From: a virus
IMG/VR virus record: IMGVR_UViG_3300020021_000012
Coordinates: 1-58,342 of that record
Direction: 5' to 3' (one strand)
DNA: 58,342 nucleotides
The position numbers were made by a program, and so were the translations under genes. The notes under the pieces are model-generated. The model saw only the letters and a list, made by a program, of their open reading frames with translations. It was not told where the DNA came from and did no database searches. Of this stretch, positions 1 through 58,342 are shown piece after piece; the stretch's first letter is position 1; each line of letters starts with the position of its first letter.

Positions 1-115
1 TCTCTAAGGCGATTCTGTCGTACTCATATCGTTGGCCGTCTTTGGTGATGATGTAGGACGGAATGTCGCGTTCCCGATAAGTACCGATGCTGGGTCCATG
101 CTCGATCACGGCCAT
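1..115 (-). CDS. Small hypothetical protein, 5' part only (duplicate of the gene at 58098-58328)
   Basis: The first 38 codons of a 76-residue protein run off the left edge because of the terminal repeat. The start at 115 is preceded by a strong AGGAGG site about 6 bases away. It is the same gene as 58098-58328, where the full reading frame is visible, and should not be counted twice. Confidence 0.85.
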   Translation of the reverse strand, partial: MAVIEHGPSIGTYRERDIPSYIITKDGQRYEYDRIALE

Positions 116-126
116 TTGTGTCCTCC
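1..126. repeat. Terminal direct repeat, left copy
   Basis: Bases 1-126 are identical to 58214-58339. Joining the two ends restores one uninterrupted minus-strand gene (58098-58328) and a continuous leftward operon, so the molecule is circular or circularly permuted. The repeat is either an assembly overlap or terminal redundancy from headful packaging. The last three bases of the window (atc) differ from the equivalent tgt at 127-129. Confidence 0.95.
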
Positions 127-151
127 TGTTGCGCGATCCCGTGATGACATA

Positions 152-307
152 TCATCGGGTCTTGCGTTTTGGGCGACGCCGCGCATTCCACGGCGCCGGC
201 CTGATCGTTCGCCACAGCGGGCTATGGATTGCCTGAATGTGCCAGAGGAAGGGATTCATCCTCGGGATTTTGTGTCGCCATTTTGGGCCATAGGCGGGCA
301 CGATCAT
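152..307 (-). CDS. Small basic hypothetical protein
   Basis: This 51-residue frame starts at 307 with AGGAGAG five bases upstream. It is rich in Arg, Lys, Pro and Trp (begins MIVPAYGPKWRH, ends RRRPKRKTR). It lies in line with the leftward operon, between the 81-residue gene ending at 345 and the gene starting at 115. No family is recognised. The good ribosome site and the fit in an otherwise empty slot are the main support. Confidence 0.6.
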   Translation of the reverse strand: MIVPAYGPKWRHKIPRMNPFLWHIQAIHSPLWRTIRPAPWNARRRPKRKTR

Positions 308-344
308 TTAGTCTCTCCTAGTCCGATGATAGCGCATCACAGCG

Positions 345-590
345 TCACAAGGTCCCCGGCACGATCCAGTCGCACGCCGTGAGACTGGGCTTGCCGATAA
401 ATCCGAATGTGTCTGGCGGGCAGTGGACCGGCTTGCCTCGTCCTCTGTAATGCACGTAATGCGGCCAGCGCTCGAACATCAGCGCAAAGAACTGGTCATG
501 CCGCAGCAGATGTCCGGTGTCTGCCTGCTGCATCGCGGCGTTGATAAGCATCGCTCGCCCGGCATCAGTCTCAGCTACAGAGAGCGCCAT
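345..590 (-). CDS. Hypothetical early protein
   Basis: This 81-residue protein is not recognised. The start at 590 has a strong GAGGAGGATGAG site directly upstream. The middle part is rich in His, Phe and Trp (FALMFERWPHYVHYRG), suggesting a compact folded protein. It is part of the leftward early operon of short genes. Confidence 0.65.
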   Translation of the reverse strand: MALSVAETDAGRAMLINAAMQQADTGHLLRHDQFFALMFERWPHYVHYRGRGKPVHCPPDTFGFIGKPSLTACDWIVPGTL

Positions 591-621
591 CTCATCCTCC
601 TCTGGTCCGACCGTCTAGACA

Positions 622-750
622 TCACCGGGTCAGCCAAGAAAGGCTGATCAACCTCTCTGTCCTGCCGTTCATTGGACGGCGCATCCAGACGACTTCCACC
701 TTCCAAATGTGGAAGCACCAGCGATCGCGCGTAAAGGAATTTATTTGCAT
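622..750 (-). CDS. Possible small protein
   Basis: A 42-residue frame fills the otherwise empty 165-base gap between its neighbours. It starts at 750 with only a short TAGGA upstream and encodes a Trp-rich sequence (RWCFHIWKVEVVWMRR). No family is recognised. The sequence on either side of 670-715 is less GC-rich than neighbouring genes, so this could instead be untranslated leader. Confidence 0.4.
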   Translation of the reverse strand: MQINSFTRDRWCFHIWKVEVVWMRRPMNGRTERLISLSWLTR

Positions 751-754
751 GGTC

Positions 755-979
755 CTATGATCTCTTGACACCGGCTGGCGCAGTTTCGGTGTGCCTAAAT
801 TCTACCGCTGATTTCCTGTTCTTCGCGCCAAACCAGAATTGCCAATAGGTGCCATCCGATGCCTGTACGCCCATGTACCAACTGTTGGCATCCATCTGCT
901 CGACGTGAATGGCGCAGTCTTGCGCCACGATCTCACCAATTGAGCCGTCATCGTTGCGCCTGATCTCGACCGCGCTCAT
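755..979 (-). CDS. Hypothetical early protein
   Basis: This 74-residue protein begins MSAVEIRRNDDG. This start was chosen over one ten codons upstream because GGAGGAAAC lies just before it. The central part (WYMGVQASDGTYWQFWFGAK) is strongly aromatic and looks like a small beta-rich fold. No family is recognised. Confidence 0.65.
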   Translation of the reverse strand: MSAVEIRRNDDGSIGEIVAQDCAIHVEQMDANSWYMGVQASDGTYWQFWFGAKNRKSAVEFRHTETAPAGVKRS

Positions 980-992
980 GTTTCCTCCGGTC

Positions 993-1247
993 TCATGATT
1001 GCCCATCATCGATCAACTCTGGCGCCGCCTTAACTGCAGCAATGTAACGCAAATCGTGCTTCAGATTGGTGGCTATCTTTATTCCATAATGGCCCTTCGG
1101 CATCTCCTCCTTTACCTTTGGAGGCAGCGTGTCGAGATAGTTTTTTAAAGCACGCTTGGACGCAAGCCGCATCTCCGGTGTCATGGTGAGCGGTACCAAT
1201 TTCCACCCTGGAGGAATTACGACCGCTATTGTCCTATCGTGCTTCAT
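993..1247 (-). CDS. Phage small protein with WKLVP...TPEM motif
   Basis: This 84-residue protein carries the pattern PPGWKLVPLTMTPEM near its N-terminus and ends with an Ala-rich AAVKAAPEL segment. That combination is common in short, uncharacterised early phage proteins. The start at 1247 follows the end of the upstream gene by 17 bases with no strong ribosome site, so translational coupling is likely. The function is unknown. Confidence 0.6.
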   Translation of the reverse strand: MKHDRTIAVVIPPGWKLVPLTMTPEMRLASKRALKNYLDTLPPKVKEEMPKGHYGIKIATNLKHDLRYIAAVKAAPELIDDGQS

Positions 1248-1264
1248 GGTCCGATGTTCGCTTA

Positions 1265-1528
1265 TCACCCAATCGGCGATCCGCCGGCATCTGCATCCCA
1301 GCACACGTCTAGCTTTGTTGCCGATGGTTTTCGGCGCCCCCTGATCTTCCCGCACTCATGGCAGCGATCGACGCCCTTTAAAGCATCATCAAGCGCCTGC
1401 TCGTATCGAGAGAACACATCGAGATAGCGCTTGGCTTGCTTTGCTTCCGCGTTTTCTCGCCGTATTCGAACCAACTCGGCCTCGACATCCGACCGCGTCA
1501 TATTGAGAAATAACCGTGGCTCATTCAT
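1265..1528 (-). CDS. Hypothetical protein with N-terminal coiled coil and Cys motif
   Basis: The 87-residue protein starts at 1528 with AGGAGCC seven bases upstream; its ATG directly follows the previous gene's stop codon TAG. Residues 10-45 are a charged helix (VEAELVRIRRENAEAKQ). After that, CHECGKIRGR and a later Cys could bind zinc. It is probably a small nucleic-acid or protein-binding factor; no family is assigned. Confidence 0.65.
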   Translation of the reverse strand: MNEPRLFLNMTRSDVEAELVRIRRENAEAKQAKRYLDVFSRYEQALDDALKGVDRCHECGKIRGRRKPSATKLDVCWDADAGGSPIG

Positions 1529-1753
1529 CTAAGGCTCCTGGCCCGCTGTCTGCTCATCGTCGGACCGCACCTTGTTAAGCCCAAGAGCGCGCCGCGCACG
1601 ATTGCGATCCCCCGGTGTTAGCTCATTCATCCCGAGACATGCGAAAGGACCGAGTGCCTTGCGCAGTTCTCCGTTTTCCTTTTTGAGCCGCCCGATCTCG
1701 GCATTCTTCTCCGCGATCGCATCCCATGCGCGAGCCTTATCGACGTGTGTCAT
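1529..1753 (-). CDS. Hypothetical coiled-coil protein
   Basis: This 74-residue protein starts at 1753 with AGGAGAGGAAACC upstream. Residues 10-35 (AEKNAEIGRLKKENGELRKAL) form a clear heptad coiled coil. The C-terminal half (TPGDRNRARRALGL) is basic. The end abuts the next gene directly. No known family was recognised. Confidence 0.65.
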   Translation of the reverse strand: MTHVDKARAWDAIAEKNAEIGRLKKENGELRKALGPFACLGMNELTPGDRNRARRALGLNKVRSDDEQTAGQEP

Positions 1754-2121
1754 GGTTTCCTCTCCTGGTCCGGTGTCTCACCGACACCGGCCGGCTCCGG
1801 GAGCGGCTGCCAATGCGTCGGTTGGTGGTCCCGATGCGAATGCGCCCAACACATATCGATGCCGACGTTCGTGAATTTGTCGACACTGACGCGCGGATAG
1901 AAGGGATGCGGAGGCCGTGAGACCAAAACACTCACCCCTTTCGGCGCCGTCTCGATATCCATCCACCCCTCCGGCTGGCGGGGCGCGGCGGCGCGCAGGG
2001 CGGCGCGGGCATGCGGGATGTAGGCTTCCCAATCTTCACTGGCTGATTCAGAGGGATCAAACGAGCAGTCCCAAATGGCTCGCGCTGCCGCCGCAACCTG
2101 CTGCTCGGTGGGGTCGCTCAT
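1750..2121 (-). CDS. DUF551-type phage protein
   Basis: This 123-residue protein has an Ala-rich N-terminal helix, then WMDIETAPKGVSVLV around residue 58 and a C-terminal THWQPLPEP. This W..I..AP...VLV ... THW.PLP pattern is typical of the DUF551 family of small phage proteins of unknown function. The start at 2121 has GGGAGGATCAGCC upstream. It overlaps the next gene by four bases. Confidence 0.75.
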   Translation of the reverse strand: MSDPTEQQVAAAARAIWDCSFDPSESASEDWEAYIPHARAALRAAAPRQPEGWMDIETAPKGVSVLVSRPPHPFYPRVSVDKFTNVGIDMCWAHSHRDHQPTHWQPLPEPAGVGETPDQERKP

Positions 2122-2318
2122 GGCTGATCCTCCCAAACCCAGAGGCCAATTCGAAGTGGATCGCTGATCTTGTCGAGTTCGACCGCTATAAGGTCATCAA
2201 CTTCATCTCCCCAGCAAGGGAGATAGCCGATCTCGCCGGCCATGAATCGAGCAAGTCGCACATTTGCCCAGGCCATTACGTGGCGCTGGATTGTTTGCAT
2301 TCGCTGCTTTCCGGTCAT
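2118..2318 (-). CDS. Hypothetical early protein
   Basis: The 66-residue frame starts MTGKQRMQTIQRH; the start at 2318 was chosen because GGAGAGCGAG precedes it, against a weaker start six codons upstream. The C-terminal half is acidic (GDEVDDLIAVELDK). It overlaps the following DUF551-type gene by four bases, as expected for a coupled operon. No family is recognised. Confidence 0.6.
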   Translation of the reverse strand: MTGKQRMQTIQRHVMAWANVRLARFMAGEIGYLPCWGDEVDDLIAVELDKISDPLRIGLWVWEDQP

Positions 2319-2355
2319 CTCGCTCTCCGGTCCCATGATGTGAGGTCAGCGGACC

Positions 2356-2532
2356 TCAATCTGCAGAGGGCATCGAATCGAATGCCCTCCTTTTCCATGT
2401 GTCGCGTTCCGCTCGAAGACTCTCGATCTCCACTTTCGCCCGCCGGAGCAAAGCGGCCGTATGGTGCGCGCTTGGGCCGCTCTGCTCATATGAAACGGCT
2501 CGATCTTCAAGTATTTCAGTAATGTCCGCCAT
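2356..2532 (-). CDS. Hypothetical small coiled-coil protein
   Basis: The 58-residue protein begins MADITEILEDRA; AGGAGCGCGAG lies just before this ATG, so the upstream in-frame start (2592) was rejected. Residues 27-50 (ALLRRAKVEIESLRAERDTW) are a predicted coiled coil, a pattern seen in many short early phage proteins. The function is unknown. Confidence 0.6.
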   Translation of the reverse strand: MADITEILEDRAVSYEQSGPSAHHTAALLRRAKVEIESLRAERDTWKRRAFDSMPSAD

Positions 2533-2569
2533 CTCGCGCTCCTGCTCTGTGCCGCTCCCGCCAACGAGG

Positions 2570-2911
2570 TCAGCGAAGCGCGTCCGCCGCAACTCGCTGA
2601 GGATCGCCGCAGCCTTCCCTAATCATCATCAGCGCTAACCCAAGCCTGTCGGCCTTTCTGCGCTGATCTTCGATCACGTCGGCGGTCGATTGGCGGATCG
2701 TATTGGCCACCGCAGCAAAGCAAGCAGCCGGCTCGCGCAAGGCGACGATTGCCTTTATGGCGGCGTCCTCAGCAACTGGCGGCAGGGCCGCGAGGCGATG
2801 ATGATTCCGACCACAACGCGGACATTCGCAGGCTCGCAACGCATCGGATCGGGCAAAGCGTTCGGCTGCGGTGCGGGGGATATCCAAGTCAACTGTCGTC
2901 TTGTTTTCCAT
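2570..2911 (-). CDS. Hypothetical protein with CxxCGxxH motif
   Basis: The 113-residue protein starts MENKTTVDLDI at 2911 behind AGGAGGCGAG. A CECPRCGRNHH segment near residue 30 resembles half of a zinc-binding site. The rest is mostly alpha-helical (IKAIVALREPAACFAAV). It lies in the leftward operon; the role is unknown. Confidence 0.65.
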   Translation of the reverse strand: MENKTTVDLDIPRTAAERFARSDALRACECPRCGRNHHRLAALPPVAEDAAIKAIVALREPAACFAAVANTIRQSTADVIEDQRRKADRLGLALMMIREGCGDPQRVAADALR

Positions 2912-2955
2912 TCTCGCCTCCTGTTGCCGCCTGCTACTGTCTATCGCCAACTCGA

Positions 2956-3144
2956 TCAGCGTCGTTTGATCGTCTTGCGCTTTCGGACCATTGGGACGAC
3001 CATCACGCGAATGTGCCGAAGATCATCGCGAAGATGCTTCTTGTGCCATTCGACCTCGTAAATCTGGGGCGGGTCGTCCTCGCTGATCGCGGCCCATGCC
3101 TTGCCGGGCAGTGTTCGATTTGCTGGTGCCGTGTGCCTGCTCAT
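2956..3144 (-). CDS. Hypothetical basic protein
   Basis: The 62-residue protein starts MSRHTAPANR at 3144 with AGGAGAGGTCAGT upstream. It is rich in His, Arg and Lys, with HKKHLRDDLRHIRV and a C-terminal RKRKTIKRR, suggesting nucleic-acid binding. No family is recognised. Confidence 0.6.
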   Translation of the reverse strand: MSRHTAPANRTLPGKAWAAISEDDPPQIYEVEWHKKHLRDDLRHIRVMVVPMVRKRKTIKRR

Positions 3145-3234
3145 ACTGACCTCTCCTGCGTCTTCCTGCCGTCTCTCGCCAACTCGACCGCCCGCAAATC
3201 CTTTACAAATCAATGGCCCGCGTGTGATGCATAA

Positions 3235-3507
3235 TCAGCGGGGCGCGCGTTGGCGCATGAGCTTGAGGAAGTATTCCGCCAGGCCGATCTCCGAATAGTT
3301 CCGGATCGTTGTCCATGGCATGTCGACAGAAATAAGCCTGTCGTCCATCGCGATGGCAAATTTGATGTCCTCGCGGCCACGCGCAGCGACGATCTTGCCG
3401 CCTGGATCGTAGGCAATTTGTTCACCGCGGTCGGCAGCTTTAAGGGACTGCGCAATTCGGCAAGCCTGAGCCTTGAGTTCTCGAAGGGGAGAGGTTTTTG
3501 GCGTCAT
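3235..3507 (-). CDS. Hypothetical early protein
   Basis: This 90-residue protein starts at 3507 behind GGAGTTAATCCC and overlaps the end of the DpdA-like gene by four bases, so the two are probably translated together. It has a basic helical N-terminus and a C-terminal segment IRNYSEIGLAEYFLKLMRQ. The function is unknown. Confidence 0.65.
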   Translation of the reverse strand: MTPKTSPLRELKAQACRIAQSLKAADRGEQIAYDPGGKIVAARGREDIKFAIAMDDRLISVDMPWTTIRNYSEIGLAEYFLKLMRQRAPR

Positions 3508-4187
3508 GGGATTAACTCCAATTGTTTAGCCGATATGCGCCATGACGCCGGGCATTGCGCGGAATCCCAACGGTCGGCCATTTTTCTCGGGCTGTTCTGG
3601 TCACGGTTGTGATTGCGGGCGATGTCCGTGCTATCGACAGACGCAAACGGCCAACGCTTGCCCGAGCAGGCCATCCCGCGCAGCATGTGAACCCAAGGCA
3701 GGCGATGGTGCTGCCTCGCTAGCCGATCCCACGCCTCATCCATGCGGCGTTCCCATGGCGCCGACATCACGTCGGCATAGATCGAGGTCGACCCGATGCA
3801 AACCTTCGGCCAGTCGCTGCAGAGCTGCGCAAGGCGGTCGATTGGTTCGTCCATGTGCCAAACGGGTGCCCCGCGATCCCCGAACGGCCATTGCAGAACG
3901 AGGCCGTCCTGAGCCTCCGAGCCACCATCAATCTCATCCGGGATCACGGCCCACGTCGTGGGATAATCGAGCCACTCATCCGACCAGTCGTAATAGGCCG
4001 GCCAGTTGGTTGCCGTTCCCTTTTTCCATTTGGAAAATGCACCGTTGTCGAGCATCACGGACTGTCCGATCATGTGACAGCGCGAGACATCGCCAGGGTG
4101 GGCAAACGACACACAGAAGCACCGACCCGCGAGGTCGTAGAGCGCGGTCATCGGCGTTATCGGCGTGCCATGGTAGTGAATGGTCAC
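3504..4187 (-). CDS. DpdA / TGT-like deazapurine transglycosylase-family protein
   Basis: This 227-residue protein resembles the small phage and prophage relatives of queuine tRNA-ribosyltransferase (DpdA-like, the DUF7221 group). Diagnostic stretches in order are an N-terminal YHGTPITP, MLDNGAFSKWKKG, WAVIPDEIDGG, an APVWHMDEPIDRL segment, GSTSIYADV, WVHMLRGM and ASVDSTDIARNHN near the C-terminus. True DpdA proteins exchange guanine for a 7-deazaguanine in DNA; TGT does so in tRNA. The substrate here is unknown. It starts with GTG at 4187 behind GGGGGTGG. The PP-loop enzyme gene lies about 200 bases upstream. No queuosine pathway genes are present, so any deazapurine would have to come from the host. 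Confidence 0.65.
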   Translation of the reverse strand: MTIHYHGTPITPMTALYDLAGRCFCVSFAHPGDVSRCHMIGQSVMLDNGAFSKWKKGTATNWPAYYDWSDEWLDYPTTWAVIPDEIDGGSEAQDGLVLQWPFGDRGAPVWHMDEPIDRLAQLCSDWPKVCIGSTSIYADVMSAPWERRMDEAWDRLARQHHRLPWVHMLRGMACSGKRWPFASVDSTDIARNHNRDQNSPRKMADRWDSAQCPASWRISAKQLELIP

Positions 4188-4282
4188 GTGGCCACCCCCT
4201 GCGGCACAGCTTTGGCACAGTAATGCGCCAATGTTCTTGCTCGGTTCACGTTATTCATCCGCGTTCGTCTTAGGTTTATCAA

Positions 4283-4393
4283 CTACTTAACCCTGGGGCA
4301 CATCGTTCCGCACGATGCTCTATTTTGCAGATTGCGCACTGCCGCAGCGGTATCTTGCAGGCGCGGATCGGATACGGCACAGATTGGCGTCAT
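4283..4393 (-). CDS. Possible small protein between PP-loop and DpdA-like genes
   Basis: A 36-residue frame starts at 4393, overlapping the stop of the PP-loop gene by four bases (TTATGA), with AGGA five bases before it. It contains four Cys or Met-Cys positions (PICAV, SCGTMCP). A still shorter frame (24 codons, start near 4259) follows before the DpdA-like start. Either could be leader sequence instead. Confidence 0.4.
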   Translation of the reverse strand: MTPICAVSDPRLQDTAAAVRNLQNRASCGTMCPRVK

Positions 4394-5160
4394 AAGTCCT
4401 GCTCTGCGATGTGGCAAAGGAAGTCGCACGACGGCTGTATCGGATCGTTGGTCGGCTGGTCGGCCGGTATCTCATCAATGAACCTGCGCTCGTCATTGAT
4501 CCGGCAAAGTCGGGCGCCGATTTCGCGGGAGTAGATCGCCGCCCGGTCAAACTCGATCGGGAAGTGCTTGCGGATCAGTGCCCAATAAGCTGGCGAGGTC
4601 GCCTTGACGCACGGGATACAATTGTTGTTTTCGAAGCCCAATTCGTACATCACCGGAACGGTGATGCCAGCGCGCTCGACCATGGCGATGCATGCCGCTT
4701 TGGTCAGCCCGCGATCGATCAGCGGGGTGCTGATCGTCAATTCGGGATAGGTGTCTCGGAGCAGTGCGGCTCGCGTCATGTCCCGGAGGTCGGCCGTGTA
4801 GCCGAAAACGTGGATGTCGGTCGGCCGCTGGAACTCAAGCCGGGGCTCGACCTTCAGCGCCACCGTACATTTTGCGCCGTTGATGCCGGCCATGTATCGA
4901 TGCTTTTCCCAGACGTGCCAAGTGTCGCGATATTTCGGATTGCGCAGGCGCGTAATCGGCCGCCCGAACCACGTCTCGCAATCGCCGAAGAATCGCAGAT
5001 TGTCGGGGTGCTCAGAGCCCGTCTCGCAATAGGTTGGCAATGCATGCGGACATAGCTTCGCCGCGACAGCGGAGGCCGCCCCGCAAGAGAACCAGGCTAT
5101 TGTTCGCGTCAACGCTCGTGCTCCCATTCGCCGCAACGAGAACAATATGCTCCGTCCCAC
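4390..5160 (-). CDS. PP-loop ATPase / PAPS-reductase-like protein
   Basis: The 256-residue protein belongs to the adenine-nucleotide alpha-hydrolase (PP-loop) superfamily. The nucleotide motif near the N-terminus is WFSCGAASAVAAKL, a variant of SGGxDS. It is followed by YCETGSEHPDNLRF, IDRGLTKAACIAM and a Cys pair in NNNCIPCVKA. These are features of a widespread phage group related to phosphoadenosine phosphosulfate reductase, usually without proven substrate. Relatives include QueC and DndC, which act in deazaguanine synthesis and phosphorothioation. The GTG at 5160 has AAGGA upstream; an ATG at 5127 is the alternative start. It lies between the integrase and the DpdA-like gene. Confidence 0.7.
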   Translation of the reverse strand: MGRSILFSLRRMGARALTRTIAWFSCGAASAVAAKLCPHALPTYCETGSEHPDNLRFFGDCETWFGRPITRLRNPKYRDTWHVWEKHRYMAGINGAKCTVALKVEPRLEFQRPTDIHVFGYTADLRDMTRAALLRDTYPELTISTPLIDRGLTKAACIAMVERAGITVPVMYELGFENNNCIPCVKATSPAYWALIRKHFPIEFDRAAIYSREIGARLCRINDERRFIDEIPADQPTNDPIQPSCDFLCHIAEQDL

Positions 5161-5201
5161 TTATGTCCTTTAAACATACAGATTATCCATTTATACATCG
5201 G

Positions 5202-6194
5202 TCAAACCTCCGCCGCTGCCTTCTGGTGATCCGGGTGGTGGTGGGAATAGGTCCGCGTTATGGTCTCCACCGTCATCCCCAAATGCCCCGCCGCTTCCCA
5301 GATCGGCACCCCGGCCTGCATCAGCCATGTTGCACGGGTGTGTCTGAGCGTATGCGGCGTGACCTTGCTCAGCCCCGCGCGCTTGACGGCCGCCGGGAAG
5401 GATGTCTTGAGCATCGCCACCCTGACCCCATCGTAGTGGCACAAGTATTTGACCTCCGGGGAATCGAGCCGGCGCCAGCGTCGCAGGTGCGATAGAATGC
5501 GCTTGCCTAATCGGACAGGCGGGGTACGCTTGCGCGCATCCTCGGCCTCGCCAGAGGCCCGGCGCCGCATCACTCCCCGCTCCAGATCGATTTGGTTCCA
5601 TGTCAGGCTCAGGATGACCGTGGGTCTACTGCCGGTGTAGAGCCCGAGTAGTATGAAGCGCGCCAGATGCGGTATTCTTCGTCCCGCGTTAAGGAGGGCT
5701 GCAGCTTCTGCTCTGGTAAGCCATCGGTCGCGGGCTTCTCGTTTGCCGGGGAGCACGATACTTGGTATCGCCGCCAAAGGACTCTTTTCTCGATGCCAGT
5801 ATCGGATGGCGGCTCGGAGGATTTCCAGATCACGGCGTGTTCCGGAACCTTCCCGGCTTCGAGCATATTCGCGACATGATCCGGGAGTGATATCGGATAA
5901 TCGAAGGCCACCGAACCATCGTCCCAGAACACCGAGATTGTATAAATTGTTCCGCGCGGTTTTGGTGTGCGGAACATGCTCTGTAGCGTAGACAGAAAGG
6001 ACATCTGAAATCAGCGGCGAGGGGCCGCGCTCCGGTGTGTGTTTTTGTTCGAGGTAGCTTTCAAGTTGCTTTGCAGCGTTTGCAACGTCCGCTTCAAGGC
6101 ACCCTGTGCGGACGAAGCTCGCTCCGTCGCGGATAACCCACGCGCCTCGCGCTTTGTCGAGATAAAGCCTCGGCGGCGATCTGCGACGCGGCAT
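5202..6194 (-). CDS. int: Tyrosine-family site-specific integrase
   Basis: This 330-residue protein is a tyrosine recombinase that would insert the phage DNA into the host chromosome. The catalytic set is complete: Arg190 in YTGSRPTVILSL, His281-x-x-Arg284 in HTLRHTRATW, His304 in AAGHLGM and Tyr316 in TRTYSHHHP. Residues 55-150 form the core-binding SAM-like domain. It starts at 6194 inside the excisionase-like gene (184-base overlap). attP was not identified; the short AT-richer stretch 5161-5201 just after the gene is one candidate place. Confidence 0.93.
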   Translation of the reverse strand: MPRRRSPPRLYLDKARGAWVIRDGASFVRTGCLEADVANAAKQLESYLEQKHTPERGPSPLISDVLSVYATEHVPHTKTARNNLYNLGVLGRWFGGLRLSDITPGSCREYARSREGSGTRRDLEILRAAIRYWHREKSPLAAIPSIVLPGKREARDRWLTRAEAAALLNAGRRIPHLARFILLGLYTGSRPTVILSLTWNQIDLERGVMRRRASGEAEDARKRTPPVRLGKRILSHLRRWRRLDSPEVKYLCHYDGVRVAMLKTSFPAAVKRAGLSKVTPHTLRHTRATWLMQAGVPIWEAAGHLGMTVETITRTYSHHHPDHQKAAAEV

Positions 6195-6364
6195 TTCTCT
6201 ATCATCTCCCGCACGCTACGAATTGTCGTAAAGTCTCGCTTGCCGATCCTGAACACGTCAAGGCGTCCCCGCGCGGCCTCGGCACGAAGGGTACTCGCTG
6301 TCACCTTGCCGCCGAAGACTTCCTTGCATGCCTCAGCGAGCGTCACGGGATCATCTTCTGTCAT
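6011..6364 (-). CDS. Excisionase-like / MerR-type DNA-binding protein
   Basis: The 117-residue protein begins MTEDDPVTLAEAC. Residues 6-50 (FGGKVTASTLRAEAARGRLDVFRIGKRDF) form a winged-helix DNA-binding pattern like those of Xis and AlpA. Its position directly before int and overlapping it by 184 bases supports a recombination directionality factor. The C-terminal 60 residues, encoded in the overlap, are basic. An in-frame TTG start at 6409 also exists; the ATG at 6364 was preferred. Confidence 0.6.
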   Translation of the reverse strand: MTEDDPVTLAEACKEVFGGKVTASTLRAEAARGRLDVFRIGKRDFTTIRSVREMIEKCRVADRRRGFISTKREARGLSATERASSAQGALKRTLQTLQSNLKATSNKNTHRSAAPRR

Positions 6365-6392
6365 TTTGTTCTCGCGAACGCGCCAAAATTCT

Positions 6393-6779
6393 CTAGTCTC
6401 CGCTGTCAACGCTCATGTCGAGCCCGCACTTACTGCAGCGCGCGGGATGCCAGCCGCGCGAATGGTTGGCGCCCGCGCCCTCGACCGGGGCATGGTCGCA
6501 GATCGCAAACTTCATCGCGGTCGCGCGGCAGGCGCCATCTTTCCACGCTGTCCAAGCGACGATGCCGGTGCCTTGCAGGCCGCCGCCCTGGCCATAGTCG
6601 AGGAAGAAGCGCGCGCCCCATTCGGTGCGACCGCCCAGCAGCGCGCGACCGGAATGCATCTCGCGATAGTGGAGGATCGCCGCGCCGACATCGCCTTCCA
6701 CGGCCTTCGCATTCGGCACCTCGACCTTGCCGTTCACGATAGGCATCAGGTCGTCGTCGAGTGAATATCGCTTGTTCAT
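6393..6779 (-). CDS. Duplicated hypothetical protein, copy 1
   Basis: The 128-residue protein starts at 6779 with AGGAGGG upstream. It is almost identical to the protein at 10395-10781: two differences were seen, at residues 2 (Asn/Thr) and 6 (Ser/Thr). The C-terminal part carries Cys and His positions (AICDHAPVEG, RGWHPARCSKCGLD) that could bind zinc. The N-terminal two-thirds is not recognised. Conservation at the protein level despite about 15 nucleotide changes suggests the product is functional. Confidence 0.75.
   Translation of the reverse strand: MNKRYSLDDDLMPIVNGKVEVPNAKAVEGDVGAAILHYREMHSGRALLGGRTEWGARFFLDYGQGGGLQGTGIVAWTAWKDGACRATAMKFAICDHAPVEGAGANHSRGWHPARCSKCGLDMSVDSGD
6395..6779. 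repeat. 385-bp direct repeat, copy 1
   Basis: This stretch matches 10397-10781 without insertions or deletions (constant offset 4002). About 15 mismatches were counted by eye. Both copies are in the same orientation and correspond almost exactly to one gene, so this is a gene duplication. Recombination between the copies would delete 4.0 kb of early genes, including the annealing recombinase. Confidence 0.9.
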
Positions 6780-6806
6780 TAGTCCCTCCTGGTCCGGTGA
6801 TACCGA

Positions 6807-7235
6807 TTAAAGGCCCGCAGCGATCAGATGCCGCCGGGCCTCGATTGTCTCTCGAACGATTGTTTCCATGACGCCCACATTGTCGCCGGCACCAAACAGA
6901 CAGAGCGCCAACAAGAACGGGTCCGTCCGATGTTTGCTCCAGAACGCTTCCTCGCCGATGTTGTGCTGCGCATCGGGCAAGAGACGATGATGGCCCGCGC
7001 ACAATGGAATCGCCCACCGATCGGACGGCTTTTCGCCAGATCCCGGGCTATCCTTGCCGTGCGCTCTGCTGGCCATTCGGATGTGCGCCGCTTCGATGGC
7101 CTGGTAGGTGCCGCAGATACAGCACGGCAGTTGCCTGATGGCCTTGAGATGACGTCCGTCCTCGACGCGCGGGCGCTTCTTGCCGTGCGACAATCGGAAC
7201 GCCGTGTCCGGAATGGCAATGCGGCCGGCTCTCAT
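6807..7235 (-). CDS. HNH-type nuclease (Ref/DUF968-like)
   Basis: This 142-residue protein has the hallmark pattern of the Ref/DUF968 group: IRQLPCCICG, EAAHIRMASR, GEKPSDRWAIPLCAGHH and EEAFW, which together provide a Cys-rich and His-His metal site. In phage P1, Ref is a RecA-dependent endonuclease; whether this protein acts the same way is unknown. It starts at 7235 behind GGGAG and overlaps the DUF1367-like gene by four bases, inside a recombination gene cluster. Confidence 0.75.
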   Translation of the reverse strand: MRAGRIAIPDTAFRLSHGKKRPRVEDGRHLKAIRQLPCCICGTYQAIEAAHIRMASRAHGKDSPGSGEKPSDRWAIPLCAGHHRLLPDAQHNIGEEAFWSKHRTDPFLLALCLFGAGDNVGVMETIVRETIEARRHLIAAGL

Positions 7236-7699
7236 GCTGGCTCCCTCTCGCGCTCTGGCACGACGGACGGCGACTGCGTTTCATCGGTCTCCGCCATCAG
7301 CTCTTCCGGCGTGCAGCCGAGAAATTGCCCGAGCACGTAGGAGCAGCGTCGCCTGAATCGCACAAACTTCGCTTCACCCATGGCCGCGAAACTGATGGAG
7401 CCCGGCCGCTGGCTTTCCCGACCAGTCAGCGGGTTGATCTTTTTCTTGGAGAGCCCGACCGCCTCTTTCAGATCGTCGAGCAATTCCTCTTCATCGAGCC
7501 ATTGGTCGTCAGTATTCTCGCAGACTTTTCGCAGCATCGCGAAAAACCAGCGAAGATGTTGGGGGGACCGGGCCTTGCGAACGGTGAAGACAACCTCACG
7601 GCCATCCGCGACCGATGCGGTCATCTCCTCAGCTGCGAAATCGGCCGGAAAAAAACCGCCGTTGCGCTTCACGAAGCATCGCCCGTCAAGGTCGCCCAT
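7232..7699 (-). CDS. DUF1367-like phage protein
   Basis: The 155-residue protein contains SPQHLRWFFAML, an acidic DEEELLDDLKEAVG stretch and GSISFAAMGEAKFVRFRRR, matching the DUF1367 family found in the recombination and replication regions of many temperate phages. Its role is not established. It overlaps both neighbours (ATGA and TGATG junctions), so it is translationally coupled to the annealing protein and to the HNH nuclease. Confidence 0.75.
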   Translation of the reverse strand: MGDLDGRCFVKRNGGFFPADFAAEEMTASVADGREVVFTVRKARSPQHLRWFFAMLRKVCENTDDQWLDEEELLDDLKEAVGLSKKKINPLTGRESQRPGSISFAAMGEAKFVRFRRRCSYVLGQFLGCTPEELMAETDETQSPSVVPEREREPA

Positions 7700-8703
7700 C
7701 AGTCGCCACCGAGACGGCGTTCATGCTTGCGGAACAACGACAAAACCTCGTCGGCATCCGGCGGCAGAAACTGCGCCAGATGCGGCTCGATGCGATGGCT
7801 GTACGTTGGATCGAGCATCCCGGCATCCGTCACGCTGGCCAGGATGGCGTCGGCGTATTTGAGGAATTGCTCAGGGTCGGTCGGGATTTCCTCGCCCTTG
7901 GCGATAGCCTTCGGCTTGGCCTTAAGACCCTCTCGGTGTTCCTTGTACCGCCCGCTGAGAATCTCCCGCCAATCATCCGGCAAAACCTCGGCGCGCTTCT
8001 CGGCCTTTTTCTTCCATGCCCGCAATTCCTCGACGTCCGCGATTGCGTACATTTCCTTTTGCAGCGCGTCACCGATCGGACGGGCATTCGCCTTGGACAG
8101 CGGCTTGATGCCGTCGCCTGCCGGCGGGAACCAGTCCTCGCTATCCGACGAGGGGACGTCGGTGATATCGTCGGGGCGCGTGACGTGAGGATTCTGCCGC
8201 CGCGCTGCTGGGATATCCTCGACCTCGGTTTCGTCCAGCATTGCAAGCCCGCAGATCGAGAGCGTGGCGCGGCGCTTGGCCTTGGTCTCCGCCTTCATCA
8301 AGGCGTTCGCGAGCGCCTCGCCCTTTAAATTGGCAATGCTCACAGCACCCTTGGAGATATCGGTGCGGCCATCGGCGTTGGCCACCTTGCACGTCACGAT
8401 GTAGACGCCGTCGCGTTCGGTTTCGGCCATCTCTGCGACCGAGATTTTGTGAATGGACCGGAGCTGGTCGGTGCAAGCGCGCAGGGCGTAGAGGGTCAGC
8501 TTATTGTTGAGCGTGATGTATTCGAACGGCTTCGTCAGCGGATTGAGGCCGACCGATTTGCAGACCGCATTGTAATAATCGAGACGCTGCGGATCGGTGA
8601 GCTTAGAGAGATCACCGCGCATGACGACGCTCTCGACGGTGGACGGGGTCGGATGCGATCCATTGCCGTTGCGTGTTGCAACTGCTGTGCTGCTGATGCT
8701 CAT
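7699..8703 (-). CDS. Probable single-strand annealing recombinase (RecT/Rad52-like group)
   Basis: This 334-residue protein has the phage-wide N-terminal block DLSKLTDPQRLDYYNAVC, LGLNPLTKPFEY-type (here VGLNPLTKPFEYI) and LTLYALRACTDQLRSIH. Next come a beta-rich region (VYIVTCKVANADGRTD) and an Ala/Lys helix MKAETKAKRRATLSICGL. I associate this block with phage DNA-annealing or recombination proteins. The C-terminal third is charged and probably flexible. The placement beside Ref-like and DUF1367 genes fits homologous recombination. The exact family is not certain. Confidence 0.6.
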   Translation of the reverse strand: MSISSTAVATRNGNGSHPTPSTVESVVMRGDLSKLTDPQRLDYYNAVCKSVGLNPLTKPFEYITLNNKLTLYALRACTDQLRSIHKISVAEMAETERDGVYIVTCKVANADGRTDISKGAVSIANLKGEALANALMKAETKAKRRATLSICGLAMLDETEVEDIPAARRQNPHVTRPDDITDVPSSDSEDWFPPAGDGIKPLSKANARPIGDALQKEMYAIADVEELRAWKKKAEKRAEVLPDDWREILSGRYKEHREGLKAKPKAIAKGEEIPTDPEQFLKYADAILASVTDAGMLDPTYSHRIEPHLAQFLPPDADEVLSLFRKHERRLGGD

Positions 8704-8951
8704 GACTGCGCCTTCCGCCTGTTGACGTGAAACTGGATCACCCGGCCCAAGCTCTCCGATAGCAGCCGGGATTGTTTGATGAGCCTCGTGAGTTCGGCGT
8801 GGGCCTCGTTCATGCCGTCAAGTTCGCGTCTATCTCGCCAGCATCTTAGATGGGCAACCGCCAAGCGAGCGTCGGCAAGCGCGCTGTCGATCTCGCTGAC
8901 GACATATGCCGTGCCATCAAACACATCGATCATCTGTTGCGGCTCGTTCAC
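8700..8951 (-). CDS. Hypothetical helical protein
   Basis: The 83-residue protein starts with GTG at 8951, overlapping the stop of the LexA-like gene (GTGA), and ends over the start of the recombinase gene (ATGA). It is mostly helical (ADARLAVAHLRCWRDRRELDG, LTRLIKQSRLLSESLG). The position suggests an accessory of the recombination protein; no family is recognised. Confidence 0.6.
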   Translation of the reverse strand: MNEPQQMIDVFDGTAYVVSEIDSALADARLAVAHLRCWRDRRELDGMNEAHAELTRLIKQSRLLSESLGRVIQFHVNRRKAQS

Positions 8952-9334
8952 GACACATCCCCACAATGCTTGCACTCACCCGGCGCGTTGTGTTGCGCCT
9001 CCATCTGGTCGAGATGCAGGGCTACTGCATCGGCAACGACGGCTGAGGCAACCTCGCCATGGGCCATGCAGTAGCGGCGGAGTTTTTCCTCCAGAAAGAT
9101 CGACAACGTGAACTGCATGCTGGTCGGCGTGATCACGATGGAGCGCGCCCTACGAGGCATCCAGTCGACCAAGCCGCGATCTTTGAGGTTACAAAGGATC
9201 GACTGGACACGACCGGGAGATTTCAACCCAAGTTCGTCCGCAATCTCCCGGAGCGATGGAGATTTGCGATGCCTGGAGATGTACCGCTCGATGAAGGCGA
9301 ATGCGTCCTGTTGCCGCCCGGTGGTGCCCATCAT
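8948..9334 (-). CDS. LexA N-terminal domain-like transcription regulator
   Basis: Residues 5-70 closely follow the LexA DNA-binding domain: RQQDAFAFIERYISRH, SPSLREIADELGL, GRVQSILCNLKDRGLVD. The autoprotease domain is absent. Instead there is a 55-residue tail with a helical segment (ILFL-type, here SIFLEEKLRRYCMAHGE) and a final CKHCGDVS. It may control early genes or read SOS-type operators. It overlaps both neighbours by four bases. Confidence 0.75.
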   Translation of the reverse strand: MMGTTGRQQDAFAFIERYISRHRKSPSLREIADELGLKSPGRVQSILCNLKDRGLVDWMPRRARSIVITPTSMQFTLSIFLEEKLRRYCMAHGEVASAVVADAVALHLDQMEAQHNAPGECKHCGDVS

Positions 9335-9654
9335 GGCGTGGTTGCCTTCTTGATTGCGGCGCGGATCATTTCGACATCGAGCATGTGCCCGCTGTTGTCA
9401 TCGACGATGAGTGCCACGTCGCTGCCACCCTCTTTCTCGCAATGCTCAAGGCAACTGAGTAGTGCCGCGAACATGTCCGGGGCGGCGGCGAGCAGCCGAG
9501 CGTTGGCCGCCGCCGTGACGGTCTTGCTGTCTGTTTCGAGCGCGCCGCGGTGATCCACGTAGATGCAGGCATTGATGGGCTCGATCTTGTGGGCGTGCCC
9601 GATGCTCGTCTTGACGGTCGTGACTGTCCACGGTCCCGCAGTGTGCTCACTCAT
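9331..9654 (-). CDS. Phage small protein (HTAGPW...AAAPDM type)
   Basis: This 107-residue protein starts MSEHTAGPWTV; the start at 9654 is backed by GGAGGCGG, while the 70 upstream codons in frame lie in another gene. The pattern HT.GPW ... ARLLAAAPDMFAAL recurs in uncharacterised early proteins of many phages. The function is unknown. Confidence 0.7.
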   Translation of the reverse strand: MSEHTAGPWTVTTVKTSIGHAHKIEPINACIYVDHRGALETDSKTVTAAANARLLAAAPDMFAALLSCLEHCEKEGGSDVALIVDDNSGHMLDVEMIRAAIKKATTP

Positions 9655-9806
9655 GATCCGCCTCCAAAGAGAAAATAGAACCCCGCCAGCCCGAGCCCGC
9701 CTCCGACCACAACGGCGGCGAAACACTCCAGATAGTCCCGCGCATTCGCAGCAAGCCTCGCCGCGTCGGCAAGCAGGGGTCCGCCGAATTGGGGGAAGGG
9801 GCGCAT
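9651..9806 (-). CDS. Small membrane protein
   Basis: This 51-residue protein has one hydrophobic segment near its C-terminus (FAAVVVGGGLGLAGFYFLFG). It overlaps the next gene by four bases (ATGA) and starts three bases before the end of the upstream gene. There is no clear ribosome site, so coupling is likely. The role is unknown; it is one of three small membrane proteins in this operon. Confidence 0.55.
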   Translation of the reverse strand: MRPFPQFGGPLLADAARLAANARDYLECFAAVVVGGGLGLAGFYFLFGGGS

Positions 9807-9808
9807 GG

Positions 9809-10165
9809 TCAGAGATTCTGTTCGATGTAGTCGGCGATAACGGCGAAGGATTTTCCGCTATCATTCATCTTGATCAGGATGGATTGCTGCTCCGCGGTGA
9901 GTCCAATCTCTCGTATGTATCCCAGCGATAGTCCCCCGTCGTCGCCATCCCCGATGTTCCGTTCATTCAGAACAGGGACATTCACCAGCGAACGCACACT
10001 GGGTTCGTCCTGCTCAAAATCGTCGAATACAGCTCCGGCGCTCAAACAGAGCACGCCAATACAGCAGTAGGCGTGATCGCGTATATCGTGCAGCACATCT
10101 CGGGCTTGCGCATATTTGCCACTGCGCAGATCGGCCAACCATTTCTCTTTGAGAGCTTGGTCCAT
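9809..10165 (-). CDS. Conserved phage hypothetical protein (YCCIGVLC type)
   Basis: The 118-residue protein has the order KEKWLADLRSGKYAQ, YCCIGVLCLSAG, SLGYIREIGLTAEQQ and MNDSGKSFAVIADYIE, a layout I know from uncharacterised phage proteins. The function is unknown. It starts at 10165 with GGAGG nine bases upstream. Confidence 0.7.
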   Translation of the reverse strand: MDQALKEKWLADLRSGKYAQARDVLHDIRDHAYCCIGVLCLSAGAVFDDFEQDEPSVRSLVNVPVLNERNIGDGDDGGLSLGYIREIGLTAEQQSILIKMNDSGKSFAVIADYIEQNL

Positions 10166-10392
10166 CAGATGGCCTCCAGTTGCCTGACGTTGATGTGAGA
10201 CAGTTGCTCGCTGTCATCCCAGCGAACTACGACGTCCCCCACATTGAAGCTTGGCCCCTTCACCACCCCGGTCGTGTCCGTCCGATTGCGCAGACGAACG
10301 CGGACCCCGGCGCGGATGGCCCGCGGGCGGGCGGCCTCCTGCAGGGTCGTAACGAGGCCGGCGATATGGTTGAGACGGGATTGCGCGAGCAT
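10165..10392 (-). CDS. Hypothetical small protein with SH3-like beta segment
   Basis: This 75-residue protein starts MLAQSRLNHIAG at 10392 with GGAG eight bases upstream, directly after the stop of the duplicated gene. Its C-terminal half (AGVRVRLRNRTDTTGVVKG, GDVVVRWDDSEQL) looks like a small SH3-type barrel. The longer in-frame reading is a shadow of the duplicated gene. Confidence 0.6.
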   Translation of the reverse strand: MLAQSRLNHIAGLVTTLQEAARPRAIRAGVRVRLRNRTDTTGVVKGPSFNVGDVVVRWDDSEQLSHINVRQLEAI

Positions 10393-10394
10393 GG

Positions 10395-10781
10395 TCAGTC
10401 TCCGCTGTCGACGCTCATGTCGAGGCCGCACTTGCTGCAGCGCGCGGGATGCCAGCCCCGCGAGTGGTTGGCGCCCGCGCCCTCGACCGGGGCATGGTCG
10501 CAGATCGCAAATTTCATCGCGGTTGCGCGGCAGGCGCCATCCTTCCACGCCGTCCAAGCGACGATGCCGGTGCCTTGCAGGCCGCCGCCCTGGCCATAGT
10601 CGAGGAAGAAGCGCGCGCCCCATTCGGTGCGACCGCCCAGCAGCGCGCGACCGGAATGCATCTCGCGATAATGGAGGATCGCCGCGCCGACATCGCCTTC
10701 CACGGCCTTCGCATTCGGCACCTCGACCTTGCCGTTCACGATAGGCATCAGGTCGTCGTCGAGCGTGTATCGTTTGGTCAT
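10395..10781 (-). CDS. Duplicated hypothetical protein, copy 2
   Basis: This 128-residue protein begins MTKRYTLDDDL and is nearly identical to copy 1 at 6393-6779. The start at 10781 has GAGGG nine bases upstream; the 20 codons upstream in frame are discarded because homology to copy 1 begins exactly here. The C-terminal CSKCG suggests metal binding. Function unknown. Upstream regions of the two copies are unrelated, so they may be translated at different rates. Confidence 0.75.
   Translation of the reverse strand: MTKRYTLDDDLMPIVNGKVEVPNAKAVEGDVGAAILHYREMHSGRALLGGRTEWGARFFLDYGQGGGLQGTGIVAWTAWKDGACRATAMKFAICDHAPVEGAGANHSRGWHPARCSKCGLDMSVDSGD
10397..10781. repeat. 385-bp direct repeat, copy 2
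   Basis: This is the second copy of 6395-6779, same orientation, with no indels. Differences cluster at third codon positions and at the first few codons. See copy 1. Confidence 0.9.
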
Positions 10782-10791
10782 GATGTTTCCC

Positions 10792-10914
10792 TCAAAAAAC
10801 GATGATGTTGCCGAGCAGCGAGCACCCAGCCACGCCCGCACTCACCATCACCGCAACGGCACCGAGCGCCGCGAAGTCGAGGATGAGATGGAGCTTGAGG
10901 CTGGGCATGTTCAT
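10792..10914 (-). CDS. Small membrane protein
   Basis: This 40-residue protein starts at 10914 overlapping the stop of the upstream gene (ATGA). Residues 9-35 (LILDFAALGAVAVMVSAGVAG) form one membrane span. No family is recognised; position suggests coupling to the 50-residue gene before it. Confidence 0.5.
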   Translation of the reverse strand: MNMPSLKLHLILDFAALGAVAVMVSAGVAGCSLLGNIIVF

Positions 10915-11063
10915 TTGCTGGCCTCGTAGCGGGCGAGAACGGCGTCCATCCGGTCGAGCAACTTGCTCTCAGAGATGCTTTTGCCGGTTCGGATGCGCAG
11001 CACGCGGCGCGCTTCCGTCAGCGTAGCGGCGAGCTCCTCAACGCATTCCATCATGTCGGCCAT
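10911..11063 (-). CDS. Hypothetical small protein
   Basis: This 50-residue protein starts MADMMECVEELAA at 11063 with AAGGACC eight bases upstream. It is a single long amphipathic helix in two parts (LTEARRVLRIRTG, LLDRMDAVLARYEAS). The function is unknown. Confidence 0.55.
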   Translation of the reverse strand: MADMMECVEELAATLTEARRVLRIRTGKSISESKLLDRMDAVLARYEASK

Positions 11064-11095
11064 CGGTCTGGTCCTTCGTGTCTGTCAGGCGGCGG

Positions 11096-11248
11096 TTAGG
11101 CGCGAGCCCGGCGAAACGCGAGGATGGAGATCAGCTTTCCAAGACCCCAGCCGATGAGCATCGGCAGGATGATTGCGATGGTCAGCCAGCCCGTGATCGG
11201 CGGGTAGATCATCTCGAGCAGTCCGGCGGCGATCAGGATGTAGAGCAT
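11096..11248 (-). CDS. Small two-span membrane protein, first gene of the leftward operon
   Basis: The 50-residue protein starts MLYILIAAGLL at 11248 behind GGGAGA and contains two hydrophobic spans (LYILIAAGLLEMIY, WLTIAIILPMLIGWGLG) and a basic end. An in-frame start at 11329 would include the promoter region and is rejected. It is the first gene behind the predicted PL promoter, the place where lambdoid phages keep early host-takeover genes. Function unknown. Confidence 0.6.
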   Translation of the reverse strand: MLYILIAAGLLEMIYPPITGWLTIAIILPMLIGWGLGKLISILAFRRARA

Positions 11249-11275
11249 CTGCGTTCTCCCCGTTTCGATGGGGGC

Positions 11276-11304
11276 ATTATGCGCATGTGAATATATGAAG
11301 TCAA
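11276..11304 (-). promoter_or_regulatory. Predicted leftward early promoter (PL)
   Basis: On the minus strand TTGACT (11299-11304) and CATAAT (11276-11281) are separated by exactly 17 bases, a near-consensus sigma70 promoter. It points to the leftward operon beginning at 11248. The -10 box overlaps the heptamer TTATGCG (11277-11283, plus strand), also found at PR, so the same repressor probably covers it. Confidence 0.75.
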
Positions 11305-11312
11305 TACGCGGA

Positions 11313-11364
11313 CGCATAAAAAAATGCACAAAGATGCATTTATTTTATTGTGCGGTGCACAATA
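11313..11364. promoter_or_regulatory. Operator-like inverted repeats between cI and PL
   Basis: Three elements lie here. CGCATAA (11313-11319) is the reverse complement of the TTATGCG heptamer seen at PL and PR. AAATGCA-N6-TGCATTT spans 11322-11341. TATTGTGC-GGT-GCACAATA spans 11346-11364. The last one directly follows the end of cI and could also act as a weak terminator, although no T-run follows. The density of symmetric elements suggests repressor binding. Confidence 0.5.
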
Positions 11365-11373
11365 TGCGTGGGA

Positions 11374-11955
11374 TCAGTCTACGCGTATCCAGGTGATGCG
11401 GGCGGCCCAGGTCACGAGCTGGTCCAGGAGGACCCCGCCGGCCGCTGAATAGAGGTCGAAATGGCCCTTGTCCCGGCCGCGGACGAGCCGTTTGATCAAA
11501 ATGCGGCCATCCAAGAGGCCCAGAACGCAAAGCTTCCCTAGGAGGTCGTCGGTAGGGGGATCGCGGCGGTCGTCATAGTAGACTGTCCAGCCATCTTCGA
11601 GCTGGCCCGTCATGCTGTCCCCGCGGACCACAACGGCCACGGTTTCTTTTCTTGCTCCTCCAGGGGGCATTGGCGCCTCTCCGAAGGGGCCTTGTCCTTC
11701 TTCGTAGAGGACAGCCCCGCCAGCACCGACGTAACCAACGACTGGAATTGTCTCGGAAGCGAAGTTGTCTGAAGGTTGAATAACACCTTTTAGGCGCGCA
11801 TAATCCAAGATCACGTCTTTGTGATCCGATTCCGGGGAGTGGCCCTTTTCCCAGCGTGAAACGGTGGGCTGAGAAACGCGCAGGTCTTGCGCCAGCTCGG
11901 CCTGGTTCTTTCCGGTGACCTTTTTCAGGTCCCGTATGATTCGGGAGACGTTCAT
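11374..11955 (-). CDS. cI: CI/LexA-type (S24) phage repressor
   Basis: The 193-residue protein joins an N-terminal helix-turn-helix (NQAELAQDLRVSQPTVSRW, residues 17-35) to a C-terminal S24 peptidase domain. The catalytic Ser114 lies in VVRGDSMTG and the Lys155 in RILIKRL. A likely self-cleavage point is in VGYVGAGGA (Ala78-Gly79). It should keep the lytic genes silent and be inactivated by RecA-stimulated cleavage. The start at 11955 has AAAGGG upstream; an ATG at 12000 is rejected because it would read through the operator. It is divergent from cro. Confidence 0.9.
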   Translation of the reverse strand: MNVSRIIRDLKKVTGKNQAELAQDLRVSQPTVSRWEKGHSPESDHKDVILDYARLKGVIQPSDNFASETIPVVGYVGAGGAVLYEEGQGPFGEAPMPPGGARKETVAVVVRGDSMTGQLEDGWTVYYDDRRDPPTDDLLGKLCVLGLLDGRILIKRLVRGRDKGHFDLYSAAGGVLLDQLVTWAARITWIRVD

Positions 11956-11964
11956 AACGGCCCT

Positions 11965-11986
11965 TTCTATGCGATAGCGCATAGAA
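11965..11986. promoter_or_regulatory. 22-bp palindromic operator in the cI leader
   Basis: TTCTATGCG and CGCATAGAA form a perfect 9-bp inverted repeat around ATAG. It lies about 10 bases upstream of the cI start and includes part of the leader. The half-site core TATGCG matches elements at PL and PR. It probably serves repressor or Cro binding for control of cI expression. Confidence 0.7.
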
Positions 11987-12015
11987 CGAGGCAAATGCAT
12001 CGAAGCATAAATTTC

Positions 12016-12047
12016 TTGACGACGGCTATTCTTATGCGCATTATGCG
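12016..12047 (+). promoter_or_regulatory. Predicted rightward promoter (PR) with two operator half-sites
   Basis: TTGACG (12016-12021) and CATTAT (12039-12044) are 17 bases apart. TTATGCG occurs twice in direct order, at 12032-12038 and 12041-12047, covering the -10 region. Transcription starting about 7 bases after the -10 would begin at the ATG of the cro-like gene (12051), so the message may be leaderless. Confidence 0.65.
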
Positions 12048-12050
12048 TGA

Positions 12051-12272
12051 ATGAACCCCATCCGGCACATCCGCCTAACCGTTTTCAAGATGATCCAGGC
12101 GGACTTTGCCGAGTTTGCCGGCGTCACCCAAGCCACTGTTTCTAGGTGGGAAAACGGTGAATTCGAGCCAAACCGGGACGACATGGAGCGCATCAGGCGG
12201 GCCGCTATCGACCGAGGAAAGCCTTGGGACGATCGGTGGTTCTTCGAGGTGCCAGAGCAGGCTGCATCATGA
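12051..12272 (+). CDS. Cro-like helix-turn-helix repressor
   Basis: The 73-residue protein is mostly one helix-turn-helix: QADFAEFAGVTQATVSRWENG (residues 16-36), followed by a short helical tail. It is divergent from cI and immediately downstream of PR, the classical position of cro, and likely binds the same TATGCG sites to shut off cI. No ribosome site precedes the ATG. It overlaps the next gene by four bases. Confidence 0.8.
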   Translation: MNPIRHIRLTVFKMIQADFAEFAGVTQATVSRWENGEFEPNRDDMERIRRAAIDRGKPWDDRWFFEVPEQAAS

Positions 12273-12916
12273 GCGATCTCGATCTCATCAGCCTCGTGAA
12301 TGGCGCGGCATCGCAGCTTTTGATCCCGCGCCCGGAGCGGCGCTTCAAGCGATGGCGGCCGGAGGAAGATGAATATCTGCGCCAAGAATGGTTGCGCCAC
12401 ACCCCTGCTCAGGAAATCGCGAAAGCCCTGATCCGAAGCGTCGGCGTCATCCGGCAGCGGATTTTTCATAACCACAAAGACTTGCATGGCAAGCGCGTCC
12501 CTGGCGCAACGCGCCTTGTTCGAAAGCATGGGCACGCAGTTTTGCAGGCTGGTGGCACGCCCGCTGAAGCCGCAGCCGCAATGAAGGCAGCTAAAGTCCT
12601 AGCCTATGCTGATGCGAAAGCGTCCGCCACCAAGGCTAAGCAGGCGCGATATGAAGTTGCCCTCTCCGTAATGCGATCTGCGATTGCCAATGGCGGCGAT
12701 CGGGACATGGCAATCTTCGTAGCCCGAGCCGAGGGCGTTCGTCTCGAAGCTCTCGGTAAGGAGTTCAAGATTACGCGCGAGCGCATTCGCCAAATCTGCG
12801 AGAAAGTCGCCTTCACCATCTCACTGGAAGCGCAGCTCAAGAATAGCGATGAGCGCGCCCGTCTTCTCGATCAATCTCAACCAACTCCGGCCGCTCTCGC
12901 CAAAGAACCGGCCTGA
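12269..12916 (+). CDS. Regulator with Myb-like N-terminus and sigma70 region 4-like C-terminus
   Basis: This 215-residue protein has RRFKRWRPEEDEYLRQEW and a following helix (QEIAKALIRSVGVIRQRI), a Myb/SANT-like DNA-binding pattern, at residues 24-70. After an Ala-rich linker, LEALGKEFKITRERIRQICEKV (about residues 160-181) closely matches the helix-turn-helix of sigma70 region 4.2. It may contact promoters or RNA polymerase and activate later genes. It starts within the cro stop codon (ATGA). I do not know this two-module arrangement as a named family. Confidence 0.6.
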   Translation: MSDLDLISLVNGAASQLLIPRPERRFKRWRPEEDEYLRQEWLRHTPAQEIAKALIRSVGVIRQRIFHNHKDLHGKRVPGATRLVRKHGHAVLQAGGTPAEAAAAMKAAKVLAYADAKASATKAKQARYEVALSVMRSAIANGGDRDMAIFVARAEGVRLEALGKEFKITRERIRQICEKVAFTISLEAQLKNSDERARLLDQSQPTPAALAKEPA

Positions 12917-12967
12917 ACTCTCTGTACCGGCGCCAGCCGGGGACGTGTGTCTGTAGTGTTTGCGTAG

Positions 12968-13004
12968 ACTCCCGTTGTTGTGACCTCAACATGACAACGG
13001 GAGT
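12968..13004 (+). promoter_or_regulatory. Inverted repeat upstream of the 13014 gene
   Basis: ACTCCCGTTGT (12968-12978) and ACAACGGGAGT (12994-13004) form a perfect 11-bp stem with a 15-base loop. The right arm contains GGGAG, the only candidate ribosome site for the ATG at 13014, so folding could hide it. There is no T-run, so it is not a standard terminator; it could alternatively be a DNA operator. Confidence 0.6.
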
Positions 13005-13013
13005 TTCCGAAAA

Positions 13014-13364
13014 ATGGAAAAGGTTTCCATGCGTGAATTAATCGCTGCGGTCGCTGGGCCTCGGTTGGACGGCGACAATCGGAAGAGTTGGTTGAACCGG
13101 GCCGCCCGCAAGTCGGGCTTATCGTTCCGATCGGTAAAGGCAGTGTTTTATGGCGAAATCACAGACGAGAATCACAGTGCAGTACGACTCCTCAAATACG
13201 CCGCCCGAGAGCGCGCGCAAACTCTGGCGAGCCGCTTCGAAACGATCGCGCGGGGGATGGAGTCGGCCGATCCGGATTTCTATCGCGCTGATGTGCTTGG
13301 CCTTATCGACGCGGCTCGCGCTCTTCGCGGTCTGGCTAGCCCCGGAGATGACCCAGAGGATTGA
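13014..13364 (+). CDS. Hypothetical putative DNA-binding protein
   Basis: The 116-residue protein contains KSWLNRAARKSGLSFRSVKAVFYGEI (cut here in reading at residues 22-47), a pattern like a helix-turn-helix, then a long helical C-terminus ending with acidic residues. It sits between the sigma4-like regulator and gcrA, so a regulatory role is plausible. A second start at 13029, behind AAAAGG, is equally possible and would avoid the hairpin upstream. Confidence 0.6.
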   Translation: MEKVSMRELIAAVAGPRLDGDNRKSWLNRAARKSGLSFRSVKAVFYGEITDENHSAVRLLKYAARERAQTLASRFETIARGMESADPDFYRADVLGLIDAARALRGLASPGDDPED

Positions 13365-13367
13365 CCG

Positions 13368-13814
13368 ATGACAGCGTGGTCGGAAGAGCGCATTGCCGAC
13401 TTGCGCGAGCAATGCGCGAGCCCGGAACGGCCATCGGCCGGCGACATGGCTCTACGATACGGGATAACGCGCAACGCCGTCATCGGGAAGGTGAAACGGC
13501 TGGGCCTCCTGTTGCCCAATCATGGCTCCTACAACTCACATTCCGGCGTCCGACCGCGCAAAAGCCCCGAGCGCAAGACGAGATTCTACGCGCCGCCAAC
13601 TCAGCCCGATACGACGCCCGTGTCCGTCGATCCGCCCATCCCCTTCGACGGCAAGGGCGTGACGCTGTTCGAGCTCTGGGAGGGGACGTGCCGATTCCCA
13701 ATTGGCGACCCGCAGGATGCAGCATTCCGTTTCTGTGGCCGTCCGCCTCGAGCGGGCTCCCCTTACTGCCGGGAATGCCACGGTTTGGCCTACCAACCGT
13801 GGCGCCGCGCATGA
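13368..13814 (+). CDS. gcrA: GcrA-like cell-cycle regulator
   Basis: This 148-residue protein matches the alphaproteobacterial GcrA family from end to end. The N-terminal helix-turn-helix is ALRYGITRNAVIGKVKRLGL (residues 28-47). The C-terminal part has CRFPIGDPQDAAFRFCG and SPYCRECHGLAYQP, the conserved GcrA sigma-binding region. Host GcrA works with sigma70 and CcrM-methylated GANTC sites to activate cell-cycle genes. A phage copy could redirect this circuit. It overlaps rusA by four bases. Confidence 0.88.
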   Translation: MTAWSEERIADLREQCASPERPSAGDMALRYGITRNAVIGKVKRLGLLLPNHGSYNSHSGVRPRKSPERKTRFYAPPTQPDTTPVSVDPPIPFDGKGVTLFELWEGTCRFPIGDPQDAAFRFCGRPPRAGSPYCRECHGLAYQPWRRA

Positions 13815-14251
13815 TCCGTGCCGCCCTACCAGCCATCGATACCTCAGCGCCACCGTTCGCGCTGCCTCCCGACGTCGTGCTTGACATTCCCGTGCCGCCA
13901 TCTGTGAACCGCACCCGCAGGGTCAATCATGCCCACTCCGGGAAGGTGACGGCCTGGGAAAAGGCCGCGGACGGCCTCCTGATGGCCTCTGGGCAGTATC
14001 GCAGGGCGCGCAAGGTTCCTGGCCGGTTCGAGCTCAAGATCGTCCTGTGCGAGCAGAAATGCCGGCTGGATGCCGATAACCCCGTCAAGCAGGCCGTGGA
14101 TTATCTGCGGCGGCTCGAGCTGATCACCAACGACGACAAGCGGTTCATGCGCAAGCTCACGATCGAGTGGGGCGAGGCGCCAGAAGGCTGCCGGCTGATC
14201 CTGCGGGAGATCGGACCAGCGCGGGTTGGTGCTTATGGGGTGGGCCGATGA
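13811..14251 (+). CDS. rusA: RusA-like Holliday junction resolvase
   Basis: This 146-residue protein has the RusA signature: PVPPSVNRTRRVN, then CRLDADNPVKQAVDYL with the catalytic Asp residues 87 and 89, and LITNDDKRFMRKL. RusA dimers cut Holliday junctions made during recombination and replication. The start at 13811 lies inside the gcrA stop (ATGA); a much longer in-frame reading upstream is gcrA in another frame. It overlaps the methyltransferase start by four bases. Confidence 0.88.
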   Translation: MIRAALPAIDTSAPPFALPPDVVLDIPVPPSVNRTRRVNHAHSGKVTAWEKAADGLLMASGQYRRARKVPGRFELKIVLCEQKCRLDADNPVKQAVDYLRRLELITNDDKRFMRKLTIEWGEAPEGCRLILREIGPARVGAYGVGR

Positions 14252-15042
14252 GCCGCATCGAGCATCTCTCCGATTCCGTGACGCTGCATCTCGGCGATTG
14301 CCGGAAGATATTGCCGACGCTTCCGAAATTCGACGCCTGCGTCACCGATCCGCCCTATGGGATCGACTACGGAAATCAAGGATCGTTCCAGGCATCGCAC
14401 GGTTGGGGGCCTTGGCGCGAGAATGTCGCATGGGACGCGCAGAGGCCGGAACGAGCGATCTTCGATGCAATGCTCGCTTGCAGCAAGCATCAAATCATAT
14501 GGGGCGGAAACTACTTCACGGACTATCTGCCGCCGACGATGCAATGGTTCATCTGGGACAAAGGCCAGCGCAATTTCTCTCTAGCGGATTTCGAGATCGC
14601 TTGGTCCTCGCAGGAGGCCGCATCTCGCATCGTGGCAATTCCGCGTGCGGTAGCGCGGCTTGATGGCAAAGAGCATCCGACCCAAAAACCGATTGATCTG
14701 ATGTGCTGGTGCATCGAGAAGCTACCACCCCCTGCCCATAGAATTGTTGATCCCTTCATGGGCAGCGGAACGACGGGAATCGCAGCCGTGAAGCTGGGCC
14801 GTCGCTTCACTGGCATCGAAATTCACGAGCCATATTTCGACATCGCCTGCCGGCGCATCACCGATCAGTTGTCGCGGCCGATGCTGGCGCTAGAACAGCC
14901 TCCCCAGGCCAAGCAGGAGGCTTTCCAGTACGACGCGGAAAAGGACTTCGCCGGAAGCCTGGAGGAGGGATACCGCACCATCAGGGAGCGCGTGGCGGCC
15001 GGTGGCGAGCCTTGGGTTCCGAAAATTCCGGGGCAGATTTGA
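14248..15042 (+). CDS. DNA N6-adenine methyltransferase (beta order), first copy
   Basis: The 264-residue protein has motif IV DPPYG at 34-38 and, near the C-terminus, HPTQKP followed by DPFMGSGTTG (AdoMet-binding motif I). The motif order places it with beta-class adenine methyltransferases such as CcrM, although it is shorter. It begins MSRIEHL and its ends resemble the second methyltransferase at 18304. It could protect phage DNA from restriction or write signals read by GcrA. Target site unknown. Confidence 0.85.
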   Translation: MSRIEHLSDSVTLHLGDCRKILPTLPKFDACVTDPPYGIDYGNQGSFQASHGWGPWRENVAWDAQRPERAIFDAMLACSKHQIIWGGNYFTDYLPPTMQWFIWDKGQRNFSLADFEIAWSSQEAASRIVAIPRAVARLDGKEHPTQKPIDLMCWCIEKLPPPAHRIVDPFMGSGTTGIAAVKLGRRFTGIEIHEPYFDIACRRITDQLSRPMLALEQPPQAKQEAFQYDAEKDFAGSLEEGYRTIRERVAAGGEPWVPKIPGQI

Positions 15043-15512
15043 TGGCCCGAATCCGATCCATCAAACCCGAATTCTGGACCAGCGAACAGGTCATGGAGTG
15101 TTCGCCGAATGCCCGATTGCTGTTCATCGGCCTGTGGAATTTCTGCGACGACGCCGGTCGCCATCCATTTTCGGCTCGGCAGATCAAAGCCGAGATAATG
15201 CCGGGTGACGATGTGTCTTCCGAGAACATTCGTGGAATGCTCGAAGAGCTTTCTAGGATCGGTCTTATTGAGGTTTATGAGGTTGATAATAAACAGTATT
15301 TGCAGGTTACAGGATGGCATCATCAAAGGATCGACAAACCCCAAGTCCCCAAGTATCCGGCAAAACCCAAAAACCATTCCACGAATGTTCCAAGAACACT
15401 CCCGCCTGATACGATAGGAGAAGAAGGGAAGAAAGTAAGTAAGAGCCTCAGCCAAGAAGGGGAAGATCTTAGTAGGGTACTAACCCCCTTCCGCCGCGGG
15501 GGTGGCGAATGA
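15042..15512 (+). CDS. Replisome organiser / replication initiation-like protein
   Basis: The 156-residue protein starts MARIRSIKPEFWTSEQV and continues with LLFIGLWNFCDDAGRHPFS and IRGMLEELSRIGLIEVY, a winged-helix module found at the start of many phage replication proteins (O/DnaD type). The C-terminal 50 residues are Lys- and Ser-rich and probably bind partner or DNA. It overlaps the methyltransferase stop (TGATG) and the helicase start. Codon usage around 15250-15470 is more A/T-rich than its neighbours. Confidence 0.75.
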   Translation: MARIRSIKPEFWTSEQVMECSPNARLLFIGLWNFCDDAGRHPFSARQIKAEIMPGDDVSSENIRGMLEELSRIGLIEVYEVDNKQYLQVTGWHHQRIDKPQVPKYPAKPKNHSTNVPRTLPPDTIGEEGKKVSKSLSQEGEDLSRVLTPFRRGGGE

Positions 15513-16984
15513 ACCGTGAACTGTTCCCCCATCAGGTCACGGCCATCGAAATGCTCAGGGCCTCCCTTGGCTCGGGCAAACGTAGGCCGGTGCTGCAAGC
15601 TCCGACAGGTTTCGGCAAGACGATGCTCGCCGCGGCGATAGTCGAGGGGGCATTGGCCAAGCGCAAGCGGGTGATCTTCACGGTGCCTGCGCTGTCGTTG
15701 GTTGACCAGACCGTCCAGGCGTTCTGGGACGAGGGCGTTCGCGACGTCGGCGTGATCCAGGGCTATCACGCGATGACTGAGGCATCCCGTCCGGTACAGG
15801 TCGCGAGCGTGCAAACGCTGATGCGGCGTGAAGTGCCGATGGCCGATGTCGTGGTGATCGACGAATGCCATCGGTGGTTTGATTTCTACGGCCGATGGAT
15901 GACCGAAGCGGCATGGCAGAACGTGCCGTTCATCGGCTTGTCGGCAACGCCGTGGACGCGCGGGCTCGGTCGATACTACGATGATCTGATCATCGCCGCG
16001 ACGACTGACGATTTGATCAAGTCCGACTATCTCGCACCGTTCCGTGTGTTCGCCCCGTCGCATCCGGATTTGAGCAAAGTTCGAACCGTGGCTGGGGACT
16101 ATCACGAGGGCGATCTGTCCGACGTGATGAACGACAATCCGCTCGTGGCCGACGTGGTGGAAACTTGGCTGAGGAGAGCTGAGGGTCGGTCAACGTTTTG
16201 TTTCGCGGTCGATCGGGCACACGCCAAACATTTGCAGGAGAAGTTCACGGCGGCTGGTGTCTCGACTGGCTACATCGATGCCAACACACCGGTTTCAGAA
16301 CGTGAGGTGATCAAGGGCAAATTCCACAACGGGGAGATTCGCGTTGTCTGCAACGTCGGCTGTCTGACGACGGGGATTGATTGGGATGTGCGCTGCATCG
16401 TCCTGGCTCGGCCGACCAAATCTGAGATGTTATTTGTTCAGATCATCGGGCGGGGATTGCGAACGGCTGAGGGCAAAGAGGATTGTTTGATCCTCGATCA
16501 TTCCGACACGCATATTCGGCTCGGTTTCGTTACCGACATTCATCACGACGCGCTTGACGACGGCCGCCCTCGCGCCCAGCCGAAGATGTCGGATCGCGTG
16601 AAGCTTCCGAAAGAATGCCCGAAGTGCGCATTCCTGAAACCGCCTCGCATGCAGAATTGTCCGGCATGCGGTTTCAAGGCCGAAGCGGTTTCCAACGTCA
16701 AAATGGGCGATGGCGATCTGGTGGAGGTGAACGGCCGCAAGCGCAGCGATGCGACGATGGATGAGAAAGTGATGTTCTTCGGCGAGCTGAAAGGCTTTGC
16801 CGTGGAGCGCGGATACAAGCCGGGATGGGCAGCAAATCAGTATCGGCAGAAGTTCGGTGTGTGGCCTCGAGGAATTGACGACGTCACGCCGCGCGAGCCT
16901 TCGATGAAAACACGGAGTTGGGTCAAGTCACGCCTGATCGCATGGGCCAAGAGCAAAAAGCGGGAAGATCATGCAACCGCTTGA
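15509..16984 (+). CDS. DEAD/DEAH-box SF2 helicase
   Basis: This 491-residue protein has the full SF2 helicase set: Walker A APTGFGKT (31-38), motif II DECH (118-121), motif III SAT (145-147), and motifs V and VI (NVGCLTTGID, QIIGRGLRTAEG). A zinc-ribbon (CPKCAF ... CPACGF) follows near residue 370. It presumably unwinds DNA during phage replication, with the neighbouring primase. The gene overlaps primase by 14 bases. Confidence 0.9.
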   Translation: MNRELFPHQVTAIEMLRASLGSGKRRPVLQAPTGFGKTMLAAAIVEGALAKRKRVIFTVPALSLVDQTVQAFWDEGVRDVGVIQGYHAMTEASRPVQVASVQTLMRREVPMADVVVIDECHRWFDFYGRWMTEAAWQNVPFIGLSATPWTRGLGRYYDDLIIAATTDDLIKSDYLAPFRVFAPSHPDLSKVRTVAGDYHEGDLSDVMNDNPLVADVVETWLRRAEGRSTFCFAVDRAHAKHLQEKFTAAGVSTGYIDANTPVSEREVIKGKFHNGEIRVVCNVGCLTTGIDWDVRCIVLARPTKSEMLFVQIIGRGLRTAEGKEDCLILDHSDTHIRLGFVTDIHHDALDDGRPRAQPKMSDRVKLPKECPKCAFLKPPRMQNCPACGFKAEAVSNVKMGDGDLVEVNGRKRSDATMDEKVMFFGELKGFAVERGYKPGWAANQYRQKFGVWPRGIDDVTPREPSMKTRSWVKSRLIAWAKSKKREDHATA

Positions 16985-17909
16985 GCGCACCCTCGATCGT
17001 GCTCGCGGCCGATGGCATGGCATTCTGCCGGCGCTCGGCGTGCCGAAGAGTTTCTTATCGGGCAAACATCAGCCTTGCCCCATTTGCGGGGGCAAGGATC
17101 GTGCTCGGTTCGATGACCTGGAGGCGCGGGGAACTTTCTACTGCTCGCATTGCGGGGCGGGGTCAGGCATCGATTTGCTGATGAAGCTTCATGGCTGGGA
17201 TTTTAGGGAGGCCACGAAGCGCATTGACCAGATCATCGGCTCGGTCGTGGTTCGGGCCGCCAAGCCGTTGCAGACAGACGATCAGAAACGCGAGGCGATG
17301 AACAAGCTGTGGCGTACCAGCCGGCCAATTACCATGATCGATCCGGCTGGGCGCTATCTGTTCTCGCGCTGCGGCATCAAGCAATTCCCATCGTGCCTAC
17401 GGGTGGCCAGCAACGTCCGCTATCAGGCCGACCCGCCGAGCTTCCACCGCGCCATGATCGCGATGGTGACCGGGCCCGATGGCAAAGCCTCGATCCTGCA
17501 CCGAACCTATCTGACTGCGGACGGTCGAAAGGCCAACGTCGAGGCGCCCCGCCGCCTGATGCCGGGCACCGTCGCCAAAGGGGCCGCCATTCGCCTCACG
17601 GAGGCCGCTGAGACGCTCGGAATTAGCGAGGGCATCGAGACAGCCCTCTCGGCCACGATCCTCTCAGGCGTGCCCTGCTGGGCGGCTGTGAGTGCATCCA
17701 TGCTCATGGCTTGGCAGCCTCCTCCGGAGGTCCGCCGCGTTATCGTTTTCGGCGACCATGACCAGGGCTTTGCTGGCCATGCCGCGGCCTATGCGCTGGC
17801 CAAACGGCTCGCGACAGATCGCGCCGTCGAGGTCCGGATTCCGGATCAGCCTGGCACGGACTGGAACGACGTTCACCGCCTCGTCCAAGCCAAGACGGAG
17901 GCCGCCTAG
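16971..17909 (+). CDS. Phage primase with zinc finger and Toprim domain
   Basis: The 312-residue protein has a zinc-binding primase finger (CPICGG, residues 36-39, paired with YCSHCG, 58-61). It is followed by a Toprim domain with LGISEGIETALSA and VIVFGDHDQGFAG. It should make RNA primers for phage DNA synthesis, with helicase 15509-16984. The start at 16971 has GGGAAG just upstream. No DNA polymerase gene was seen, so host polymerase is probably used. Confidence 0.9.
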   Translation: MQPLERTLDRARGRWHGILPALGVPKSFLSGKHQPCPICGGKDRARFDDLEARGTFYCSHCGAGSGIDLLMKLHGWDFREATKRIDQIIGSVVVRAAKPLQTDDQKREAMNKLWRTSRPITMIDPAGRYLFSRCGIKQFPSCLRVASNVRYQADPPSFHRAMIAMVTGPDGKASILHRTYLTADGRKANVEAPRRLMPGTVAKGAAIRLTEAAETLGISEGIETALSATILSGVPCWAAVSASMLMAWQPPPEVRRVIVFGDHDQGFAGHAAAYALAKRLATDRAVEVRIPDQPGTDWNDVHRLVQAKTEAA

Positions 17910-18116
17910 ATGTTCGATCCAAAATACCGAATCCGACATCGCGTCACGTCGATCAATCGGCTTGCCCGATATGAGCGATTGCCGCCGCCAATGGTCGATG
18001 AGCCCCGCGATGCTCGATCGGGTGATTGGGAAGATCGGTGTCGTGCGGTCTACGACTACATGATCGCGATTAAGCGACGCCGCGGTCTCTGGTTCTACTC
18101 CGTGGATGGGCAATAG
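17910..18116 (+). CDS. Hypothetical small protein
   Basis: The 68-residue protein follows the primase directly (TAG ATG). It contains many Arg, Asp and Tyr residues (RHRVTSINRLARYERLP, CRAVYDYMIAIKRRRGLW). No family is recognised. It is part of the tightly packed rightward operon. Confidence 0.6.
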   Translation: MFDPKYRIRHRVTSINRLARYERLPPPMVDEPRDARSGDWEDRCRAVYDYMIAIKRRRGLWFYSVDGQ

Positions 18117-18118
18117 GC

Positions 18119-18307
18119 ATGCCAACCACCAACCACTACCGCGAAACCGAGCATCACCGGTATGCCCGCCGCCGGGCGCACCGTCAGAGGTTCGCCAACG
18201 AGTGTACGCCCAACGCCTGCCAGGACCGCACCGATTGGTTTGACGACGCCCAGGGTAACCCGACGCGTCTGGTGGGGGATTTGGCGCGGGAGGGAGCGGA
18301 GGCATGA
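18119..18307 (+). CDS. Hypothetical small basic protein
   Basis: The 62-residue protein starts two bases after the previous stop and overlaps the second methyltransferase by four bases. It is His- and Arg-rich (NHYRETEHHRYARRRAHRQR) with two Cys (ECTPNACQD). The function is unknown. Confidence 0.55.
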   Translation: MPTTNHYRETEHHRYARRRAHRQRFANECTPNACQDRTDWFDDAQGNPTRLVGDLAREGAEA

Positions 18308-19044
18308 GCCGGATTGAGACGATAGGCGATGCTACCCTGTATTTGGGTGATTGTCGGGAAATTCTGCCTACATTGGGCAAGGTCGATGCGGTCGTAACAG
18401 ACCCGCCGTATGGGATTGGTTTCAAGTACGAAAGCCACATAGACGACGCCGAGTCCTATCCGTCGTTCCTTTGGCCAATTATTGAGGAGGCTGAGCGGCA
18501 CGTCGTACCAGGTGGGCCGATCTTTGTTTGGCAGGCCCAGGAATGGATGCCCCGATTTGCGGAACTATTTCCGCGCAAATGGCGCATCATGATAGCGGCT
18601 AAAAACTTCGTACAAATGCGCGCCGTTGCGATGCAGCACGCGTATGAGCCCGTGGTCGTTTGGTGGACACCTGGCGCAAAACCTTGGCGATCGTTGTCAG
18701 GCACCACATATGCGAATCGCGATTGGTTTGTGGCCGATAGCGCTTCTGCCGTGTCGGATATTCATAGGTTGGCGAAGCAACATCCGTGCCCACGCCAAGA
18801 CGATGTATGTGAATTCATTGTGGCGAATTGGGTTTCTGACGGCGGCGTCATCCTCGATCCGTTCATGGGCAGTGGGACGACCGGCGTTGCTGCTGTGAAA
18901 CTCGGCCGTCGTTTTATTGGAATTGAAATTGAGCCGAAGTATTTCGATCTTGCTTGCCGGCGCATTCAGGCGGCCGTGGACGCTCCAGATATGTTCGCCA
19001 CACGCTTCGCGCCAGCAAAGCAACTCACACTGGACGCCATGTGA
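18304..19044 (+). CDS. DNA methyltransferase, second copy (diverged)
   Basis: The 246-residue protein starts MSRIETIGDATLYLGDC, has DPPYG at 33-37 and DPFMGSGTTGVAAVKLGRRF near the C-terminus. It shares both ends with the methyltransferase at 14248 but the middle differs. The HPTQKP motif is replaced by HPCPRQ, so its target recognition or activity probably differs. The two genes look like ancient duplicates within the same operon. It overlaps the previous gene by four bases. Confidence 0.85.
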   Translation: MSRIETIGDATLYLGDCREILPTLGKVDAVVTDPPYGIGFKYESHIDDAESYPSFLWPIIEEAERHVVPGGPIFVWQAQEWMPRFAELFPRKWRIMIAAKNFVQMRAVAMQHAYEPVVVWWTPGAKPWRSLSGTTYANRDWFVADSASAVSDIHRLAKQHPCPRQDDVCEFIVANWVSDGGVILDPFMGSGTTGVAAVKLGRRFIGIEIEPKYFDLACRRIQAAVDAPDMFATRFAPAKQLTLDAM

Positions 19045-19599
19045 ATGCTAACCAAAACCCCCAACGATATCAAGAATTTCGTCCTCCTCACCGAGCCTGG
19101 CGGGGAGAAACGAGCCCACGGATATCTCCGTAACGAGGGCTTTGACCCCTACGTGCCGATGGAGAGCAAGATAGTATCGTTCTCGGTGCGGACCATGTTC
19201 GGAATCCACCGCCGCTCTCGTGAGGAAACCCGGGCGATATTCCCCGGATATCTGTTCCTGCCGATCGACATGGGATGGAACCACGGCGATGGCTGGGAGA
19301 CCCCGCTCGATCGCTGCCCCGGATTGCGCCGGCAGGGCAAATTCCTGCTCAAGGCCAACAAGCGACACCGGTATCTCACCGAGGACGAAATGGACAAACT
19401 GCGGCTGGCCGAATGCATCTGCAACAACAAATCCCCGTTTGAAATCGGCGATCAGGTCCGCATCTTGGATGGCCCGTTCGCCGACCACATCGCGGAAATC
19501 TCACGTATGGATGACCTGCAACGCATTGAATTGTTGAAGGATTTCCTCGGGCGTAAGACGAAAACGCTCGTGACGATATCGCAGATTTCTGCTATATAG
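19045..19599 (+). CDS. NusG/RfaH-like transcription antitermination factor
   Basis: The 184-residue protein combines an NGN-type N-terminal domain (FVLLTEPGGEKRAHGYLRNEG, IFPGYLFLPID) with a C-terminal KOW domain (EIGDQVRILDGPFADHIAEI). This is the NusG/RfaH layout. It starts directly after the second methyltransferase and is the last large gene before the packaging genes. A role in processive transcription of the 37-kb late operon is likely but unproven. Confidence 0.75.
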   Translation: MLTKTPNDIKNFVLLTEPGGEKRAHGYLRNEGFDPYVPMESKIVSFSVRTMFGIHRRSREETRAIFPGYLFLPIDMGWNHGDGWETPLDRCPGLRRQGKFLLKANKRHRYLTEDEMDKLRLAECICNNKSPFEIGDQVRILDGPFADHIAEISRMDDLQRIELLKDFLGRKTKTLVTISQISAI

Positions 19600-19662
19600 G
19601 GAATCGGCCTTGAGATCAATTAAATCAGTGACTTAGCACATAAAAAGCCAGCGGAGGAACTC

Positions 19663-19773
19663 ATGGCGTGTTCACAGTTTTCGTACGGCGCTTGGTTGCT
19701 CATGACCGGCGGTTCGCTTGGCCTCGGTGTGGGGTTGCTTCTCTACGGCATGGTGCATCGTGTTTGCACGTAA
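19663..19773 (+). CDS. Small membrane protein
   Basis: This 36-residue protein has a strong GGAGGAACTC ribosome site and one Gly-rich membrane span (WLLMTGGSLGLGVGLLLYGM). The preceding 60 bases are AT-rich for this genome. No clear -10/-35 pair was found there. Function unknown. Confidence 0.6.
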   Translation: MACSQFSYGAWLLMTGGSLGLGVGLLLYGMVHRVCT

Positions 19774-19837
19774 CGCCGGCCAAAAGAGCAAGCTGGTGGC
19801 GTCGATATCGCAGATCGCGGCGGTGTAGGGAGGTATC

Positions 19838-20107
19838 GTGCAAAGCATTCGGGGCAACGAACAGCGGGCGGTTGTGCTAAAGCCAGTCACCGCGACGATT
19901 GAGAGGACATCCGCGAAGCTCCGCGACTTGATGTTCGATGAGATCGAAGAGCTGCGCGCTGGCAAGGGCGACATCCACCGGGCAGGAGCTATCGCCAAGC
20001 TTGCCGGCCAGATCATTGCCTCCGCTCGGCTGGACGTGGATTATGCCGCCACTATGCGGGATGGCAAAACGGCAGAGGTGGAGCCGCTCGCGCTGGGCAA
20101 GAAATGA
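19838..20107 (+). CDS. Hypothetical protein upstream of the terminase genes
   Basis: The 89-residue protein starts with GTG at 19838 behind GGGAGG. It is helical, with DLMFDEIEELRAGKGDIHRAG and AKLAGQIIASARLDVDYA. Its position before terminase might suggest a packaging-related DNA-binding function, but no family is recognised. It overlaps the next gene by four bases. Confidence 0.65.
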   Translation: MQSIRGNEQRAVVLKPVTATIERTSAKLRDLMFDEIEELRAGKGDIHRAGAIAKLAGQIIASARLDVDYAATMRDGKTAEVEPLALGKK

Positions 20108-20475
20108 TCCAGTTCCATTGGTGCAATCCGCTCAAGACGTGCCGGGTATGCGGCGAGGGCGACGAGATTGCGCCGAGTCACGCGCTCTGTGAGGCATGCG
20201 TGCGGCGCTGTGCTGGCTGGGTGCGGAGGCAAGATCGGTTTGCGCCTGCGTGCGATTCCCCTCCTAGGGGTCTCGGCTGGGATGTCGATGACCTCCCTGA
20301 TGATGATCCCCGTGTAATCGCGTACATGGCATACTGCGACCGCCATAATGCTTGGAGCGCGCGGCTTTGGAATGGCGAGTTCACGTCGGAAGAAATGGCC
20401 TCGTGGGTGTCGTGGGTGCTCGAAAATCCAAATCAACGCAAGTGGCTGAAGTTGGAAAGGGTGCAACACCCTTGA
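20104..20475 (+). CDS. Hypothetical zinc-finger-like protein
   Basis: The 123-residue protein has Cys pairs (CRVCGEGD, CEACVRRC) near the N-terminus that look like a treble-clef or zinc ribbon. The C-terminal half is Trp-rich (MASWVSWVLENPNQRKWLK). It may bind DNA near the packaging start; the function is unknown. Confidence 0.65.
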   Translation: MIQFHWCNPLKTCRVCGEGDEIAPSHALCEACVRRCAGWVRRQDRFAPACDSPPRGLGWDVDDLPDDDPRVIAYMAYCDRHNAWSARLWNGEFTSEEMASWVSWVLENPNQRKWLKLERVQHP

Positions 20476-20707
20476 CAAACAACACGTTTCACCCCCATTG
20501 AGGACAGCCACTGTGTTTCGTTCACCTGCCGGCGCCCTCGTGTAGCAAGGGGAGGGCCATACGGCACCTGGCCTGCGCTGCCGCCCCCGTGGATTGGCAG
20601 AGGGCCCGTGCAACGCTGTGGCGGAAATCATCAGCTTGCGTCCGAAATGGCGCAAGAAGCGAGCCGGAAATTCCACCAAATCCTCAATTGAAAGCAATGG
20701 ATTCTGA
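20476..20707. other. Non-coding gap before small terminase
   Basis: No convincing gene is present in these 232 bases. A perfect TTGACA -35 box occurs at the left edge (about 20472) after a small GGGTG-CAA-CACCC repeat, but no good -10 follows at 16-18 bases. The position immediately before the small terminase gene makes it a reasonable place to look for a pac site or late promoter. Confidence 0.4.
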
Positions 20708-21031
20708 ATGCCTTTCAAGAAGGGCCAATCCGGCAATCCGGGTGGCAAATCCAAAGAACTGAAGGAAATTCAAGCGGCTGCGCGCGAGCATGCGCCGGCC
20801 GCATTGCGCACGCTGGCTCGGATCGCGACCAAGGGCAAAACCGAGGCCGCGCAGGTCCGAGCTGCCGAGGCGTTGCTCGATCGCGGGTTCGGTCGGCCAG
20901 CACAGGCCCACACTGGCGAAGACGGGGGGCCAATCCGATTCCTGCTCGAGGGAATGACCGACGATGAGCTTGCCCGTATCGCCGCAGGAGGCCGCTCGGG
21001 CGCTTCTGCAGCGCCGGACGGTTCGTCGTAG
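20708..21031 (+). CDS. terS: Terminase small subunit, DUF5681 type
   Basis: The 107-residue protein opens MPFKKGQSGNPGGKSKEL, the signature FKKGQSGNPGG of DUF5681 proteins often found directly before large terminases. It then has a helical core (ALRTLARIATKG, AAEALLDRGFGRP). It should bind the packaging site and recruit the large subunit. It overlaps terL by 68 bases. Confidence 0.8.
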   Translation: MPFKKGQSGNPGGKSKELKEIQAAAREHAPAALRTLARIATKGKTEAAQVRAAEALLDRGFGRPAQAHTGEDGGPIRFLLEGMTDDELARIAAGGRSGASAAPDGSS

Positions 21032-22436
21032 CCTGGCTGAATGGGGTCGGTTCAAGGGCTTTGAGCCCGCCCCCCATCATCAACTGATCTGCGACGAGAT
21101 CGAGGACTTCCTAGCCAGCGACGACGAGGTGCTGCTGCTGTTTGCGCCTCCGGGTTCCGCGAAGAGCACGTGGGTCTCGGTTCTGTTCCCGGCGTCCTAC
21201 TTGGCCCGGTTTCCGCAAAACAGCGTCTTGTTCGCAACGCACTCGGTCGAGTTCGCCAAGCGATGGGGCCGAAGGGTCCGCAACGATATCCTGCTTGAGC
21301 ACAGGATGCTTGGTATCAACGTCGCGCCGGACAACCAGGCGGCCGATCGCTGGGCCCTCACGACCGGTGGCGAATATTACGCGGTTGGCGCCGGAACCGG
21401 CATCGCGGGCTTTCGTGCTGACCTCGGGCTCGGGGATGACTTCTTCGGCAGCCGCGAGGATGCATTCAGCGAGATTGTCCGCCAAAGGCGATGGGACTGG
21501 TACGTCGACGACTTCAGCGCCCGTCTGAAGCCTGGCGCCAAGCGTATCCTCATGAACACTCGCTGGCACGAGGAGGACGTGGCTGGTCGAATCCTCCAGC
21601 AGATCGACAAGGGCATCATTCGCGGGCGGGTGATATCGATCCCAGCGATTGCTGAGGCTGGCGATCCGCTCGGCCGCAAGGTCGGCGAATATCTCTGGGA
21701 TGAGCCGAAAGGCTACAATTACGGGGAGTTCCTACGGGCTCGCCAGCGCGAAACCTCGCCGATGATGTGGTCCGCGCTGTATCAGCAGCGGCCGGCTCCC
21801 GAGGAAGGCGATTTCTTCAAAGCCGACTGGCTCAAGCCCTACGACAAGGCGCCTGCGCTCGAAACGCTCACGACCTACGGCGGCTCGGATTACGCCGTTA
21901 CCGCGGATGGTGGCGATTACACGGTTCACGGCGTTGTCGGGATCGACCCCGAAAACCGCATGTACCTGCTCGATCTATGGCGCCAGCAGGCCTCGTCCGA
22001 GAAGTGGATCGATGCGTTCTGCGATCTGGTCATCAAGTGGAAACCGCTGGGCTGGGCCGAAGAGCAGGGACAAATCAAGGCCAGCTTGGGGCCGTTTATC
22101 AACAACCAGCAGCATGAGCGCAAGGCCTACGTGGCCCGAACGACGTTCCCCACACGAGGCGACAAGGCCGTGCGGGCTCAATCGATCCGTGGCCGCATGG
22201 CGATCGAGGGGCTGTACGTGCCGATCCACGCGCCATGGTATCCCGCGCTGAGGTCGGAACTGCTGAGCTTCCCTGCCGGCAAGCACGACGACCAGGTCGA
22301 CATGCTGGGGTTGATCGGTCAACTGCTCGACATGATGACCGCCGGCCGCGCGCCGAAGAAGCCCGAGCCCGACACGAGTTCCGGCTACCGCTCCGTTGTC
22401 GATCGCGAGCGCGGGCCTTCGCTGGTGACGATTTGA
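20964..22436 (+). CDS. terL: Terminase large subunit
   Basis: The 490-residue protein is a DNA-packaging ATPase/nuclease. The Walker A motif is APPGSAKST (61-69), followed by FATHSVEFAKRWGRR and LGDDFFGSREDA (Walker B-like region). The C-terminal nuclease region carries YGGSDYAVTADGGDYT and KHDDQVDMLGL with conserved Asp residues. With a P22-like portal, headful packaging is likely. The start lies in the end of terS. Confidence 0.93.
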   Translation: MSLPVSPQEAARALLQRRTVRRSLAEWGRFKGFEPAPHHQLICDEIEDFLASDDEVLLLFAPPGSAKSTWVSVLFPASYLARFPQNSVLFATHSVEFAKRWGRRVRNDILLEHRMLGINVAPDNQAADRWALTTGGEYYAVGAGTGIAGFRADLGLGDDFFGSREDAFSEIVRQRRWDWYVDDFSARLKPGAKRILMNTRWHEEDVAGRILQQIDKGIIRGRVISIPAIAEAGDPLGRKVGEYLWDEPKGYNYGEFLRARQRETSPMMWSALYQQRPAPEEGDFFKADWLKPYDKAPALETLTTYGGSDYAVTADGGDYTVHGVVGIDPENRMYLLDLWRQQASSEKWIDAFCDLVIKWKPLGWAEEQGQIKASLGPFINNQQHERKAYVARTTFPTRGDKAVRAQSIRGRMAIEGLYVPIHAPWYPALRSELLSFPAGKHDDQVDMLGLIGQLLDMMTAGRAPKKPEPDTSSGYRSVVDRERGPSLVTI

Positions 22437-22445
22437 GGTAGGCCG

Positions 22446-22634
22446 ATGGCAATCACTTTGCAGCCAGAAATGAGCCCAGCGCTACGATCGGCAATTAATG
22501 CCGAGTTCCGCAGGATTGTCCTGTCCACAGACTCGCCGCTGCTTGCGATCGTGAAGGATGATGCTGAGATGTGGGTGCGTTGTTTTCCTCATGACGAGCG
22601 AGCACGCAAGGTGTGGGCTGCCGCGCATAAATGA
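22446..22634 (+). CDS. Hypothetical small protein
   Basis: This 62-residue protein follows terL by nine bases with a GAGGTAGG-type site. It contains a helical start (LRSAINAEFRRIVLS) and AEMWVRCFPHDERARKVW. Not recognised. It overlaps the next small frame by four bases. Confidence 0.6.
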   Translation: MAITLQPEMSPALRSAINAEFRRIVLSTDSPLLAIVKDDAEMWVRCFPHDERARKVWAAAHK

Positions 22635-22726
22635 TGCCCGAATCCGACGACGGCACGCTTGAGGATGGCGACGAGGATGCCGACTACGATCAGCCGGACG
22701 AATGGCGGGATTATTGGGATGAGTGA
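22631..22726 (+). CDS. Very small acidic protein
   Basis: This 31-residue frame has 14 Asp or Glu residues (EDGDEDADYDQPDEWRDYW). It overlaps both neighbours by a few bases in the way real genes of this phage do. An acidic peptide could mimic DNA, but the short length makes the call uncertain. Confidence 0.45.
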   Translation: MMPESDDGTLEDGDEDADYDQPDEWRDYWDE

Positions 22727-22931
22727 ACGCAACTGGTCATCTCTCTATCGCCAGAGACCTCCACCGGATACCAGCAACTACGTGCTGCGGCGGCGCCCGT
22801 TCTTGCGGCGTTTGGTGTCCCACTATCGATGCTTTCGCTACGTAGGGCTCGGACCTATTGGGGCGTTGCGTGGGGCGTTCTGCTTGGCTCGCTGTGCTCG
22901 AGTGTCAGAGCCTCCATGCCACGATGAGTGA
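22719..22931 (+). CDS. Hypothetical small basic protein
   Basis: The 70-residue protein starts MSERNWSSLYRQRPP at 22719. It is rich in Arg and Cys (LRRRPFLRRLVSHYRCFRY, CLARCARVSEPPCHDE). The start overlaps the acidic frame by eight bases. Not recognised. Confidence 0.5.
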   Translation: MSERNWSSLYRQRPPPDTSNYVLRRRPFLRRLVSHYRCFRYVGLGPIGALRGAFCLARCARVSEPPCHDE

Positions 22932-22937
22932 GGCCGC

Positions 22938-23030
22938 ATGTTCATGATCGGCATCGCGATCGGCCTTGTTCTCGGTGTCCCAGCCGGCGTTGCGCTCGCG
23001 GTTTGGGCCGCGATACCCGAAACGCCATGA
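22938..23030 (+). CDS. Very small membrane protein
   Basis: This 30-residue frame is a single membrane span (IGIAIGLVLGVPAGVALAVWA). It ends over the start of the O-antigen ligase-like gene (ATGA), so it could be a leader gene that couples its translation. Confidence 0.45.
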   Translation: MFMIGIAIGLVLGVPAGVALAVWAAIPETP

Positions 23031-24118
23031 GTTCCGTCCTCGCCTTCCTCGTGCTCGCCGCCTATTGGCCCGGGATCGCAGGGCCTGCCACGACGCCACG
23101 CTGGGTCGCGCTGTTCACCTTCGTGCCGCTGCTGCTGTTCTTCGCCGATCGGGTGCGACTGACGCTCAGCCATGTCGCCGGGCTCGCCTTCATAGCCTGG
23201 TGTGCGGTGACGCTCGCATGGTCGGTGAGCCCGTTGGACGGCATCGGCGCGCTGGCCGAACTTGCCACTATCGGAGCCGTGTTCGCGCTGGGATCCCTGA
23301 GTGACGACCTGACCCCGCTCTATCGCGGTGCTGCGGTGGGGATCGGTGTATCGAGCGTCCTCGTCATCGGGCAATGGCTGCACCTGATCGACATTCCGGC
23401 GTTCTACCTGCCGGCCGCGCTGTTCGTGAACGCCAACCATATGGGCGAGGCTGCGGCGTTGATCCTGGTGGCCTGCATGTTCAACCGCATCTGGTGGGGC
23501 GTCATCGCATCTGCCCCTGCCTTGCTGCTCTCTGGCTCGCGTGCGGCGGTCCTGGCGGTTGTCATCGCCTGCCTCTATTGGCTGTGGGCGCATCGCCTGC
23601 GGGCGACCGCGGCGGTGTGCTGTGTGCTAGCCCTCTGGCTCGCCGTCGCGGCGTTCTTCATCGTCAAGCCCGACATGAACGGCCAGCACGAGCGGCTGGC
23701 GATCTGGTCGGATACGGCGCGCAATCTCACATTCACCGGGCAGGGCATCGGCTCGTATTGGGAGGCGTTCCCCGACATCGCTGTGGCGACCGACATCAGC
23801 CGTGTACGTCCCGATCATGCTCACAACGAGTTCCTCGACATTGCGTTCGAGACCGGGGCAGTGGGGTTCATGCTGTTCCTGGCATTTGTGGCCACGCTGC
23901 GCGGTCCATTCAATGTCGAGCGTGCCGTTCTGATCGCGCTCATGGTGGAGGCCTGCTTTGCTTTCCCATTTTCTAACGCATCCACCGCGTTTCTGGGAAG
24001 TGTTGCTGCGGGGGCTGCTGCTCGCTCTCGGCGTGACATTCGCAGTGAGGTTGTCGCTGGCCGAGATCGAATACGTGCGTGGCTGGCAGCCGGGAAAGCC
24101 GCTCAAACCGCAGTTTGA
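23027..24118 (+). CDS. O-antigen ligase/polymerase-like membrane protein
   Basis: This 363-residue protein has about ten membrane spans and the WaaL/Wzy (Wzy_C) signatures: LSGSRAAVLA at 168-177, RLAIWSDTARN...GQGIGSYW at 223-245, and DHAHNEFLDIAFETGAVG at 263-280 with the conserved His-Asn. Such enzymes join or polymerise lipid-linked sugar chains at the periplasmic face of the inner membrane. In a phage, this suggests alteration of host surface polysaccharide. Its last 40 residues lie in an overlap with the next frame and look less conserved. It lies between terminase and portal genes. Confidence 0.8.
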   Translation: MSSVLAFLVLAAYWPGIAGPATTPRWVALFTFVPLLLFFADRVRLTLSHVAGLAFIAWCAVTLAWSVSPLDGIGALAELATIGAVFALGSLSDDLTPLYRGAAVGIGVSSVLVIGQWLHLIDIPAFYLPAALFVNANHMGEAAALILVACMFNRIWWGVIASAPALLLSGSRAAVLAVVIACLYWLWAHRLRATAAVCCVLALWLAVAAFFIVKPDMNGQHERLAIWSDTARNLTFTGQGIGSYWEAFPDIAVATDISRVRPDHAHNEFLDIAFETGAVGFMLFLAFVATLRGPFNVERAVLIALMVEACFAFPFSNASTAFLGSVAAGAAARSRRDIRSEVVAGRDRIRAWLAAGKAAQTAV

Positions 24119-24215
24119 GGCATTGGCCCGCGCCGAGCAGGACTATCCGTTCAATCACCGGTTTCGCGAAGGCACGACAGTGCGGGTGAAGCTGCTGGCG
24201 GAGAGAGGCAAATAG
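24000..24215 (+). CDS. Possible accessory of the O-antigen ligase-like protein
   Basis: This 71-residue frame begins with GTG at 24000 inside the end of the ligase-like gene (119-base overlap, different frame). It has one membrane span (GLLLALGVTFAVRLSL) and a soluble C-terminus (GWQPGKPLKPQFEALARAEQ). It reads like the short periplasmic tail seen in some Wzy-type proteins, so it could be a separate accessory, or the remnant of a larger protein split by a frameshift. Confidence 0.5.
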   Translation: MLLRGLLLALGVTFAVRLSLAEIEYVRGWQPGKPLKPQFEALARAEQDYPFNHRFREGTTVRVKLLAERGK

Positions 24216-24282
24216 CGTGGCCAATTCCTCCCCGTCCCCCAACAACGTCCCCGTCAAATTCCGCGGCAAAGGAGAGCGTGAA

Positions 24283-24438
24283 ATGCCCAAGCCCCCGAAC
24301 ATGGATGTATCGACCGTCGCAGGTCCGAAGGGCGGCAAGCCCAAGTTCCCGCGCGGCCTGAAGAAGAAGGCCAAGCGGCTGCAGGGCCAAGGCCGCATCT
24401 CCGACAAGGCGATGAAGAAGATCACGGGTGAGGCGTGA
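24283..24438 (+). CDS. Lysine-rich small protein upstream of speD-like gene
   Basis: The 51-residue protein begins MPKPPNMDVS with a strong AAAGGAG eight bases upstream; a GTG start at 24217 would add 22 residues. It has PRGLKKKAKRLQ followed by GRISDKAMKKITGEA. The last part resembles the C-terminus of the ATP-grasp protein three genes on (GKISDRRFDRMVRAE), a SHOCT-like pattern. It could be a substrate or partner of the ligase. Confidence 0.6.
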   Translation: MPKPPNMDVSTVAGPKGGKPKFPRGLKKKAKRLQGQGRISDKAMKKITGEA

Positions 24439-24444
24439 GAGTAG

Positions 24445-24870
24445 ATGCCAGCCCGTTGCCGGCCAGCGCACGACAAGCACTACCATCTGCGCGAGCCATT
24501 CGGCTATCTCCTGACCCTCGATCTCTACGGCTGCAGGCCGTGCGTCTGTGACGACCTGAACCTCTGCTACGATTTCCTCGTTGATCTGGTGCGCGATCTC
24601 GGGATGACAGCGCAGGGCCCGCCGCACATTTACCGCAGCCCGCCTGAATTCCCCGACAAGGCCGGTCTGTCAGGCTGGATCGGCATGATTGAGAGCGGCA
24701 TTCAGATTCACACGCTCACGCCGAGGAGCTTCATCTCGATCGACATCTATTGCTGCCGGGACTTCACGTCGGATGGAGTGACCGAGTTCGTGCGGGACTA
24801 TTTCGGCGGTTGCCGGGAAATCGAGATGAACCGGATTCTGCGCGGCATGAAATACAACGAGGTTGTGTGA
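24445..24870 (+). CDS. SpeD-like pyruvoyl-dependent decarboxylase
   Basis: The 141-residue protein aligns with bacterial S-adenosylmethionine decarboxylase. Compared with the Thermotoga enzyme, residues Ser55, Ser63 (self-cleaved to the pyruvoyl group), His68 and Cys83 match Ser76, Ser84, His89 and Cys104 with identical spacing (GMIESGIQIHT, SIDIYCC). The substrate-related Glu72 is replaced (Pro93), so the substrate may have changed; some SpeD relatives have become ornithine or arginine decarboxylases. It is next to an ATP-grasp ligase and probably acts with it. Confidence 0.75.
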   Translation: MPARCRPAHDKHYHLREPFGYLLTLDLYGCRPCVCDDLNLCYDFLVDLVRDLGMTAQGPPHIYRSPPEFPDKAGLSGWIGMIESGIQIHTLTPRSFISIDIYCCRDFTSDGVTEFVRDYFGGCREIEMNRILRGMKYNEVV

Positions 24871-26208
24871 ATGCCATCGCATCGCGACCGCACGGTGCTG
24901 ATCTATGATCATGGGCTCTTCGTTGAGCTTGCCGTCACGCTCTCAAAGCACTTCGGCCGCGTGTTGCTGTACGTCCCCTGGGAGAACGGATATCCGAGGA
25001 GTAACGCCCCGCGCATCGGCCAGGGCATCAAGGGCGTCGAGCGCGTGCTGTCGCCGTGGGATCATTACGACGAGATCGACCTGTGGATATTTCCCGATGT
25101 GTATGAGGGCGCGCTGCAGCAGCATCTCGTCGACATGGGCAAGCGGGTCTGGGGCTGCCGGATGGGCGAGGAGCTGGAACTCGACCGCGTCAAGTCCAAG
25201 GAGCACTGTAAGGCGATTGGCATCGACATCGGCCCTTACGCGCACATCGTCGGCCTCGATGCGTTGCGCGAGCATCTGAAAGACAACGACGATCAGTGGG
25301 TGAAGATATCCGCCACCCGTGGCGACATGGAGACCTTCCACGCCCCGAACTACGCTCAGGTCGAGCAGCAGATCGACGAGCTGGAGCACAATCTCGGCGC
25401 CAAGAAAAAGGTGATGGAGTTCATCGTCGAGGAGGGCATCGATCCCGCCATCGAGATCGGCTACGACGGCTATACCATCGACGGCCGATATCCCAAGGGA
25501 GCCATCGTCGGGGTCGAGGTCAAGGACAAGGCCTACGTCTGCAAGACCATGCGCTATTCGCAATTGCCGGAGAAGGTCCGCAGCGTCAACGACAAGCTGG
25601 CCAAGACGCTGAAGGGCTACGGCTACCGTGGCTTCATCTCGACGGAGATCAGGTGCAAGGGCGATAAGGCCTACCTGATCGACCCATGCGCGAGGTGCGG
25701 ATCGCCGCCCTCCGAACTCTATCAGGTGATGATCACCAACCTTGCCGACGTGATCTGGGAAGGTGCCGGCGGCGTCGTAGTGGAGCCTGAATTCTCCCAC
25801 GAATGGGGCGCACAGATCCTGCTGCTGTCGGATTGGGCGGACAGCAACTGGCAGCAGGTGTCGTTCCCTGAATCCATCAGAGAGAACGTCAAGCTGCGCA
25901 ACATGACGATCATTGATGGAAACTATTACGTCATTCCGCAATGGACCGGCATGCCTGAGATTGGCGCCATCGTTGCGACCGGCGACACGCAGGAAGAGGC
26001 CATCAACGAGGTCAAGCGGTTGGCCGAGATGGTGCACGGCCACGACATGAACAAGCCGGTCGAGGCGCTGGAGAAGGCGCGCGACGACCTCAATGAGGCG
26101 CTGGGCACAGCAAAGCCGAAGTCCAAGCTTCAGGTTGAGGCTGAGCGGCTGCGAAGTGAGGGGAAGATTTCGGATCGACGGTTTGACCGGATGGTGAGGG
26201 CGGAATGA
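24871..26208 (+). CDS. ATP-grasp ligase-like protein
   Basis: The 445-residue protein directly follows the SpeD-like gene. It has an N-terminal Rossmann-like part (TVLIYDHGLFVELAV), a central ATP-grasp region (WVKISATRGDMETFH, KKVMEFIVEEGIDPAIEIGYD) and the metal-site region GFISTEIRCKGDKAYLIDPCAR. ATP-grasp enzymes link a carboxylate to an amine or thiol using ATP. The C-terminal 30 residues (LRSEGKISDRRFDRM) look SHOCT-like. A possible reaction is attaching the decarboxylase product (a polyamine-like amine) to a carboxylate; the substrate is unknown. Confidence 0.7.
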   Translation: MPSHRDRTVLIYDHGLFVELAVTLSKHFGRVLLYVPWENGYPRSNAPRIGQGIKGVERVLSPWDHYDEIDLWIFPDVYEGALQQHLVDMGKRVWGCRMGEELELDRVKSKEHCKAIGIDIGPYAHIVGLDALREHLKDNDDQWVKISATRGDMETFHAPNYAQVEQQIDELEHNLGAKKKVMEFIVEEGIDPAIEIGYDGYTIDGRYPKGAIVGVEVKDKAYVCKTMRYSQLPEKVRSVNDKLAKTLKGYGYRGFISTEIRCKGDKAYLIDPCARCGSPPSELYQVMITNLADVIWEGAGGVVVEPEFSHEWGAQILLLSDWADSNWQQVSFPESIRENVKLRNMTIIDGNYYVIPQWTGMPEIGAIVATGDTQEEAINEVKRLAEMVHGHDMNKPVEALEKARDDLNEALGTAKPKSKLQVEAERLRSEGKISDRRFDRMVRAE

Positions 26209-26378
26209 TGTCCATCCCGAAAGACGGAACCTACGTGGTTTTGCACCCCGCACAAATCAGCAACTTCGATTTGGTGTGCGCGTTCAAGGCTAACTATCCG
26301 CACACCGAGATCATCGTGTCGCAGAAACTACCTACAGGAAACGAAAGGACCCAGCCATGTACTTCAAGGAAGACGTAG
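26205..26378 (+). CDS. Hypothetical small protein
   Basis: This 57-residue frame starts in the stop of the ATP-grasp gene (ATGATG) and overlaps the next gene by 22 bases. The sequence DGTYVVLHPAQISNFDLVC and TEIIVSQKLP looks like a real small beta/alpha protein. No family is recognised. Coupling with the ATP-grasp gene is suggested. Confidence 0.5.
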   Translation: MMSIPKDGTYVVLHPAQISNFDLVCAFKANYPHTEIIVSQKLPTGNERTQPCTSRKT

Positions 26379-26794
26379 CGCGCCTCGTCAGCGAACTCGG
26401 CAACGTGAAGATGGAACCGCCCGTCGAGTTGGGTAAGGCCGACGACTTCGGTCTGTCGCTCGACCTGTTCGACCCCGTGTCTGGCCAGATCATCGCCCTG
26501 GCGCGGCCGGCGCGGATCGACCTCGGCCAGCCGCAAATCTTGCTGACCGCAACTCAGGCCCGCACTGCGGTTGCCGCTGCCCGCACCGGGCATCTGCATC
26601 GCGTTCGTGGCATGGGCTTCGCCTCGATCGAGGAATTCAACGAGGCGCACAAGCGCGACGTGGCGGCGGCCGATCTGAAGGCCAAGCAGGCTGAGGAGTC
26701 GGCCAAGATGAACCAGGCCCACGCCGACGCGGCGAACAAGGCTGCGGCCGATGCGCAGCCTAAGAAGCCGGCGCAGGCTGAGGCAGTCGCGTAA
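26357..26794 (+). CDS. Hypothetical protein before the portal
   Basis: The 145-residue protein starts at 26357 with AAAGGACC upstream. The N-terminal 80 residues are mixed (VARLVSELGNVKMEPPVELG, DLFDPVSGQIIALARPAR). The C-terminal 60 are Ala/Lys-rich and helical. The place before the portal gene suggests a head-related or ejection accessory protein; no family is recognised. Confidence 0.65.
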   Translation: MYFKEDVARLVSELGNVKMEPPVELGKADDFGLSLDLFDPVSGQIIALARPARIDLGQPQILLTATQARTAVAAARTGHLHRVRGMGFASIEEFNEAHKRDVAAADLKAKQAEESAKMNQAHADAANKAAADAQPKKPAQAEAVA

Positions 26795-26802
26795 GTAACA
26801 GC

Positions 26803-28803
26803 ATGCCCCAACCCGTCCTCGCAGCCATGGAAGCCCGGCCCCGCGGCATCTCGCCCGCGGTGTCGGGTCGCGTCCGTGATCCCGAGGATCGGCGATCGCG
26901 CAACGTCGAGGACGATGAGGACGAGAACTACCTCTCTGTCCGCGAACTGCGGAACCAGTTCGAGGATTACCTGACCTCCAAGGTCGACGAGATCGAGGAG
27001 CAGAAGGATTCGCGTCGTTATTACCATGGCTCGCAGTTAACGTCCGACCAACTCCGCGTGTTGCGTGCCCGCCATCAGCCGCCGATGACCTGGAACCGTA
27101 CCGGCCGCAAGATCAACGGCATCGTTGGGTTGGTGCAGCGGATGCGCTCGGACCCGAAGGCTGAGGCGACCAGCCCCAAGAGCGAGCAGGGTGCTGAGAT
27201 CGCCACGCAGTCGGTGCGCTCGGTGCTCTCCGCCAGCGACTGGAAGTCCTTGGAGCCGTGGTGCCTGCTGCAATGCGGCATTGATGGAATTGCCGGGGTG
27301 CAGTCGGTGCTCCAGAAGGATGCCCGCGGCGATTACAAGATCAGGCTCGAATGGGTCATTGGAGACGAGTATTTCTACGACCCGAAGTCCTACCGGCAGG
27401 ATTTCACCGACAGCCGCTACGAGGGCACATCCAAGTGGATGGACGTCGACGAGGCCATAGAGCTTTGGCCCGACGACGAGGAGAAAGAGGAGCAACTCCG
27501 CAGCCTGTTCGCCGGCGACACCGACATGACCACGAACCCGGACCGGGAAATCAAGTGGATCATCACGTCGAGCAAGCGCATCCGGTTGGTGCAGCACTGG
27601 TACAAGAAAAAGGGCAAATGGCGGTGGGCGTTCTACGTCGCCAACACCCTGATCGACCAGGGCACCTCGCCGTTCTTCGATGAGGACGGCAACAGCGCCT
27701 CGTCATTCGATATGTTCGCCGCTGCGGTGGATCATGACGGCGACCGCTACAGCTTCGTACGAAATCTGAAAGGCCCGCAGGACGCCCTGAACCAGGGCAA
27801 GTCCAAGATGCTGCATCTGGCCAATACCAAGCTGGTGCGCTCCGAGAAGGGTGCGGTCGATGATGTCGAGACGGCGCGGCGCGAGGTGGCGCGGCCGGAC
27901 GGCTGGGTCGAAACCAACCCGGGCCGGGTATTCGAGCTCGTCGACACCAAAATGGACCTCGCCGCCTTCACCCAGTTCACCGAGGATGCCAAGGCCGAGC
28001 TCGACGCCTACGCCAACAGCAATCTGGCCTCGCTCAACGGCACCGCGATCACGCAGATTTCCGGGCGGGCGATCGAACTGCTGCGGCAGCCTGGCATGGC
28101 CGAACTTGGCCCGTTTATCCTGGCTCAAAGGGCATGGAAGCTCCGGGTGTTCCGCAAGATTTGGAACGCGGTCAGCCGCTACTGGACCAAGGAGCGGTGG
28201 ATCAGGGTCAACAGCGACGATGCCAAGCTGGCCCAATGGCTGCAGGTCAATGGCCTCGGCCTCGATCAGTACGGCCTGCCGGCGATCATCAACGCGGTCG
28301 GGGCGCTCGACGTCAATATTGTGCTTGAGGAAGGCCGCGACGTCGCCTCCGTGATGGAAGACATCCAGGACCAGTTCAAGGGCTATCCGCCGGGCACCTT
28401 CCCGCCGCAGGTCTTGGTCGAGTTCTCGACCCTGCCGCGGTCGGAGAAGGACAAGTTCATGCAGATGATGGCGCCGAAGCCGCCTCAGCAGGACCCGGCA
28501 GCCGAGCTTATGAAGAAGCTCCAGCTCGAGGGCTTGGCCGGCGAGGTCGCTCACACGGCCGCGAAGACCGCCAAGGACACCGCGTCGGTCCAGCAGATTC
28601 TGGCCACCGCCGAAGAGAAGCGCGCCAAGGCCGCCACCGAGAGCATCAGGCCTGCCCACATGGCGCACGGTGCGGAGATCGATGCCGCAACCTTCGCCCG
28701 AGATACGCTCGCCCAGGCCCATCAGATCGCCACGGCGGGGCAGCAGCAGCCACAGCAAGCCTCACCGCAGAAACCGCCGGCACAGTTCCCGCTGCCGTTC
28801 TGA
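26803..28803 (+). CDS. Portal protein, P22 type
   Basis: The 666-residue protein has the layout of P22-like portals: a charged N-terminus, RRYYHGSQLTSDQLRVLRARHQPP, MTWNRTGRKINGIVGLVQRMRSDP, KIRLEWVIGDEYFYDPKSY and a long helical end rich in Gln and Ala. The portal forms the ring through which DNA is pumped and ejected. Size and position after terminase agree. The C-terminal Gln-rich tail (QQQPQQASPQKPP) may be the barrel or a flexible extension. Confidence 0.9.
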   Translation: MPQPVLAAMEARPRGISPAVSGRVRDPEDRRSRNVEDDEDENYLSVRELRNQFEDYLTSKVDEIEEQKDSRRYYHGSQLTSDQLRVLRARHQPPMTWNRTGRKINGIVGLVQRMRSDPKAEATSPKSEQGAEIATQSVRSVLSASDWKSLEPWCLLQCGIDGIAGVQSVLQKDARGDYKIRLEWVIGDEYFYDPKSYRQDFTDSRYEGTSKWMDVDEAIELWPDDEEKEEQLRSLFAGDTDMTTNPDREIKWIITSSKRIRLVQHWYKKKGKWRWAFYVANTLIDQGTSPFFDEDGNSASSFDMFAAAVDHDGDRYSFVRNLKGPQDALNQGKSKMLHLANTKLVRSEKGAVDDVETARREVARPDGWVETNPGRVFELVDTKMDLAAFTQFTEDAKAELDAYANSNLASLNGTAITQISGRAIELLRQPGMAELGPFILAQRAWKLRVFRKIWNAVSRYWTKERWIRVNSDDAKLAQWLQVNGLGLDQYGLPAIINAVGALDVNIVLEEGRDVASVMEDIQDQFKGYPPGTFPPQVLVEFSTLPRSEKDKFMQMMAPKPPQQDPAAELMKKLQLEGLAGEVAHTAAKTAKDTASVQQILATAEEKRAKAATESIRPAHMAHGAEIDAATFARDTLAQAHQIATAGQQQPQQASPQKPPAQFPLPF

Positions 28804-28815
28804 GGACATCAACCA

Positions 28816-28938
28816 ATGTGGAAGATTCTGGGGTGGATAGCCCTCGGAATAGCGATTGGCTTTGCGATCGACGATGCGGCGCTTCACGTCGCTGGAACGT
28901 CATTCACTCAGCTTGCCGCGCAGATGAAGGGGTCATGA
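28816..28938 (+). CDS. Small membrane protein
   Basis: The 40-residue protein starts at 28816 with AGGACATC upstream. It has one span (ILGWIALGIAIGFAID) and a short helical tail. It overlaps the next gene by four bases. It opens the block of membrane or exported proteins between portal and scaffold. Confidence 0.6.
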   Translation: MWKILGWIALGIAIGFAIDDAALHVAGTSFTQLAAQMKGS

Positions 28939-29420
28939 CCATGAGCAGATTCCCTGAATCGAACTACGACCGCAAGCGGCGGATGACGACGCGGTTTGCG
29001 CTGGCGGTATGCGGCGCAGCGCTGCTGGGGTTCATCGCCATTGCGGTGGCAAGCTCGGGAGCGAAGGCGCAGTCGATACCGTCAAAATATCTAAGCACGG
29101 CATCGACCAATTCGACATTGGTAAAGGTGTCAGAAGCACACCTGTCGATCATCGTCGCAGTCAATACCACGACGACGGTCTATTACCTCAAGTTCTACAA
29201 CAAGGCCGTTGCGCCGACATGCAACACGGACCCCGTCCTGTTTATGGTTCCGATCCCGTTTGGCGCGAGCAATGCGGGCGGTGGCGCGGTCATCCCGATC
29301 GCCGATCCGGGCGGCTTGTATTTTCAGCAAGGTCTCGGCTTCTGCATCACCAGCGGCAGCGCCGATAGCGACAACGGAAATGCGGCGACCGGCGTGACCG
29401 TGAGCCTGGGCGTCAAATGA
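28935..29420 (+). CDS. Exported hypothetical protein
   Basis: The 161-residue protein has a signal-like segment TTRFALAVCGAALLGFIAIAVA ending in SSGAKAQS, a plausible signal peptidase site. The mature part is beta-rich and Gly-rich (HLSIIVAVNTTTTVYYLKFYN, GAVIPIADPGGLYF). It could be a decoration or fibre-like virion protein, but the signal peptide is unusual for such a role. It overlaps its neighbours by four bases on both sides. Confidence 0.65.
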   Translation: MTMSRFPESNYDRKRRMTTRFALAVCGAALLGFIAIAVASSGAKAQSIPSKYLSTASTNSTLVKVSEAHLSIIVAVNTTTTVYYLKFYNKAVAPTCNTDPVLFMVPIPFGASNAGGGAVIPIADPGGLYFQQGLGFCITSGSADSDNGNAATGVTVSLGVK

Positions 29421-29614
29421 TCCGGGTCGTCATCGTAGCGCTGGCGATGTGCGCGATGTTCGCACTGAGCGCCAGCGCACAGTTGCCGATGATGGGCTAC
29501 GGGCCGGGGAACTTTGCGGGCTCAGGCGGGGGCGGTAGCGCCTGTGCTGCCGGACAGCTCGATTTCTCCGATCCCACAGGATGCAACCTCACGCTCTACA
29601 TGGTGGGATTATGA
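29417..29614 (+). CDS. Small exported protein
   Basis: The 65-residue protein begins MIRVVIVALAMCAMFALSASAQ, a typical Sec signal peptide with an AxA cleavage site. The mature 43 residues are Gly-rich with two Cys (GGGGSACAAGQLDF, GCNLTLYMVGL). It overlaps both neighbours by four bases. Not recognised. Confidence 0.6.
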   Translation: MIRVVIVALAMCAMFALSASAQLPMMGYGPGNFAGSGGGGSACAAGQLDFSDPTGCNLTLYMVGL

Positions 29615-29871
29615 GATTCAAATTCTGGTGGAGCATCTTCGTCTGCCTATCGGCAGTGCCGGCACAGGCCGCCGAGCGGGCCCTGATGTTCGACGACAAC
29701 GACGTCAAGGTGCTGACGCAGATCCTCGACGCTGCGACCCGCTCGGGTGGCATCCAGATCGCCCCGGCGACGGTCTACATCCTGGACAAGCTCAACAAGG
29801 CGCCGGTCGTGACCGAACGCAAGGACGCTGATCCCGCTGCCGCCGAGAAGCCGAAGGAGCCCGGGCAATGA
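29611..29871 (+). CDS. Small exported protein
   Basis: The 86-residue protein begins MRFKFWWSIFVCLSAVPAQAAER, a clear signal peptide. The mature part is helical (FDDNDVKVLTQILDAATRSG, ATVYILDKLNKAPV) with an acidic, Pro-rich end. Not recognised. Overlaps of four bases on both sides. Confidence 0.6.
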   Translation: MRFKFWWSIFVCLSAVPAQAAERALMFDDNDVKVLTQILDAATRSGGIQIAPATVYILDKLNKAPVVTERKDADPAAAEKPKEPGQ

Positions 29872-30815
29872 AGATGCTTCGATCCGTTGCAGTCGGGCTT
29901 GCGCTCTCCTGGTTGATGTCGGGCTGGGCCTTTGCCGGCACCAGCACGATCACCACCAAGGATGCATCCGGAACGACTAAGACGTTCGATGTCATCACCG
30001 ATGGCTCCGGCAACTTCGGGGCGATGATCGGAGTCTGTGACGGGACGGCGCTGGCGCAATGTGCGGCGGTCAAGGCCGCGAGCACGGCGGCGGTAGCGAC
30101 TGATCCATCATTGGTGGTCAGGATTAATCCCGGCGATGCGGTAGCGACCGGTATCGCCACGATCGCCACCAACAGCGCGGCGCCGAGCCCGTGCCTCGCG
30201 GCGACTGCCTTCAACACCAACTCCTACTCCAATGCGGCAACCGCCCCGTCGAATTGCGACCTGAACGGCGGCTTCTACGTCCATCCGCCAGCGAACCAAA
30301 CCGTCAACGTGACGCAGGTCGGCGGCGCGACGCTAGCTCTCGGCCAGACGACGATGTCGGCCGGAATTCCGGTGGCTTTAGCCAGCAACCAATCCTCAAT
30401 TCCGGTCGCGGCGACGCTGAGCGCGGAGACGACGAAGGTCATCGGGACGGTCAACGAATCGAGCCAATATCCCGCCGGTGCAACGGCGATCACGGCCTCG
30501 GCGACCGGAACCACGGGCGCGACGACCGCGACACTCGCGGGAACATCGGGAAAAACGACGTACATCTGCAGCTATTCGATCCGCGCCAATGCGACAGCTG
30601 CGACGACGGTCACCAACACCGTCACTGGAGTGATCACGGCAACCTTGAGCCATATCATGTGGGTGGCTCCTGCTGCCTCTGGCGTCGGCCTCGATGAGCA
30701 GATTTTTTCGCCCTGCGTTCCAGCCAGCGCAACCAATACCGGAATCGCGGTCGTATCCGGCGCCCCTGGAACGGGCGGAAATGTGAGCTCTACTGCGACG
30801 GGCTACCAACTGTGA
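29868..30815 (+). CDS. Exported Ala/Thr-rich protein, likely fibre or surface type
   Basis: The 315-residue protein starts with a signal peptide (RSVAVGLALSWLMSGWAFAGT). The rest is Thr/Ala/Ser-rich beta sequence (ASGTTKTFDVITDGSGNFG, TASATGTTGATTATLAG) with several Cys. Similar composition is common in phage tail or head fibres and in secreted adhesins. Function not established. Confidence 0.6.
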   Translation: MKMLRSVAVGLALSWLMSGWAFAGTSTITTKDASGTTKTFDVITDGSGNFGAMIGVCDGTALAQCAAVKAASTAAVATDPSLVVRINPGDAVATGIATIATNSAAPSPCLAATAFNTNSYSNAATAPSNCDLNGGFYVHPPANQTVNVTQVGGATLALGQTTMSAGIPVALASNQSSIPVAATLSAETTKVIGTVNESSQYPAGATAITASATGTTGATTATLAGTSGKTTYICSYSIRANATAATTVTNTVTGVITATLSHIMWVAPAASGVGLDEQIFSPCVPASATNTGIAVVSGAPGTGGNVSSTATGYQL

Positions 30816-31729
30816 GACCCTTCGCCCGCTGGCTCTTTGCTCTAGCCGCGATACTCTGCGTCTTCTCGACAGGGGCGAAGCCGTATTGGCAATCGCGGCT
30901 GCAGGTCAGTATCGCCAGTTCGGTTGGATGTTCTCAGGCAACCACATTTCTGGCTCGCACATCTGGGTTGGATGCTACTCATCAAAGTGCCTATACAACG
31001 TTCATTTGCAACTTGGTTGCCCAGGGCGTCTGGGCGAAGATGGATATCGTTTATGTCTTCGCGACTGCGGACACAACAACTGCTGGGCTTAATCTCGTTT
31101 CCACGTCATTCACCGGCGCGACTGCAGGCTCCCCGACATTTACTGCCGATGCGGGATATACTGGAGTAAACGCCTCCACAACGGTTTTTTTCAATAGCAC
31201 ATTTAACCCAACGACAGCGACGACTCCGCAATTCACTCAGAATTCATCTCACGTTTCAGCGTGGAGCAATACAAACGCAGCGGCGGTTTCAAACGGCGGC
31301 GTGGTAGTCGGACTTGGATCAGGCGCAGGACTTGCTGCACCTAATACCAGCCTATTCCCAAAATTCAACGACGGGAAGGCATATTATCGTATTAACGACG
31401 GCTCAAGCTCCGCCGGTGTGACAAATGCAAATTCGACTGGCCATTATTTGGCCAACAGATCGGGCGCCTCTACGCAGCAGGGGTACAAAAATGCCGTAGA
31501 TCAAGGCGTTGTGTCTCAGACATCAGGCACCCCGGCCAATGGGCCCATGTATATTTTAGCTGTTGATGATGTCATAACTGGAGTCCCAAACCCCGCGTTT
31601 GGTGCCGGGTATCAGGTCATGATGGCAACAATTGGCGGTAGCTTGTCTGCCGGAGACGTTACAAATCTGTGTCATGAGACAAATACCTATTTGAACACAA
31701 TAGGTGGCATATCTTCTGGGATATGCTAG
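30812..31729 (+). CDS. Exported hypothetical protein, fibre or lectin-like
   Basis: The 305-residue protein starts with GTG at 30812 and has a signal-like segment (RWLFALAAILCVFSTGAKP). The mature part is rich in Thr, Asn and Ser (TFLARTSGLDATHQSAYTTF, YVFATADTTTAGLNLVSTS, GYTGVNASTTVFF). I have seen similar sequences in phage structural regions next to fibre genes. The base composition (31000-31700) is more A/T-rich than the genes around it, suggesting recent acquisition. Confidence 0.6.
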   Translation: MRPFARWLFALAAILCVFSTGAKPYWQSRLQVSIASSVGCSQATTFLARTSGLDATHQSAYTTFICNLVAQGVWAKMDIVYVFATADTTTAGLNLVSTSFTGATAGSPTFTADAGYTGVNASTTVFFNSTFNPTTATTPQFTQNSSHVSAWSNTNAAAVSNGGVVVGLGSGAGLAAPNTSLFPKFNDGKAYYRINDGSSSAGVTNANSTGHYLANRSGASTQQGYKNAVDQGVVSQTSGTPANGPMYILAVDDVITGVPNPAFGAGYQVMMATIGGSLSAGDVTNLCHETNTYLNTIGGISSGIC

Positions 31730-34700
31730 ATGTCTCTATGTCGTAGAGAGTTTTTAGCGTCCGTAGCTGCAATCACGCTCATTGGTTCGACAGCGGCACT
31801 TGCGCGCTTCCCGCACGGCGATCCAAACACATCTCCGCCGACAGTGCCGTTCTTCGTCGAAGTGACGATGACGGCACCGGACATAATTCGGCTGGAGATA
31901 CGCGATCCGATCATCCAGCGCGGGCTCTTCCAGCAGCTCGGGACGCCTGACGCCGCTGCCGCTGGCAGTTGGACGACACGGACACACCCCATCACGGGGG
32001 CAAGCACAGCGTGCTTCATCGGTGGTTTTAACCAGAACTTCGCACGCTTCACCGACGTGCTGTTTCCGAACTACTACAATCGTGCTGCTGGTGATGTCGC
32101 CGCCGACTGGTCGATTACGGGCGGCCTCACAGTCACGAATGTCTACCGGTTCTCGTGGCCCTACTGTGAGGGCATCGTTAATACTGGCGGCCAAACGACC
32201 GCGAACCAGACGACATTCCGGCATTACATCTGGCTCAAGGTTAGTTCTGCCCTGGTCTCTGGAACGAACTACGTCATCACGCCGCCGGCCGGCGTGTCGC
32301 TTGTACCCATCTCGTTCCCATTCAACGATAAGGTCACTCGGGCGTCGAGCATCGTTGCGAACCAGGTCGGCATCTCGCAAACCGATGACCTCAAGCTCGC
32401 ATACCTGACAGAGTTTATCCCAGGTCTCGGCCCCGTCAATTTTGCATCGACCTACGGCATCAGCAGCTTCAACATCCTCGATAGCGCTGGGAATGTCGCC
32501 TACAACACTGGGACCTTCGCGCAGCGGGTAACGCCTTCGACGACCGAGACCAGCGGCGGCGCGATCCGCTACTACATAGACACGACTGTTGCGCCGAAGA
32601 AGTTCGACCAGATCACGAATGCAAGCCCAGGAGTCATAAGGTCTATTGCTCACGGGTATTCCGGCGGAGAGATTATCTTCATTGTCGGCGCTGGCATCTC
32701 CGGGGGAGGGATAGTCAGCAACCCATCGCTTTGCGATACTCCGCTGACGGTCGTTCTCGTCGATGCCGATCACTTTTCTCTGACGGGGACGATTGCAACA
32801 AATAGTCCTGTCGGCAGCGCGATCAATACGCCGTCGATGACAACCTATGTTCCGGGAACGTTCATCGCGACTGGAAACTCATTCAATTCGGGCTATGACA
32901 GCCTGATCTACTCTGCCTATCCCTCCAACCGCGCCGGAACCTACGTCTACGGCCTCGACGCGAGCACTGCTACTGGACTAGCGGACGGCAGCTACTGCTA
33001 CCAAATTCCAGGGCTTGGCATCTCTGACTATTTCCCCGTGAACGCCAACGCATGGCTATCGGCCGCGACGACATGGGCGCAGGGCTATTACCATCAAACG
33101 TCCGGGATCGCGATTGACGGTCGGTTTGGCTATGCTCGTGGTCCAGCTCAAGTTGACGGCTTCGACGGGACGCAGCTTTTCCTTAGTCTATTGCCGATGG
33201 GTTTCACGTCTGAAGACGGCGGCTACAATGGCGGGAATGCCCTGGATCAGGGGCTATCTGGACTTGCTCCCTTCCTAACGGCAACGCGCGGTCCTGCTGG
33301 TTTGTTTGGCACCTTCCATGATGCCGGTGACTGGTGCTCGGTTCTTTACTACCACGCCGACGCGCCATGGGGTCTGCTCGATAGTGGCTACGAGTACATC
33401 CCGACAGCCGGCCATGCCACCAATTTCAATTTTCCGAAGATGTCGCAGACGTGGGGCCAGACCTACGCAGGGACCGACAGCCTGTCCGATGTCATTCACA
33501 TGGCGGTCTACTTCGCCGAGTTCTACCGGCTCGCCCAGAACGCATTCGGTGCGGTGCCCTCTGGAACGTCATTTGGGCAGTCCGGTTTCGGCGATGGCGG
33601 CGCGACTGAAACCGCGCCAAGCCCGGCGAACTATAAGGTGTGGGTGCTGAACGCCCCGGATCATCCGTCGACATATCTCTTTGCTGTCGTTGCCGCGAAG
33701 CTCGCGGTTGTGTTTTGGAATTTGGGGTTCACGACGCTCGGTAATCTGTGGGCGACCTCAGCCGAGAGTGCGTGGACCTGGGCGGAAGGTGTCTACACCG
33801 GCCTTCAGTCCGATACAAATTTCTACTACAACACGACCACTTATAACGGCGTCGCGCTTGGTCTTCAGGCCAACGCCAGTTGGTCTGGGGCGCAGTATTT
33901 GACGGCGCTCGGGACTTTCAGTGCCGGCACACCTTTGTCCTCAACTGGCATGATGAAATTTGGTGCGCAGCAGAGGTTCAATGCTGCGGGTGCATTGTTC
34001 CGAATGGCTGGCGTCGTTGGCCGTTCACAAGTAGCTTATGATGCGGTGGTGCATGCGTTCGGCGTTACCGGACTCCAGAACTCTTCCTGCACGCTTGGTA
34101 CTTGGGAGTACAGCCACGGTGCAGGATTCGACGCTGCGCTCTATGCCAGTGCGAACGGTAACAATATTTTCATCAACCCCATGAACACCGCCTCGACGGC
34201 GTCAGAGGCTACGAATGCCTACCGCACCTACAATGGCGGCATCGGTACGGGCGTTAATATCGATCAGGCGATTCACGGATACGTTCTCAGCAGCGCAAGC
34301 CCGACGAACCAAGCGCGTCTGCGCCGTCAGCTTCAGGGGCAACTGAGCGTCACGCTCGGCGCCAATCCGACCGGGCTCTGCTACTCCAGCAACTCAGGGA
34401 AACGCAGCACGCTCGGTATCCTGCATCGCGACTGGCAAGGGATGGGAAGCGGGTGCCCGCAGCCGACCGGATATACCGGCTATACCTGGGCTGGGACTAC
34501 ATATGCATTCGGCGTCTTCAACTTCAGTTCGGACTCGCCGCAAAACTTCACGGTGGAAAACCCGACCGGACTGTTTTCATCGACATTTGGCGTCAACCGC
34601 ATCGTCTACCCGCACAAATGCGCTGTTCCGATGTGGCGAGCGGTCCCGGAGGTCAGCTACTGCGTTCAGTTCATGGAGGGCACGACATGGCAGACGATCG

Positions 34701-34747
34701 TGCCTAACCTGCTGGCGGCGATGTGGCTGAATTACTGGAATAAGTGA
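31730..34747 (+). CDS. Large GH9-like glycoside hydrolase with twin-arginine signal
   Basis: This 1005-residue protein begins MSLCRREFLASVAA and then ITLIGSTAALA, matching a Tat signal (RRxFL followed by a hydrophobic stretch and AxA). The N-terminal part looks like beta domains. The C-terminal half (about 440-1005) resembles glycoside hydrolase family 9: FHDAGDWCSVLYY near residue 527 (GH9 DAGD motif), LSDVIHMAVYFAEFYRLAQN, and LGANPTGLCYSSNSG toward the end (GH9 LG.NP pattern). It may cut beta-glucan or host polysaccharide. Cytoplasmic folding then Tat export, or virion depolymerase, are both possible. Confidence 0.65.
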   Translation: MSLCRREFLASVAAITLIGSTAALARFPHGDPNTSPPTVPFFVEVTMTAPDIIRLEIRDPIIQRGLFQQLGTPDAAAAGSWTTRTHPITGASTACFIGGFNQNFARFTDVLFPNYYNRAAGDVAADWSITGGLTVTNVYRFSWPYCEGIVNTGGQTTANQTTFRHYIWLKVSSALVSGTNYVITPPAGVSLVPISFPFNDKVTRASSIVANQVGISQTDDLKLAYLTEFIPGLGPVNFASTYGISSFNILDSAGNVAYNTGTFAQRVTPSTTETSGGAIRYYIDTTVAPKKFDQITNASPGVIRSIAHGYSGGEIIFIVGAGISGGGIVSNPSLCDTPLTVVLVDADHFSLTGTIATNSPVGSAINTPSMTTYVPGTFIATGNSFNSGYDSLIYSAYPSNRAGTYVYGLDASTATGLADGSYCYQIPGLGISDYFPVNANAWLSAATTWAQGYYHQTSGIAIDGRFGYARGPAQVDGFDGTQLFLSLLPMGFTSEDGGYNGGNALDQGLSGLAPFLTATRGPAGLFGTFHDAGDWCSVLYYHADAPWGLLDSGYEYIPTAGHATNFNFPKMSQTWGQTYAGTDSLSDVIHMAVYFAEFYRLAQNAFGAVPSGTSFGQSGFGDGGATETAPSPANYKVWVLNAPDHPSTYLFAVVAAKLAVVFWNLGFTTLGNLWATSAESAWTWAEGVYTGLQSDTNFYYNTTTYNGVALGLQANASWSGAQYLTALGTFSAGTPLSSTGMMKFGAQQRFNAAGALFRMAGVVGRSQVAYDAVVHAFGVTGLQNSSCTLGTWEYSHGAGFDAALYASANGNNIFINPMNTASTASEATNAYRTYNGGIGTGVNIDQAIHGYVLSSASPTNQARLRRQLQGQLSVTLGANPTGLCYSSNSGKRSTLGILHRDWQGMGSGCPQPTGYTGYTWAGTTYAFGVFNFSSDSPQNFTVENPTGLFSSTFGVNRIVYPHKCAVPMWRAVPEVSYCVQFMEGTTWQTIVPNLLAAMWLNYWNK

Positions 34748-34967
34748 GGTTTCCTCCCACACCCTCCCCACCACTACAAGTGGGTAGAGGCCACCTTTTC
34801 GTCCGCAGCCACGATACGGCCGCGCGGGTTCTCAAGGTCCCCGCTCCACAATGACCCGCCGCAGGCGACCGCGATACGGCGCAGCGTCCAATCCCGGCCC
34901 CGACGCACCATCAGGCGGGCTGCCGTCCTCACGACGATACCGTGAACACTGAAAGGTTTGCCAAATC
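34748..34967. other. Non-coding gap between GH9-like gene and scaffold
   Basis: No well-supported gene is present. A 33-codon Arg/Pro-rich frame (34851-34952) lacks a ribosome site. A small CCACT-ACA-AGTGG hairpin lies at about 34769-34781, followed after 13 bases by a short CTTTTC, too weak to call a terminator. The gap separates the exported-protein block from the capsid genes, so a late promoter or processing site may lie here. Confidence 0.4.
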
Positions 34968-36074
34968 ATGGGTGCTATGCAGGACCGAGAAGCGGAAATC
35001 CTGAGCCAGGCGATCACCGATACCAACAAGGAGATCGCCAACGCGGCTTGGGGTGACGAGGAAGATATTGTCCAGGATGAGACCGGCGACCGCAGCCTTG
35101 AGGCGACGGGAGACGGGCTTGAAGGCCAGCACGAGCCGGAAGACGCCGAGACCGAATCCGAAGAGGAAGAGGGCGAGGAGTCTGAAGGCGAAGAAGGCCA
35201 GGACGATAAGGGCAAAATTGCCGCCAAGGATGCCGATGGCAAGGACGCTGCGGGGAAGCCCGACGCGACCGATGCTGGAGCGGACAATGCGGCACAGGGC
35301 GATGCCAACGGCAAGGTGCCATCCGGCCGGCTGCGTGAGCAGACCGAACGGGCGAAGGCGCTGGAGACCGAACGCGACACCCTGAAGGCCGAGCTCGAAA
35401 CCTTGCGCACGGGTTCGCGCAAGGAGGTCGATGAGCTGAAGGCGAGGTTTGATGGTGTCCTGCAAGCGTTGCAGCGCCAGCAGCCGCAGCCCAAGGCCGC
35501 CGAGCAGGCCAAGGCCCCCGATTTCCCCGATCCGCTCGAGGACCCTGTTGGTTTCCGCAAGGCGATGAACGACCAGCTCGAAGGCCGTCTTGCCCAAGTC
35601 CAAAACCAGATCATCACGGACCGGATCGAAGACAGCATGCAAGCTGCCGCCGATCGGCACAAGGAGACGTTCACGCAGGCCTACGACGCCGTAGGCAAGC
35701 TCAACCGCAATAATCCTGCGGATCAAGCGACTGTGCGAGCCATCTGGAATGCCCGCAATCCCGGCGAGGCCTTGGTGAAATGGCATCGCGATCAGCAAAC
35801 CTTGCGCGAGGTCGGCGAAGACCCGGCCAAGTACAAGGAGCGGATCGCCTCGGAAACCCGTGAAGCCCTGATGAAAGACCCGGAGTTCCGCAAGCAGCTC
35901 ATCGAGAGCCTGCAGGCGGATGCGACCGGGGACGATGGCAGACCCATGCGTACCATCACCCGCCTGCCCCCGAATATGTCCCGTGCCGCCGGTGGAAATT
36001 CCACCCGTGGCGACGCGGACATGGTGAGCAACGATGGCTCGCCGCAGGCTGTCGCAGACGCTGCCTGGCGCTGA
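34968..36074 (+). CDS. Capsid scaffold protein
   Basis: The 368-residue protein directly precedes the major capsid gene and has classic scaffold features. The first half is very acidic (DAETESEEEEGEESEGEEG), a middle coiled coil follows (ALETERDTLKAELETLRTGS), and the helical C-terminal region has RKAMNDQLEGRLAQVQNQII. Scaffold directs capsid assembly and leaves the head afterwards. It may start at 34968 or three codons on. Confidence 0.8.
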   Translation: MGAMQDREAEILSQAITDTNKEIANAAWGDEEDIVQDETGDRSLEATGDGLEGQHEPEDAETESEEEEGEESEGEEGQDDKGKIAAKDADGKDAAGKPDATDAGADNAAQGDANGKVPSGRLREQTERAKALETERDTLKAELETLRTGSRKEVDELKARFDGVLQALQRQQPQPKAAEQAKAPDFPDPLEDPVGFRKAMNDQLEGRLAQVQNQIITDRIEDSMQAAADRHKETFTQAYDAVGKLNRNNPADQATVRAIWNARNPGEALVKWHRDQQTLREVGEDPAKYKERIASETREALMKDPEFRKQLIESLQADATGDDGRPMRTITRLPPNMSRAAGGNSTRGDADMVSNDGSPQAVADAAWR

Positions 36075-36175
36075 TCTACCCGCAATCTTGAACGGCTGTT
36101 CTCGCGTGCGCTCGATGTGAGCGGACGCGATCATGCGCGATTTCGGCGCCGGCGATCCTAGGAAAGATCACGGCA

Positions 36176-37342
36176 ATGGCTCTCTCTACCGTTCAGACCA
36201 ACAACAAACTGGTGCGTTACCGCACCGAAGTCTATCGCGAATACGTGCGCGAAAACCTGTTCTCGCCCTACATGGGGCGGGAGATGAACTCGATCATCCG
36301 CGTTATCACCGACCTAGACAAGGGCGGCAAGATGGGCGGCGAGCAGATCAACGTGCCGTTGCTCGCCCGTGCGAACGCGGTCGGTGTCGGTTCCGGCACT
36401 CTCGTCGGAAACGAAGAGGCGATCGACGACTACGGCGACCGCAAGTGGATCGACTGGACTCGTAACGCCTTCGCGGTCAAGAAGGCCGACGCCAACAAGT
36501 CGTCCTATGACCTCTTCGCCCAGTTCAAGCCGCTGCTGTCGGATTGGGGCAAGGAGCGTCAACGGGACGAAATCTGCGACGCCTTCTATGCGTTGCCGAC
36601 CGACGCTGTCGCCCCAGCTGGTCTTGGTTCGTCCGCCGGCCAGCGCGTCAACGGCATCCTGTTCGATGCCGCGACCGCGACCCAGCGCAACACCTGGATC
36701 AGCGACAACTCCGATCGCGTCCTGATCGGCTCCAGCAACGCCAACCTGGTTGCCGGAAACTTCGCCTCGTCCATGACCAACATCACGTCCGGCATGACGT
36801 TGTCCGGCGCGCTGGTGCTGCGGATGAAGCGGAGCGCGAAGAAGGCTAACCCGCGTATCCGGCCCTACAAGCTGAAGGAAAACGGGACGGAATGGTTCGT
36901 GCTGTTCGTGGGGCAGGAGCAGTTCCGCGACGCCAGCAACGACACCGACATCAAGACCGCGAACCAGAACAGCCGCGCTCGCGAGAATCAGGGTTATCTG
37001 AAGAACCCGATCTTCGTCGATGGCGACCTGCTCTACAACGGCGTGATCATCCGGGAAATCCCGGAACTCTCCACCCGTCTGCCGGTGTTCTACGCCACCG
37101 CTGGTGCCGGCGGAACGGTGCAGGTTGCGCCCGCGTTCCTGTGCGGCCAGTGCGCCCAGGCGTGGTGCTGGGGCCAGATGCCCGAGCCGACCTTCCGCAA
37201 GGAGGACGACTACGGGTTCATCCGTGGCGTCGGTATCGAGATGGCCTACGGCATCGGCAAGATCGCCAAGAAGAGCATCGCCGGGAAGCTCCAGGAATTC
37301 GGTATCTACACCGGATTCTTCGCCGCGGTCGCGGACGCCTAA
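36176..37342 (+). CDS. Major capsid protein (N4-gp56 type)
   Basis: The 388-residue protein follows the scaffold gene and is codon-optimised. It contains NKLVRYRTEVYREYVRENLF, DLDKGGKMGGEQINVPLLAR, KWIDWTRNAFAVKKADANKS and QFKPLLSDWGKERQRDEICD, consistent with the N4 gp56 / DUF4043 capsid family (HK97-like fold). It builds the head shell. AGGAAAG lies about 10 bases before the ATG. Confidence 0.85.
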   Translation: MALSTVQTNNKLVRYRTEVYREYVRENLFSPYMGREMNSIIRVITDLDKGGKMGGEQINVPLLARANAVGVGSGTLVGNEEAIDDYGDRKWIDWTRNAFAVKKADANKSSYDLFAQFKPLLSDWGKERQRDEICDAFYALPTDAVAPAGLGSSAGQRVNGILFDAATATQRNTWISDNSDRVLIGSSNANLVAGNFASSMTNITSGMTLSGALVLRMKRSAKKANPRIRPYKLKENGTEWFVLFVGQEQFRDASNDTDIKTANQNSRARENQGYLKNPIFVDGDLLYNGVIIREIPELSTRLPVFYATAGAGGTVQVAPAFLCGQCAQAWCWGQMPEPTFRKEDDYGFIRGVGIEMAYGIGKIAKKSIAGKLQEFGIYTGFFAAVADA

Positions 37343-37358
37343 GCCCTAATCGGCTGAG

Positions 37359-37398
37359 AGCGCGCGGCGATCCCCGTCGCGCGCTTCCCCCTTTTCAC
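37359..37398 (+). terminator. Hairpin after the major capsid gene (weak terminator)
   Basis: AGCGCGCG (37359-37366) pairs with CGCGCGCT (37378-37385), then TCCCCCTTTTC follows. The stem is stable; the T-run is short. It may partially end transcription after the capsid gene, or protect its message from decay, so that capsid mRNA exceeds downstream messages. Confidence 0.55.
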
Positions 37399-37426
37399 TT
37401 CTCATCGGCCGAAGGAGGCCAGAACC

Positions 37427-37951
37427 ATGCACACTCTCATCAAGCGTTCCGTCCTGGCGGGGCTCATCATCGCGGCAGGCATCGCGTTTGCCGTCAAGGG
37501 TCCGGCCATCGCGCTCGACGTCGACCAGACCCGTACCGTGCCGGCTCGGCAATTCACCAGTCAGCAAACCAGCTACTACCGGATCACGGTCAACTTCAAC
37601 GATCCGCGTATCTCGACCGCCCAGAAGTTCGGGCGCTTGCTCAGGAACACGTTCATCGGTGGCGTCGCATGCCACGTTATGACGGCGTTCAATGCCGCGA
37701 CCACCAACGTGTTCACCATCGGCACCACCTTGGCCAGCGCAAACGAGATCATCGACGCCGCGACCTCCACCAAGTCGATCGATGAAAGCTCAGCGACGTA
37801 CCAGACCATCACCCAAGCAGGATCGCTCGGGGTATCGGTCACGTCTGCGGCCGACGTCGATCTCTACGTAAAGTACACGCAGACCGGCGCCGCAGCGACT
37901 GCCGGCAAGGTGACCTGCCAGATCGCGTTTTTCCCCGACAACGATATGTGA
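37427..37951 (+). CDS. Structural protein with N-terminal signal-like segment
   Basis: The 174-residue protein begins with a hydrophobic segment (VLAGLIIAAGIAFAVKGPAIALD) and continues with beta-rich sequence (TSYYRITVNFNDPRIS, VDLYVKYTQTGAAATAGK). Its position after the major capsid gene suggests a head decoration protein. The AIALD-type cleavage site makes it look exported, as in the 29-35 kb block. GGAGG precedes the ATG. Confidence 0.6.
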   Translation: MHTLIKRSVLAGLIIAAGIAFAVKGPAIALDVDQTRTVPARQFTSQQTSYYRITVNFNDPRISTAQKFGRLLRNTFIGGVACHVMTAFNAATTNVFTIGTTLASANEIIDAATSTKSIDESSATYQTITQAGSLGVSVTSAADVDLYVKYTQTGAAATAGKVTCQIAFFPDNDM

Positions 37952-38001
37952 GGCCAAGCGGGGCGGCGGGCAACTGCCGCCCTTCAACATTGGAGACGTT
38001 C

Positions 38002-38451
38002 ATGCCGCCGCGAGCCAAAGTCGAAGAGTCTGATAAGGCGCCGGAGAAAGTCTCCGAGCAGATCACCTATCTGCCGGGCCCGGAAGACCCGATCATAACG
38101 ACGTGGATGAAACACGTTTTCCACGGCCACATTCCGAAGACCGTGACCAATTCCGAATTGATCGAGAAGGCCCGTCTCAACAAGTCGTTCAAGGTCGGCG
38201 ACTTCAATCCTCATACCGACGCCAAGACCAAGATCGAGCCGACGCCGGTTCCGAAAACCTCCGATCAGTACAAGGTGTGGGCGCTGGCCTGGACAAAGAA
38301 ATGCGAGTCCGCCGATGCCCTCGATATGCGCTGGGCCGAGGAGGAAAACCTTCGCCGCGAATGCGATGTCGGCGAGGAGGAACTTGACTACCTGCGCAGC
38401 GTGATCGGGCCGATGCGAGCCGAGTTGTTGAAGAAAGATCGCCCTACGTGA
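38002..38451 (+). CDS. Hypothetical head-region protein
   Basis: The 149-residue protein starts at 38002 behind GGAGACGTTC. It carries a charged N-terminus (PPRAKVEESDKAPEKVS), IITTWMKHVFHGHIPKTVTN, and helical end segments (EEELDYLRSVIGPMRAELL). It might be a head completion or assembly factor. No family is recognised. Confidence 0.6.
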   Translation: MPPRAKVEESDKAPEKVSEQITYLPGPEDPIITTWMKHVFHGHIPKTVTNSELIEKARLNKSFKVGDFNPHTDAKTKIEPTPVPKTSDQYKVWALAWTKKCESADALDMRWAEEENLRRECDVGEEELDYLRSVIGPMRAELLKKDRPT

Positions 38452-38549
38452 CCCCTGCGGGGGCCGCTTTCGACTCCTTCCTGCGGAATACGGTCGCCGA
38501 TCTAGCAGTCTCGCCGTCGCCACTGGCGCAAAGAATTGGAGCTGAGAAC

Positions 38550-38810
38550 ATGCCGGAAGTCGGCGGCAAGAAGCTGGCAACGGAGTTCGGCGGCATGCTA
38601 GCGGGCGTGCGCAAGATGGTCGATGAGGCCAAGCTTGGGATTGCCGCGGCCGTCACGGAATTGGTGACCGAGGTAAAGTCTGGCAAGCAGGTCGAGACCG
38701 CGCTGCGTGCCGAGGCCGCTGAGGTCCGCAAGGCGTTCGGCGAGGTTCTGGGCAACGCGCCGCCGGAGATGGTCGAGGTCGACGCGACGAAGACCGAGTC
38801 GCAGCCATGA
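38550..38810 (+). CDS. Hypothetical helical protein
   Basis: The 86-residue protein starts MPEVGGKKLATEFG at 38550, with GGAG eight bases upstream. A GTG at 38448 would extend it by 34 residues and overlap the previous stop. It is almost wholly helical (VRKMVDEAKLGIAAAVTELV, LRAEAAEVRKAFGEVLG). It overlaps the next gene by four bases. Confidence 0.6.
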   Translation: MPEVGGKKLATEFGGMLAGVRKMVDEAKLGIAAAVTELVTEVKSGKQVETALRAEAAEVRKAFGEVLGNAPPEMVEVDATKTESQP

Positions 38811-39163
38811 GCACCCGCTCCCGCGCCGACCTCGTTACCAAGATCCTCGAGAAGCTCGGCGTTGTCCCGGAAGGCCAGACGCCCGAGGTCGAGGACACCG
38901 CGCGGGTCGATCGCAACCTGCCGTCGCTGCTGGTGCAGTTGATGGCCGAGGAGATCATCTACGTCCCAGACATCGAGAATATCCCGGAGCAGTGGTTCCT
39001 CTCGCTGGGCAAGATCGGTGCCTGGGAGATGCGAAACGAATTCGGCGTGACCGGTGAATTCGAGATGACATTGAAGAACGGCTACGACGAGGCAGTGCGG
39101 GCGCTGAAGGTGATGACAAGGGGCCGTCCGACATTTGAGCCGTTGCGGACCTATTCGTTCTGA
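38807..39163 (+). CDS. Head-tail adaptor-like protein
   Basis: The 118-residue protein has SRADLVTKILEKLGVVPEG, VDRNLPSLLVQLMAEEIIYV and IPEQWFLSLGKIGAWEMRNEFG, a helical layout like small head-tail adaptors (P22 gp4 position). It lies between capsid genes and the P22 gp10-like gene, the expected place for a portal-to-tail connector. Family assignment is tentative. Confidence 0.6.
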   Translation: MSTRSRADLVTKILEKLGVVPEGQTPEVEDTARVDRNLPSLLVQLMAEEIIYVPDIENIPEQWFLSLGKIGAWEMRNEFGVTGEFEMTLKNGYDEAVRALKVMTRGRPTFEPLRTYSF

Positions 39164-39212
39164 GAATCCGCGCCGGACGGCATCCGGCATATCCCGAAGA
39201 GGAAGAACCACC

Positions 39213-39518
39213 ATGTCGCGAGATGAGAAGGCTATCGAGGAAGAGATTCAGCGCAAAGGCCTCAATGCGCCCAGGCTCAACCCGAAGATGATCGACGACA
39301 CGATCTTGTCGGAGGCGTTCTACGTGTTCCCCGGCACGACCATGACCATCTGTGCTCTGACGTTGCAGAATGGCTACATCGTCACGGGGGAAAGCGCCGC
39401 AGCCTCGCCCGAGAACTTCGATCGCGAGATTGGGCGCAAGATCGCACGCGACACCGCGCGCAACAAAATCTGGGCGCTGGAGGGCTATCTGCTCCGGTCA
39501 AAACTCGCCGCTGCGTAG
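39213..39518 (+). CDS. N4 gp49 / Sf6 gp66 family protein
   Basis: The 101-residue protein starts at 39213 behind GAGGAAG. The segment CALTLQNGYIVTGESAAASPENFDREIGRKI (read as two neighbouring stretches) and KIWALEGYLLR match the Phage_gp49_66 family. Its function is unknown, but it is found in N4-like and other short-tailed phages, in keeping with the N4-like capsid protein here. Confidence 0.8.
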   Translation: MSRDEKAIEEEIQRKGLNAPRLNPKMIDDTILSEAFYVFPGTTMTICALTLQNGYIVTGESAAASPENFDREIGRKIARDTARNKIWALEGYLLRSKLAAA

Positions 39519-39521
39519 TCG

Positions 39522-40967
39522 ATGCCGGCCACTGTTCCGATCCCATGGCCGACCTCATCGGCCCCCGGCGCTCATCCGCAGGAGTCGGGTGGGCGTCTCA
39601 TCAACTGCGCGGCCGAGCCATTGGGCGACGCGTCTCCGGTCAAGGTTGTGTGGCGCCGGCAGCCCGGTCTTTCCGTCTTCACCGATCTGCTGTTGACGAA
39701 CTACCGCGGCGCCATCCTGGTCAACAACCTGCTGTATGTCGCAGTCGGCGGCAAGATCGTCACCGTGGACTCGGCTGGTGTGGTGAACGTCGCCGGGAAC
39801 CTGCCCGGCACCGCCAAGGTTACGTTCGCGCGCAACAATGCGGCAACGCCGGACATTCAGTGCGTCTCCCCCGGTGATGGCGCATTCGCGGTGACTGCAG
39901 TCAGCGTGACGGCGTTCACAGGCGGAGGCAATCTTCCGGCCCCCACGGCCGTCTGCGGCATGGACGGCTACTTCTTCTGGCTGATCGGTGACAACAGAAT
40001 CTTTGCGGCGGGCCCGAACTCGACCACCGTGAACTCGCTCACCTTCGTCACCATGCAGTCGCGCCCGGTCGGCAATGCGTTGCGGGTGGTGCCGTATCAG
40101 GGCTACCTCTTCGCCTTCGCCACCAAGTTCATCGAGGTCTATTCCAACACCGCCAACGCCTTCCCGGCGTTCCCGTTCACCCGGCAGACCGTGATCGATT
40201 TTGGGCTGTTCGGGCGCAACGCCATCGCGGGATGGGAAGACGGCTTCGGACAACTGGCATGGGTGGCGGATGACTTCGGCACTTACATGCTCAACGGTAC
40301 GGCGCCGACCAAGATATCGCCGCCTGATCTCGATCGTCTGGTTGAGGCACTCGGCGACGCCAATGCCGATCTGCTGGAGGCCTCAGTCTATCACGTTGGC
40401 GGCAAGAGCTTCTTCGTGCTGTCGTGCCCGTCCTGGACATGGGAATTCAACATCAACTCCCAGAAATGGAACGAGCGCGACAGCTTCAATGCCGGCCTAT
40501 ACCAACGCTGGCGGGCGACCCTGAGCGTGAACGCATTCGGCAAATGGCTAACCGGTGACCAGCAGTCCAGCAAGCTTCTCTACGTCGACCCGACCACGTT
40601 TCAGGACGTCGGCTCGCCGATGCGGATGCGGATGGAGAGCGCGGCGGTAACCACGTTCCCCAACCGGTCGCAGATTTCTCGGGCCGATTTCAACTGGATT
40701 ACCGGAGTCGGCATCTCGTCATCCAACACGCAGACCGGCAACGATCCGCAGGTGTCCATCGCATGCTCGCGGGATGACGGCACGAGCTGGGACAATCCCC
40801 GGCTTCGCAAGCTCGGCAAGACTGCCGCCGGCCGTAGTGTCTACGTCACCAATTGCGGGATGTCTGGCGCCGCGGCGCAGGGTCCGAGATTCCGTCAGGA
40901 TATCACCGACGAGGTCTACGGTGCGTTCATGGGCGCGACGATGTCCTCCGATCCGAGGGCGCAGTAG
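39522..40967 (+). CDS. Packaged DNA stabilisation protein, P22 gp10-like (tail hub)
   Basis: This 481-residue protein resembles the P22 gp10 group that closes the portal after packaging and holds the tailspikes. Typical pieces are LLTNYRGAILVNNLLYVAVGG, DGYFFWLIGDNRIFAAGP, QGYLFAFATKFIEVYSN, TVIDFGLFGRNAIAGWEDGF and WEFNINSQKWNERDS. The repeated beta pattern fits a propeller-like fold. Adjacent to head-tail connectors and ejection proteins. Confidence 0.82.
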   Translation: MPATVPIPWPTSSAPGAHPQESGGRLINCAAEPLGDASPVKVVWRRQPGLSVFTDLLLTNYRGAILVNNLLYVAVGGKIVTVDSAGVVNVAGNLPGTAKVTFARNNAATPDIQCVSPGDGAFAVTAVSVTAFTGGGNLPAPTAVCGMDGYFFWLIGDNRIFAAGPNSTTVNSLTFVTMQSRPVGNALRVVPYQGYLFAFATKFIEVYSNTANAFPAFPFTRQTVIDFGLFGRNAIAGWEDGFGQLAWVADDFGTYMLNGTAPTKISPPDLDRLVEALGDANADLLEASVYHVGGKSFFVLSCPSWTWEFNINSQKWNERDSFNAGLYQRWRATLSVNAFGKWLTGDQQSSKLLYVDPTTFQDVGSPMRMRMESAAVTTFPNRSQISRADFNWITGVGISSSNTQTGNDPQVSIACSRDDGTSWDNPRLRKLGKTAAGRSVYVTNCGMSGAAAQGPRFRQDITDEVYGAFMGATMSSDPRAQ

Positions 40968-41417
40968 GTGGCTCTCCAGCCGTTGCCCGACAGAAAGCTG
41001 CCGGTCGGTTTCGCCAACAGCGCCCCGCAGAACTACTACGCCGACTACTGGCAATCGCTCGACGCCAACACGAGGGCCTTGCTGGCAAGCGTCGGCGGCC
41101 TTCCGTCATCGAGCCAGTTGCTCGGCATCAATCCGCAGACCGCAAGCTATGTGCTGGTGCTCGGGGATGCCGGCTTCACGATCGAGATGAACGTGGCCGG
41201 CGCGAATACGTTGACGTTCCCGCCCGGTGTTTTCCCAGTCAAGACCTTCATCAACTTCGTTCAGGTCGGCGCCGGCCAGACGACGCTGACCCCGGGACTT
41301 GGCGTCACGCTGCATGGTGTCGGCGGGGCGCTGAAAACCGCAGGGCAGTGGGCGATGGGCACGGCCTACCAGCGCGCGACGGACGAGTGGGTGGCAGGAG
41401 GCCGGTTGACCGTATGA
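40968..41417 (+). CDS. Hypothetical tail-region protein
   Basis: The 149-residue protein starts with GTG directly after the gp10-like stop. It contains NYYADYWQSLDANTRALLAS and beta segments (YVLVLGDAGFTIEMNVAGA, NTLTFPPGVFP). It overlaps the next gene by four bases. It is probably a tail accessory or structural protein. Confidence 0.6.
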   Translation: MALQPLPDRKLPVGFANSAPQNYYADYWQSLDANTRALLASVGGLPSSSQLLGINPQTASYVLVLGDAGFTIEMNVAGANTLTFPPGVFPVKTFINFVQVGAGQTTLTPGLGVTLHGVGGALKTAGQWAMGTAYQRATDEWVAGGRLTV

Positions 41418-42034
41418 CGTTCCTGCCGGGGTTTCTGGGCAGCCCGAAGGCCTCGGTCTCGAAGACTGACAGCGGCGTCACCAACGGTGCGACGTATCAG
41501 TTTGGCCCCGCAGCGGCCGGGCGCGTCATCGCCGCCGCCATCTCGGTAGCCGCAGCCGGCGGCAACAGCATAACCGGAGTTTTGCTCGGCGGAACAGCGG
41601 CGGTGCTAATCGCCCGCGTGACATTCACTGCCGGGGACACGGCGGAAATCTGGGCGGCGGTCGTGCCGGCAGGCAGCAGCGGCGCGGTTGCCGCGACGGT
41701 ATCCGGAGCGCTCTCGGCGTTCGGCGTCACGGTCTATGCGATCCTAAACCCCAATGGTGTGGCGGCGTCAAATACTGCGGTCTCGGCAACGAGTTCGGTA
41801 AATCTCAGTGTCCCGCAGGATGGCGTCGCCATCGCGGTATCAACCAACGTGCGTGCCGGCGGATCGAGCTTCACCTGGTCGGGGCTCGCGGAAGACACCG
41901 ATTTCGCCATTGCTACGTCGGCGCAATCGTCGGCCGCCTCGGGAAGCGTTTCGGCCGCTCAGAACGTGACTGTCACAGCGACGCCATCGGCATCGACTGC
42001 GCAAGGCATCGTCGCCGCGTCTTGGTCTCCATAG
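41414..42034 (+). CDS. Hypothetical tail-region protein, Ala/Thr-rich
   Basis: The 206-residue protein is Ala-, Val- and Ser-rich beta sequence (GRVIAAAISVAAAGGNSITG, TAAVLIARVTFTAGDTAEIW). It ends with an amber TAG at 42032-42034; the next reading frame downstream is in phase with it (see the next gene). It is probably an adhesion- or fibre-type protein. The start at 41414 lies in the previous stop (ATGA). Confidence 0.65.
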   Translation: MTFLPGFLGSPKASVSKTDSGVTNGATYQFGPAAAGRVIAAAISVAAAGGNSITGVLLGGTAAVLIARVTFTAGDTAEIWAAVVPAGSSGAVAATVSGALSAFGVTVYAILNPNGVAASNTAVSATSSVNLSVPQDGVAIAVSTNVRAGGSSFTWSGLAEDTDFAIATSAQSSAASGSVSAAQNVTVTATPSASTAQGIVAASWSP

Positions 42035-42046
42035 GAGGGCCGTGTC

Positions 42047-42925
42047 ATCGGAATCTTCGACAATATTACCGGCTTCTTCGATGGATCGACCGCTCAAACG
42101 GCGGCGAACCAGCAGGTTTCAGGCTTGCAGCAGGGCTACAATCAGGCCTCCGGTCTTCTCGACCAGGGCCGCGGCGCCCTCACGACCAATTTCACCAACG
42201 CGCTGCAGCCGCTCCAGCAGAACTACAATCAGGCTCAGGGCGGCGTCACGGCCTATGGTAATGCGATGGGGCTGAATGGCCCGGCTGGTAATGCTGCTGC
42301 GACGGCGGCTTTCCAGAACAATCCCGGCTATCAGTACCAACTCCAGCAGGGCACCGAGAACGAACTGCGCAATCAGTCGCGTACTGGCGCGGTGAACTCC
42401 GGGCAGACGCAGGTTGATCTCCAGAACATCGGCCAGGGCGTAGCCAATCAGGGCTACAACCAGTATATCCAGAACCTGCAGCCGTTCCTCGGTCAGGCCA
42501 GCACCGCTGCCTCGGGCATCGCGGGTGTCGATACCGGCCTCGGTACGGGGCTCGCGAACAGCTACGGCAACCAAGCTGGCCTCGCACAGACCACACAAAC
42601 CGGCATCGGCAACGCGAACGCTAATGCGACGTTGGCGCAGAACTCGGGCGTGGCTAACCTGCTCAATCTCGGCATGAACGGAGCGAAGTTGGCGACCATG
42701 TCGGATCGCCGATTGAAGGAGGATATCTCGCCGATCGGCGAGACCTTCGACGGGCAGAACATCTACAGCTATCGCTATAAGGGTGACGATGTTCCCCGCA
42801 TCGGCCTCATGGCGCAGGAGGTCGAAGAGCGCTATCCCGACGCCGTGTTTGAGATCGGGGGCTTCAAGGCCGTCGACTACGGCAAGGCAACCCGCTTCGC
42901 GTCCCGGCTGTCGGAGTTCGTCTAA
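42047..42925 (+). CDS. Ejection-type protein with C-terminal S74 chaperone-like domain, atypical start
   Basis: The frame from residue 1 reads IGIFDNITGFFDGSTAQ, the usual beginning of this phage protein group, but no ATG, GTG or TTG precedes it in frame. A perfect AGGAGG (42033-42038) is eight bases before ATC at 42047. A GTG at 42042 is out of frame. The middle is Gln/Asn-rich (QQGYNQASGLLDQGRGALTT). The C-terminal 75 residues match peptidase S74-type intramolecular chaperones (SDRRLKEDISPIGETF, RIGLMAQEVEERYPDAV). The first standard start, TTG at 42125, has no ribosome site. Confidence 0.7.
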   Translation: MGIFDNITGFFDGSTAQTAANQQVSGLQQGYNQASGLLDQGRGALTTNFTNALQPLQQNYNQAQGGVTAYGNAMGLNGPAGNAAATAAFQNNPGYQYQLQQGTENELRNQSRTGAVNSGQTQVDLQNIGQGVANQGYNQYIQNLQPFLGQASTAASGIAGVDTGLGTGLANSYGNQAGLAQTTQTGIGNANANATLAQNSGVANLLNLGMNGAKLATMSDRRLKEDISPIGETFDGQNIYSYRYKGDDVPRIGLMAQEVEERYPDAVFEIGGFKAVDYGKATRFASRLSEFV

Positions 42926-44769
42926 TGCCCGGGTGGGATTCCGGCGTCAACACTCCTTCGGCGCCCTCGTATAACTCGCCACTGATCGACTTTTCGACGT
43001 TGGGGAATCTTGCCCAGGACTACGCCCAAGGCCAGCAGAACCGGTTCGCCGAAGGCCAGCGCCAGCGCGAATTGATGCTGCAACAGCCGATCGACGCCAA
43101 GGACCCCCAGGCGGTGGCGGCCGAGCTGATGCGGCGCGGCGGTGCGCCCTATGCCGCCGGATTGATGCCGTTCCTGCAGTCGCAGCAGCCTGGCCAGGTT
43201 TCCCCGCTATTGGGCGGGCCTGGAGGCGGGCAGGGCGTGTCCGCGGGCGGCGGCCAGCAACAGCCGGCAAGCCTTCCCGCGCCTCCCCAGGCCAGCAGCA
43301 TGGCCTCACAGCCGGCGCCCATGGCCGTTTCTCCAGCCCAGCAGGGGCCCGGTGGCGGCTATGGCGGCGGCGACAACGGCGTCAACACGGTCGCGGCTGT
43401 GGTCGGCACCAAACTCCCGGCCGATTCCCCGAAAACCGGCGTCATCATCGGCAACGTGGCCAAAATCCTCGGCGTCGATCCGAACGCCCCGATGAGCCCG
43501 GAGCAGCAGCAGCGCGCAACCCGTCTGGTCGATGCCTATGCGGCACGGACGGCGAGCGGTGGCGAGGCTACGCCGGTGCCGATGGGCGATGACGTGAAGA
43601 TTCCGCCGTCTGCTGGTGGCGGCAATGCGCGGGTTGCCGATGCATTCGCAGGGCTCGGGCCGCAGGGTGGCCAGCCGCCCGCACAGGCCGCCCCACAGCC
43701 CGCCCAAGGGGCGCCGCAGCCTGTGCAAGCGCAGCCCCGGCCGCAGGCCCAACCGCAGCCACAGCAGGCCAAGCCGGCACCTGAGCCTGAGCCTACACCG
43801 CTGCCGCCAATTCCCGGCATTAGCTTGCCGACCGGCTTCAAGCCAGGGCAGGAGGCGGAGGCAGTCCAAGCGCTGCGGAGCGAGGAGGCCAGACTATCCG
43901 GTAGCCCAAATCCCGCAAATCAGCGGCTTGCCCGCCTCGCGGGCGCCAGGGCCGATCATATTGAAGACGCGATGAAGCCGCGCGTTGTCGCCGGGCAAGT
44001 CGTCGGGCCGCGGGGCGAAGTAATTTACGGCGCGCAAAACACGTTGTCTCCTGATGCGCTGCAGGCGGCGGCGTCGGGGTTCCGACAAACCGGCAAGATG
44101 CCGCCGAATATCGGCCGTGGCCTCCAAGGCAATGCCGAGCGCGTCGCAGTCCAGAACGAAGCGGCCCGGCAAGAGGTGGAGGCCGGCGGCGATCCGGCTG
44201 AATGGCCACAACGCTGGCAGGCCTATGGTACTCATGCCGCGGGCTTGCGCGTGCTCGAGGCCCGCGCCGCCAACATGACCTTGGTCGAGTCGGAGACCAA
44301 GACGTTGATTCCGCGGGTGCGTGAAGCTTCCAAGAAGGTATCGCGCACCGAATATCCCGATTTGAATTCGATCATCTTGGCGGCGAAGGAAAAGACCGGA
44401 AATCAGGACGTGATCAAGTTCGGCATCGCAGCCGAATCTCTCATCCCGGTTTATGCGCGTCTGCTCAAGCCTACCGGCCAGATCGGCGTTACCGATACGC
44501 AGAACGCCCGCCATATCCTGAACAAGGCCTGGAGTGACGGTCAGATCAACGCTGCGCTGGATCAGATGGAAGTCGAACGATCGGCCGCCAAGGACGCGCT
44601 TGAAGATGCGCGGTCCAGTTTCGGTCTCGCAAAACCGTCAAGCGGTAAGAAGACGGCGGAACCGGAGCCCGCCCCTGCCGCTGCGGCATCGCCCGCGCCC
44701 GTCGGCAAGCCCGACAAGGACGGTTGGGTGACCCTGCCGAGCGGTGTTCGCATCCGTGAGAAGCAATAA
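42925..44769 (+). CDS. Internal virion (ejection) protein
   Basis: This 614-residue protein overlaps its neighbours by one base at each end. It has a low-complexity Gln/Pro/Ala/Gly region (for example QPQPQQAKPAPEPEPTPLPP) and a helical C-terminal part, ending DGWVTLPSGVRIREKQ, a tail motif common in such proteins. Position between the tail hub and the fibre genes fits a DNA-ejection protein, like gp20/gp16 in P22. Confidence 0.65.
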   Translation: MPGWDSGVNTPSAPSYNSPLIDFSTLGNLAQDYAQGQQNRFAEGQRQRELMLQQPIDAKDPQAVAAELMRRGGAPYAAGLMPFLQSQQPGQVSPLLGGPGGGQGVSAGGGQQQPASLPAPPQASSMASQPAPMAVSPAQQGPGGGYGGGDNGVNTVAAVVGTKLPADSPKTGVIIGNVAKILGVDPNAPMSPEQQQRATRLVDAYAARTASGGEATPVPMGDDVKIPPSAGGGNARVADAFAGLGPQGGQPPAQAAPQPAQGAPQPVQAQPRPQAQPQPQQAKPAPEPEPTPLPPIPGISLPTGFKPGQEAEAVQALRSEEARLSGSPNPANQRLARLAGARADHIEDAMKPRVVAGQVVGPRGEVIYGAQNTLSPDALQAAASGFRQTGKMPPNIGRGLQGNAERVAVQNEAARQEVEAGGDPAEWPQRWQAYGTHAAGLRVLEARAANMTLVESETKTLIPRVREASKKVSRTEYPDLNSIILAAKEKTGNQDVIKFGIAAESLIPVYARLLKPTGQIGVTDTQNARHILNKAWSDGQINAALDQMEVERSAAKDALEDARSSFGLAKPSSGKKTAEPEPAPAAAASPAPVGKPDKDGWVTLPSGVRIREKQ

Positions 44770-46847
44770 TGCCGGTGTTCGAGCTCCAGCATCCCGACGG
44801 CAAGACCTACGAGGTCGACGCTCCGGATATGCAGGCGGCAGCGGCTGGGATGGCGGAGCACAAGACGTCGTCGGCAACCGACGCCTTCGGCCGCGGCATG
44901 ATGAAGGGCGCCACGTTCAATTTCTACGACGAGCTGACGGGCCTGGCCAAGGCTGGCGGCCTTGCGGAAGACGACCCTGACGTGGCGCATGCGATCAAGT
45001 CGCTTGCGGTCGGGTCGTACAAGAAGCTGCGCGGCGACGAGGATGCCCAGAAACACTACGACGAGCAGGTTGCCCGTACCCGCGCCAGTTCCAAGCAGAT
45101 GCAGGCGGAGCACCCCACGGCCACAATGGCCGGCGAGGTGACCGGTGCAGCGGCTCTCCCCGTCGGCGGCATGTTGCGGGCCGGGACAATGCCAGCGCGG
45201 ATGTTGCGCGGGGCAGGTTTAGGCGCGGTCACAGGCGCCGCCGCCGGGGCAGGTGAGGGCGAGGACCCCGCCGACCGTGCGACCCGCGCCGGTATGGGTG
45301 CCGTCACGGGCGGTGCTGTGGGTGCCGTCGCGCCTCCCGTGGTCGAAGGCTTGGTCCAAGGCGCTCGAGCAGTCGCGGCGCCGGTCGTCAACGCCGTGCG
45401 TGGTGCCTTCCGCCCGGGCGACGAGGCGGCCCGGCGCGTGGTTGGCGCGATCGAGCGCGATATCACGAACGATCCACAGGCCGCACAGCGGTTGACCCCG
45501 CAGGAATTCACGGCCAACCGCTTGCAGCCAGACGGCTCGGCCGCCGTTATGGACATGGGCGGAGAGACTACCCGCGCCCTCGCTCGCTCGGCCGCCAACA
45601 CCTCTCCGGAGGGCCGGCAGACCATCAACACCGCGATCGACCAGCGGTTCGAGGGGCAAACCGGCCGTGTGAGCGACTGGCTACGGCAGACATTCCACTA
45701 TCCGGATGCGACGGGGCAGCAAAAGGCAATCGAGCAGACCGCCCAGACCGTCAACCGTGCTGCCTATGGCCGCGCCATGCGCGATCCTGGCGCGCAGGCG
45801 ATGTGGGACGAGGGGTTCCAGCAACTGACCGCGGCGCCGGCCATGCGGGAGGCGATCCGATCAGCCGGGACCTCCGGGGCCAACCGTGCCGCCGCGCAGG
45901 GCTTCCGGGCGCCGGTCAACCCGTTCCAGTTTGCCGAAGACGGCACCATGACGATGAAGCAGGGTGTGACGCCCTCGCTGCAGTTCTGGGACCAAGTCAA
46001 GAAGAACCTCGACGGTATGATCGGCAAGGCCAAACGTGCCGGCGACAATACGCTGGTCGGCGAACTGCAGCCGCTCAAGTCCGGGCTGGTCAATCACCTG
46101 GACGAACTCGTTCCGACCTACCAGGAGGCCCGAGCCGGCGCGGCGCATTTCTTCGGGGCCGAGAACGCGCTCGAGGCCGGGCAGAATTTCGTCGGGGCAT
46201 CGTCGCGCTACGGGATGCCGGCGGCACGCGACGCTATGGCGCGAATGTCAGCCCAGGAACGGCAATTGTTCCAGGACGGCTATGTGTCGCGGCTGGTGGA
46301 GAAGATCGACGCCACCGGCGACCGCCGCAACATCGTCAACCAGGTCATGACCTCGCCGGCCGCTCGGGCGGAAATCCGGCTGGCGCTGGGGCCCGGCCGC
46401 TCGACCGAACTCGAGGCTCAGTTGCGGGTCGAGGGCATCATGGATTTGGCCCGGCGCGCGGTTCAGGGCAATTCAACGACGGCCCGGCAACTGGCGGAGT
46501 TGGGGCTTGCTGGGGGCGGTGGGGCGCTCGGCATCCACGGGGGTGTCACCCAGGACCCGCGGGAGATGACCGTTGCCGCCCTGATGGGCGCCTTGGCCAT
46601 GGGTGGGCGTCACATCGATCAGCGGGTGGCTCGACGGGTCGCCGAGATGCTCGTCTCGGATGACCCAGGGGTACTTCGCCGTGGCGTACAGGTGATCGCA
46701 CGTAACAATCAGTTCCTCAACTCGCTCCGTGCCGCGGACCAGCGGCTGGCGCGCATCGGTGGTCAGCAGTCGACGAATATCCCGGTACTTCAAACCAGAG
46801 GCTCTGGGCGCGGCGATGAGCAGCAACCAAACGTTCCACGGCCATGA
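44769..46847 (+). CDS. Internal virion (ejection) protein with glycine-zipper membrane segments
   Basis: This 692-residue protein begins MPVFELQHPDGKTYEVDAPD. Around residues 140-200 it has two glycine-rich stretches (GAGLGAVTGAAAGAGEGE, GMGAVTGGAVGAVAPP) able to insert in membranes, as expected for ejection proteins that form a channel. The remainder is helical. It starts at the last base of the previous stop. Confidence 0.65.
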   Translation: MPVFELQHPDGKTYEVDAPDMQAAAAGMAEHKTSSATDAFGRGMMKGATFNFYDELTGLAKAGGLAEDDPDVAHAIKSLAVGSYKKLRGDEDAQKHYDEQVARTRASSKQMQAEHPTATMAGEVTGAAALPVGGMLRAGTMPARMLRGAGLGAVTGAAAGAGEGEDPADRATRAGMGAVTGGAVGAVAPPVVEGLVQGARAVAAPVVNAVRGAFRPGDEAARRVVGAIERDITNDPQAAQRLTPQEFTANRLQPDGSAAVMDMGGETTRALARSAANTSPEGRQTINTAIDQRFEGQTGRVSDWLRQTFHYPDATGQQKAIEQTAQTVNRAAYGRAMRDPGAQAMWDEGFQQLTAAPAMREAIRSAGTSGANRAAAQGFRAPVNPFQFAEDGTMTMKQGVTPSLQFWDQVKKNLDGMIGKAKRAGDNTLVGELQPLKSGLVNHLDELVPTYQEARAGAAHFFGAENALEAGQNFVGASSRYGMPAARDAMARMSAQERQLFQDGYVSRLVEKIDATGDRRNIVNQVMTSPAARAEIRLALGPGRSTELEAQLRVEGIMDLARRAVQGNSTTARQLAELGLAGGGGALGIHGGVTQDPREMTVAALMGALAMGGRHIDQRVARRVAEMLVSDDPGVLRRGVQVIARNNQFLNSLRAADQRLARIGGQQSTNIPVLQTRGSGRGDEQQPNVPRP

Positions 46848-46954
46848 GGCTAGGAACAGGATCACCACGCATAGCGTGACGGCCAGGATGTAGCGCATCC
46901 GCCAATCCTACCCGCCCGCGTTGAATTCTACAAATCAGACCTGAAAGGCCCTAA

Positions 46955-47914
46955 ATGGCCGGTCTTTTTCCATTCATAGCGAACTCCCAGAATTTCGACC
47001 GGAACGGCCAGCCGTTGGCCAATTCCGTGCTGTCGGTATTCCAGGGTGGTACGCTGACCCTGGCAAACTGCTTCCAGGATATCGGCCTGGCGCTGTCGGC
47101 ACCGAACCCGATGACGGCGGACCAGACTGCGAGGCTCCCCGTTTTCTATGTCGCCGACGGAATCTATTCCGTCCGTCTCGTCGATCAGTTCGGCGTCGAA
47201 ATCTACTTCTATCCGCAGGTGCCATCGATCGGTGCCTCGACCTCGGGCGGTGGCGGATCGGCGGTCGATCCTACGACGATCGCCCAGACCGGCGATCCGA
47301 TCTGGCTGCCGATCGACAACACTCGTACCGGCTGGGTGCGGATGAACGGCCGCACCATCGGTTCCCCCACATCGGGGGCGACCGAGCGCGCCAACAACGA
47401 TGCGCAGAACCTGTTTCTCTATAACTGGAACAACTTCACCGATGCGCTTTGTCCGGTTATCTCGGGGCGTGGCGTGTCGGCTGCGGCGGATTGGGCCGCA
47501 AACAAGCAGATCACCATGCTCGACATGCGCGGGCGTGGGCCCTACGGCCTCGATACCATGGGCAACACCGCGGCGGGTGTCCTGACGCTTGCGAATCTTG
47601 GCGTTGACCCCACGGTGGCGTCGCTGGCGATCGGCGAGGAAAAACATCTGCTCGCCACGCCAGAACTTCCTACCATCACGCCGGCCGGCACGAACAGCGC
47701 GCCGGTTGTCACCGCCAAGCGGCGAAACCGGAATGATGCCGCCCTCGGTTCGGGTCCTACAGAATTTATCACAGAGAATCAGACGGATGGAAACTCCGTC
47801 GACAATGCCGTGACCGCGAGCGCGCCAACCTTCACAGGCACGCCGTTCGGCGGTGGCGGCACGCACAACAACACCCCGCCCGGACGCGTCGGGACATGGT
47901 TCCAAAAGTTGTAA
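46955..47914 (+). CDS. Tail fibre / tail collar-domain protein
   Basis: This 319-residue protein starts MAGLFPFIANSQNFDRNGQP, has VFYVADGIYSVRLVDQFGVE, and a tail-collar-like region (GDPIWLPIDNTRTGWVRMNG, RTIGSPTSGATERANNDAQN). The C-terminal part is Gly/Thr-rich with THNNTPPGRVGTW. It probably contacts the host surface. AGGCCCTAA lies before the ATG. Confidence 0.75.
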   Translation: MAGLFPFIANSQNFDRNGQPLANSVLSVFQGGTLTLANCFQDIGLALSAPNPMTADQTARLPVFYVADGIYSVRLVDQFGVEIYFYPQVPSIGASTSGGGGSAVDPTTIAQTGDPIWLPIDNTRTGWVRMNGRTIGSPTSGATERANNDAQNLFLYNWNNFTDALCPVISGRGVSAAADWAANKQITMLDMRGRGPYGLDTMGNTAAGVLTLANLGVDPTVASLAIGEEKHLLATPELPTITPAGTNSAPVVTAKRRNRNDAALGSGPTEFITENQTDGNSVDNAVTASAPTFTGTPFGGGGTHNNTPPGRVGTWFQKL

Positions 47915-47918
47915 AATT

Positions 47919-48350
47919 ATGGACCTCAACCCGACATTATTTCCAGCTATTTCGAACAGAGAAACCTGGCAACAGGTCATCCTCCTGTCCGATGGCGACA
48001 CCGGAGACGCGATTGAGTTGACCGACGCCGCTAATGGCTCAGGCAATCCTCTCTACGGCGTCAATCTGGAGATCGCCCCGGCACGCGAACCCCGCGGGGG
48101 AATGGGGATCGGCATCAGCCCGTTCTATGACGACTGGGATTCGCCGGTCATCACGGGGTCGTTGTCCAACTACATCACCATCATCGGTGCCGGCGTGATC
48201 CAGATCGTAATTCCAAAATCGATCATGCAGTCGTTGCGGGCTACGCAGACCTACGACGTGTTCCTCACCCTCACGACCAACGGCGAGGATGATGGCCGGC
48301 AACTGCTGATCGGGCGGTTGCCTGTGTTCTACGGCGGGCGGAGCACCTAG
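47919..48350 (+). CDS. Hypothetical tail-region protein
   Basis: The 143-residue protein starts MDLNPTLFPAISNRETWQQ four bases after the tail fibre. It is beta-rich (VILLSDGDTGDAIELTDAAN, YDVFLTLTTNGEDDGRQLLIG). It may be a tail fibre connector or baseplate-like protein. No family is recognised. Confidence 0.6.
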   Translation: MDLNPTLFPAISNRETWQQVILLSDGDTGDAIELTDAANGSGNPLYGVNLEIAPAREPRGGMGIGISPFYDDWDSPVITGSLSNYITIIGAGVIQIVIPKSIMQSLRATQTYDVFLTLTTNGEDDGRQLLIGRLPVFYGGRST

Positions 48351-48353
48351 GAT

Positions 48354-48911
48354 ATGACGCTTCCCGTAAGCATCCGAATCAACGTGATGGTCCTGTTCCC
48401 GGCGCGGGTGCAGGGATCAGGCTTCCTGACGGTCACGAAGGCCAACGGGATATTCACTCTCGGCATCGACTACTCTCTGCTCGGAACTCCGATCCCACTG
48501 AACGATCCCGCAAATACGGTGGTCGCCGTCTTCAACCTCATCACCAAAGCGTACAATCTCACGACTTTGGCAACGCTGATTGCATCGGCGGTTGGCGGCT
48601 ATCGCATGGTTACCGCGGCTGGAGATATCGCGGCGTCTGCGACCGATACCACGATACTTGTCAACAAAACTGTCGGCGCGGCGACCAACATCGTAGTGCC
48701 GACATCGGCATCGCGGCAAGGCCTGCCGCTGCGCGTCAAGGACTACAAGCGCGATGCCGGCACCAACAACATTACGTTCGTGATGTCCGCAGGCGAGACA
48801 ATGGACGGGCTGTCGCAGGCTGCGGCCGATGCGGCAGGTCTCACCAAGATCGATATGAACGGCGACGACAAGACTTGGTCGCCGTTGACCTCTGGGGGCT
48901 GGTTCACATGA
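48354..48911 (+). CDS. Tail fibre-like protein
   Basis: The 185-residue protein has repeated beta segments (GFLTVTKANGIFTLGIDYSL, DIAASATDTTILVNKTVGAA) and ends with MNGDDKTWSPLTSGGWFT. This layout is typical of small fibre or receptor-binding tip proteins. It overlaps the next gene by four bases. Confidence 0.6.
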   Translation: MTLPVSIRINVMVLFPARVQGSGFLTVTKANGIFTLGIDYSLLGTPIPLNDPANTVVAVFNLITKAYNLTTLATLIASAVGGYRMVTAAGDIAASATDTTILVNKTVGAATNIVVPTSASRQGLPLRVKDYKRDAGTNNITFVMSAGETMDGLSQAAADAAGLTKIDMNGDDKTWSPLTSGGWFT

Positions 48912-50272
48912 TTCTTCGTCGGACGATTGCGTTTGCTATCGCGTTGCTGCTGGCGCCATGCGCCTCGCTGGCGCAATCAACAATTCCATCCGGCCATCTG
49001 CTCGGCAACTCGACCGCGGCGGAACGCACGCCGACTGATACGACCTTGTCAGCGCTGTTCGATCGCGCGTTCGCATGCACGCAAGGACAGATCGTCAATC
49101 GCGGCGCTTCTCTGAATTCCTGCACTGCGGCCCCGATTTTGGGGCTTTCCGGAACGCTAGGATCGCTGAGTTTCGGCAATGCGACGTCCGGTCTGGTGAA
49201 GATTCAGCCGGTTACCGGCGTGCTTGGGTCATCGGTCCTGAGCCTTCCTGCGGCGACCGACACGCTGACGGGCAAGGCCACTACCGACATCTTCACCAAC
49301 AAGACCTATGACACTGCCGGCACCGGCAACTCTTTCAAGATAAACGGCCAGTCGATCACCTCAGTCAGCGGCACCGGTACGCAGGTTGCCATTGTCGGCG
49401 CGCTGACGAATAGCACCGTGCCGCGCTGGCTGGCCGGCGTTCTGTCCAACGGCGCCATCTCGGATGACGGCACCAATATCGCCGTTGCTGGTGCGGCGTC
49501 TGCTACCGCATTTTCGTCTGGCACAAACGGCGTGATTGGCGGAAGCCTGACGCTCAACGGCTCGGCAACGGGCAGCTCTCTCGTTAAGGTGGCCGCTGCC
49601 GCCGGCTCCTCAACCTTTCAGCTTCCCGTAGGGAATGGGTCAAGCGGTCAACTGCTCTCGACCAATGGCTCTGGTGTGACGAGTTGGATCACGGCATCCG
49701 GCACCGGCACTGTCACGAGCGTCGTCTGCGGCAGCGTCACCATCACCAGCACAGGAACCTGCGACAACGGCGTGTTGCTCGATACCGTGACGGCCAGCAG
49801 TTCGGCAAGCATCACTGGGGCGGTCACATTCTCCGGCACCTATAACCGCTATCAGCTCGTATTCTCCGGCATCCTGCCGGCCACCAACGCGGTCGGCTGC
49901 CGGCTGCGCATCAACAGCGGCGGAATTCAGACTACGGGATATCTGGCCGCCATTGTGTTTTCGACCGCCGCAGCCACGCCCGTTGCCAGCGCCCCGACAA
50001 CGTTCATAAATTGTTCGCGCTCCGACACGGCCGATGTTCCGAATACCGGACAGGGCATCTCTGGACAAGTCTGGATTGATGCTCCGTCGGGCACGACGGC
50101 GCCCAAGAACATCGACGTGAAGTTCGTCTATCCGTCGTCGGCAAACTCGATCACGCAGCTATCGGGAGGCGGCTTCTGGAACGGCGGCAACGGTGCCGTG
50201 ACCAATTGGCAGGTCGATTTCACCTCCGGCAATATCGCGAGTGGGACCGTCAGGGTTTACGGCTGGAAGTGA
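48908..50272 (+). CDS. Tail fibre-like protein with signal peptide
   Basis: The 454-residue protein begins MILRRTIAFAIALLLAPCAS followed by LAQSTIP, a good signal peptide. Downstream is a long fibre-like repeat region (TLSALFDRAFACTQGQIVNR, GSSTFQLPVGNGSSGQLLST) and a C-terminal beta domain (GTYNRYQLVFSGILPATNAV). Export signals on fibres are unusual (see findings). It ends 15 bases inside the small minus-strand frame. Confidence 0.65.
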   Translation: MILRRTIAFAIALLLAPCASLAQSTIPSGHLLGNSTAAERTPTDTTLSALFDRAFACTQGQIVNRGASLNSCTAAPILGLSGTLGSLSFGNATSGLVKIQPVTGVLGSSVLSLPAATDTLTGKATTDIFTNKTYDTAGTGNSFKINGQSITSVSGTGTQVAIVGALTNSTVPRWLAGVLSNGAISDDGTNIAVAGAASATAFSSGTNGVIGGSLTLNGSATGSSLVKVAAAAGSSTFQLPVGNGSSGQLLSTNGSGVTSWITASGTGTVTSVVCGSVTITSTGTCDNGVLLDTVTASSSASITGAVTFSGTYNRYQLVFSGILPATNAVGCRLRINSGGIQTTGYLAAIVFSTAAATPVASAPTTFINCSRSDTADVPNTGQGISGQVWIDAPSGTTAPKNIDVKFVYPSSANSITQLSGGGFWNGGNGAVTNWQVDFTSGNIASGTVRVYGWK

Positions 50273-50418
50273 TGGTGTCGCTCGGCCGCAATGGTGGCCA
50301 AGCTCACCGCGAGCGCGATTAGCAACGCCACCGCGCCAAGCAGTACGCCCTTCCACCCGAATTGAATAATCGCCACGCCGCCTGCAAGTCCCGCCAGATA
50401 GGTGATGGTCGGTTTCAT
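50257..50418 (-). CDS. Antisense small membrane protein, possible holin
   Basis: This 53-residue frame on the minus strand has two membrane spans (ITYLAGLAGGVAIIQFGW, GVLLGAVALLIALAVSLATI) and a short charged end. It fills the 210-base gap between the last fibre gene and the endolysin, opposite to both. It starts at 50418 with AAGG upstream. The place suggests a holin-like function, but opposite orientation would require its own promoter. Confidence 0.4.
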   Translation of the reverse strand: MKPTITYLAGLAGGVAIIQFGWKGVLLGAVALLIALAVSLATIAAERHHHFQP

Positions 50419-50484
50419 TCCGCAACCTTACCGGACCCAACCTGCGATGTCATCCCCCATTCCACTACCGCGAGGAAACCCAGC

Positions 50485-51558
50485 ATGTGGGCCAATTTCG
50501 ACGGGCGTCCGTATGATCGCGCCAGCTTGGCGGCCCATATTGCCGCGATCGATTTCTCCCATTGGAGGCGCAAGGACGGATCGAAGGGCGTCCCGCTCTA
50601 TCTCGTGTTCCACAATACGTCTGAGCCGACGATCGCGCTTTGGCTGTCGTGGTCTCTGCAGGTTCGCCAGCAATACATCCTCAACGCCGAACACATGTAT
50701 GAGGTCGAAGACGGTTGGCGCGCTGGACCGCATTTCTTTGTTCCACCGACAGTTGATCCCTGCGCCTTCGGGTTCTCTGATCCTGGTACGGCCGGTACGC
50801 ACGCTTCGTGCTTCAACTCGGACTCGATCGGCATCGAGCAAGTCGGCGAGTTCAACGTCGAGGCTTACGACACCGGGCCAGGGGCGATCGTTCAGGACAA
50901 TACGATCTACCTCGCCGCGCTGCTCTATCGGCGCATCGGTATCGCGCCGGACACGAATACGCTGAAATTCCATATCGAGTGCAAGGCCGACGACCATGAC
51001 TGCCCAGGGAAATTCGCCCGGGACAAGGCGGGGCTGATTGCCAAGATCAAGGCGAAGATGGCGGAGCTGGCCGGCGCGGCACCCGTGGCCCCGTCTCCGT
51101 CGCCGGCCGCTGTTATGCAGGCTGCGCAAGCGACCCCCGGGCCGCGCCCCGTGCTGTTTCACGTCCACGGCAAGATGTCCACGTTCGGCGGTCCGCACGA
51201 TACCGGTGTCGGCTCCAGCGAGGGCCTGGCGCTCTACACCAGCGCCCAGCAGCTCGCGGACACTCTTGGCGGCGATTGGGTTCTGACGGCTTCCCAGGCC
51301 GGCGCCTATGGCCTCGCGCGCCGCATCAACCCCGACAAGTCCTATCTGGCCTGCCGGTGGACGGGCCAGTACCCGTTCCTGCGCACCGCGGCCGTGCACG
51401 TCTCAGCCAACGGCAAGAGCGTGGTAGCCCATGCCGTCGACTGGGGCCCGAACGTCAATACCGGCCGCGTGGCCGATCTGTCGCCCGGGCTGGCCAAGGC
51501 GCTCGGGCTCGATACCGACGGCGCGTGCGAGGTCATCGTCTACGCCGATGGCAAATAG
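50485..51558 (+). CDS. Endolysin: N-acetylmuramoyl-L-alanine amidase plus double-psi barrel domain
   Basis: The 357-residue protein starts at 50485 behind GAGGAAAC. Residues 20-180 look like an Amidase_2 domain: LVFHNTSEP with His43, GPHFFVPP, SIGIEQVGEFN, and KFHIECKADDHDCPGKF with the second metal ligands. Residues 220-357 resemble an RlpA-like double-psi barrel (KMSTFGGPHDTGVGSSEGLA, AVDWGPNVNTGRVADLSPG). The enzyme should cut peptidoglycan at lysis. The second domain could bind or also cut the wall. Confidence 0.82.
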   Translation: MWANFDGRPYDRASLAAHIAAIDFSHWRRKDGSKGVPLYLVFHNTSEPTIALWLSWSLQVRQQYILNAEHMYEVEDGWRAGPHFFVPPTVDPCAFGFSDPGTAGTHASCFNSDSIGIEQVGEFNVEAYDTGPGAIVQDNTIYLAALLYRRIGIAPDTNTLKFHIECKADDHDCPGKFARDKAGLIAKIKAKMAELAGAAPVAPSPSPAAVMQAAQATPGPRPVLFHVHGKMSTFGGPHDTGVGSSEGLALYTSAQQLADTLGGDWVLTASQAGAYGLARRINPDKSYLACRWTGQYPFLRTAAVHVSANGKSVVAHAVDWGPNVNTGRVADLSPGLAKALGLDTDGACEVIVYADGK

Positions 51559-51569
51559 GGGGGGGTGAC

Positions 51570-51884
51570 ATGACCACCGAGCAGATCGAGGCGGCGGTTG
51601 ACGAAGGTATCCGTCAATATTGGGCCGATAACGAGCTTCAATCTCAGGCTTTCGCAGAATGGAAAGCGGCGGGTTTCGCTGGCAAGTGCCGACAACATGC
51701 GGAAGGCAGCTTGGCCGATTATGTCAAGCGGGCCCTCCGTCAGGCGGAAGTTGGGCGCGAGACAGTTGCCGCGTGGATGATGGAGCGCAGCTACGCCACC
51801 GGGCACGGCGATACGATCGAGGATTTACTGGTCGAACTCGAAGGGCATGCGCGCGACCGAGGGGCGAGGGAGCGGAAATCATGA
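51570..51884 (+). CDS. Hypothetical protein downstream of endolysin
   Basis: The 104-residue protein starts at 51570 behind GGGGGGTGAC. It is helical and charged (TEQIEAAVDEGIRQYWADNE, YVKRALRQAEVGRETVAAWM, IEDLLVELEGHARDRG). It overlaps the next gene by four bases. Not recognised. Confidence 0.6.
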   Translation: MTTEQIEAAVDEGIRQYWADNELQSQAFAEWKAAGFAGKCRQHAEGSLADYVKRALRQAEVGRETVAAWMMERSYATGHGDTIEDLLVELEGHARDRGARERKS

Positions 51885-52012
51885 TCCGCACGCCGCCGCT
51901 CACCCCGGCCGAATTCGAGGAGGCCAAGGTCAACTTCCTGCGATTCGTGTTCAGGCTGTTCTTCGCCGTGGGCACTGCATCCCTCATCTGGAGCCATTTC
52001 CATGCTGTATGA
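51881..52012 (+). CDS. Small membrane protein in the lysis region
   Basis: The 43-residue protein has one membrane span (LRFVFRLFFAVGTASLIW) after a Pro-rich N-terminus. It overlaps both neighbours. It is a candidate small holin or accessory of lysis. Confidence 0.5.
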   Translation: MIRTPPLTPAEFEEAKVNFLRFVFRLFFAVGTASLIWSHFHAV

Positions 52013-52280
52013 CGCCAAACGCTGGAGTCGCCCCACGGTCATCTCCGTCGAGGGCCTGATCGACTGGCTGGAGACGCAACCCGCCGCCGGCCGCTATGAC
52101 TGGCCGCGGACCCGCAAATGTCTGCTCGGGCGCTGGTTCCTGTCCATGGGCATGGACGGCCCCACGGCTGACCGCCTGTGCCAAGCGTACAGCCTGACCC
52201 TGCCGTACCTGCACATTGCGCATAGCGAGCCCTGGACGTTCGGGGCGGCTCTGGAGCGGGCCCGGAAATACACCGTATGA
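52002..52280 (+). CDS. Hypothetical protein in the lysis region
   Basis: The 92-residue protein starts MLYDAKRWSRPTVISVEG. It is helical with WLETQPAAGRYDWPRTRKCL and LCQAYSLTLPYLHIAHSEP. It overlaps the previous gene by 11 bases and the next by four. Not recognised. Confidence 0.55.
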   Translation: MLYDAKRWSRPTVISVEGLIDWLETQPAAGRYDWPRTRKCLLGRWFLSMGMDGPTADRLCQAYSLTLPYLHIAHSEPWTFGAALERARKYTV

Positions 52281-52408
52281 GGGCTGAGACTTTCCTCGGG
52301 GCGGCTTCGATCGTCTTCGCGGTTTGGCTCGCTTGGCACATTGGCCACGATTACGGACGACGAAACTACGAGCGGCCAGCAGCCATGGGTGACGTCGGAA
52401 AACGCTGA
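52277..52408 (+). CDS. Small membrane protein in the lysis region
   Basis: This 43-residue protein has an N-terminal membrane span (ETFLGAASIVFAVWLAWHIG) and a charged end (HDYGRRNYERP), a spanin- or holin-like layout. Its start lies in the previous stop (ATGA). Confidence 0.5.
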   Translation: MRAETFLGAASIVFAVWLAWHIGHDYGRRNYERPAAMGDVGKR

Positions 52409-52817
52409 ATTTACTTGATGTTCATGGTGTGTTCTTGTATAGAAAAAGTTGCGCCGGCAGCGATGCGACTCGCCCCGGCGCTGATCGGAACGGACTCGCT
52501 GGAAGCAGTCCCGATCGAGGTGGCCCATATATCACACCTCGATATCCCAGCGCAACCGGCCCGTACACAGTTTGTCGAGTCGCCGCGCGTTATCGGGGTC
52601 GCTGGCCTAACCGCGCGAGGAATGGGCGCTAGGTGAGTACTGTCAAAGCGTCCACGGGTCTGATCGGAGAGCCATTGGCGCAAGCCTCAACGCTCTCTGA
52701 GGGGTGCCCGGACAGTCACACGGGTGTTGTGAACAAGTCCCTCGGTTGGCTGTGCTCCCAAAAAGCAGCCGCCTCCGGCAATGGGCCCTCGTCCGAAAGG
52801 ATAAGAGCTGTCCCGGA
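52409..52817. other. Non-coding stretch before HNH gene
   Basis: No well-supported gene is present in 409 bases. A TTG-initiated plus-strand frame (52415-52636) has no ribosome site. A large hairpin lies at 52451-52481 (separate entry). The region has lower protein-coding signal than any other non-coding stretch of this length here, and with the HNH gene it may be an inserted element. Confidence 0.5.
52444..52481 (-). terminator. Minus-strand intrinsic terminator-like hairpin
   Basis: GCGCCGG (52451-52457) pairs with CCGGCGC (52475-52481), with an inner GCGA/TCGC stem. Read on the minus strand it is followed by AACTTTTTC. This would stop leftward transcription, yet the genes here run rightward, so it may block antisense RNA or belong to inserted DNA. 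Confidence 0.5.
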
Positions 52818-53564
52818 ATGATCGCCAACCCTGTGAGGGGCCAAGCGATCTTTCCGGACTGCAAAACCCTTGAACCGAAGGATAAGAACTCAGGAAGTAA
52901 GAAGGTAGTAAGTAAGAGGGAGAGGGCGGTGCTCTGGATCGATCGAATTGAGTTGCTCATTCAGCGGGACGGGCGCCATTGCCACTACTGCAAGCGCCCT
53001 GTTCGCCTTGCGCGTGAGCTATCCGCACACCGCAAGGATGACGCCACGATCGATCATAAAATTCCCACGAGTAAGGGGGGAGCCAACGCCCCCGATAATC
53101 TCTTGCTCGCGTGTCGTGAATGCAATGAGGCAAAGGCTGATCGTGATTACAATGACTTCGTCGCGCGGCCGTATCGCGTAGAACGCGATGGTCGACCCAT
53201 CAGGTCAAAATGGCCGTGCAGTCGGTGGCCGCGTAATCCTCCCGTGCGGGAGGAAAAGCCTATCAAGGGCACGCTAGCTCACGCTATCGCTAAGGGCGAA
53301 GTTGACGAGGTCGGCCGTTATCGGATGGCGCCGATGGACCATAAGCCTAGCAAGGCTCGCCAGTATCGTGAAGACCAAAACGAATTAGACCGAATAGAGA
53401 GAGATTGGCCCTGGCTGGGTAATCTGGTTCGGCCGCGCGTCGAACAGGTCGGCTTTGGACCATGGGCCGCGCCTGCTCCGGCTAAGCGGATGACGGCATT
53501 GGAGACCGCGCGTTACTTGCGTGAGAGCGCGGAAACCAAGGGAAAGCCGTGGCCGCTGGCTTAA
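52818..53564 (+). CDS. HNH endonuclease
   Basis: The 248-residue protein carries the HNH core CHYCKRPV, ATIDHKIPTSKGG, NLLLACRECNEAKAD near residues 55-105 (McrA-like HNH with Cys pairs). Such nucleases are often mobile in phages. The start ATG at 52818 has no strong ribosome site. The C-terminal half is basic and helical. It lies between lysis-type genes and an accessory cluster, and may have been acquired horizontally. Confidence 0.8.
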   Translation: MIANPVRGQAIFPDCKTLEPKDKNSGSKKVVSKRERAVLWIDRIELLIQRDGRHCHYCKRPVRLARELSAHRKDDATIDHKIPTSKGGANAPDNLLLACRECNEAKADRDYNDFVARPYRVERDGRPIRSKWPCSRWPRNPPVREEKPIKGTLAHAIAKGEVDEVGRYRMAPMDHKPSKARQYREDQNELDRIERDWPWLGNLVRPRVEQVGFGPWAAPAPAKRMTALETARYLRESAETKGKPWPLA

Positions 53565-53623
53565 CGTCGCCCTGAAACACTCGACCTACCGCCTTTCCAA
53601 TCCTCACCACAGGAGACTTACCC

Positions 53624-53788
53624 ATGGCTGGACCCATGCTCGATAAGCTTATCGCCGAAATCAAGAACGGCTTCTTCAAGGTCAAGCCGGACGACGCAAC
53701 GGCAGCGCTGGAGGAAATCAAGTCGCGGCTCGATGCGCTGGAGGGTGGCGTTGCGCAGTTGAAGACGCCCGGCGTCCAAAAGATATGA
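53624..53788 (+). CDS. Hypothetical small helical protein
   Basis: The 54-residue protein starts at 53624 with ACAGGAGACTTACCC upstream, the strongest site in this region. It has MLDKLIAEIKNGFFKVK and a coiled-coil helix AALEEIKSRLDALEGGVAQL. It overlaps the next gene by four bases. Not recognised. Confidence 0.6.
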   Translation: MAGPMLDKLIAEIKNGFFKVKPDDATAALEEIKSRLDALEGGVAQLKTPGVQKI

Positions 53789-53910
53789 CGTGGGGCCGAA
53801 TCCTCTTCTTGTGCTTTGTGGCTGCCGTGCTCGTGGCCCTCACCATCCACATGCACCGCGGACAGGACATCTTCCACGGGAAAGAATCGTCGATCGGCAG
53901 AGAGGGTTGA
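53785..53910 (+). CDS. Small membrane protein
   Basis: The 41-residue protein has one membrane span (RILFLCFVAAVLVALTIHMH) and a charged tail. It starts within the previous stop (ATGA) and sits just before the holin-like gene, so it could be part of the lysis module. Confidence 0.55.
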   Translation: MTWGRILFLCFVAAVLVALTIHMHRGQDIFHGKESSIGREG

Positions 53911-53911
53911 A

Positions 53912-54397
53912 ATGGACGTGAATCCGCTGAACTGGAACTGGAACGAGAAAAAGGCGGCGGGGCGCCACGTCCTCACCTATGCAGGCGGCCTCGTGACCAT
54001 GGCTGCGGTGTGGGGTCTTGTGTCGCAAGGCGACGCCTCGACGCTCACCCAAGGCCTCAACGACATCGGCGCCGGCCTCGCTCAATTCGCCAAGGGCGTA
54101 GCCGCTATCGCAGGCGTTCTGGTCCCCCTCTACAGCGCTCTGATGGCGAAGAGGAGCGCTCAGCCAGACCAGCAAATCAAGTCCGTGGTTGCCACCCTGT
54201 CTGCACCGAACTCCGGGAAAACCGTCGCCGAAGTCGTGTCCGACGAAAGCGACCGCAAGAAACTGATCAGCGCGGTTGCCGACATGCCCGAGGTCAAGGG
54301 CGTCGTTACGACCGCAAAAGTGGCCGACGAGACCGCCAGCAACAAGGTCGTTGCGACCGCGGCGGAAATCCCGGTGGCCAGATCGGGCGCTAGCTGA
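53912..54397 (+). CDS. Putative holin
   Basis: The 161-residue protein has a short charged N-terminus (MDVNPLNWNWNEKKAAGRH), two membrane spans (VLTYAGGLVTMAAVWGLV and GVAAIAGVLVPLYSALMA) and a soluble C-terminal domain (SAPNSGKTVAEVVSDESDRK). That is a layout used by holins of rhizobial and other phages. It would make the inner-membrane lesion for the endolysin. Its distance from the endolysin gene (about 2.4 kb) is larger than usual. Confidence 0.6.
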   Translation: MDVNPLNWNWNEKKAAGRHVLTYAGGLVTMAAVWGLVSQGDASTLTQGLNDIGAGLAQFAKGVAAIAGVLVPLYSALMAKRSAQPDQQIKSVVATLSAPNSGKTVAEVVSDESDRKKLISAVADMPEVKGVVTTAKVADETASNKVVATAAEIPVARSGAS

Positions 54398-54585
54398 TGA
54401 AACCCCGGCCGCCATGGCGATGCGATAAGCACCACGTCGAGTCCGTCGAGGCCAGCGCCCTCTGGGGGCAGCAGCCGGGGCGGGCTCGCTCTGTCAGGGT
54501 GTGTCCGCGCTGCCATGCGGAGGCGGTCGTAAAGGCTAGGTTGGCCATGAAACAGCGGCGGCAGGGAAGGCGGCTGACGGCATAA
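54397..54585 (+). CDS. Hypothetical small zinc-finger-like protein
   Basis: The 62-residue protein starts at 54397 (TGATG overlap). It carries CDKHHVESVEAS and VCPRCHAEAVVKARLAMK, with Cys and His positions for one metal. It is Arg-rich and could bind nucleic acid. Not recognised. Confidence 0.6.
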   Translation: MKPRPPWRCDKHHVESVEASALWGQQPGRARSVRVCPRCHAEAVVKARLAMKQRRQGRRLTA

Positions 54586-54588
54586 CTG

Positions 54589-54617
54589 TTACCAAGCCTG
54601 CACAGAAATTCTATGTT
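54589..54617 (+). promoter_or_regulatory. Candidate promoter of the outer-membrane protein gene
   Basis: TTACCA (54589-54594) and TATGTT (54612-54617) are 17 bases apart in an AT-rich island that is rare in this genome. Each box matches 4 of 6 consensus bases. It lies about 70 bases upstream of the outer-membrane protein gene, allowing expression from a silent prophage. Confidence 0.4.
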
Positions 54618-54685
54618 TGTTTCCAGACAAAATAGTTGCTCGTCCCCGGCGTATGCTGACCGCTCACGAAACAGGGGACAAGCTC

Positions 54686-55444
54686 ATGCGTAAATTCTTG
54701 CTCTCTCTCGCCGCGCTTGCGATGGCGGGCCCGGCGTTCGGCGCGGATATCGCTCTGAAGGCCAAGCCGATTGCCTATCCGTATGCCAAATCGGGGTGTT
54801 ACTTCGGAATCAACACCGAGGCGGCGGTCGCCTCCACCGACACCTCCGGAACCGGGCTGTTCATCAATTCGGCGGCCAGCGGCAAGCTCTACGCGGCCGG
54901 TGGCGCGATCGGCGGCTCGGTCGGCTGCATCAAGGGTGGCCCAGACCTCTGGTACGGCGTTCAGGCCGATCTCGATTACCAGAACATCACCGGTAGCGTC
55001 CCGGTCGCCGGGGCAAACATCAACTTCGCCAGCCGGCTCCAGGGTGGTGCGGAGGTCCGCCTCGGGGGAACAACCCTCCTGACGCTCCTGACCCAATGGG
55101 TGCCCTCTGGGAGCTTCCCGGTGGTCGGTACGCCGGCCGTCCCCGGTAGCTTCCAACTGGCCGCAACTCCCCCGCTGCCCTACGTGGCGGCCGGCTTCGA
55201 GGTGTTCCGGGTGGATGCGGCTTTCGGTGCCATCAGCGGCTCCGGAACCGAGATCGCCCCCAAGCTCCGGGCCGGCGTCATCAACCAGCTCACCGACGCC
55301 CAGGGCAAGCTGACGGGCGCCGTGATGGACACCTACGCCAAGGTCGTATTCGCCGGCAAAGGCGTGACGTTCAACGATGGCCAGTTCGCCGCGATGACGA
55401 ACATGGGCAACCAGTATCGGGCCGGCGTCGCCTTCTACTGGTGA
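54686..55444 (+). CDS. Outer-membrane beta-barrel protein
   Basis: This 252-residue protein starts MRKFLLSLAALAMAGPAF followed by GAD, a strong signal peptide. The mature part is built from alternating beta strands (CYFGINTEAAVASTDTSGT, VGCIKGGPDLWYGVQADLDY) and ends YRAGVAFYW, with an aromatic last residue as needed for outer-membrane assembly. It resembles rhizobial Omp25/31-type porin-like proteins. AGGGGACAAG precedes the ATG. In a prophage it could change host surface or block receptor use. Confidence 0.75.
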   Translation: MRKFLLSLAALAMAGPAFGADIALKAKPIAYPYAKSGCYFGINTEAAVASTDTSGTGLFINSAASGKLYAAGGAIGGSVGCIKGGPDLWYGVQADLDYQNITGSVPVAGANINFASRLQGGAEVRLGGTTLLTLLTQWVPSGSFPVVGTPAVPGSFQLAATPPLPYVAAGFEVFRVDAAFGAISGSGTEIAPKLRAGVINQLTDAQGKLTGAVMDTYAKVVFAGKGVTFNDGQFAAMTNMGNQYRAGVAFYW

Positions 55445-55515
55445 GCGTTAGTTATGACTCGCGCTGGCCACGGCTGGCGCGAGTCAAAAAGCTCAATAGC
55501 GCACATGGGGGAACA

Positions 55516-55926
55516 ATGAACGAGATCACGGAATACAAGCGCCGGCCGACTGTTGCGCCACAGCCACAGCCTAATGACCCGGCGGTGACCGGATTCCTCA
55601 ACCGTTTCGCCGCGCTCGAGCGTGAATGCGAGGATCTTCGCGCCCTGGCCGACCGGCAGGAAGTCACCATCGCCACCCAAGGCCACCGCATCGAATATCA
55701 GGATAGCGTCATCAAGAAACTGACGGTCCAGCGGGACTCCTTCCAGCGCGGGTTCCTGTCGATCCAAGCGGAGATGCGGCTGTTCGCGACCAGCGCCATC
55801 CATTCGCTGGAAGTCGCAAATCAGGAATTCGCACGCGACGGCGTAGAGGCGCCTGCAACCGACCAGGGCGACGCCTTGGACGACGGCGCGCGGCAGATTG
55901 GCCAGAAATTCGGGGCGGGGACTTAA
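55516..55926 (+). CDS. Hypothetical coiled-coil protein
   Basis: The 136-residue protein starts at 55516 behind GGGGGAAC. Residues 30-90 form a coiled coil (RFAALERECEDLRALADRQE, RIEYQDSVIKKLTVQRDSF). The longer in-frame start at 55441 overlaps the previous gene by four bases and lacks a good site. Function unknown. Confidence 0.6.
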   Translation: MNEITEYKRRPTVAPQPQPNDPAVTGFLNRFAALERECEDLRALADRQEVTIATQGHRIEYQDSVIKKLTVQRDSFQRGFLSIQAEMRLFATSAIHSLEVANQEFARDGVEAPATDQGDALDDGARQIGQKFGAGT

Positions 55927-55948
55927 CGATAACAACGGAGATCACGCC

Positions 55949-56113
55949 ATGTCGATCGGGACAATTCTACTCATCGTCCTCGTGATTATCCTGCTCGGGG
56001 GGTTCAGCGGCTACGGCGGCGGCCCGTTCTACGGCACTGGCGTCTACGGCGGCGGCGGGCTCGGCTTGATCGTCGTTGTGCTGGTCGTGCTGCTGCTGCT
56101 GGGTCGAATCTAA
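55949..56113 (+). CDS. DUF3309-like small membrane protein
   Basis: The 54-residue protein starts at 55949 behind GGAGATCACGCC. It has two membrane spans separated by a Gly-rich loop (SIGTILLIVLVIILLGGF, then LGLIVVVLVVLLLLGRI), which is the layout of the alphaproteobacterial DUF3309 family. Function unknown; its presence supports an alphaproteobacterial host. Confidence 0.75.
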   Translation: MSIGTILLIVLVIILLGGFSGYGGGPFYGTGVYGGGGLGLIVVVLVVLLLLGRI

Positions 56114-56123
56114 GGAGGTTGCC

Positions 56124-56279
56124 ATGGGACTAGTCCTACTCGTTTTCGCATTCGTGTTCGCGTGCTTGGCGGCGTGTATCCCTGGCCCGGTGTTCAATCG
56201 GTGGCATCTCGGATGGCTCGCGTTCGCCTTCTACCTCGCCAGCCTCATCTTCGGAGGCGTCTCCCACTTACTCCATTGA
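56124..56279 (+). CDS. Small membrane protein
   Basis: The 51-residue protein starts at 56124 directly behind AAGGAGG. It has two hydrophobic stretches (LVLLVFAFVFACLAACI, LAFAFYLASLIFGGV). Not recognised. The last base of its stop codon is the first base of the next small frame. Confidence 0.65.
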   Translation: MGLVLLVFAFVFACLAACIPGPVFNRWHLGWLAFAFYLASLIFGGVSHLLH

Positions 56280-56347
56280 TGCCGGCGGATCAGGAAATCC
56301 TATTCCAGGTCCCGCCGGCTCCACCGGACATCTGCACAGGCTGCTGA
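56279..56347 (+). CDS. Possible very small protein
   Basis: A 22-residue frame (begins MPADQEILF, ends PPDICTGC) fits exactly between two genes (TGATG at its start, adjacent ATG at its end). No ribosome site is present; it would depend on coupling. It might only be a spacer. Confidence 0.3.
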   Translation: MPADQEILFQVPPAPPDICTGC

Positions 56348-56926
56348 ATGACCCCGCCAAAAAGCGACGTTGTCGTCACGAATCCCGATCCGACTGTCGC
56401 GGTCAAGGAGGCGCTGGAACTCGCGATCAAGAACCTTGACGACAAGATCGATCGGCGCTTTCAGGGCATCGAGCAGGCAACGGCCCTCGCCAGGGATGAG
56501 CAGAAGGAAAAACTGATCGCCCTCAAGGAGACGCTGCAGAACGCAGCCGCCGAAAAGGCATCATCGAACAAGGACCTCGTCGAGAAGCTCGAGAAAGCCA
56601 ACCAGGTTGCGTTGACGGCTGCCCTGCAGACGCAGAAGGAATCGGCCGCCAAAAGTGAACTTTCCATGGCTGACCTGCTCAAGCAACTGCAGGTAAGCTT
56701 CGAGACGGCGAACAAGGCGACCAACGAGAAGATTGACCGGCTCACGTCCCGGTTGGATACGGGCGAGGGGCGCACTGGAGGCGCCGTCGACAATCGGCAG
56801 ATATCACGGCTGGACTTGCAGGACAGCCGGCAGAGCGCGGACAGTACCCGAAATTTCATCTTGGCGCTGATCGGAACGGTGCTGGTCGCCACCGGGATCA
56901 TCGTTACCGTTTTGCTGAGAAAATGA
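56348..56926 (+). CDS. Coiled-coil membrane-anchored protein
   Basis: The 192-residue protein is a long coiled coil (EALELAIKNLDDKIDRRFQG, LIALKETLQNAAAEKASSNK, KATNEKIDRLTSRLDTGEG) ending in a membrane span (FILALIGTVLVATGIIVTVL). It would be anchored in the inner membrane with its body in the cytoplasm or periplasm. Comparable proteins occur near lysis genes of rhizobial phages. Function unknown. Confidence 0.65.
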   Translation: MTPPKSDVVVTNPDPTVAVKEALELAIKNLDDKIDRRFQGIEQATALARDEQKEKLIALKETLQNAAAEKASSNKDLVEKLEKANQVALTAALQTQKESAAKSELSMADLLKQLQVSFETANKATNEKIDRLTSRLDTGEGRTGGAVDNRQISRLDLQDSRQSADSTRNFILALIGTVLVATGIIVTVLLRK

Positions 56927-56954
56927 CGCCTACGCCGCGGGGTGGGGGCCCCAA

Positions 56955-57140
56955 ATGCACTTCCAGATCAGCGAGCGGTGTCCCAAATGCGGGAAGATAA
57001 TGGGCATCGCCACGGTCGAGCTTGACGACAAACGGCCGAACCGAGCGTTCCATACGGTACAATGCGCGTGCGGGTTTATCAGGACGAAAATTGTGTCGAT
57101 AGCGTCCGGCGAGGGGGCGCCAAGGACGGGGGATGGGTGA
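56955..57140 (+). CDS. Hypothetical zinc-ribbon protein
   Basis: The 61-residue protein has two Cys pairs (CPKCGKIM and QCACGF) in a zinc-ribbon spacing. The upstream GGGGGCCCC is a weak ribosome site. It overlaps the next gene by eight bases. Function unknown. Confidence 0.6.
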   Translation: MHFQISERCPKCGKIMGIATVELDDKRPNRAFHTVQCACGFIRTKIVSIASGEGAPRTGDG

Positions 57141-57471
57141 GGAAGTGCCGAATCAAGCCCACGATGACGCGATCGCAAATGCTCGCGCTACGTCAGCCAT
57201 TGCGACAAAGCTTGACATCTTCGTAGACGAATTCAAGAAGGAAAGGGAAGACGCCTCCACGCATCGGAAAGACCTGCGCGAGGTCGTCGGCGCCCTTAGC
57301 GAGGCGGTGCGCACCCAGACCGCCGCCATCTCGGAAATAAGGCCGATCGTGGCCGAATATCAGAACACCCGAGCCGAGGCGCGCGGCGCCGCCAAGATGG
57401 TGAAATACATCTGGACGGTCGTGGTCATGCTCGCCGGGCTGGTCGGCGCGTGGATCGGGAAGAAGATTTAG
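57133..57471 (+). CDS. DUF1515-like coiled-coil membrane protein
   Basis: The 112-residue protein has an N-terminal coiled coil (TSAIATKLDIFVDEFKKERE, EVVGALSEAVRTQTAAISEI) and a C-terminal span (YIWTVVVMLAGLVGAWIG). It resembles small DUF1515-type proteins of rhizobial prophages. It is the last gene of the rightward operon, 208 bases before the strong terminator. Confidence 0.6.
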   Translation: MGEEVPNQAHDDAIANARATSAIATKLDIFVDEFKKEREDASTHRKDLREVVGALSEAVRTQTAAISEIRPIVAEYQNTRAEARGAAKMVKYIWTVVVMLAGLVGAWIGKKI

Positions 57472-57602
57472 CGCATCTGCTCACCGGGCCGCGTCCGCAT
57501 GGGTGAGGTCGGACATGGGGCTATCCATCTAGCCAGTCATCCCATGCCCTCGGCGCAAGACCGCTGGCTCTATGGACGATCGAGCACCGCTCGGCGCGCT
57601 TA

Positions 57603-57743
57603 TTAGCGCGGTGTCTCGTAGGTAAGATCGCCGGCCATCCGGCTCAGACCGCCCCCGTCATGGGGCAACTCCCAGACTGGCCGCTCCGGGAAACCGGGGC
57701 GGCCTTTTTCGTTTGTGGGATCATCGCGCAGGCGGCGAAGCAT
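57603..57743 (-). CDS. Possible small protein crossing the terminator
   Basis: A 46-residue minus-strand frame starts at 57743 behind GGAAAG. Its sequence (GRPGFPERPVWELPHDGG) is largely dictated by the terminator stem, so coding may be accidental. It overlaps the end of the 63-residue membrane gene. The longer frame starting at 57815 overlaps that gene even more. Confidence 0.3.
   Translation of the reverse strand: MLRRLRDDPTNEKGRPGFPERPVWELPHDGGGLSRMAGDLTYETPR
57679..57709 (+). terminator. Strong intrinsic terminator of the rightward operon
   Basis: GGCCGC-T-CCGG and CCGG-G-GCGGCC form an 11-bp stem (one T-G pair) closed by a GAAA tetraloop, followed by TTTTT (57705-57709). It is the best terminator in the window. 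The T-run is on the plus strand only, so it ends the late rightward transcript at the point where it would meet the leftward early operon. Confidence 0.92.
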
Positions 57744-57912
57744 TAGCTTTCCGATCTTGCCAGCGCCATATAGCCTCCCAAGAAGCCATCCAGCATATTC
57801 CGAGTGCCGCCCCAAAGCAGAGCGTAATATCGGACTCCGTTAGCCCGCGCTTCGTGAAGATGAGCAGGAGCGCGATTGACCAAAATGCACATATTGAGGC
57901 AACGTATTTCAT
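57721..57912 (-). CDS. Small membrane protein at the end of the leftward operon
   Basis: The 63-residue protein starts at 57912 with GGGAGGATGAG upstream. It has two spans (SICAFWSIALLLIFT, TLCFGAALGICWMASWEAI). Reached from PL across the contig ends, it is near the distal end of the early operon. Not recognised. Confidence 0.65.
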   Translation of the reverse strand: MKYVASICAFWSIALLLIFTKRGLTESDITLCFGAALGICWMASWEAIWRWQDRKANASPPAR

Positions 57913-57939
57913 CTCATCCTCCCGCTCGATGATTTATAA

Positions 57940-58101
57940 TCATCGGACCGCACCGTTGCACTGAAGTTCGGTTTTCTCGTAGCCCGGCCACGGCTGAGGC
58001 GGATATGCATCCCTCCATCGGCCGCCCTTGAACACCTGATAGGTGTTGCACCCGAGGCACCAGCGGCGGCCGCCGACCGTGATGTAGTTGTGCTCGGTCA
58101 T
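57940..58101 (-). CDS. Hypothetical small protein with CLGC motif
   Basis: The 53-residue protein starts MTEHNYITVGGRRWCLG at 58101, overlapping the previous stop by four bases (ATGA). Two Cys in WCLGC and Tyr/Pro-rich sequence (AYPPQPWPGYEK) follow. It may bind one metal. Function unknown. Confidence 0.6.
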   Translation of the reverse strand: MTEHNYITVGGRRWCLGCNTYQVFKGGRWRDAYPPQPWPGYEKTELQCNGAVR

Positions 58102-58328
58102 CTTTCGATCCGAACGACAGGAAGCGTCACCACATTCGTCGGTCGGTAGATCAGGCCGGGGGCAATTACACATTCACCTTGGCTGAGCTGCGCAAGTTCG
58201 ACGCCGCCCTTGGTCTCTAAGGCGATTCTGTCGTACTCATATCGTTGGCCGTCTTTGGTGATGATGTAGGACGGAATGTCGCGTTCCCGATAAGTACCGA
58301 TGCTGGGTCCATGCTCGATCACGGCCAT
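58098..58328 (-). CDS. Hypothetical small protein (complete copy)
   Basis: The 76-residue protein starts MAVIEHGPSIGTYRERDIPS at 58328 behind an AGGAGG-type site. It has beta-rich segments (YIITKDGQRYEYDRIALETK, VIAPGLIYRPTNVVTLPVV). It spans the right terminal repeat, and its N-terminal half recurs at 1-115. Not recognised. Confidence 0.7.
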   Translation of the reverse strand: MAVIEHGPSIGTYRERDIPSYIITKDGQRYEYDRIALETKGGVELAQLSQGECVIAPGLIYRPTNVVTLPVVRIER

Positions 58329-58339
58329 TTGTGTCCTCC
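58214..58339. repeat. Terminal direct repeat, right copy
   Basis: This is the second copy of bases 1-126, in the same orientation. It contains the first 38 codons and the AGGAGG-type ribosome binding site of the 76-residue minus-strand gene that ends at 58098. Only the three bases beyond it depart from the left copy. Confidence 0.95.
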
Positions 58340-58342
58340 ATC

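Follow-up and report, generated by a model that had tools for sequence, protein, structure and literature searches.

Why would a soil phage encode a SpeD-like decarboxylase and an ATP-grasp ligase side by side, in a cassette set among its virus-assembly genes? The window, as we call the whole stretch of DNA analyzed (58,342 nucleotides, IMG/VR record IMGVR_UViG_3300020021_000012), carries an exact 126-base repeat at its ends (positions 1-126 and 58214-58339; the last three bases of the window differ). Hence, it is probably a complete phage genome. The genes for the terminase large subunit, TerL (20964-22436; phrog_38, 1.2e-88), and for a P22-type portal protein (26803-28803; PF16510, 2.3e-74) enclose first a Wzy_C-like gene, then one for a small basic protein, then the SpeD-like and ATP-grasp genes, and last a gene for a 145-amino-acid protein, all on the plus strand. 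The cassette thus lies between terminase and portal, as a first-pass annotation had stated, and the Wzy_C-like gene lies there too. The same gap is empty in the related phage Pam5. The Wzy_C-like gene (22928-24118; PF04932, 7.1e-14) encodes an O-antigen-ligase-like membrane protein; this accessory neighbor has homologues upstream of the pair at loci L001, L006, L022, and L024 and is a candidate surface-changing lysogeny gene. Elsewhere in the window, two near-identical 128-amino-acid minus-strand open reading frames (ORFs) (6393-6779 and 10395-10781) appear to reflect a recent duplication, and a 967-amino-acid late-region protein (31844-34747) has no Pfam match (E<=0.1).

The SpeD-like gene (24445-24870; 141 amino acids) had been read as encoding a pyruvoyl enzyme that keeps the catalytic residues of its Thermotoga counterpart. 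Its product matches PF02675 (AdoMet_dc) with an E value of 6.4e-14 and 52.6 bits, against a curated cutoff of 25, and hence belongs to this superfamily of proenzymes; it also falls in a clade of phage SpeDs. We made structure models of the window's two enzymes. The AF2 model of SpeD (pLDDT 88) has the AdoMetDC type of fold rather than an unrelated one, with a TM score of 0.87 to Thermotoga maritima AdoMetDC (1tlu). Ser76, Ser84, His89, and Cys104 stand for Thermotoga Ser55, Ser63, His68, and Cys83 with identical spacing. Family match, spacing, and fold therefore bear out the earlier reading. All residues for self-cleavage are present (Glu83-Ser84, His89, and Cys104), and cleavage is predicted between Glu83 and Ser84. 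The Glu72 counterpart is indeed missing, as had been claimed: Pro93 occupies that position, and Leu91 replaces Trp70. The residue comparison thus supports an intact pyruvoyl site with altered substrate residues. We rejected a bona fide AdoMetDC, since Glu72 and Trp70 are replaced and the score against the NCBIfam AdoMetDC equivalog TIGR03330 (38.2 bits) is below the cutoff of 75.65.

Which substrate might this enzyme use? SpeD homologues of freshwater and marine phages are proven pyruvoyl-dependent decarboxylases of ornithine (ODC; SpeDC) or arginine (ADC; SpeDA) (PMC9992855, PMC10407285), and a central block with Gln, Thr, Phe, and Tyr is diagnostic of ODC (JBC 2023, Michael group). Gln87, Thr92, Phe96, and Tyr102 of the window SpeD follow in that same order, a column match that we infer. 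The Thr92 position is Glu in 76 of 77 related phage SpeDs, so that Thr is unconserved among relatives; the Gln, Phe, and Tyr of the 77 correspond to Thr, Tyr, and Phe in Thermotoga AdoMetDC. Because the window SpeD groups with a phage family bearing three of the four ODC residue types, conversion of ornithine to putrescine is the prime candidate reaction. Judging from these residues, the substrate would most likely be L-ornithine and the product putrescine.

The ligase gene (24871-26208; 445 amino acids) starts at the base right after the SpeD stop codon. Its product matched no Pfam (E<=1) or NCBIfam model. However, a profile search of the PDB placed PurD chains at the top, and the structure model (pLDDT 91) has the fold of GAR synthetase (2yw2; E 3.6e-18; TM 0.69/0.72). 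Six residues, K110, K145, E187, E259, D271, and R275, are invariant across 38 ligase homologues; we take their roles toward ATP and metal to be those of the analogous residues in PurD and biotin carboxylase. The protein therefore has the fold, the two ATP lysines, and the acidic metal residues of an ATP-grasp enzyme, but not the metal-binding Asn that is the third metal ligand of PurD, which is Cys or Thr in this family. Fold, profile search, and retained ATP residues justify the original call of an ATP-grasp ligase, and the ATP-binding residues, K110 and K145 included, are in place in the structural alignment, with a different third metal ligand. Could it be a true PurD? We rejected this: the E. 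coli stretch IEFNCRFGDPE reads IDPCARCGSPP here, and the family models do not match. A structure search of BFVD gave no close viral match (best TM, 0.46/0.55). The ligase ends in a helical-hairpin tail at about residues 419-444.

Is the pairing more than chance? A scan of IMG/VR viruses found the ligase at 56 loci. Its main lineage was defined as the window together with loci of about 50% identity or more, and in 32 of the 39 main-lineage loci with readable upstream DNA, a SpeD-like gene lies upstream of the ligase, usually adjacent to it. The seven without SpeD are L029, L031, L032, L033, L035, L036, and L042, with L035 and L036 looking like one genome copied twice. No SpeD was seen in the DNA read around the ligases of a more distant lineage (L043-L057; identity of about 40%), and a search without a positive control found none elsewhere in the ligase-only records at E<=0.01. 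Together, the distant loci and the seven main-lineage loci suggest that the ligase can act alone or with a host amine. In a reciprocal scan with type II SpeD, the subfamily with Asp in place of His68, the ligase was downstream at 41 of 43 loci, several of them contigs already present in the ligase scan. At L102, where no ligase was seen, the record ends just past SpeD. Among type II SpeDs whose downstream DNA could be read, only that of L106 lacks the ligase; its SpeD gene (5962-6360) is broken by an in-frame stop, and no ligase was found in the record.

The pair lies between TerL and portal in most podoviruses, in the baseplate/tail region at L030, and beside internal virion-type proteins at L028, L034, and L085; at L087, both genes are present, separated by other ORFs. 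Since these late contexts differ, the pairing is not explained by a single block of genes inherited within one type of phage. Purifying selection acts on both genes, with dN/dS ratios of 0.05 to 0.26 for unsaturated pairs. Recurrence in dozens of IMG/VR viral loci, under such selection, is more than chance. The suggestion that the two enzymes work together is thus supported by co-occurrence far beyond one genome.

PF02675 matches each of the 30 cassette SpeDs compared (E<=0.1). All of them have Ser84 and Cys104, and nearly all have Glu83, while the His68 position holds His in 6 and Asp in 24. On the SpeD tree, type I, the window kind (98/89), and type II (100/99) form separate clades; most cassettes carry type II. 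On the ligase tree, the type I loci do not form one clade but require three changes (p-AU 0.019, a lenient value because the group was picked after the first tree had been inspected). Type I being one clade on the SpeD tree and not on the ligase tree, we conclude that SpeD partners were swapped while the ligase stayed the same. Type I groups (99/97) with a family of phage SpeDs present in 180 contigs, those listed being mostly 38 to 47% identical. At 77 loci of this widespread family, no ligase was found in the flanking DNA that was read, which reached at most about 6 kb to either side.

The first-pass annotation had completed a four-gene cassette with two small proteins, a Lys-rich one of 51 residues and one of 57. 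Both enzyme genes are real, but the small members did not survive in that form. The 51 residues are only the C-terminal part of a 73-amino-acid basic protein with a GTG start (24217-24438). Its N terminus, PNN..V.F.GK..RE, is common to relatives: alignments to those at L001 and L002, for example, begin at residue 1, and MAE..PNNK.V.F.GK..RE recurs in many members of a cluster of 62 proteins from 34 loci, in which both flanking small proteins were pooled. Because relatives share this extra N terminus, we place the start at GTG 24217. The 57-residue ORF (26205-26378) is probably no gene and was dropped from the cassette: it has no homologue at L001 to L004, was passed over by the coding-score caller with a low score, and overlaps the conserved 145-amino-acid gene (26357-26794). 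The latter is an optional member between ligase and portal, with homologues at L001, L007, L010, and L042.

The 73-residue protein ends in a cassette-specific tail, GRISDKAMKK. In the podovirus lineage, a hairpin tail with the pattern G-[KRLM]-[IV]-S closes the ligase as well as the small proteins that flank the pair. This pattern was found in 89 of 1013 proteins, 86 of them in the ligase and small-protein families, versus 1 after shuffling, a correlation limited to one phage lineage. We presume a likeness to short C-terminal hairpins of the SHOCT type. The simplest inference from a tail common to the ligase and the small basic proteins is that they probably dock to each other. Hence, the shared tail of the Lys-rich protein, once proposed as a substrate, looks more like a docking tail than a mark of the ligase's substrate. 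Cassettes in other phage types lack the small basic protein. A different kind of small protein, with the motif H-E-[LM]-x-E, lies beside the pair or in the place of SpeD at L016 (7658-8023), L031 (980-1396), L035 (7576-7992), L043 (5315-5896), and L105 (5685-5972); the two that were scanned had no Pfam match. It could be a third member of the module.

Outside IMG/VR, tblastn with three diverged ligase members found no match in 50,697 phage records, and the window ligase had no match in plasmids. Two scans of cellular genome contigs yielded a single relative of the ligase, carried by a Bradyrhizobium sp. YR681 contig. Relatives were present in 2 of 266 Bradyrhizobium genomes and in 1 of 398 genomes drawn from the phylum, that one being YR681 again. 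The second Bradyrhizobium relative lies in a 7.15-Mb contig together with genes for portal, scaffold, and capsid proteins, so at least this one belongs to a prophage. Neither host genome had a PF02675 match at E<=1e-5. A cellular source of the ligase was considered and rejected, as the cellular scans gave only the YR681 contig and the few Bradyrhizobium matches. With such a contig and a prophage among the carriers, temperate phages and hosts exist among these soil nitrogen fixers.

What might the two enzymes do together? For the pair, we observed the families, predicted folds, catalytic residues, genetic coupling, partner exchange, and purifying selection. That it stays together in many uncultured phages probably means that an amine is made and attached in one pathway. 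We tentatively favor, at somewhat less than even confidence, a module of two steps: SpeD would produce a small amine, putrescine perhaps, which the ligase would then couple to a carboxylate. The pair would be expressed late, as a single metabolic module. The SpeD proenzyme would cut itself at Glu83/Ser84 to form the pyruvoyl group and would then decarboxylate an amino acid other than AdoMet, which in the window is most likely L-ornithine, giving putrescine. In a presumed second step, the PurD-like enzyme would activate a carboxylate as an acyl phosphate, and the SpeD amine would react with it to form an amide on a small molecule or protein. In the podovirus lineage, the C-terminal hairpin tails would probably dock the ligase and the small basic proteins. 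Against this two-step module speak the lost Asn ligand, the ligase loci without SpeD, the Asp in place of His68, and the unconserved Thr92. A more specific version, which we regard as doubtful, is a novel module that builds the conjugate during particle assembly, to be fixed to a virion component or to the packaged genome; its enzymes may be held together through the tails common to the small basic proteins.

Perhaps SpeD contributes no amine at all? Inactive AdoMetDC-like subunits act as regulators in trypanosomes, and the SpeD-like protein could likewise be a noncatalytic, or merely self-processing, partner that binds and controls a ligase that alone is catalytic. Near-obligate pairing fits such a complex, as does the Asp found in 24 of 30 cassette SpeDs for His68, which Thermotoga needs for processing. 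However, a pseudoenzyme would not need the invariant Ser84 and Cys104 or the nearly invariant Glu83, and the window-type family occurs without the ligase at 77 loci; we consider this reading unlikely. Somewhat less probable is that the ligase modifies a protein, placing either the amine from SpeD or some amino acid on a small tail-bearing, capsid, or portal protein. Small proteins sharing the ligase's tail do flank the pair, and in most lineages head or tail genes surround the cassette. Yet the pairs at L028, L030, L034, and L038 have neither small proteins nor tail, the PurD fold class mostly couples small molecules, and the common tail suggests docking rather than a substrate.

The two genes might also be mere neighbors, with SpeD adding to the putrescine available for late translation and DNA packaging, and the ligase being an unrelated occupant of an accessory hot spot. 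The TerL-portal gap holds other accessory genes and is empty in Pam5, and ligase-free phage SpeDs of this kind are common. This explanation sits poorly with a pair kept in unrelated contexts and with a type II SpeD found essentially only with the ligase, and we rate it as improbable, below protein modification. Attachment of the product to phage DNA, as a polyamine-type base modification, has a precedent in the putrescine-modified thymine of Delftia phage phiW-14. It is very improbable here: DNA offers no obvious carboxylate to an ATP-grasp ligase, and the window gene list, which is not an exhaustive family scan, contained no recognized gene for hydroxymethyl-pyrimidine synthesis or for a pyrophosphorylase. 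The DNA modification raised earlier is thus unsupported, with no base-hypermodification gene recognized in that list. The two-step module remains our preferred reading.

Phage SpeD homologues were so far known as enzymes of polyamine metabolism, encoded singly or together with other polyamine genes. One such cluster, in the jumbo Microcystis phage MaAM05 (L118, 2498-5276), holds two SpeD genes, speE, and an agmatinase gene and is apparently a polyamine pathway. The tight pairing of SpeD and ligase, surviving changes of phage type and SpeD subfamily, points to a second step and a further product. A conjugate fixed to a virion component or genome would, if real, be chemistry not known in phages. 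Type II, with its constant Asp in place of the processing His, raises the question of how pyruvoyl formation could differ there.

How does the pair compare with known systems? Like SpeDC and SpeDA, the window SpeD belongs to the AdoMet_dc family, keeps the pyruvoyl Ser, His, and Cys, and has lost the AdoMet-type substrate residues; it groups with the 180-contig phage family, with which it has the Gln, Phe, and Tyr positions in common. Unlike them, it is paired with an ATP-grasp ligase, a class absent from the texts describing those enzymes (PMC9992855, PMC10407285); the Thr position is not kept in its relatives, and most cassettes carry the subfamily with Asp for His68. It shares the fold and the Ser55, Ser63, His68, and Cys83 counterparts of T. 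maritima AdoMetDC, a class 1b SpeD, but has Leu91 and Pro93 for Trp70 and Glu72. The ligase resembles PurD (glycinamide ribonucleotide synthetase) in fold (TM of about 0.7), ATP lysines, an acidic metal residue, and an Arg. It differs in being only 13 to 17% identical in structural alignment, in reading SATRGDMETF at the glycine-rich loop, in having Cys or Thr for Asn, in its added C-terminal tail, and in lacking a purine context. LUZ24-like phage UFV-P2 encodes an ATP-grasp enzyme with an amidoligase, and jumbo phages encode R2K ligases; these are likewise phage ligases without an assigned substrate, and the available parts of those reports mention no SpeD partner (PMC3890496, PMC7824862). 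Our literature search found no description of a SpeD and ATP-grasp pair, which is weak evidence of absence and agrees with the first-pass view that this combination is not known as a described phage system. We conclude that the components are of known kinds and that their combination is new.
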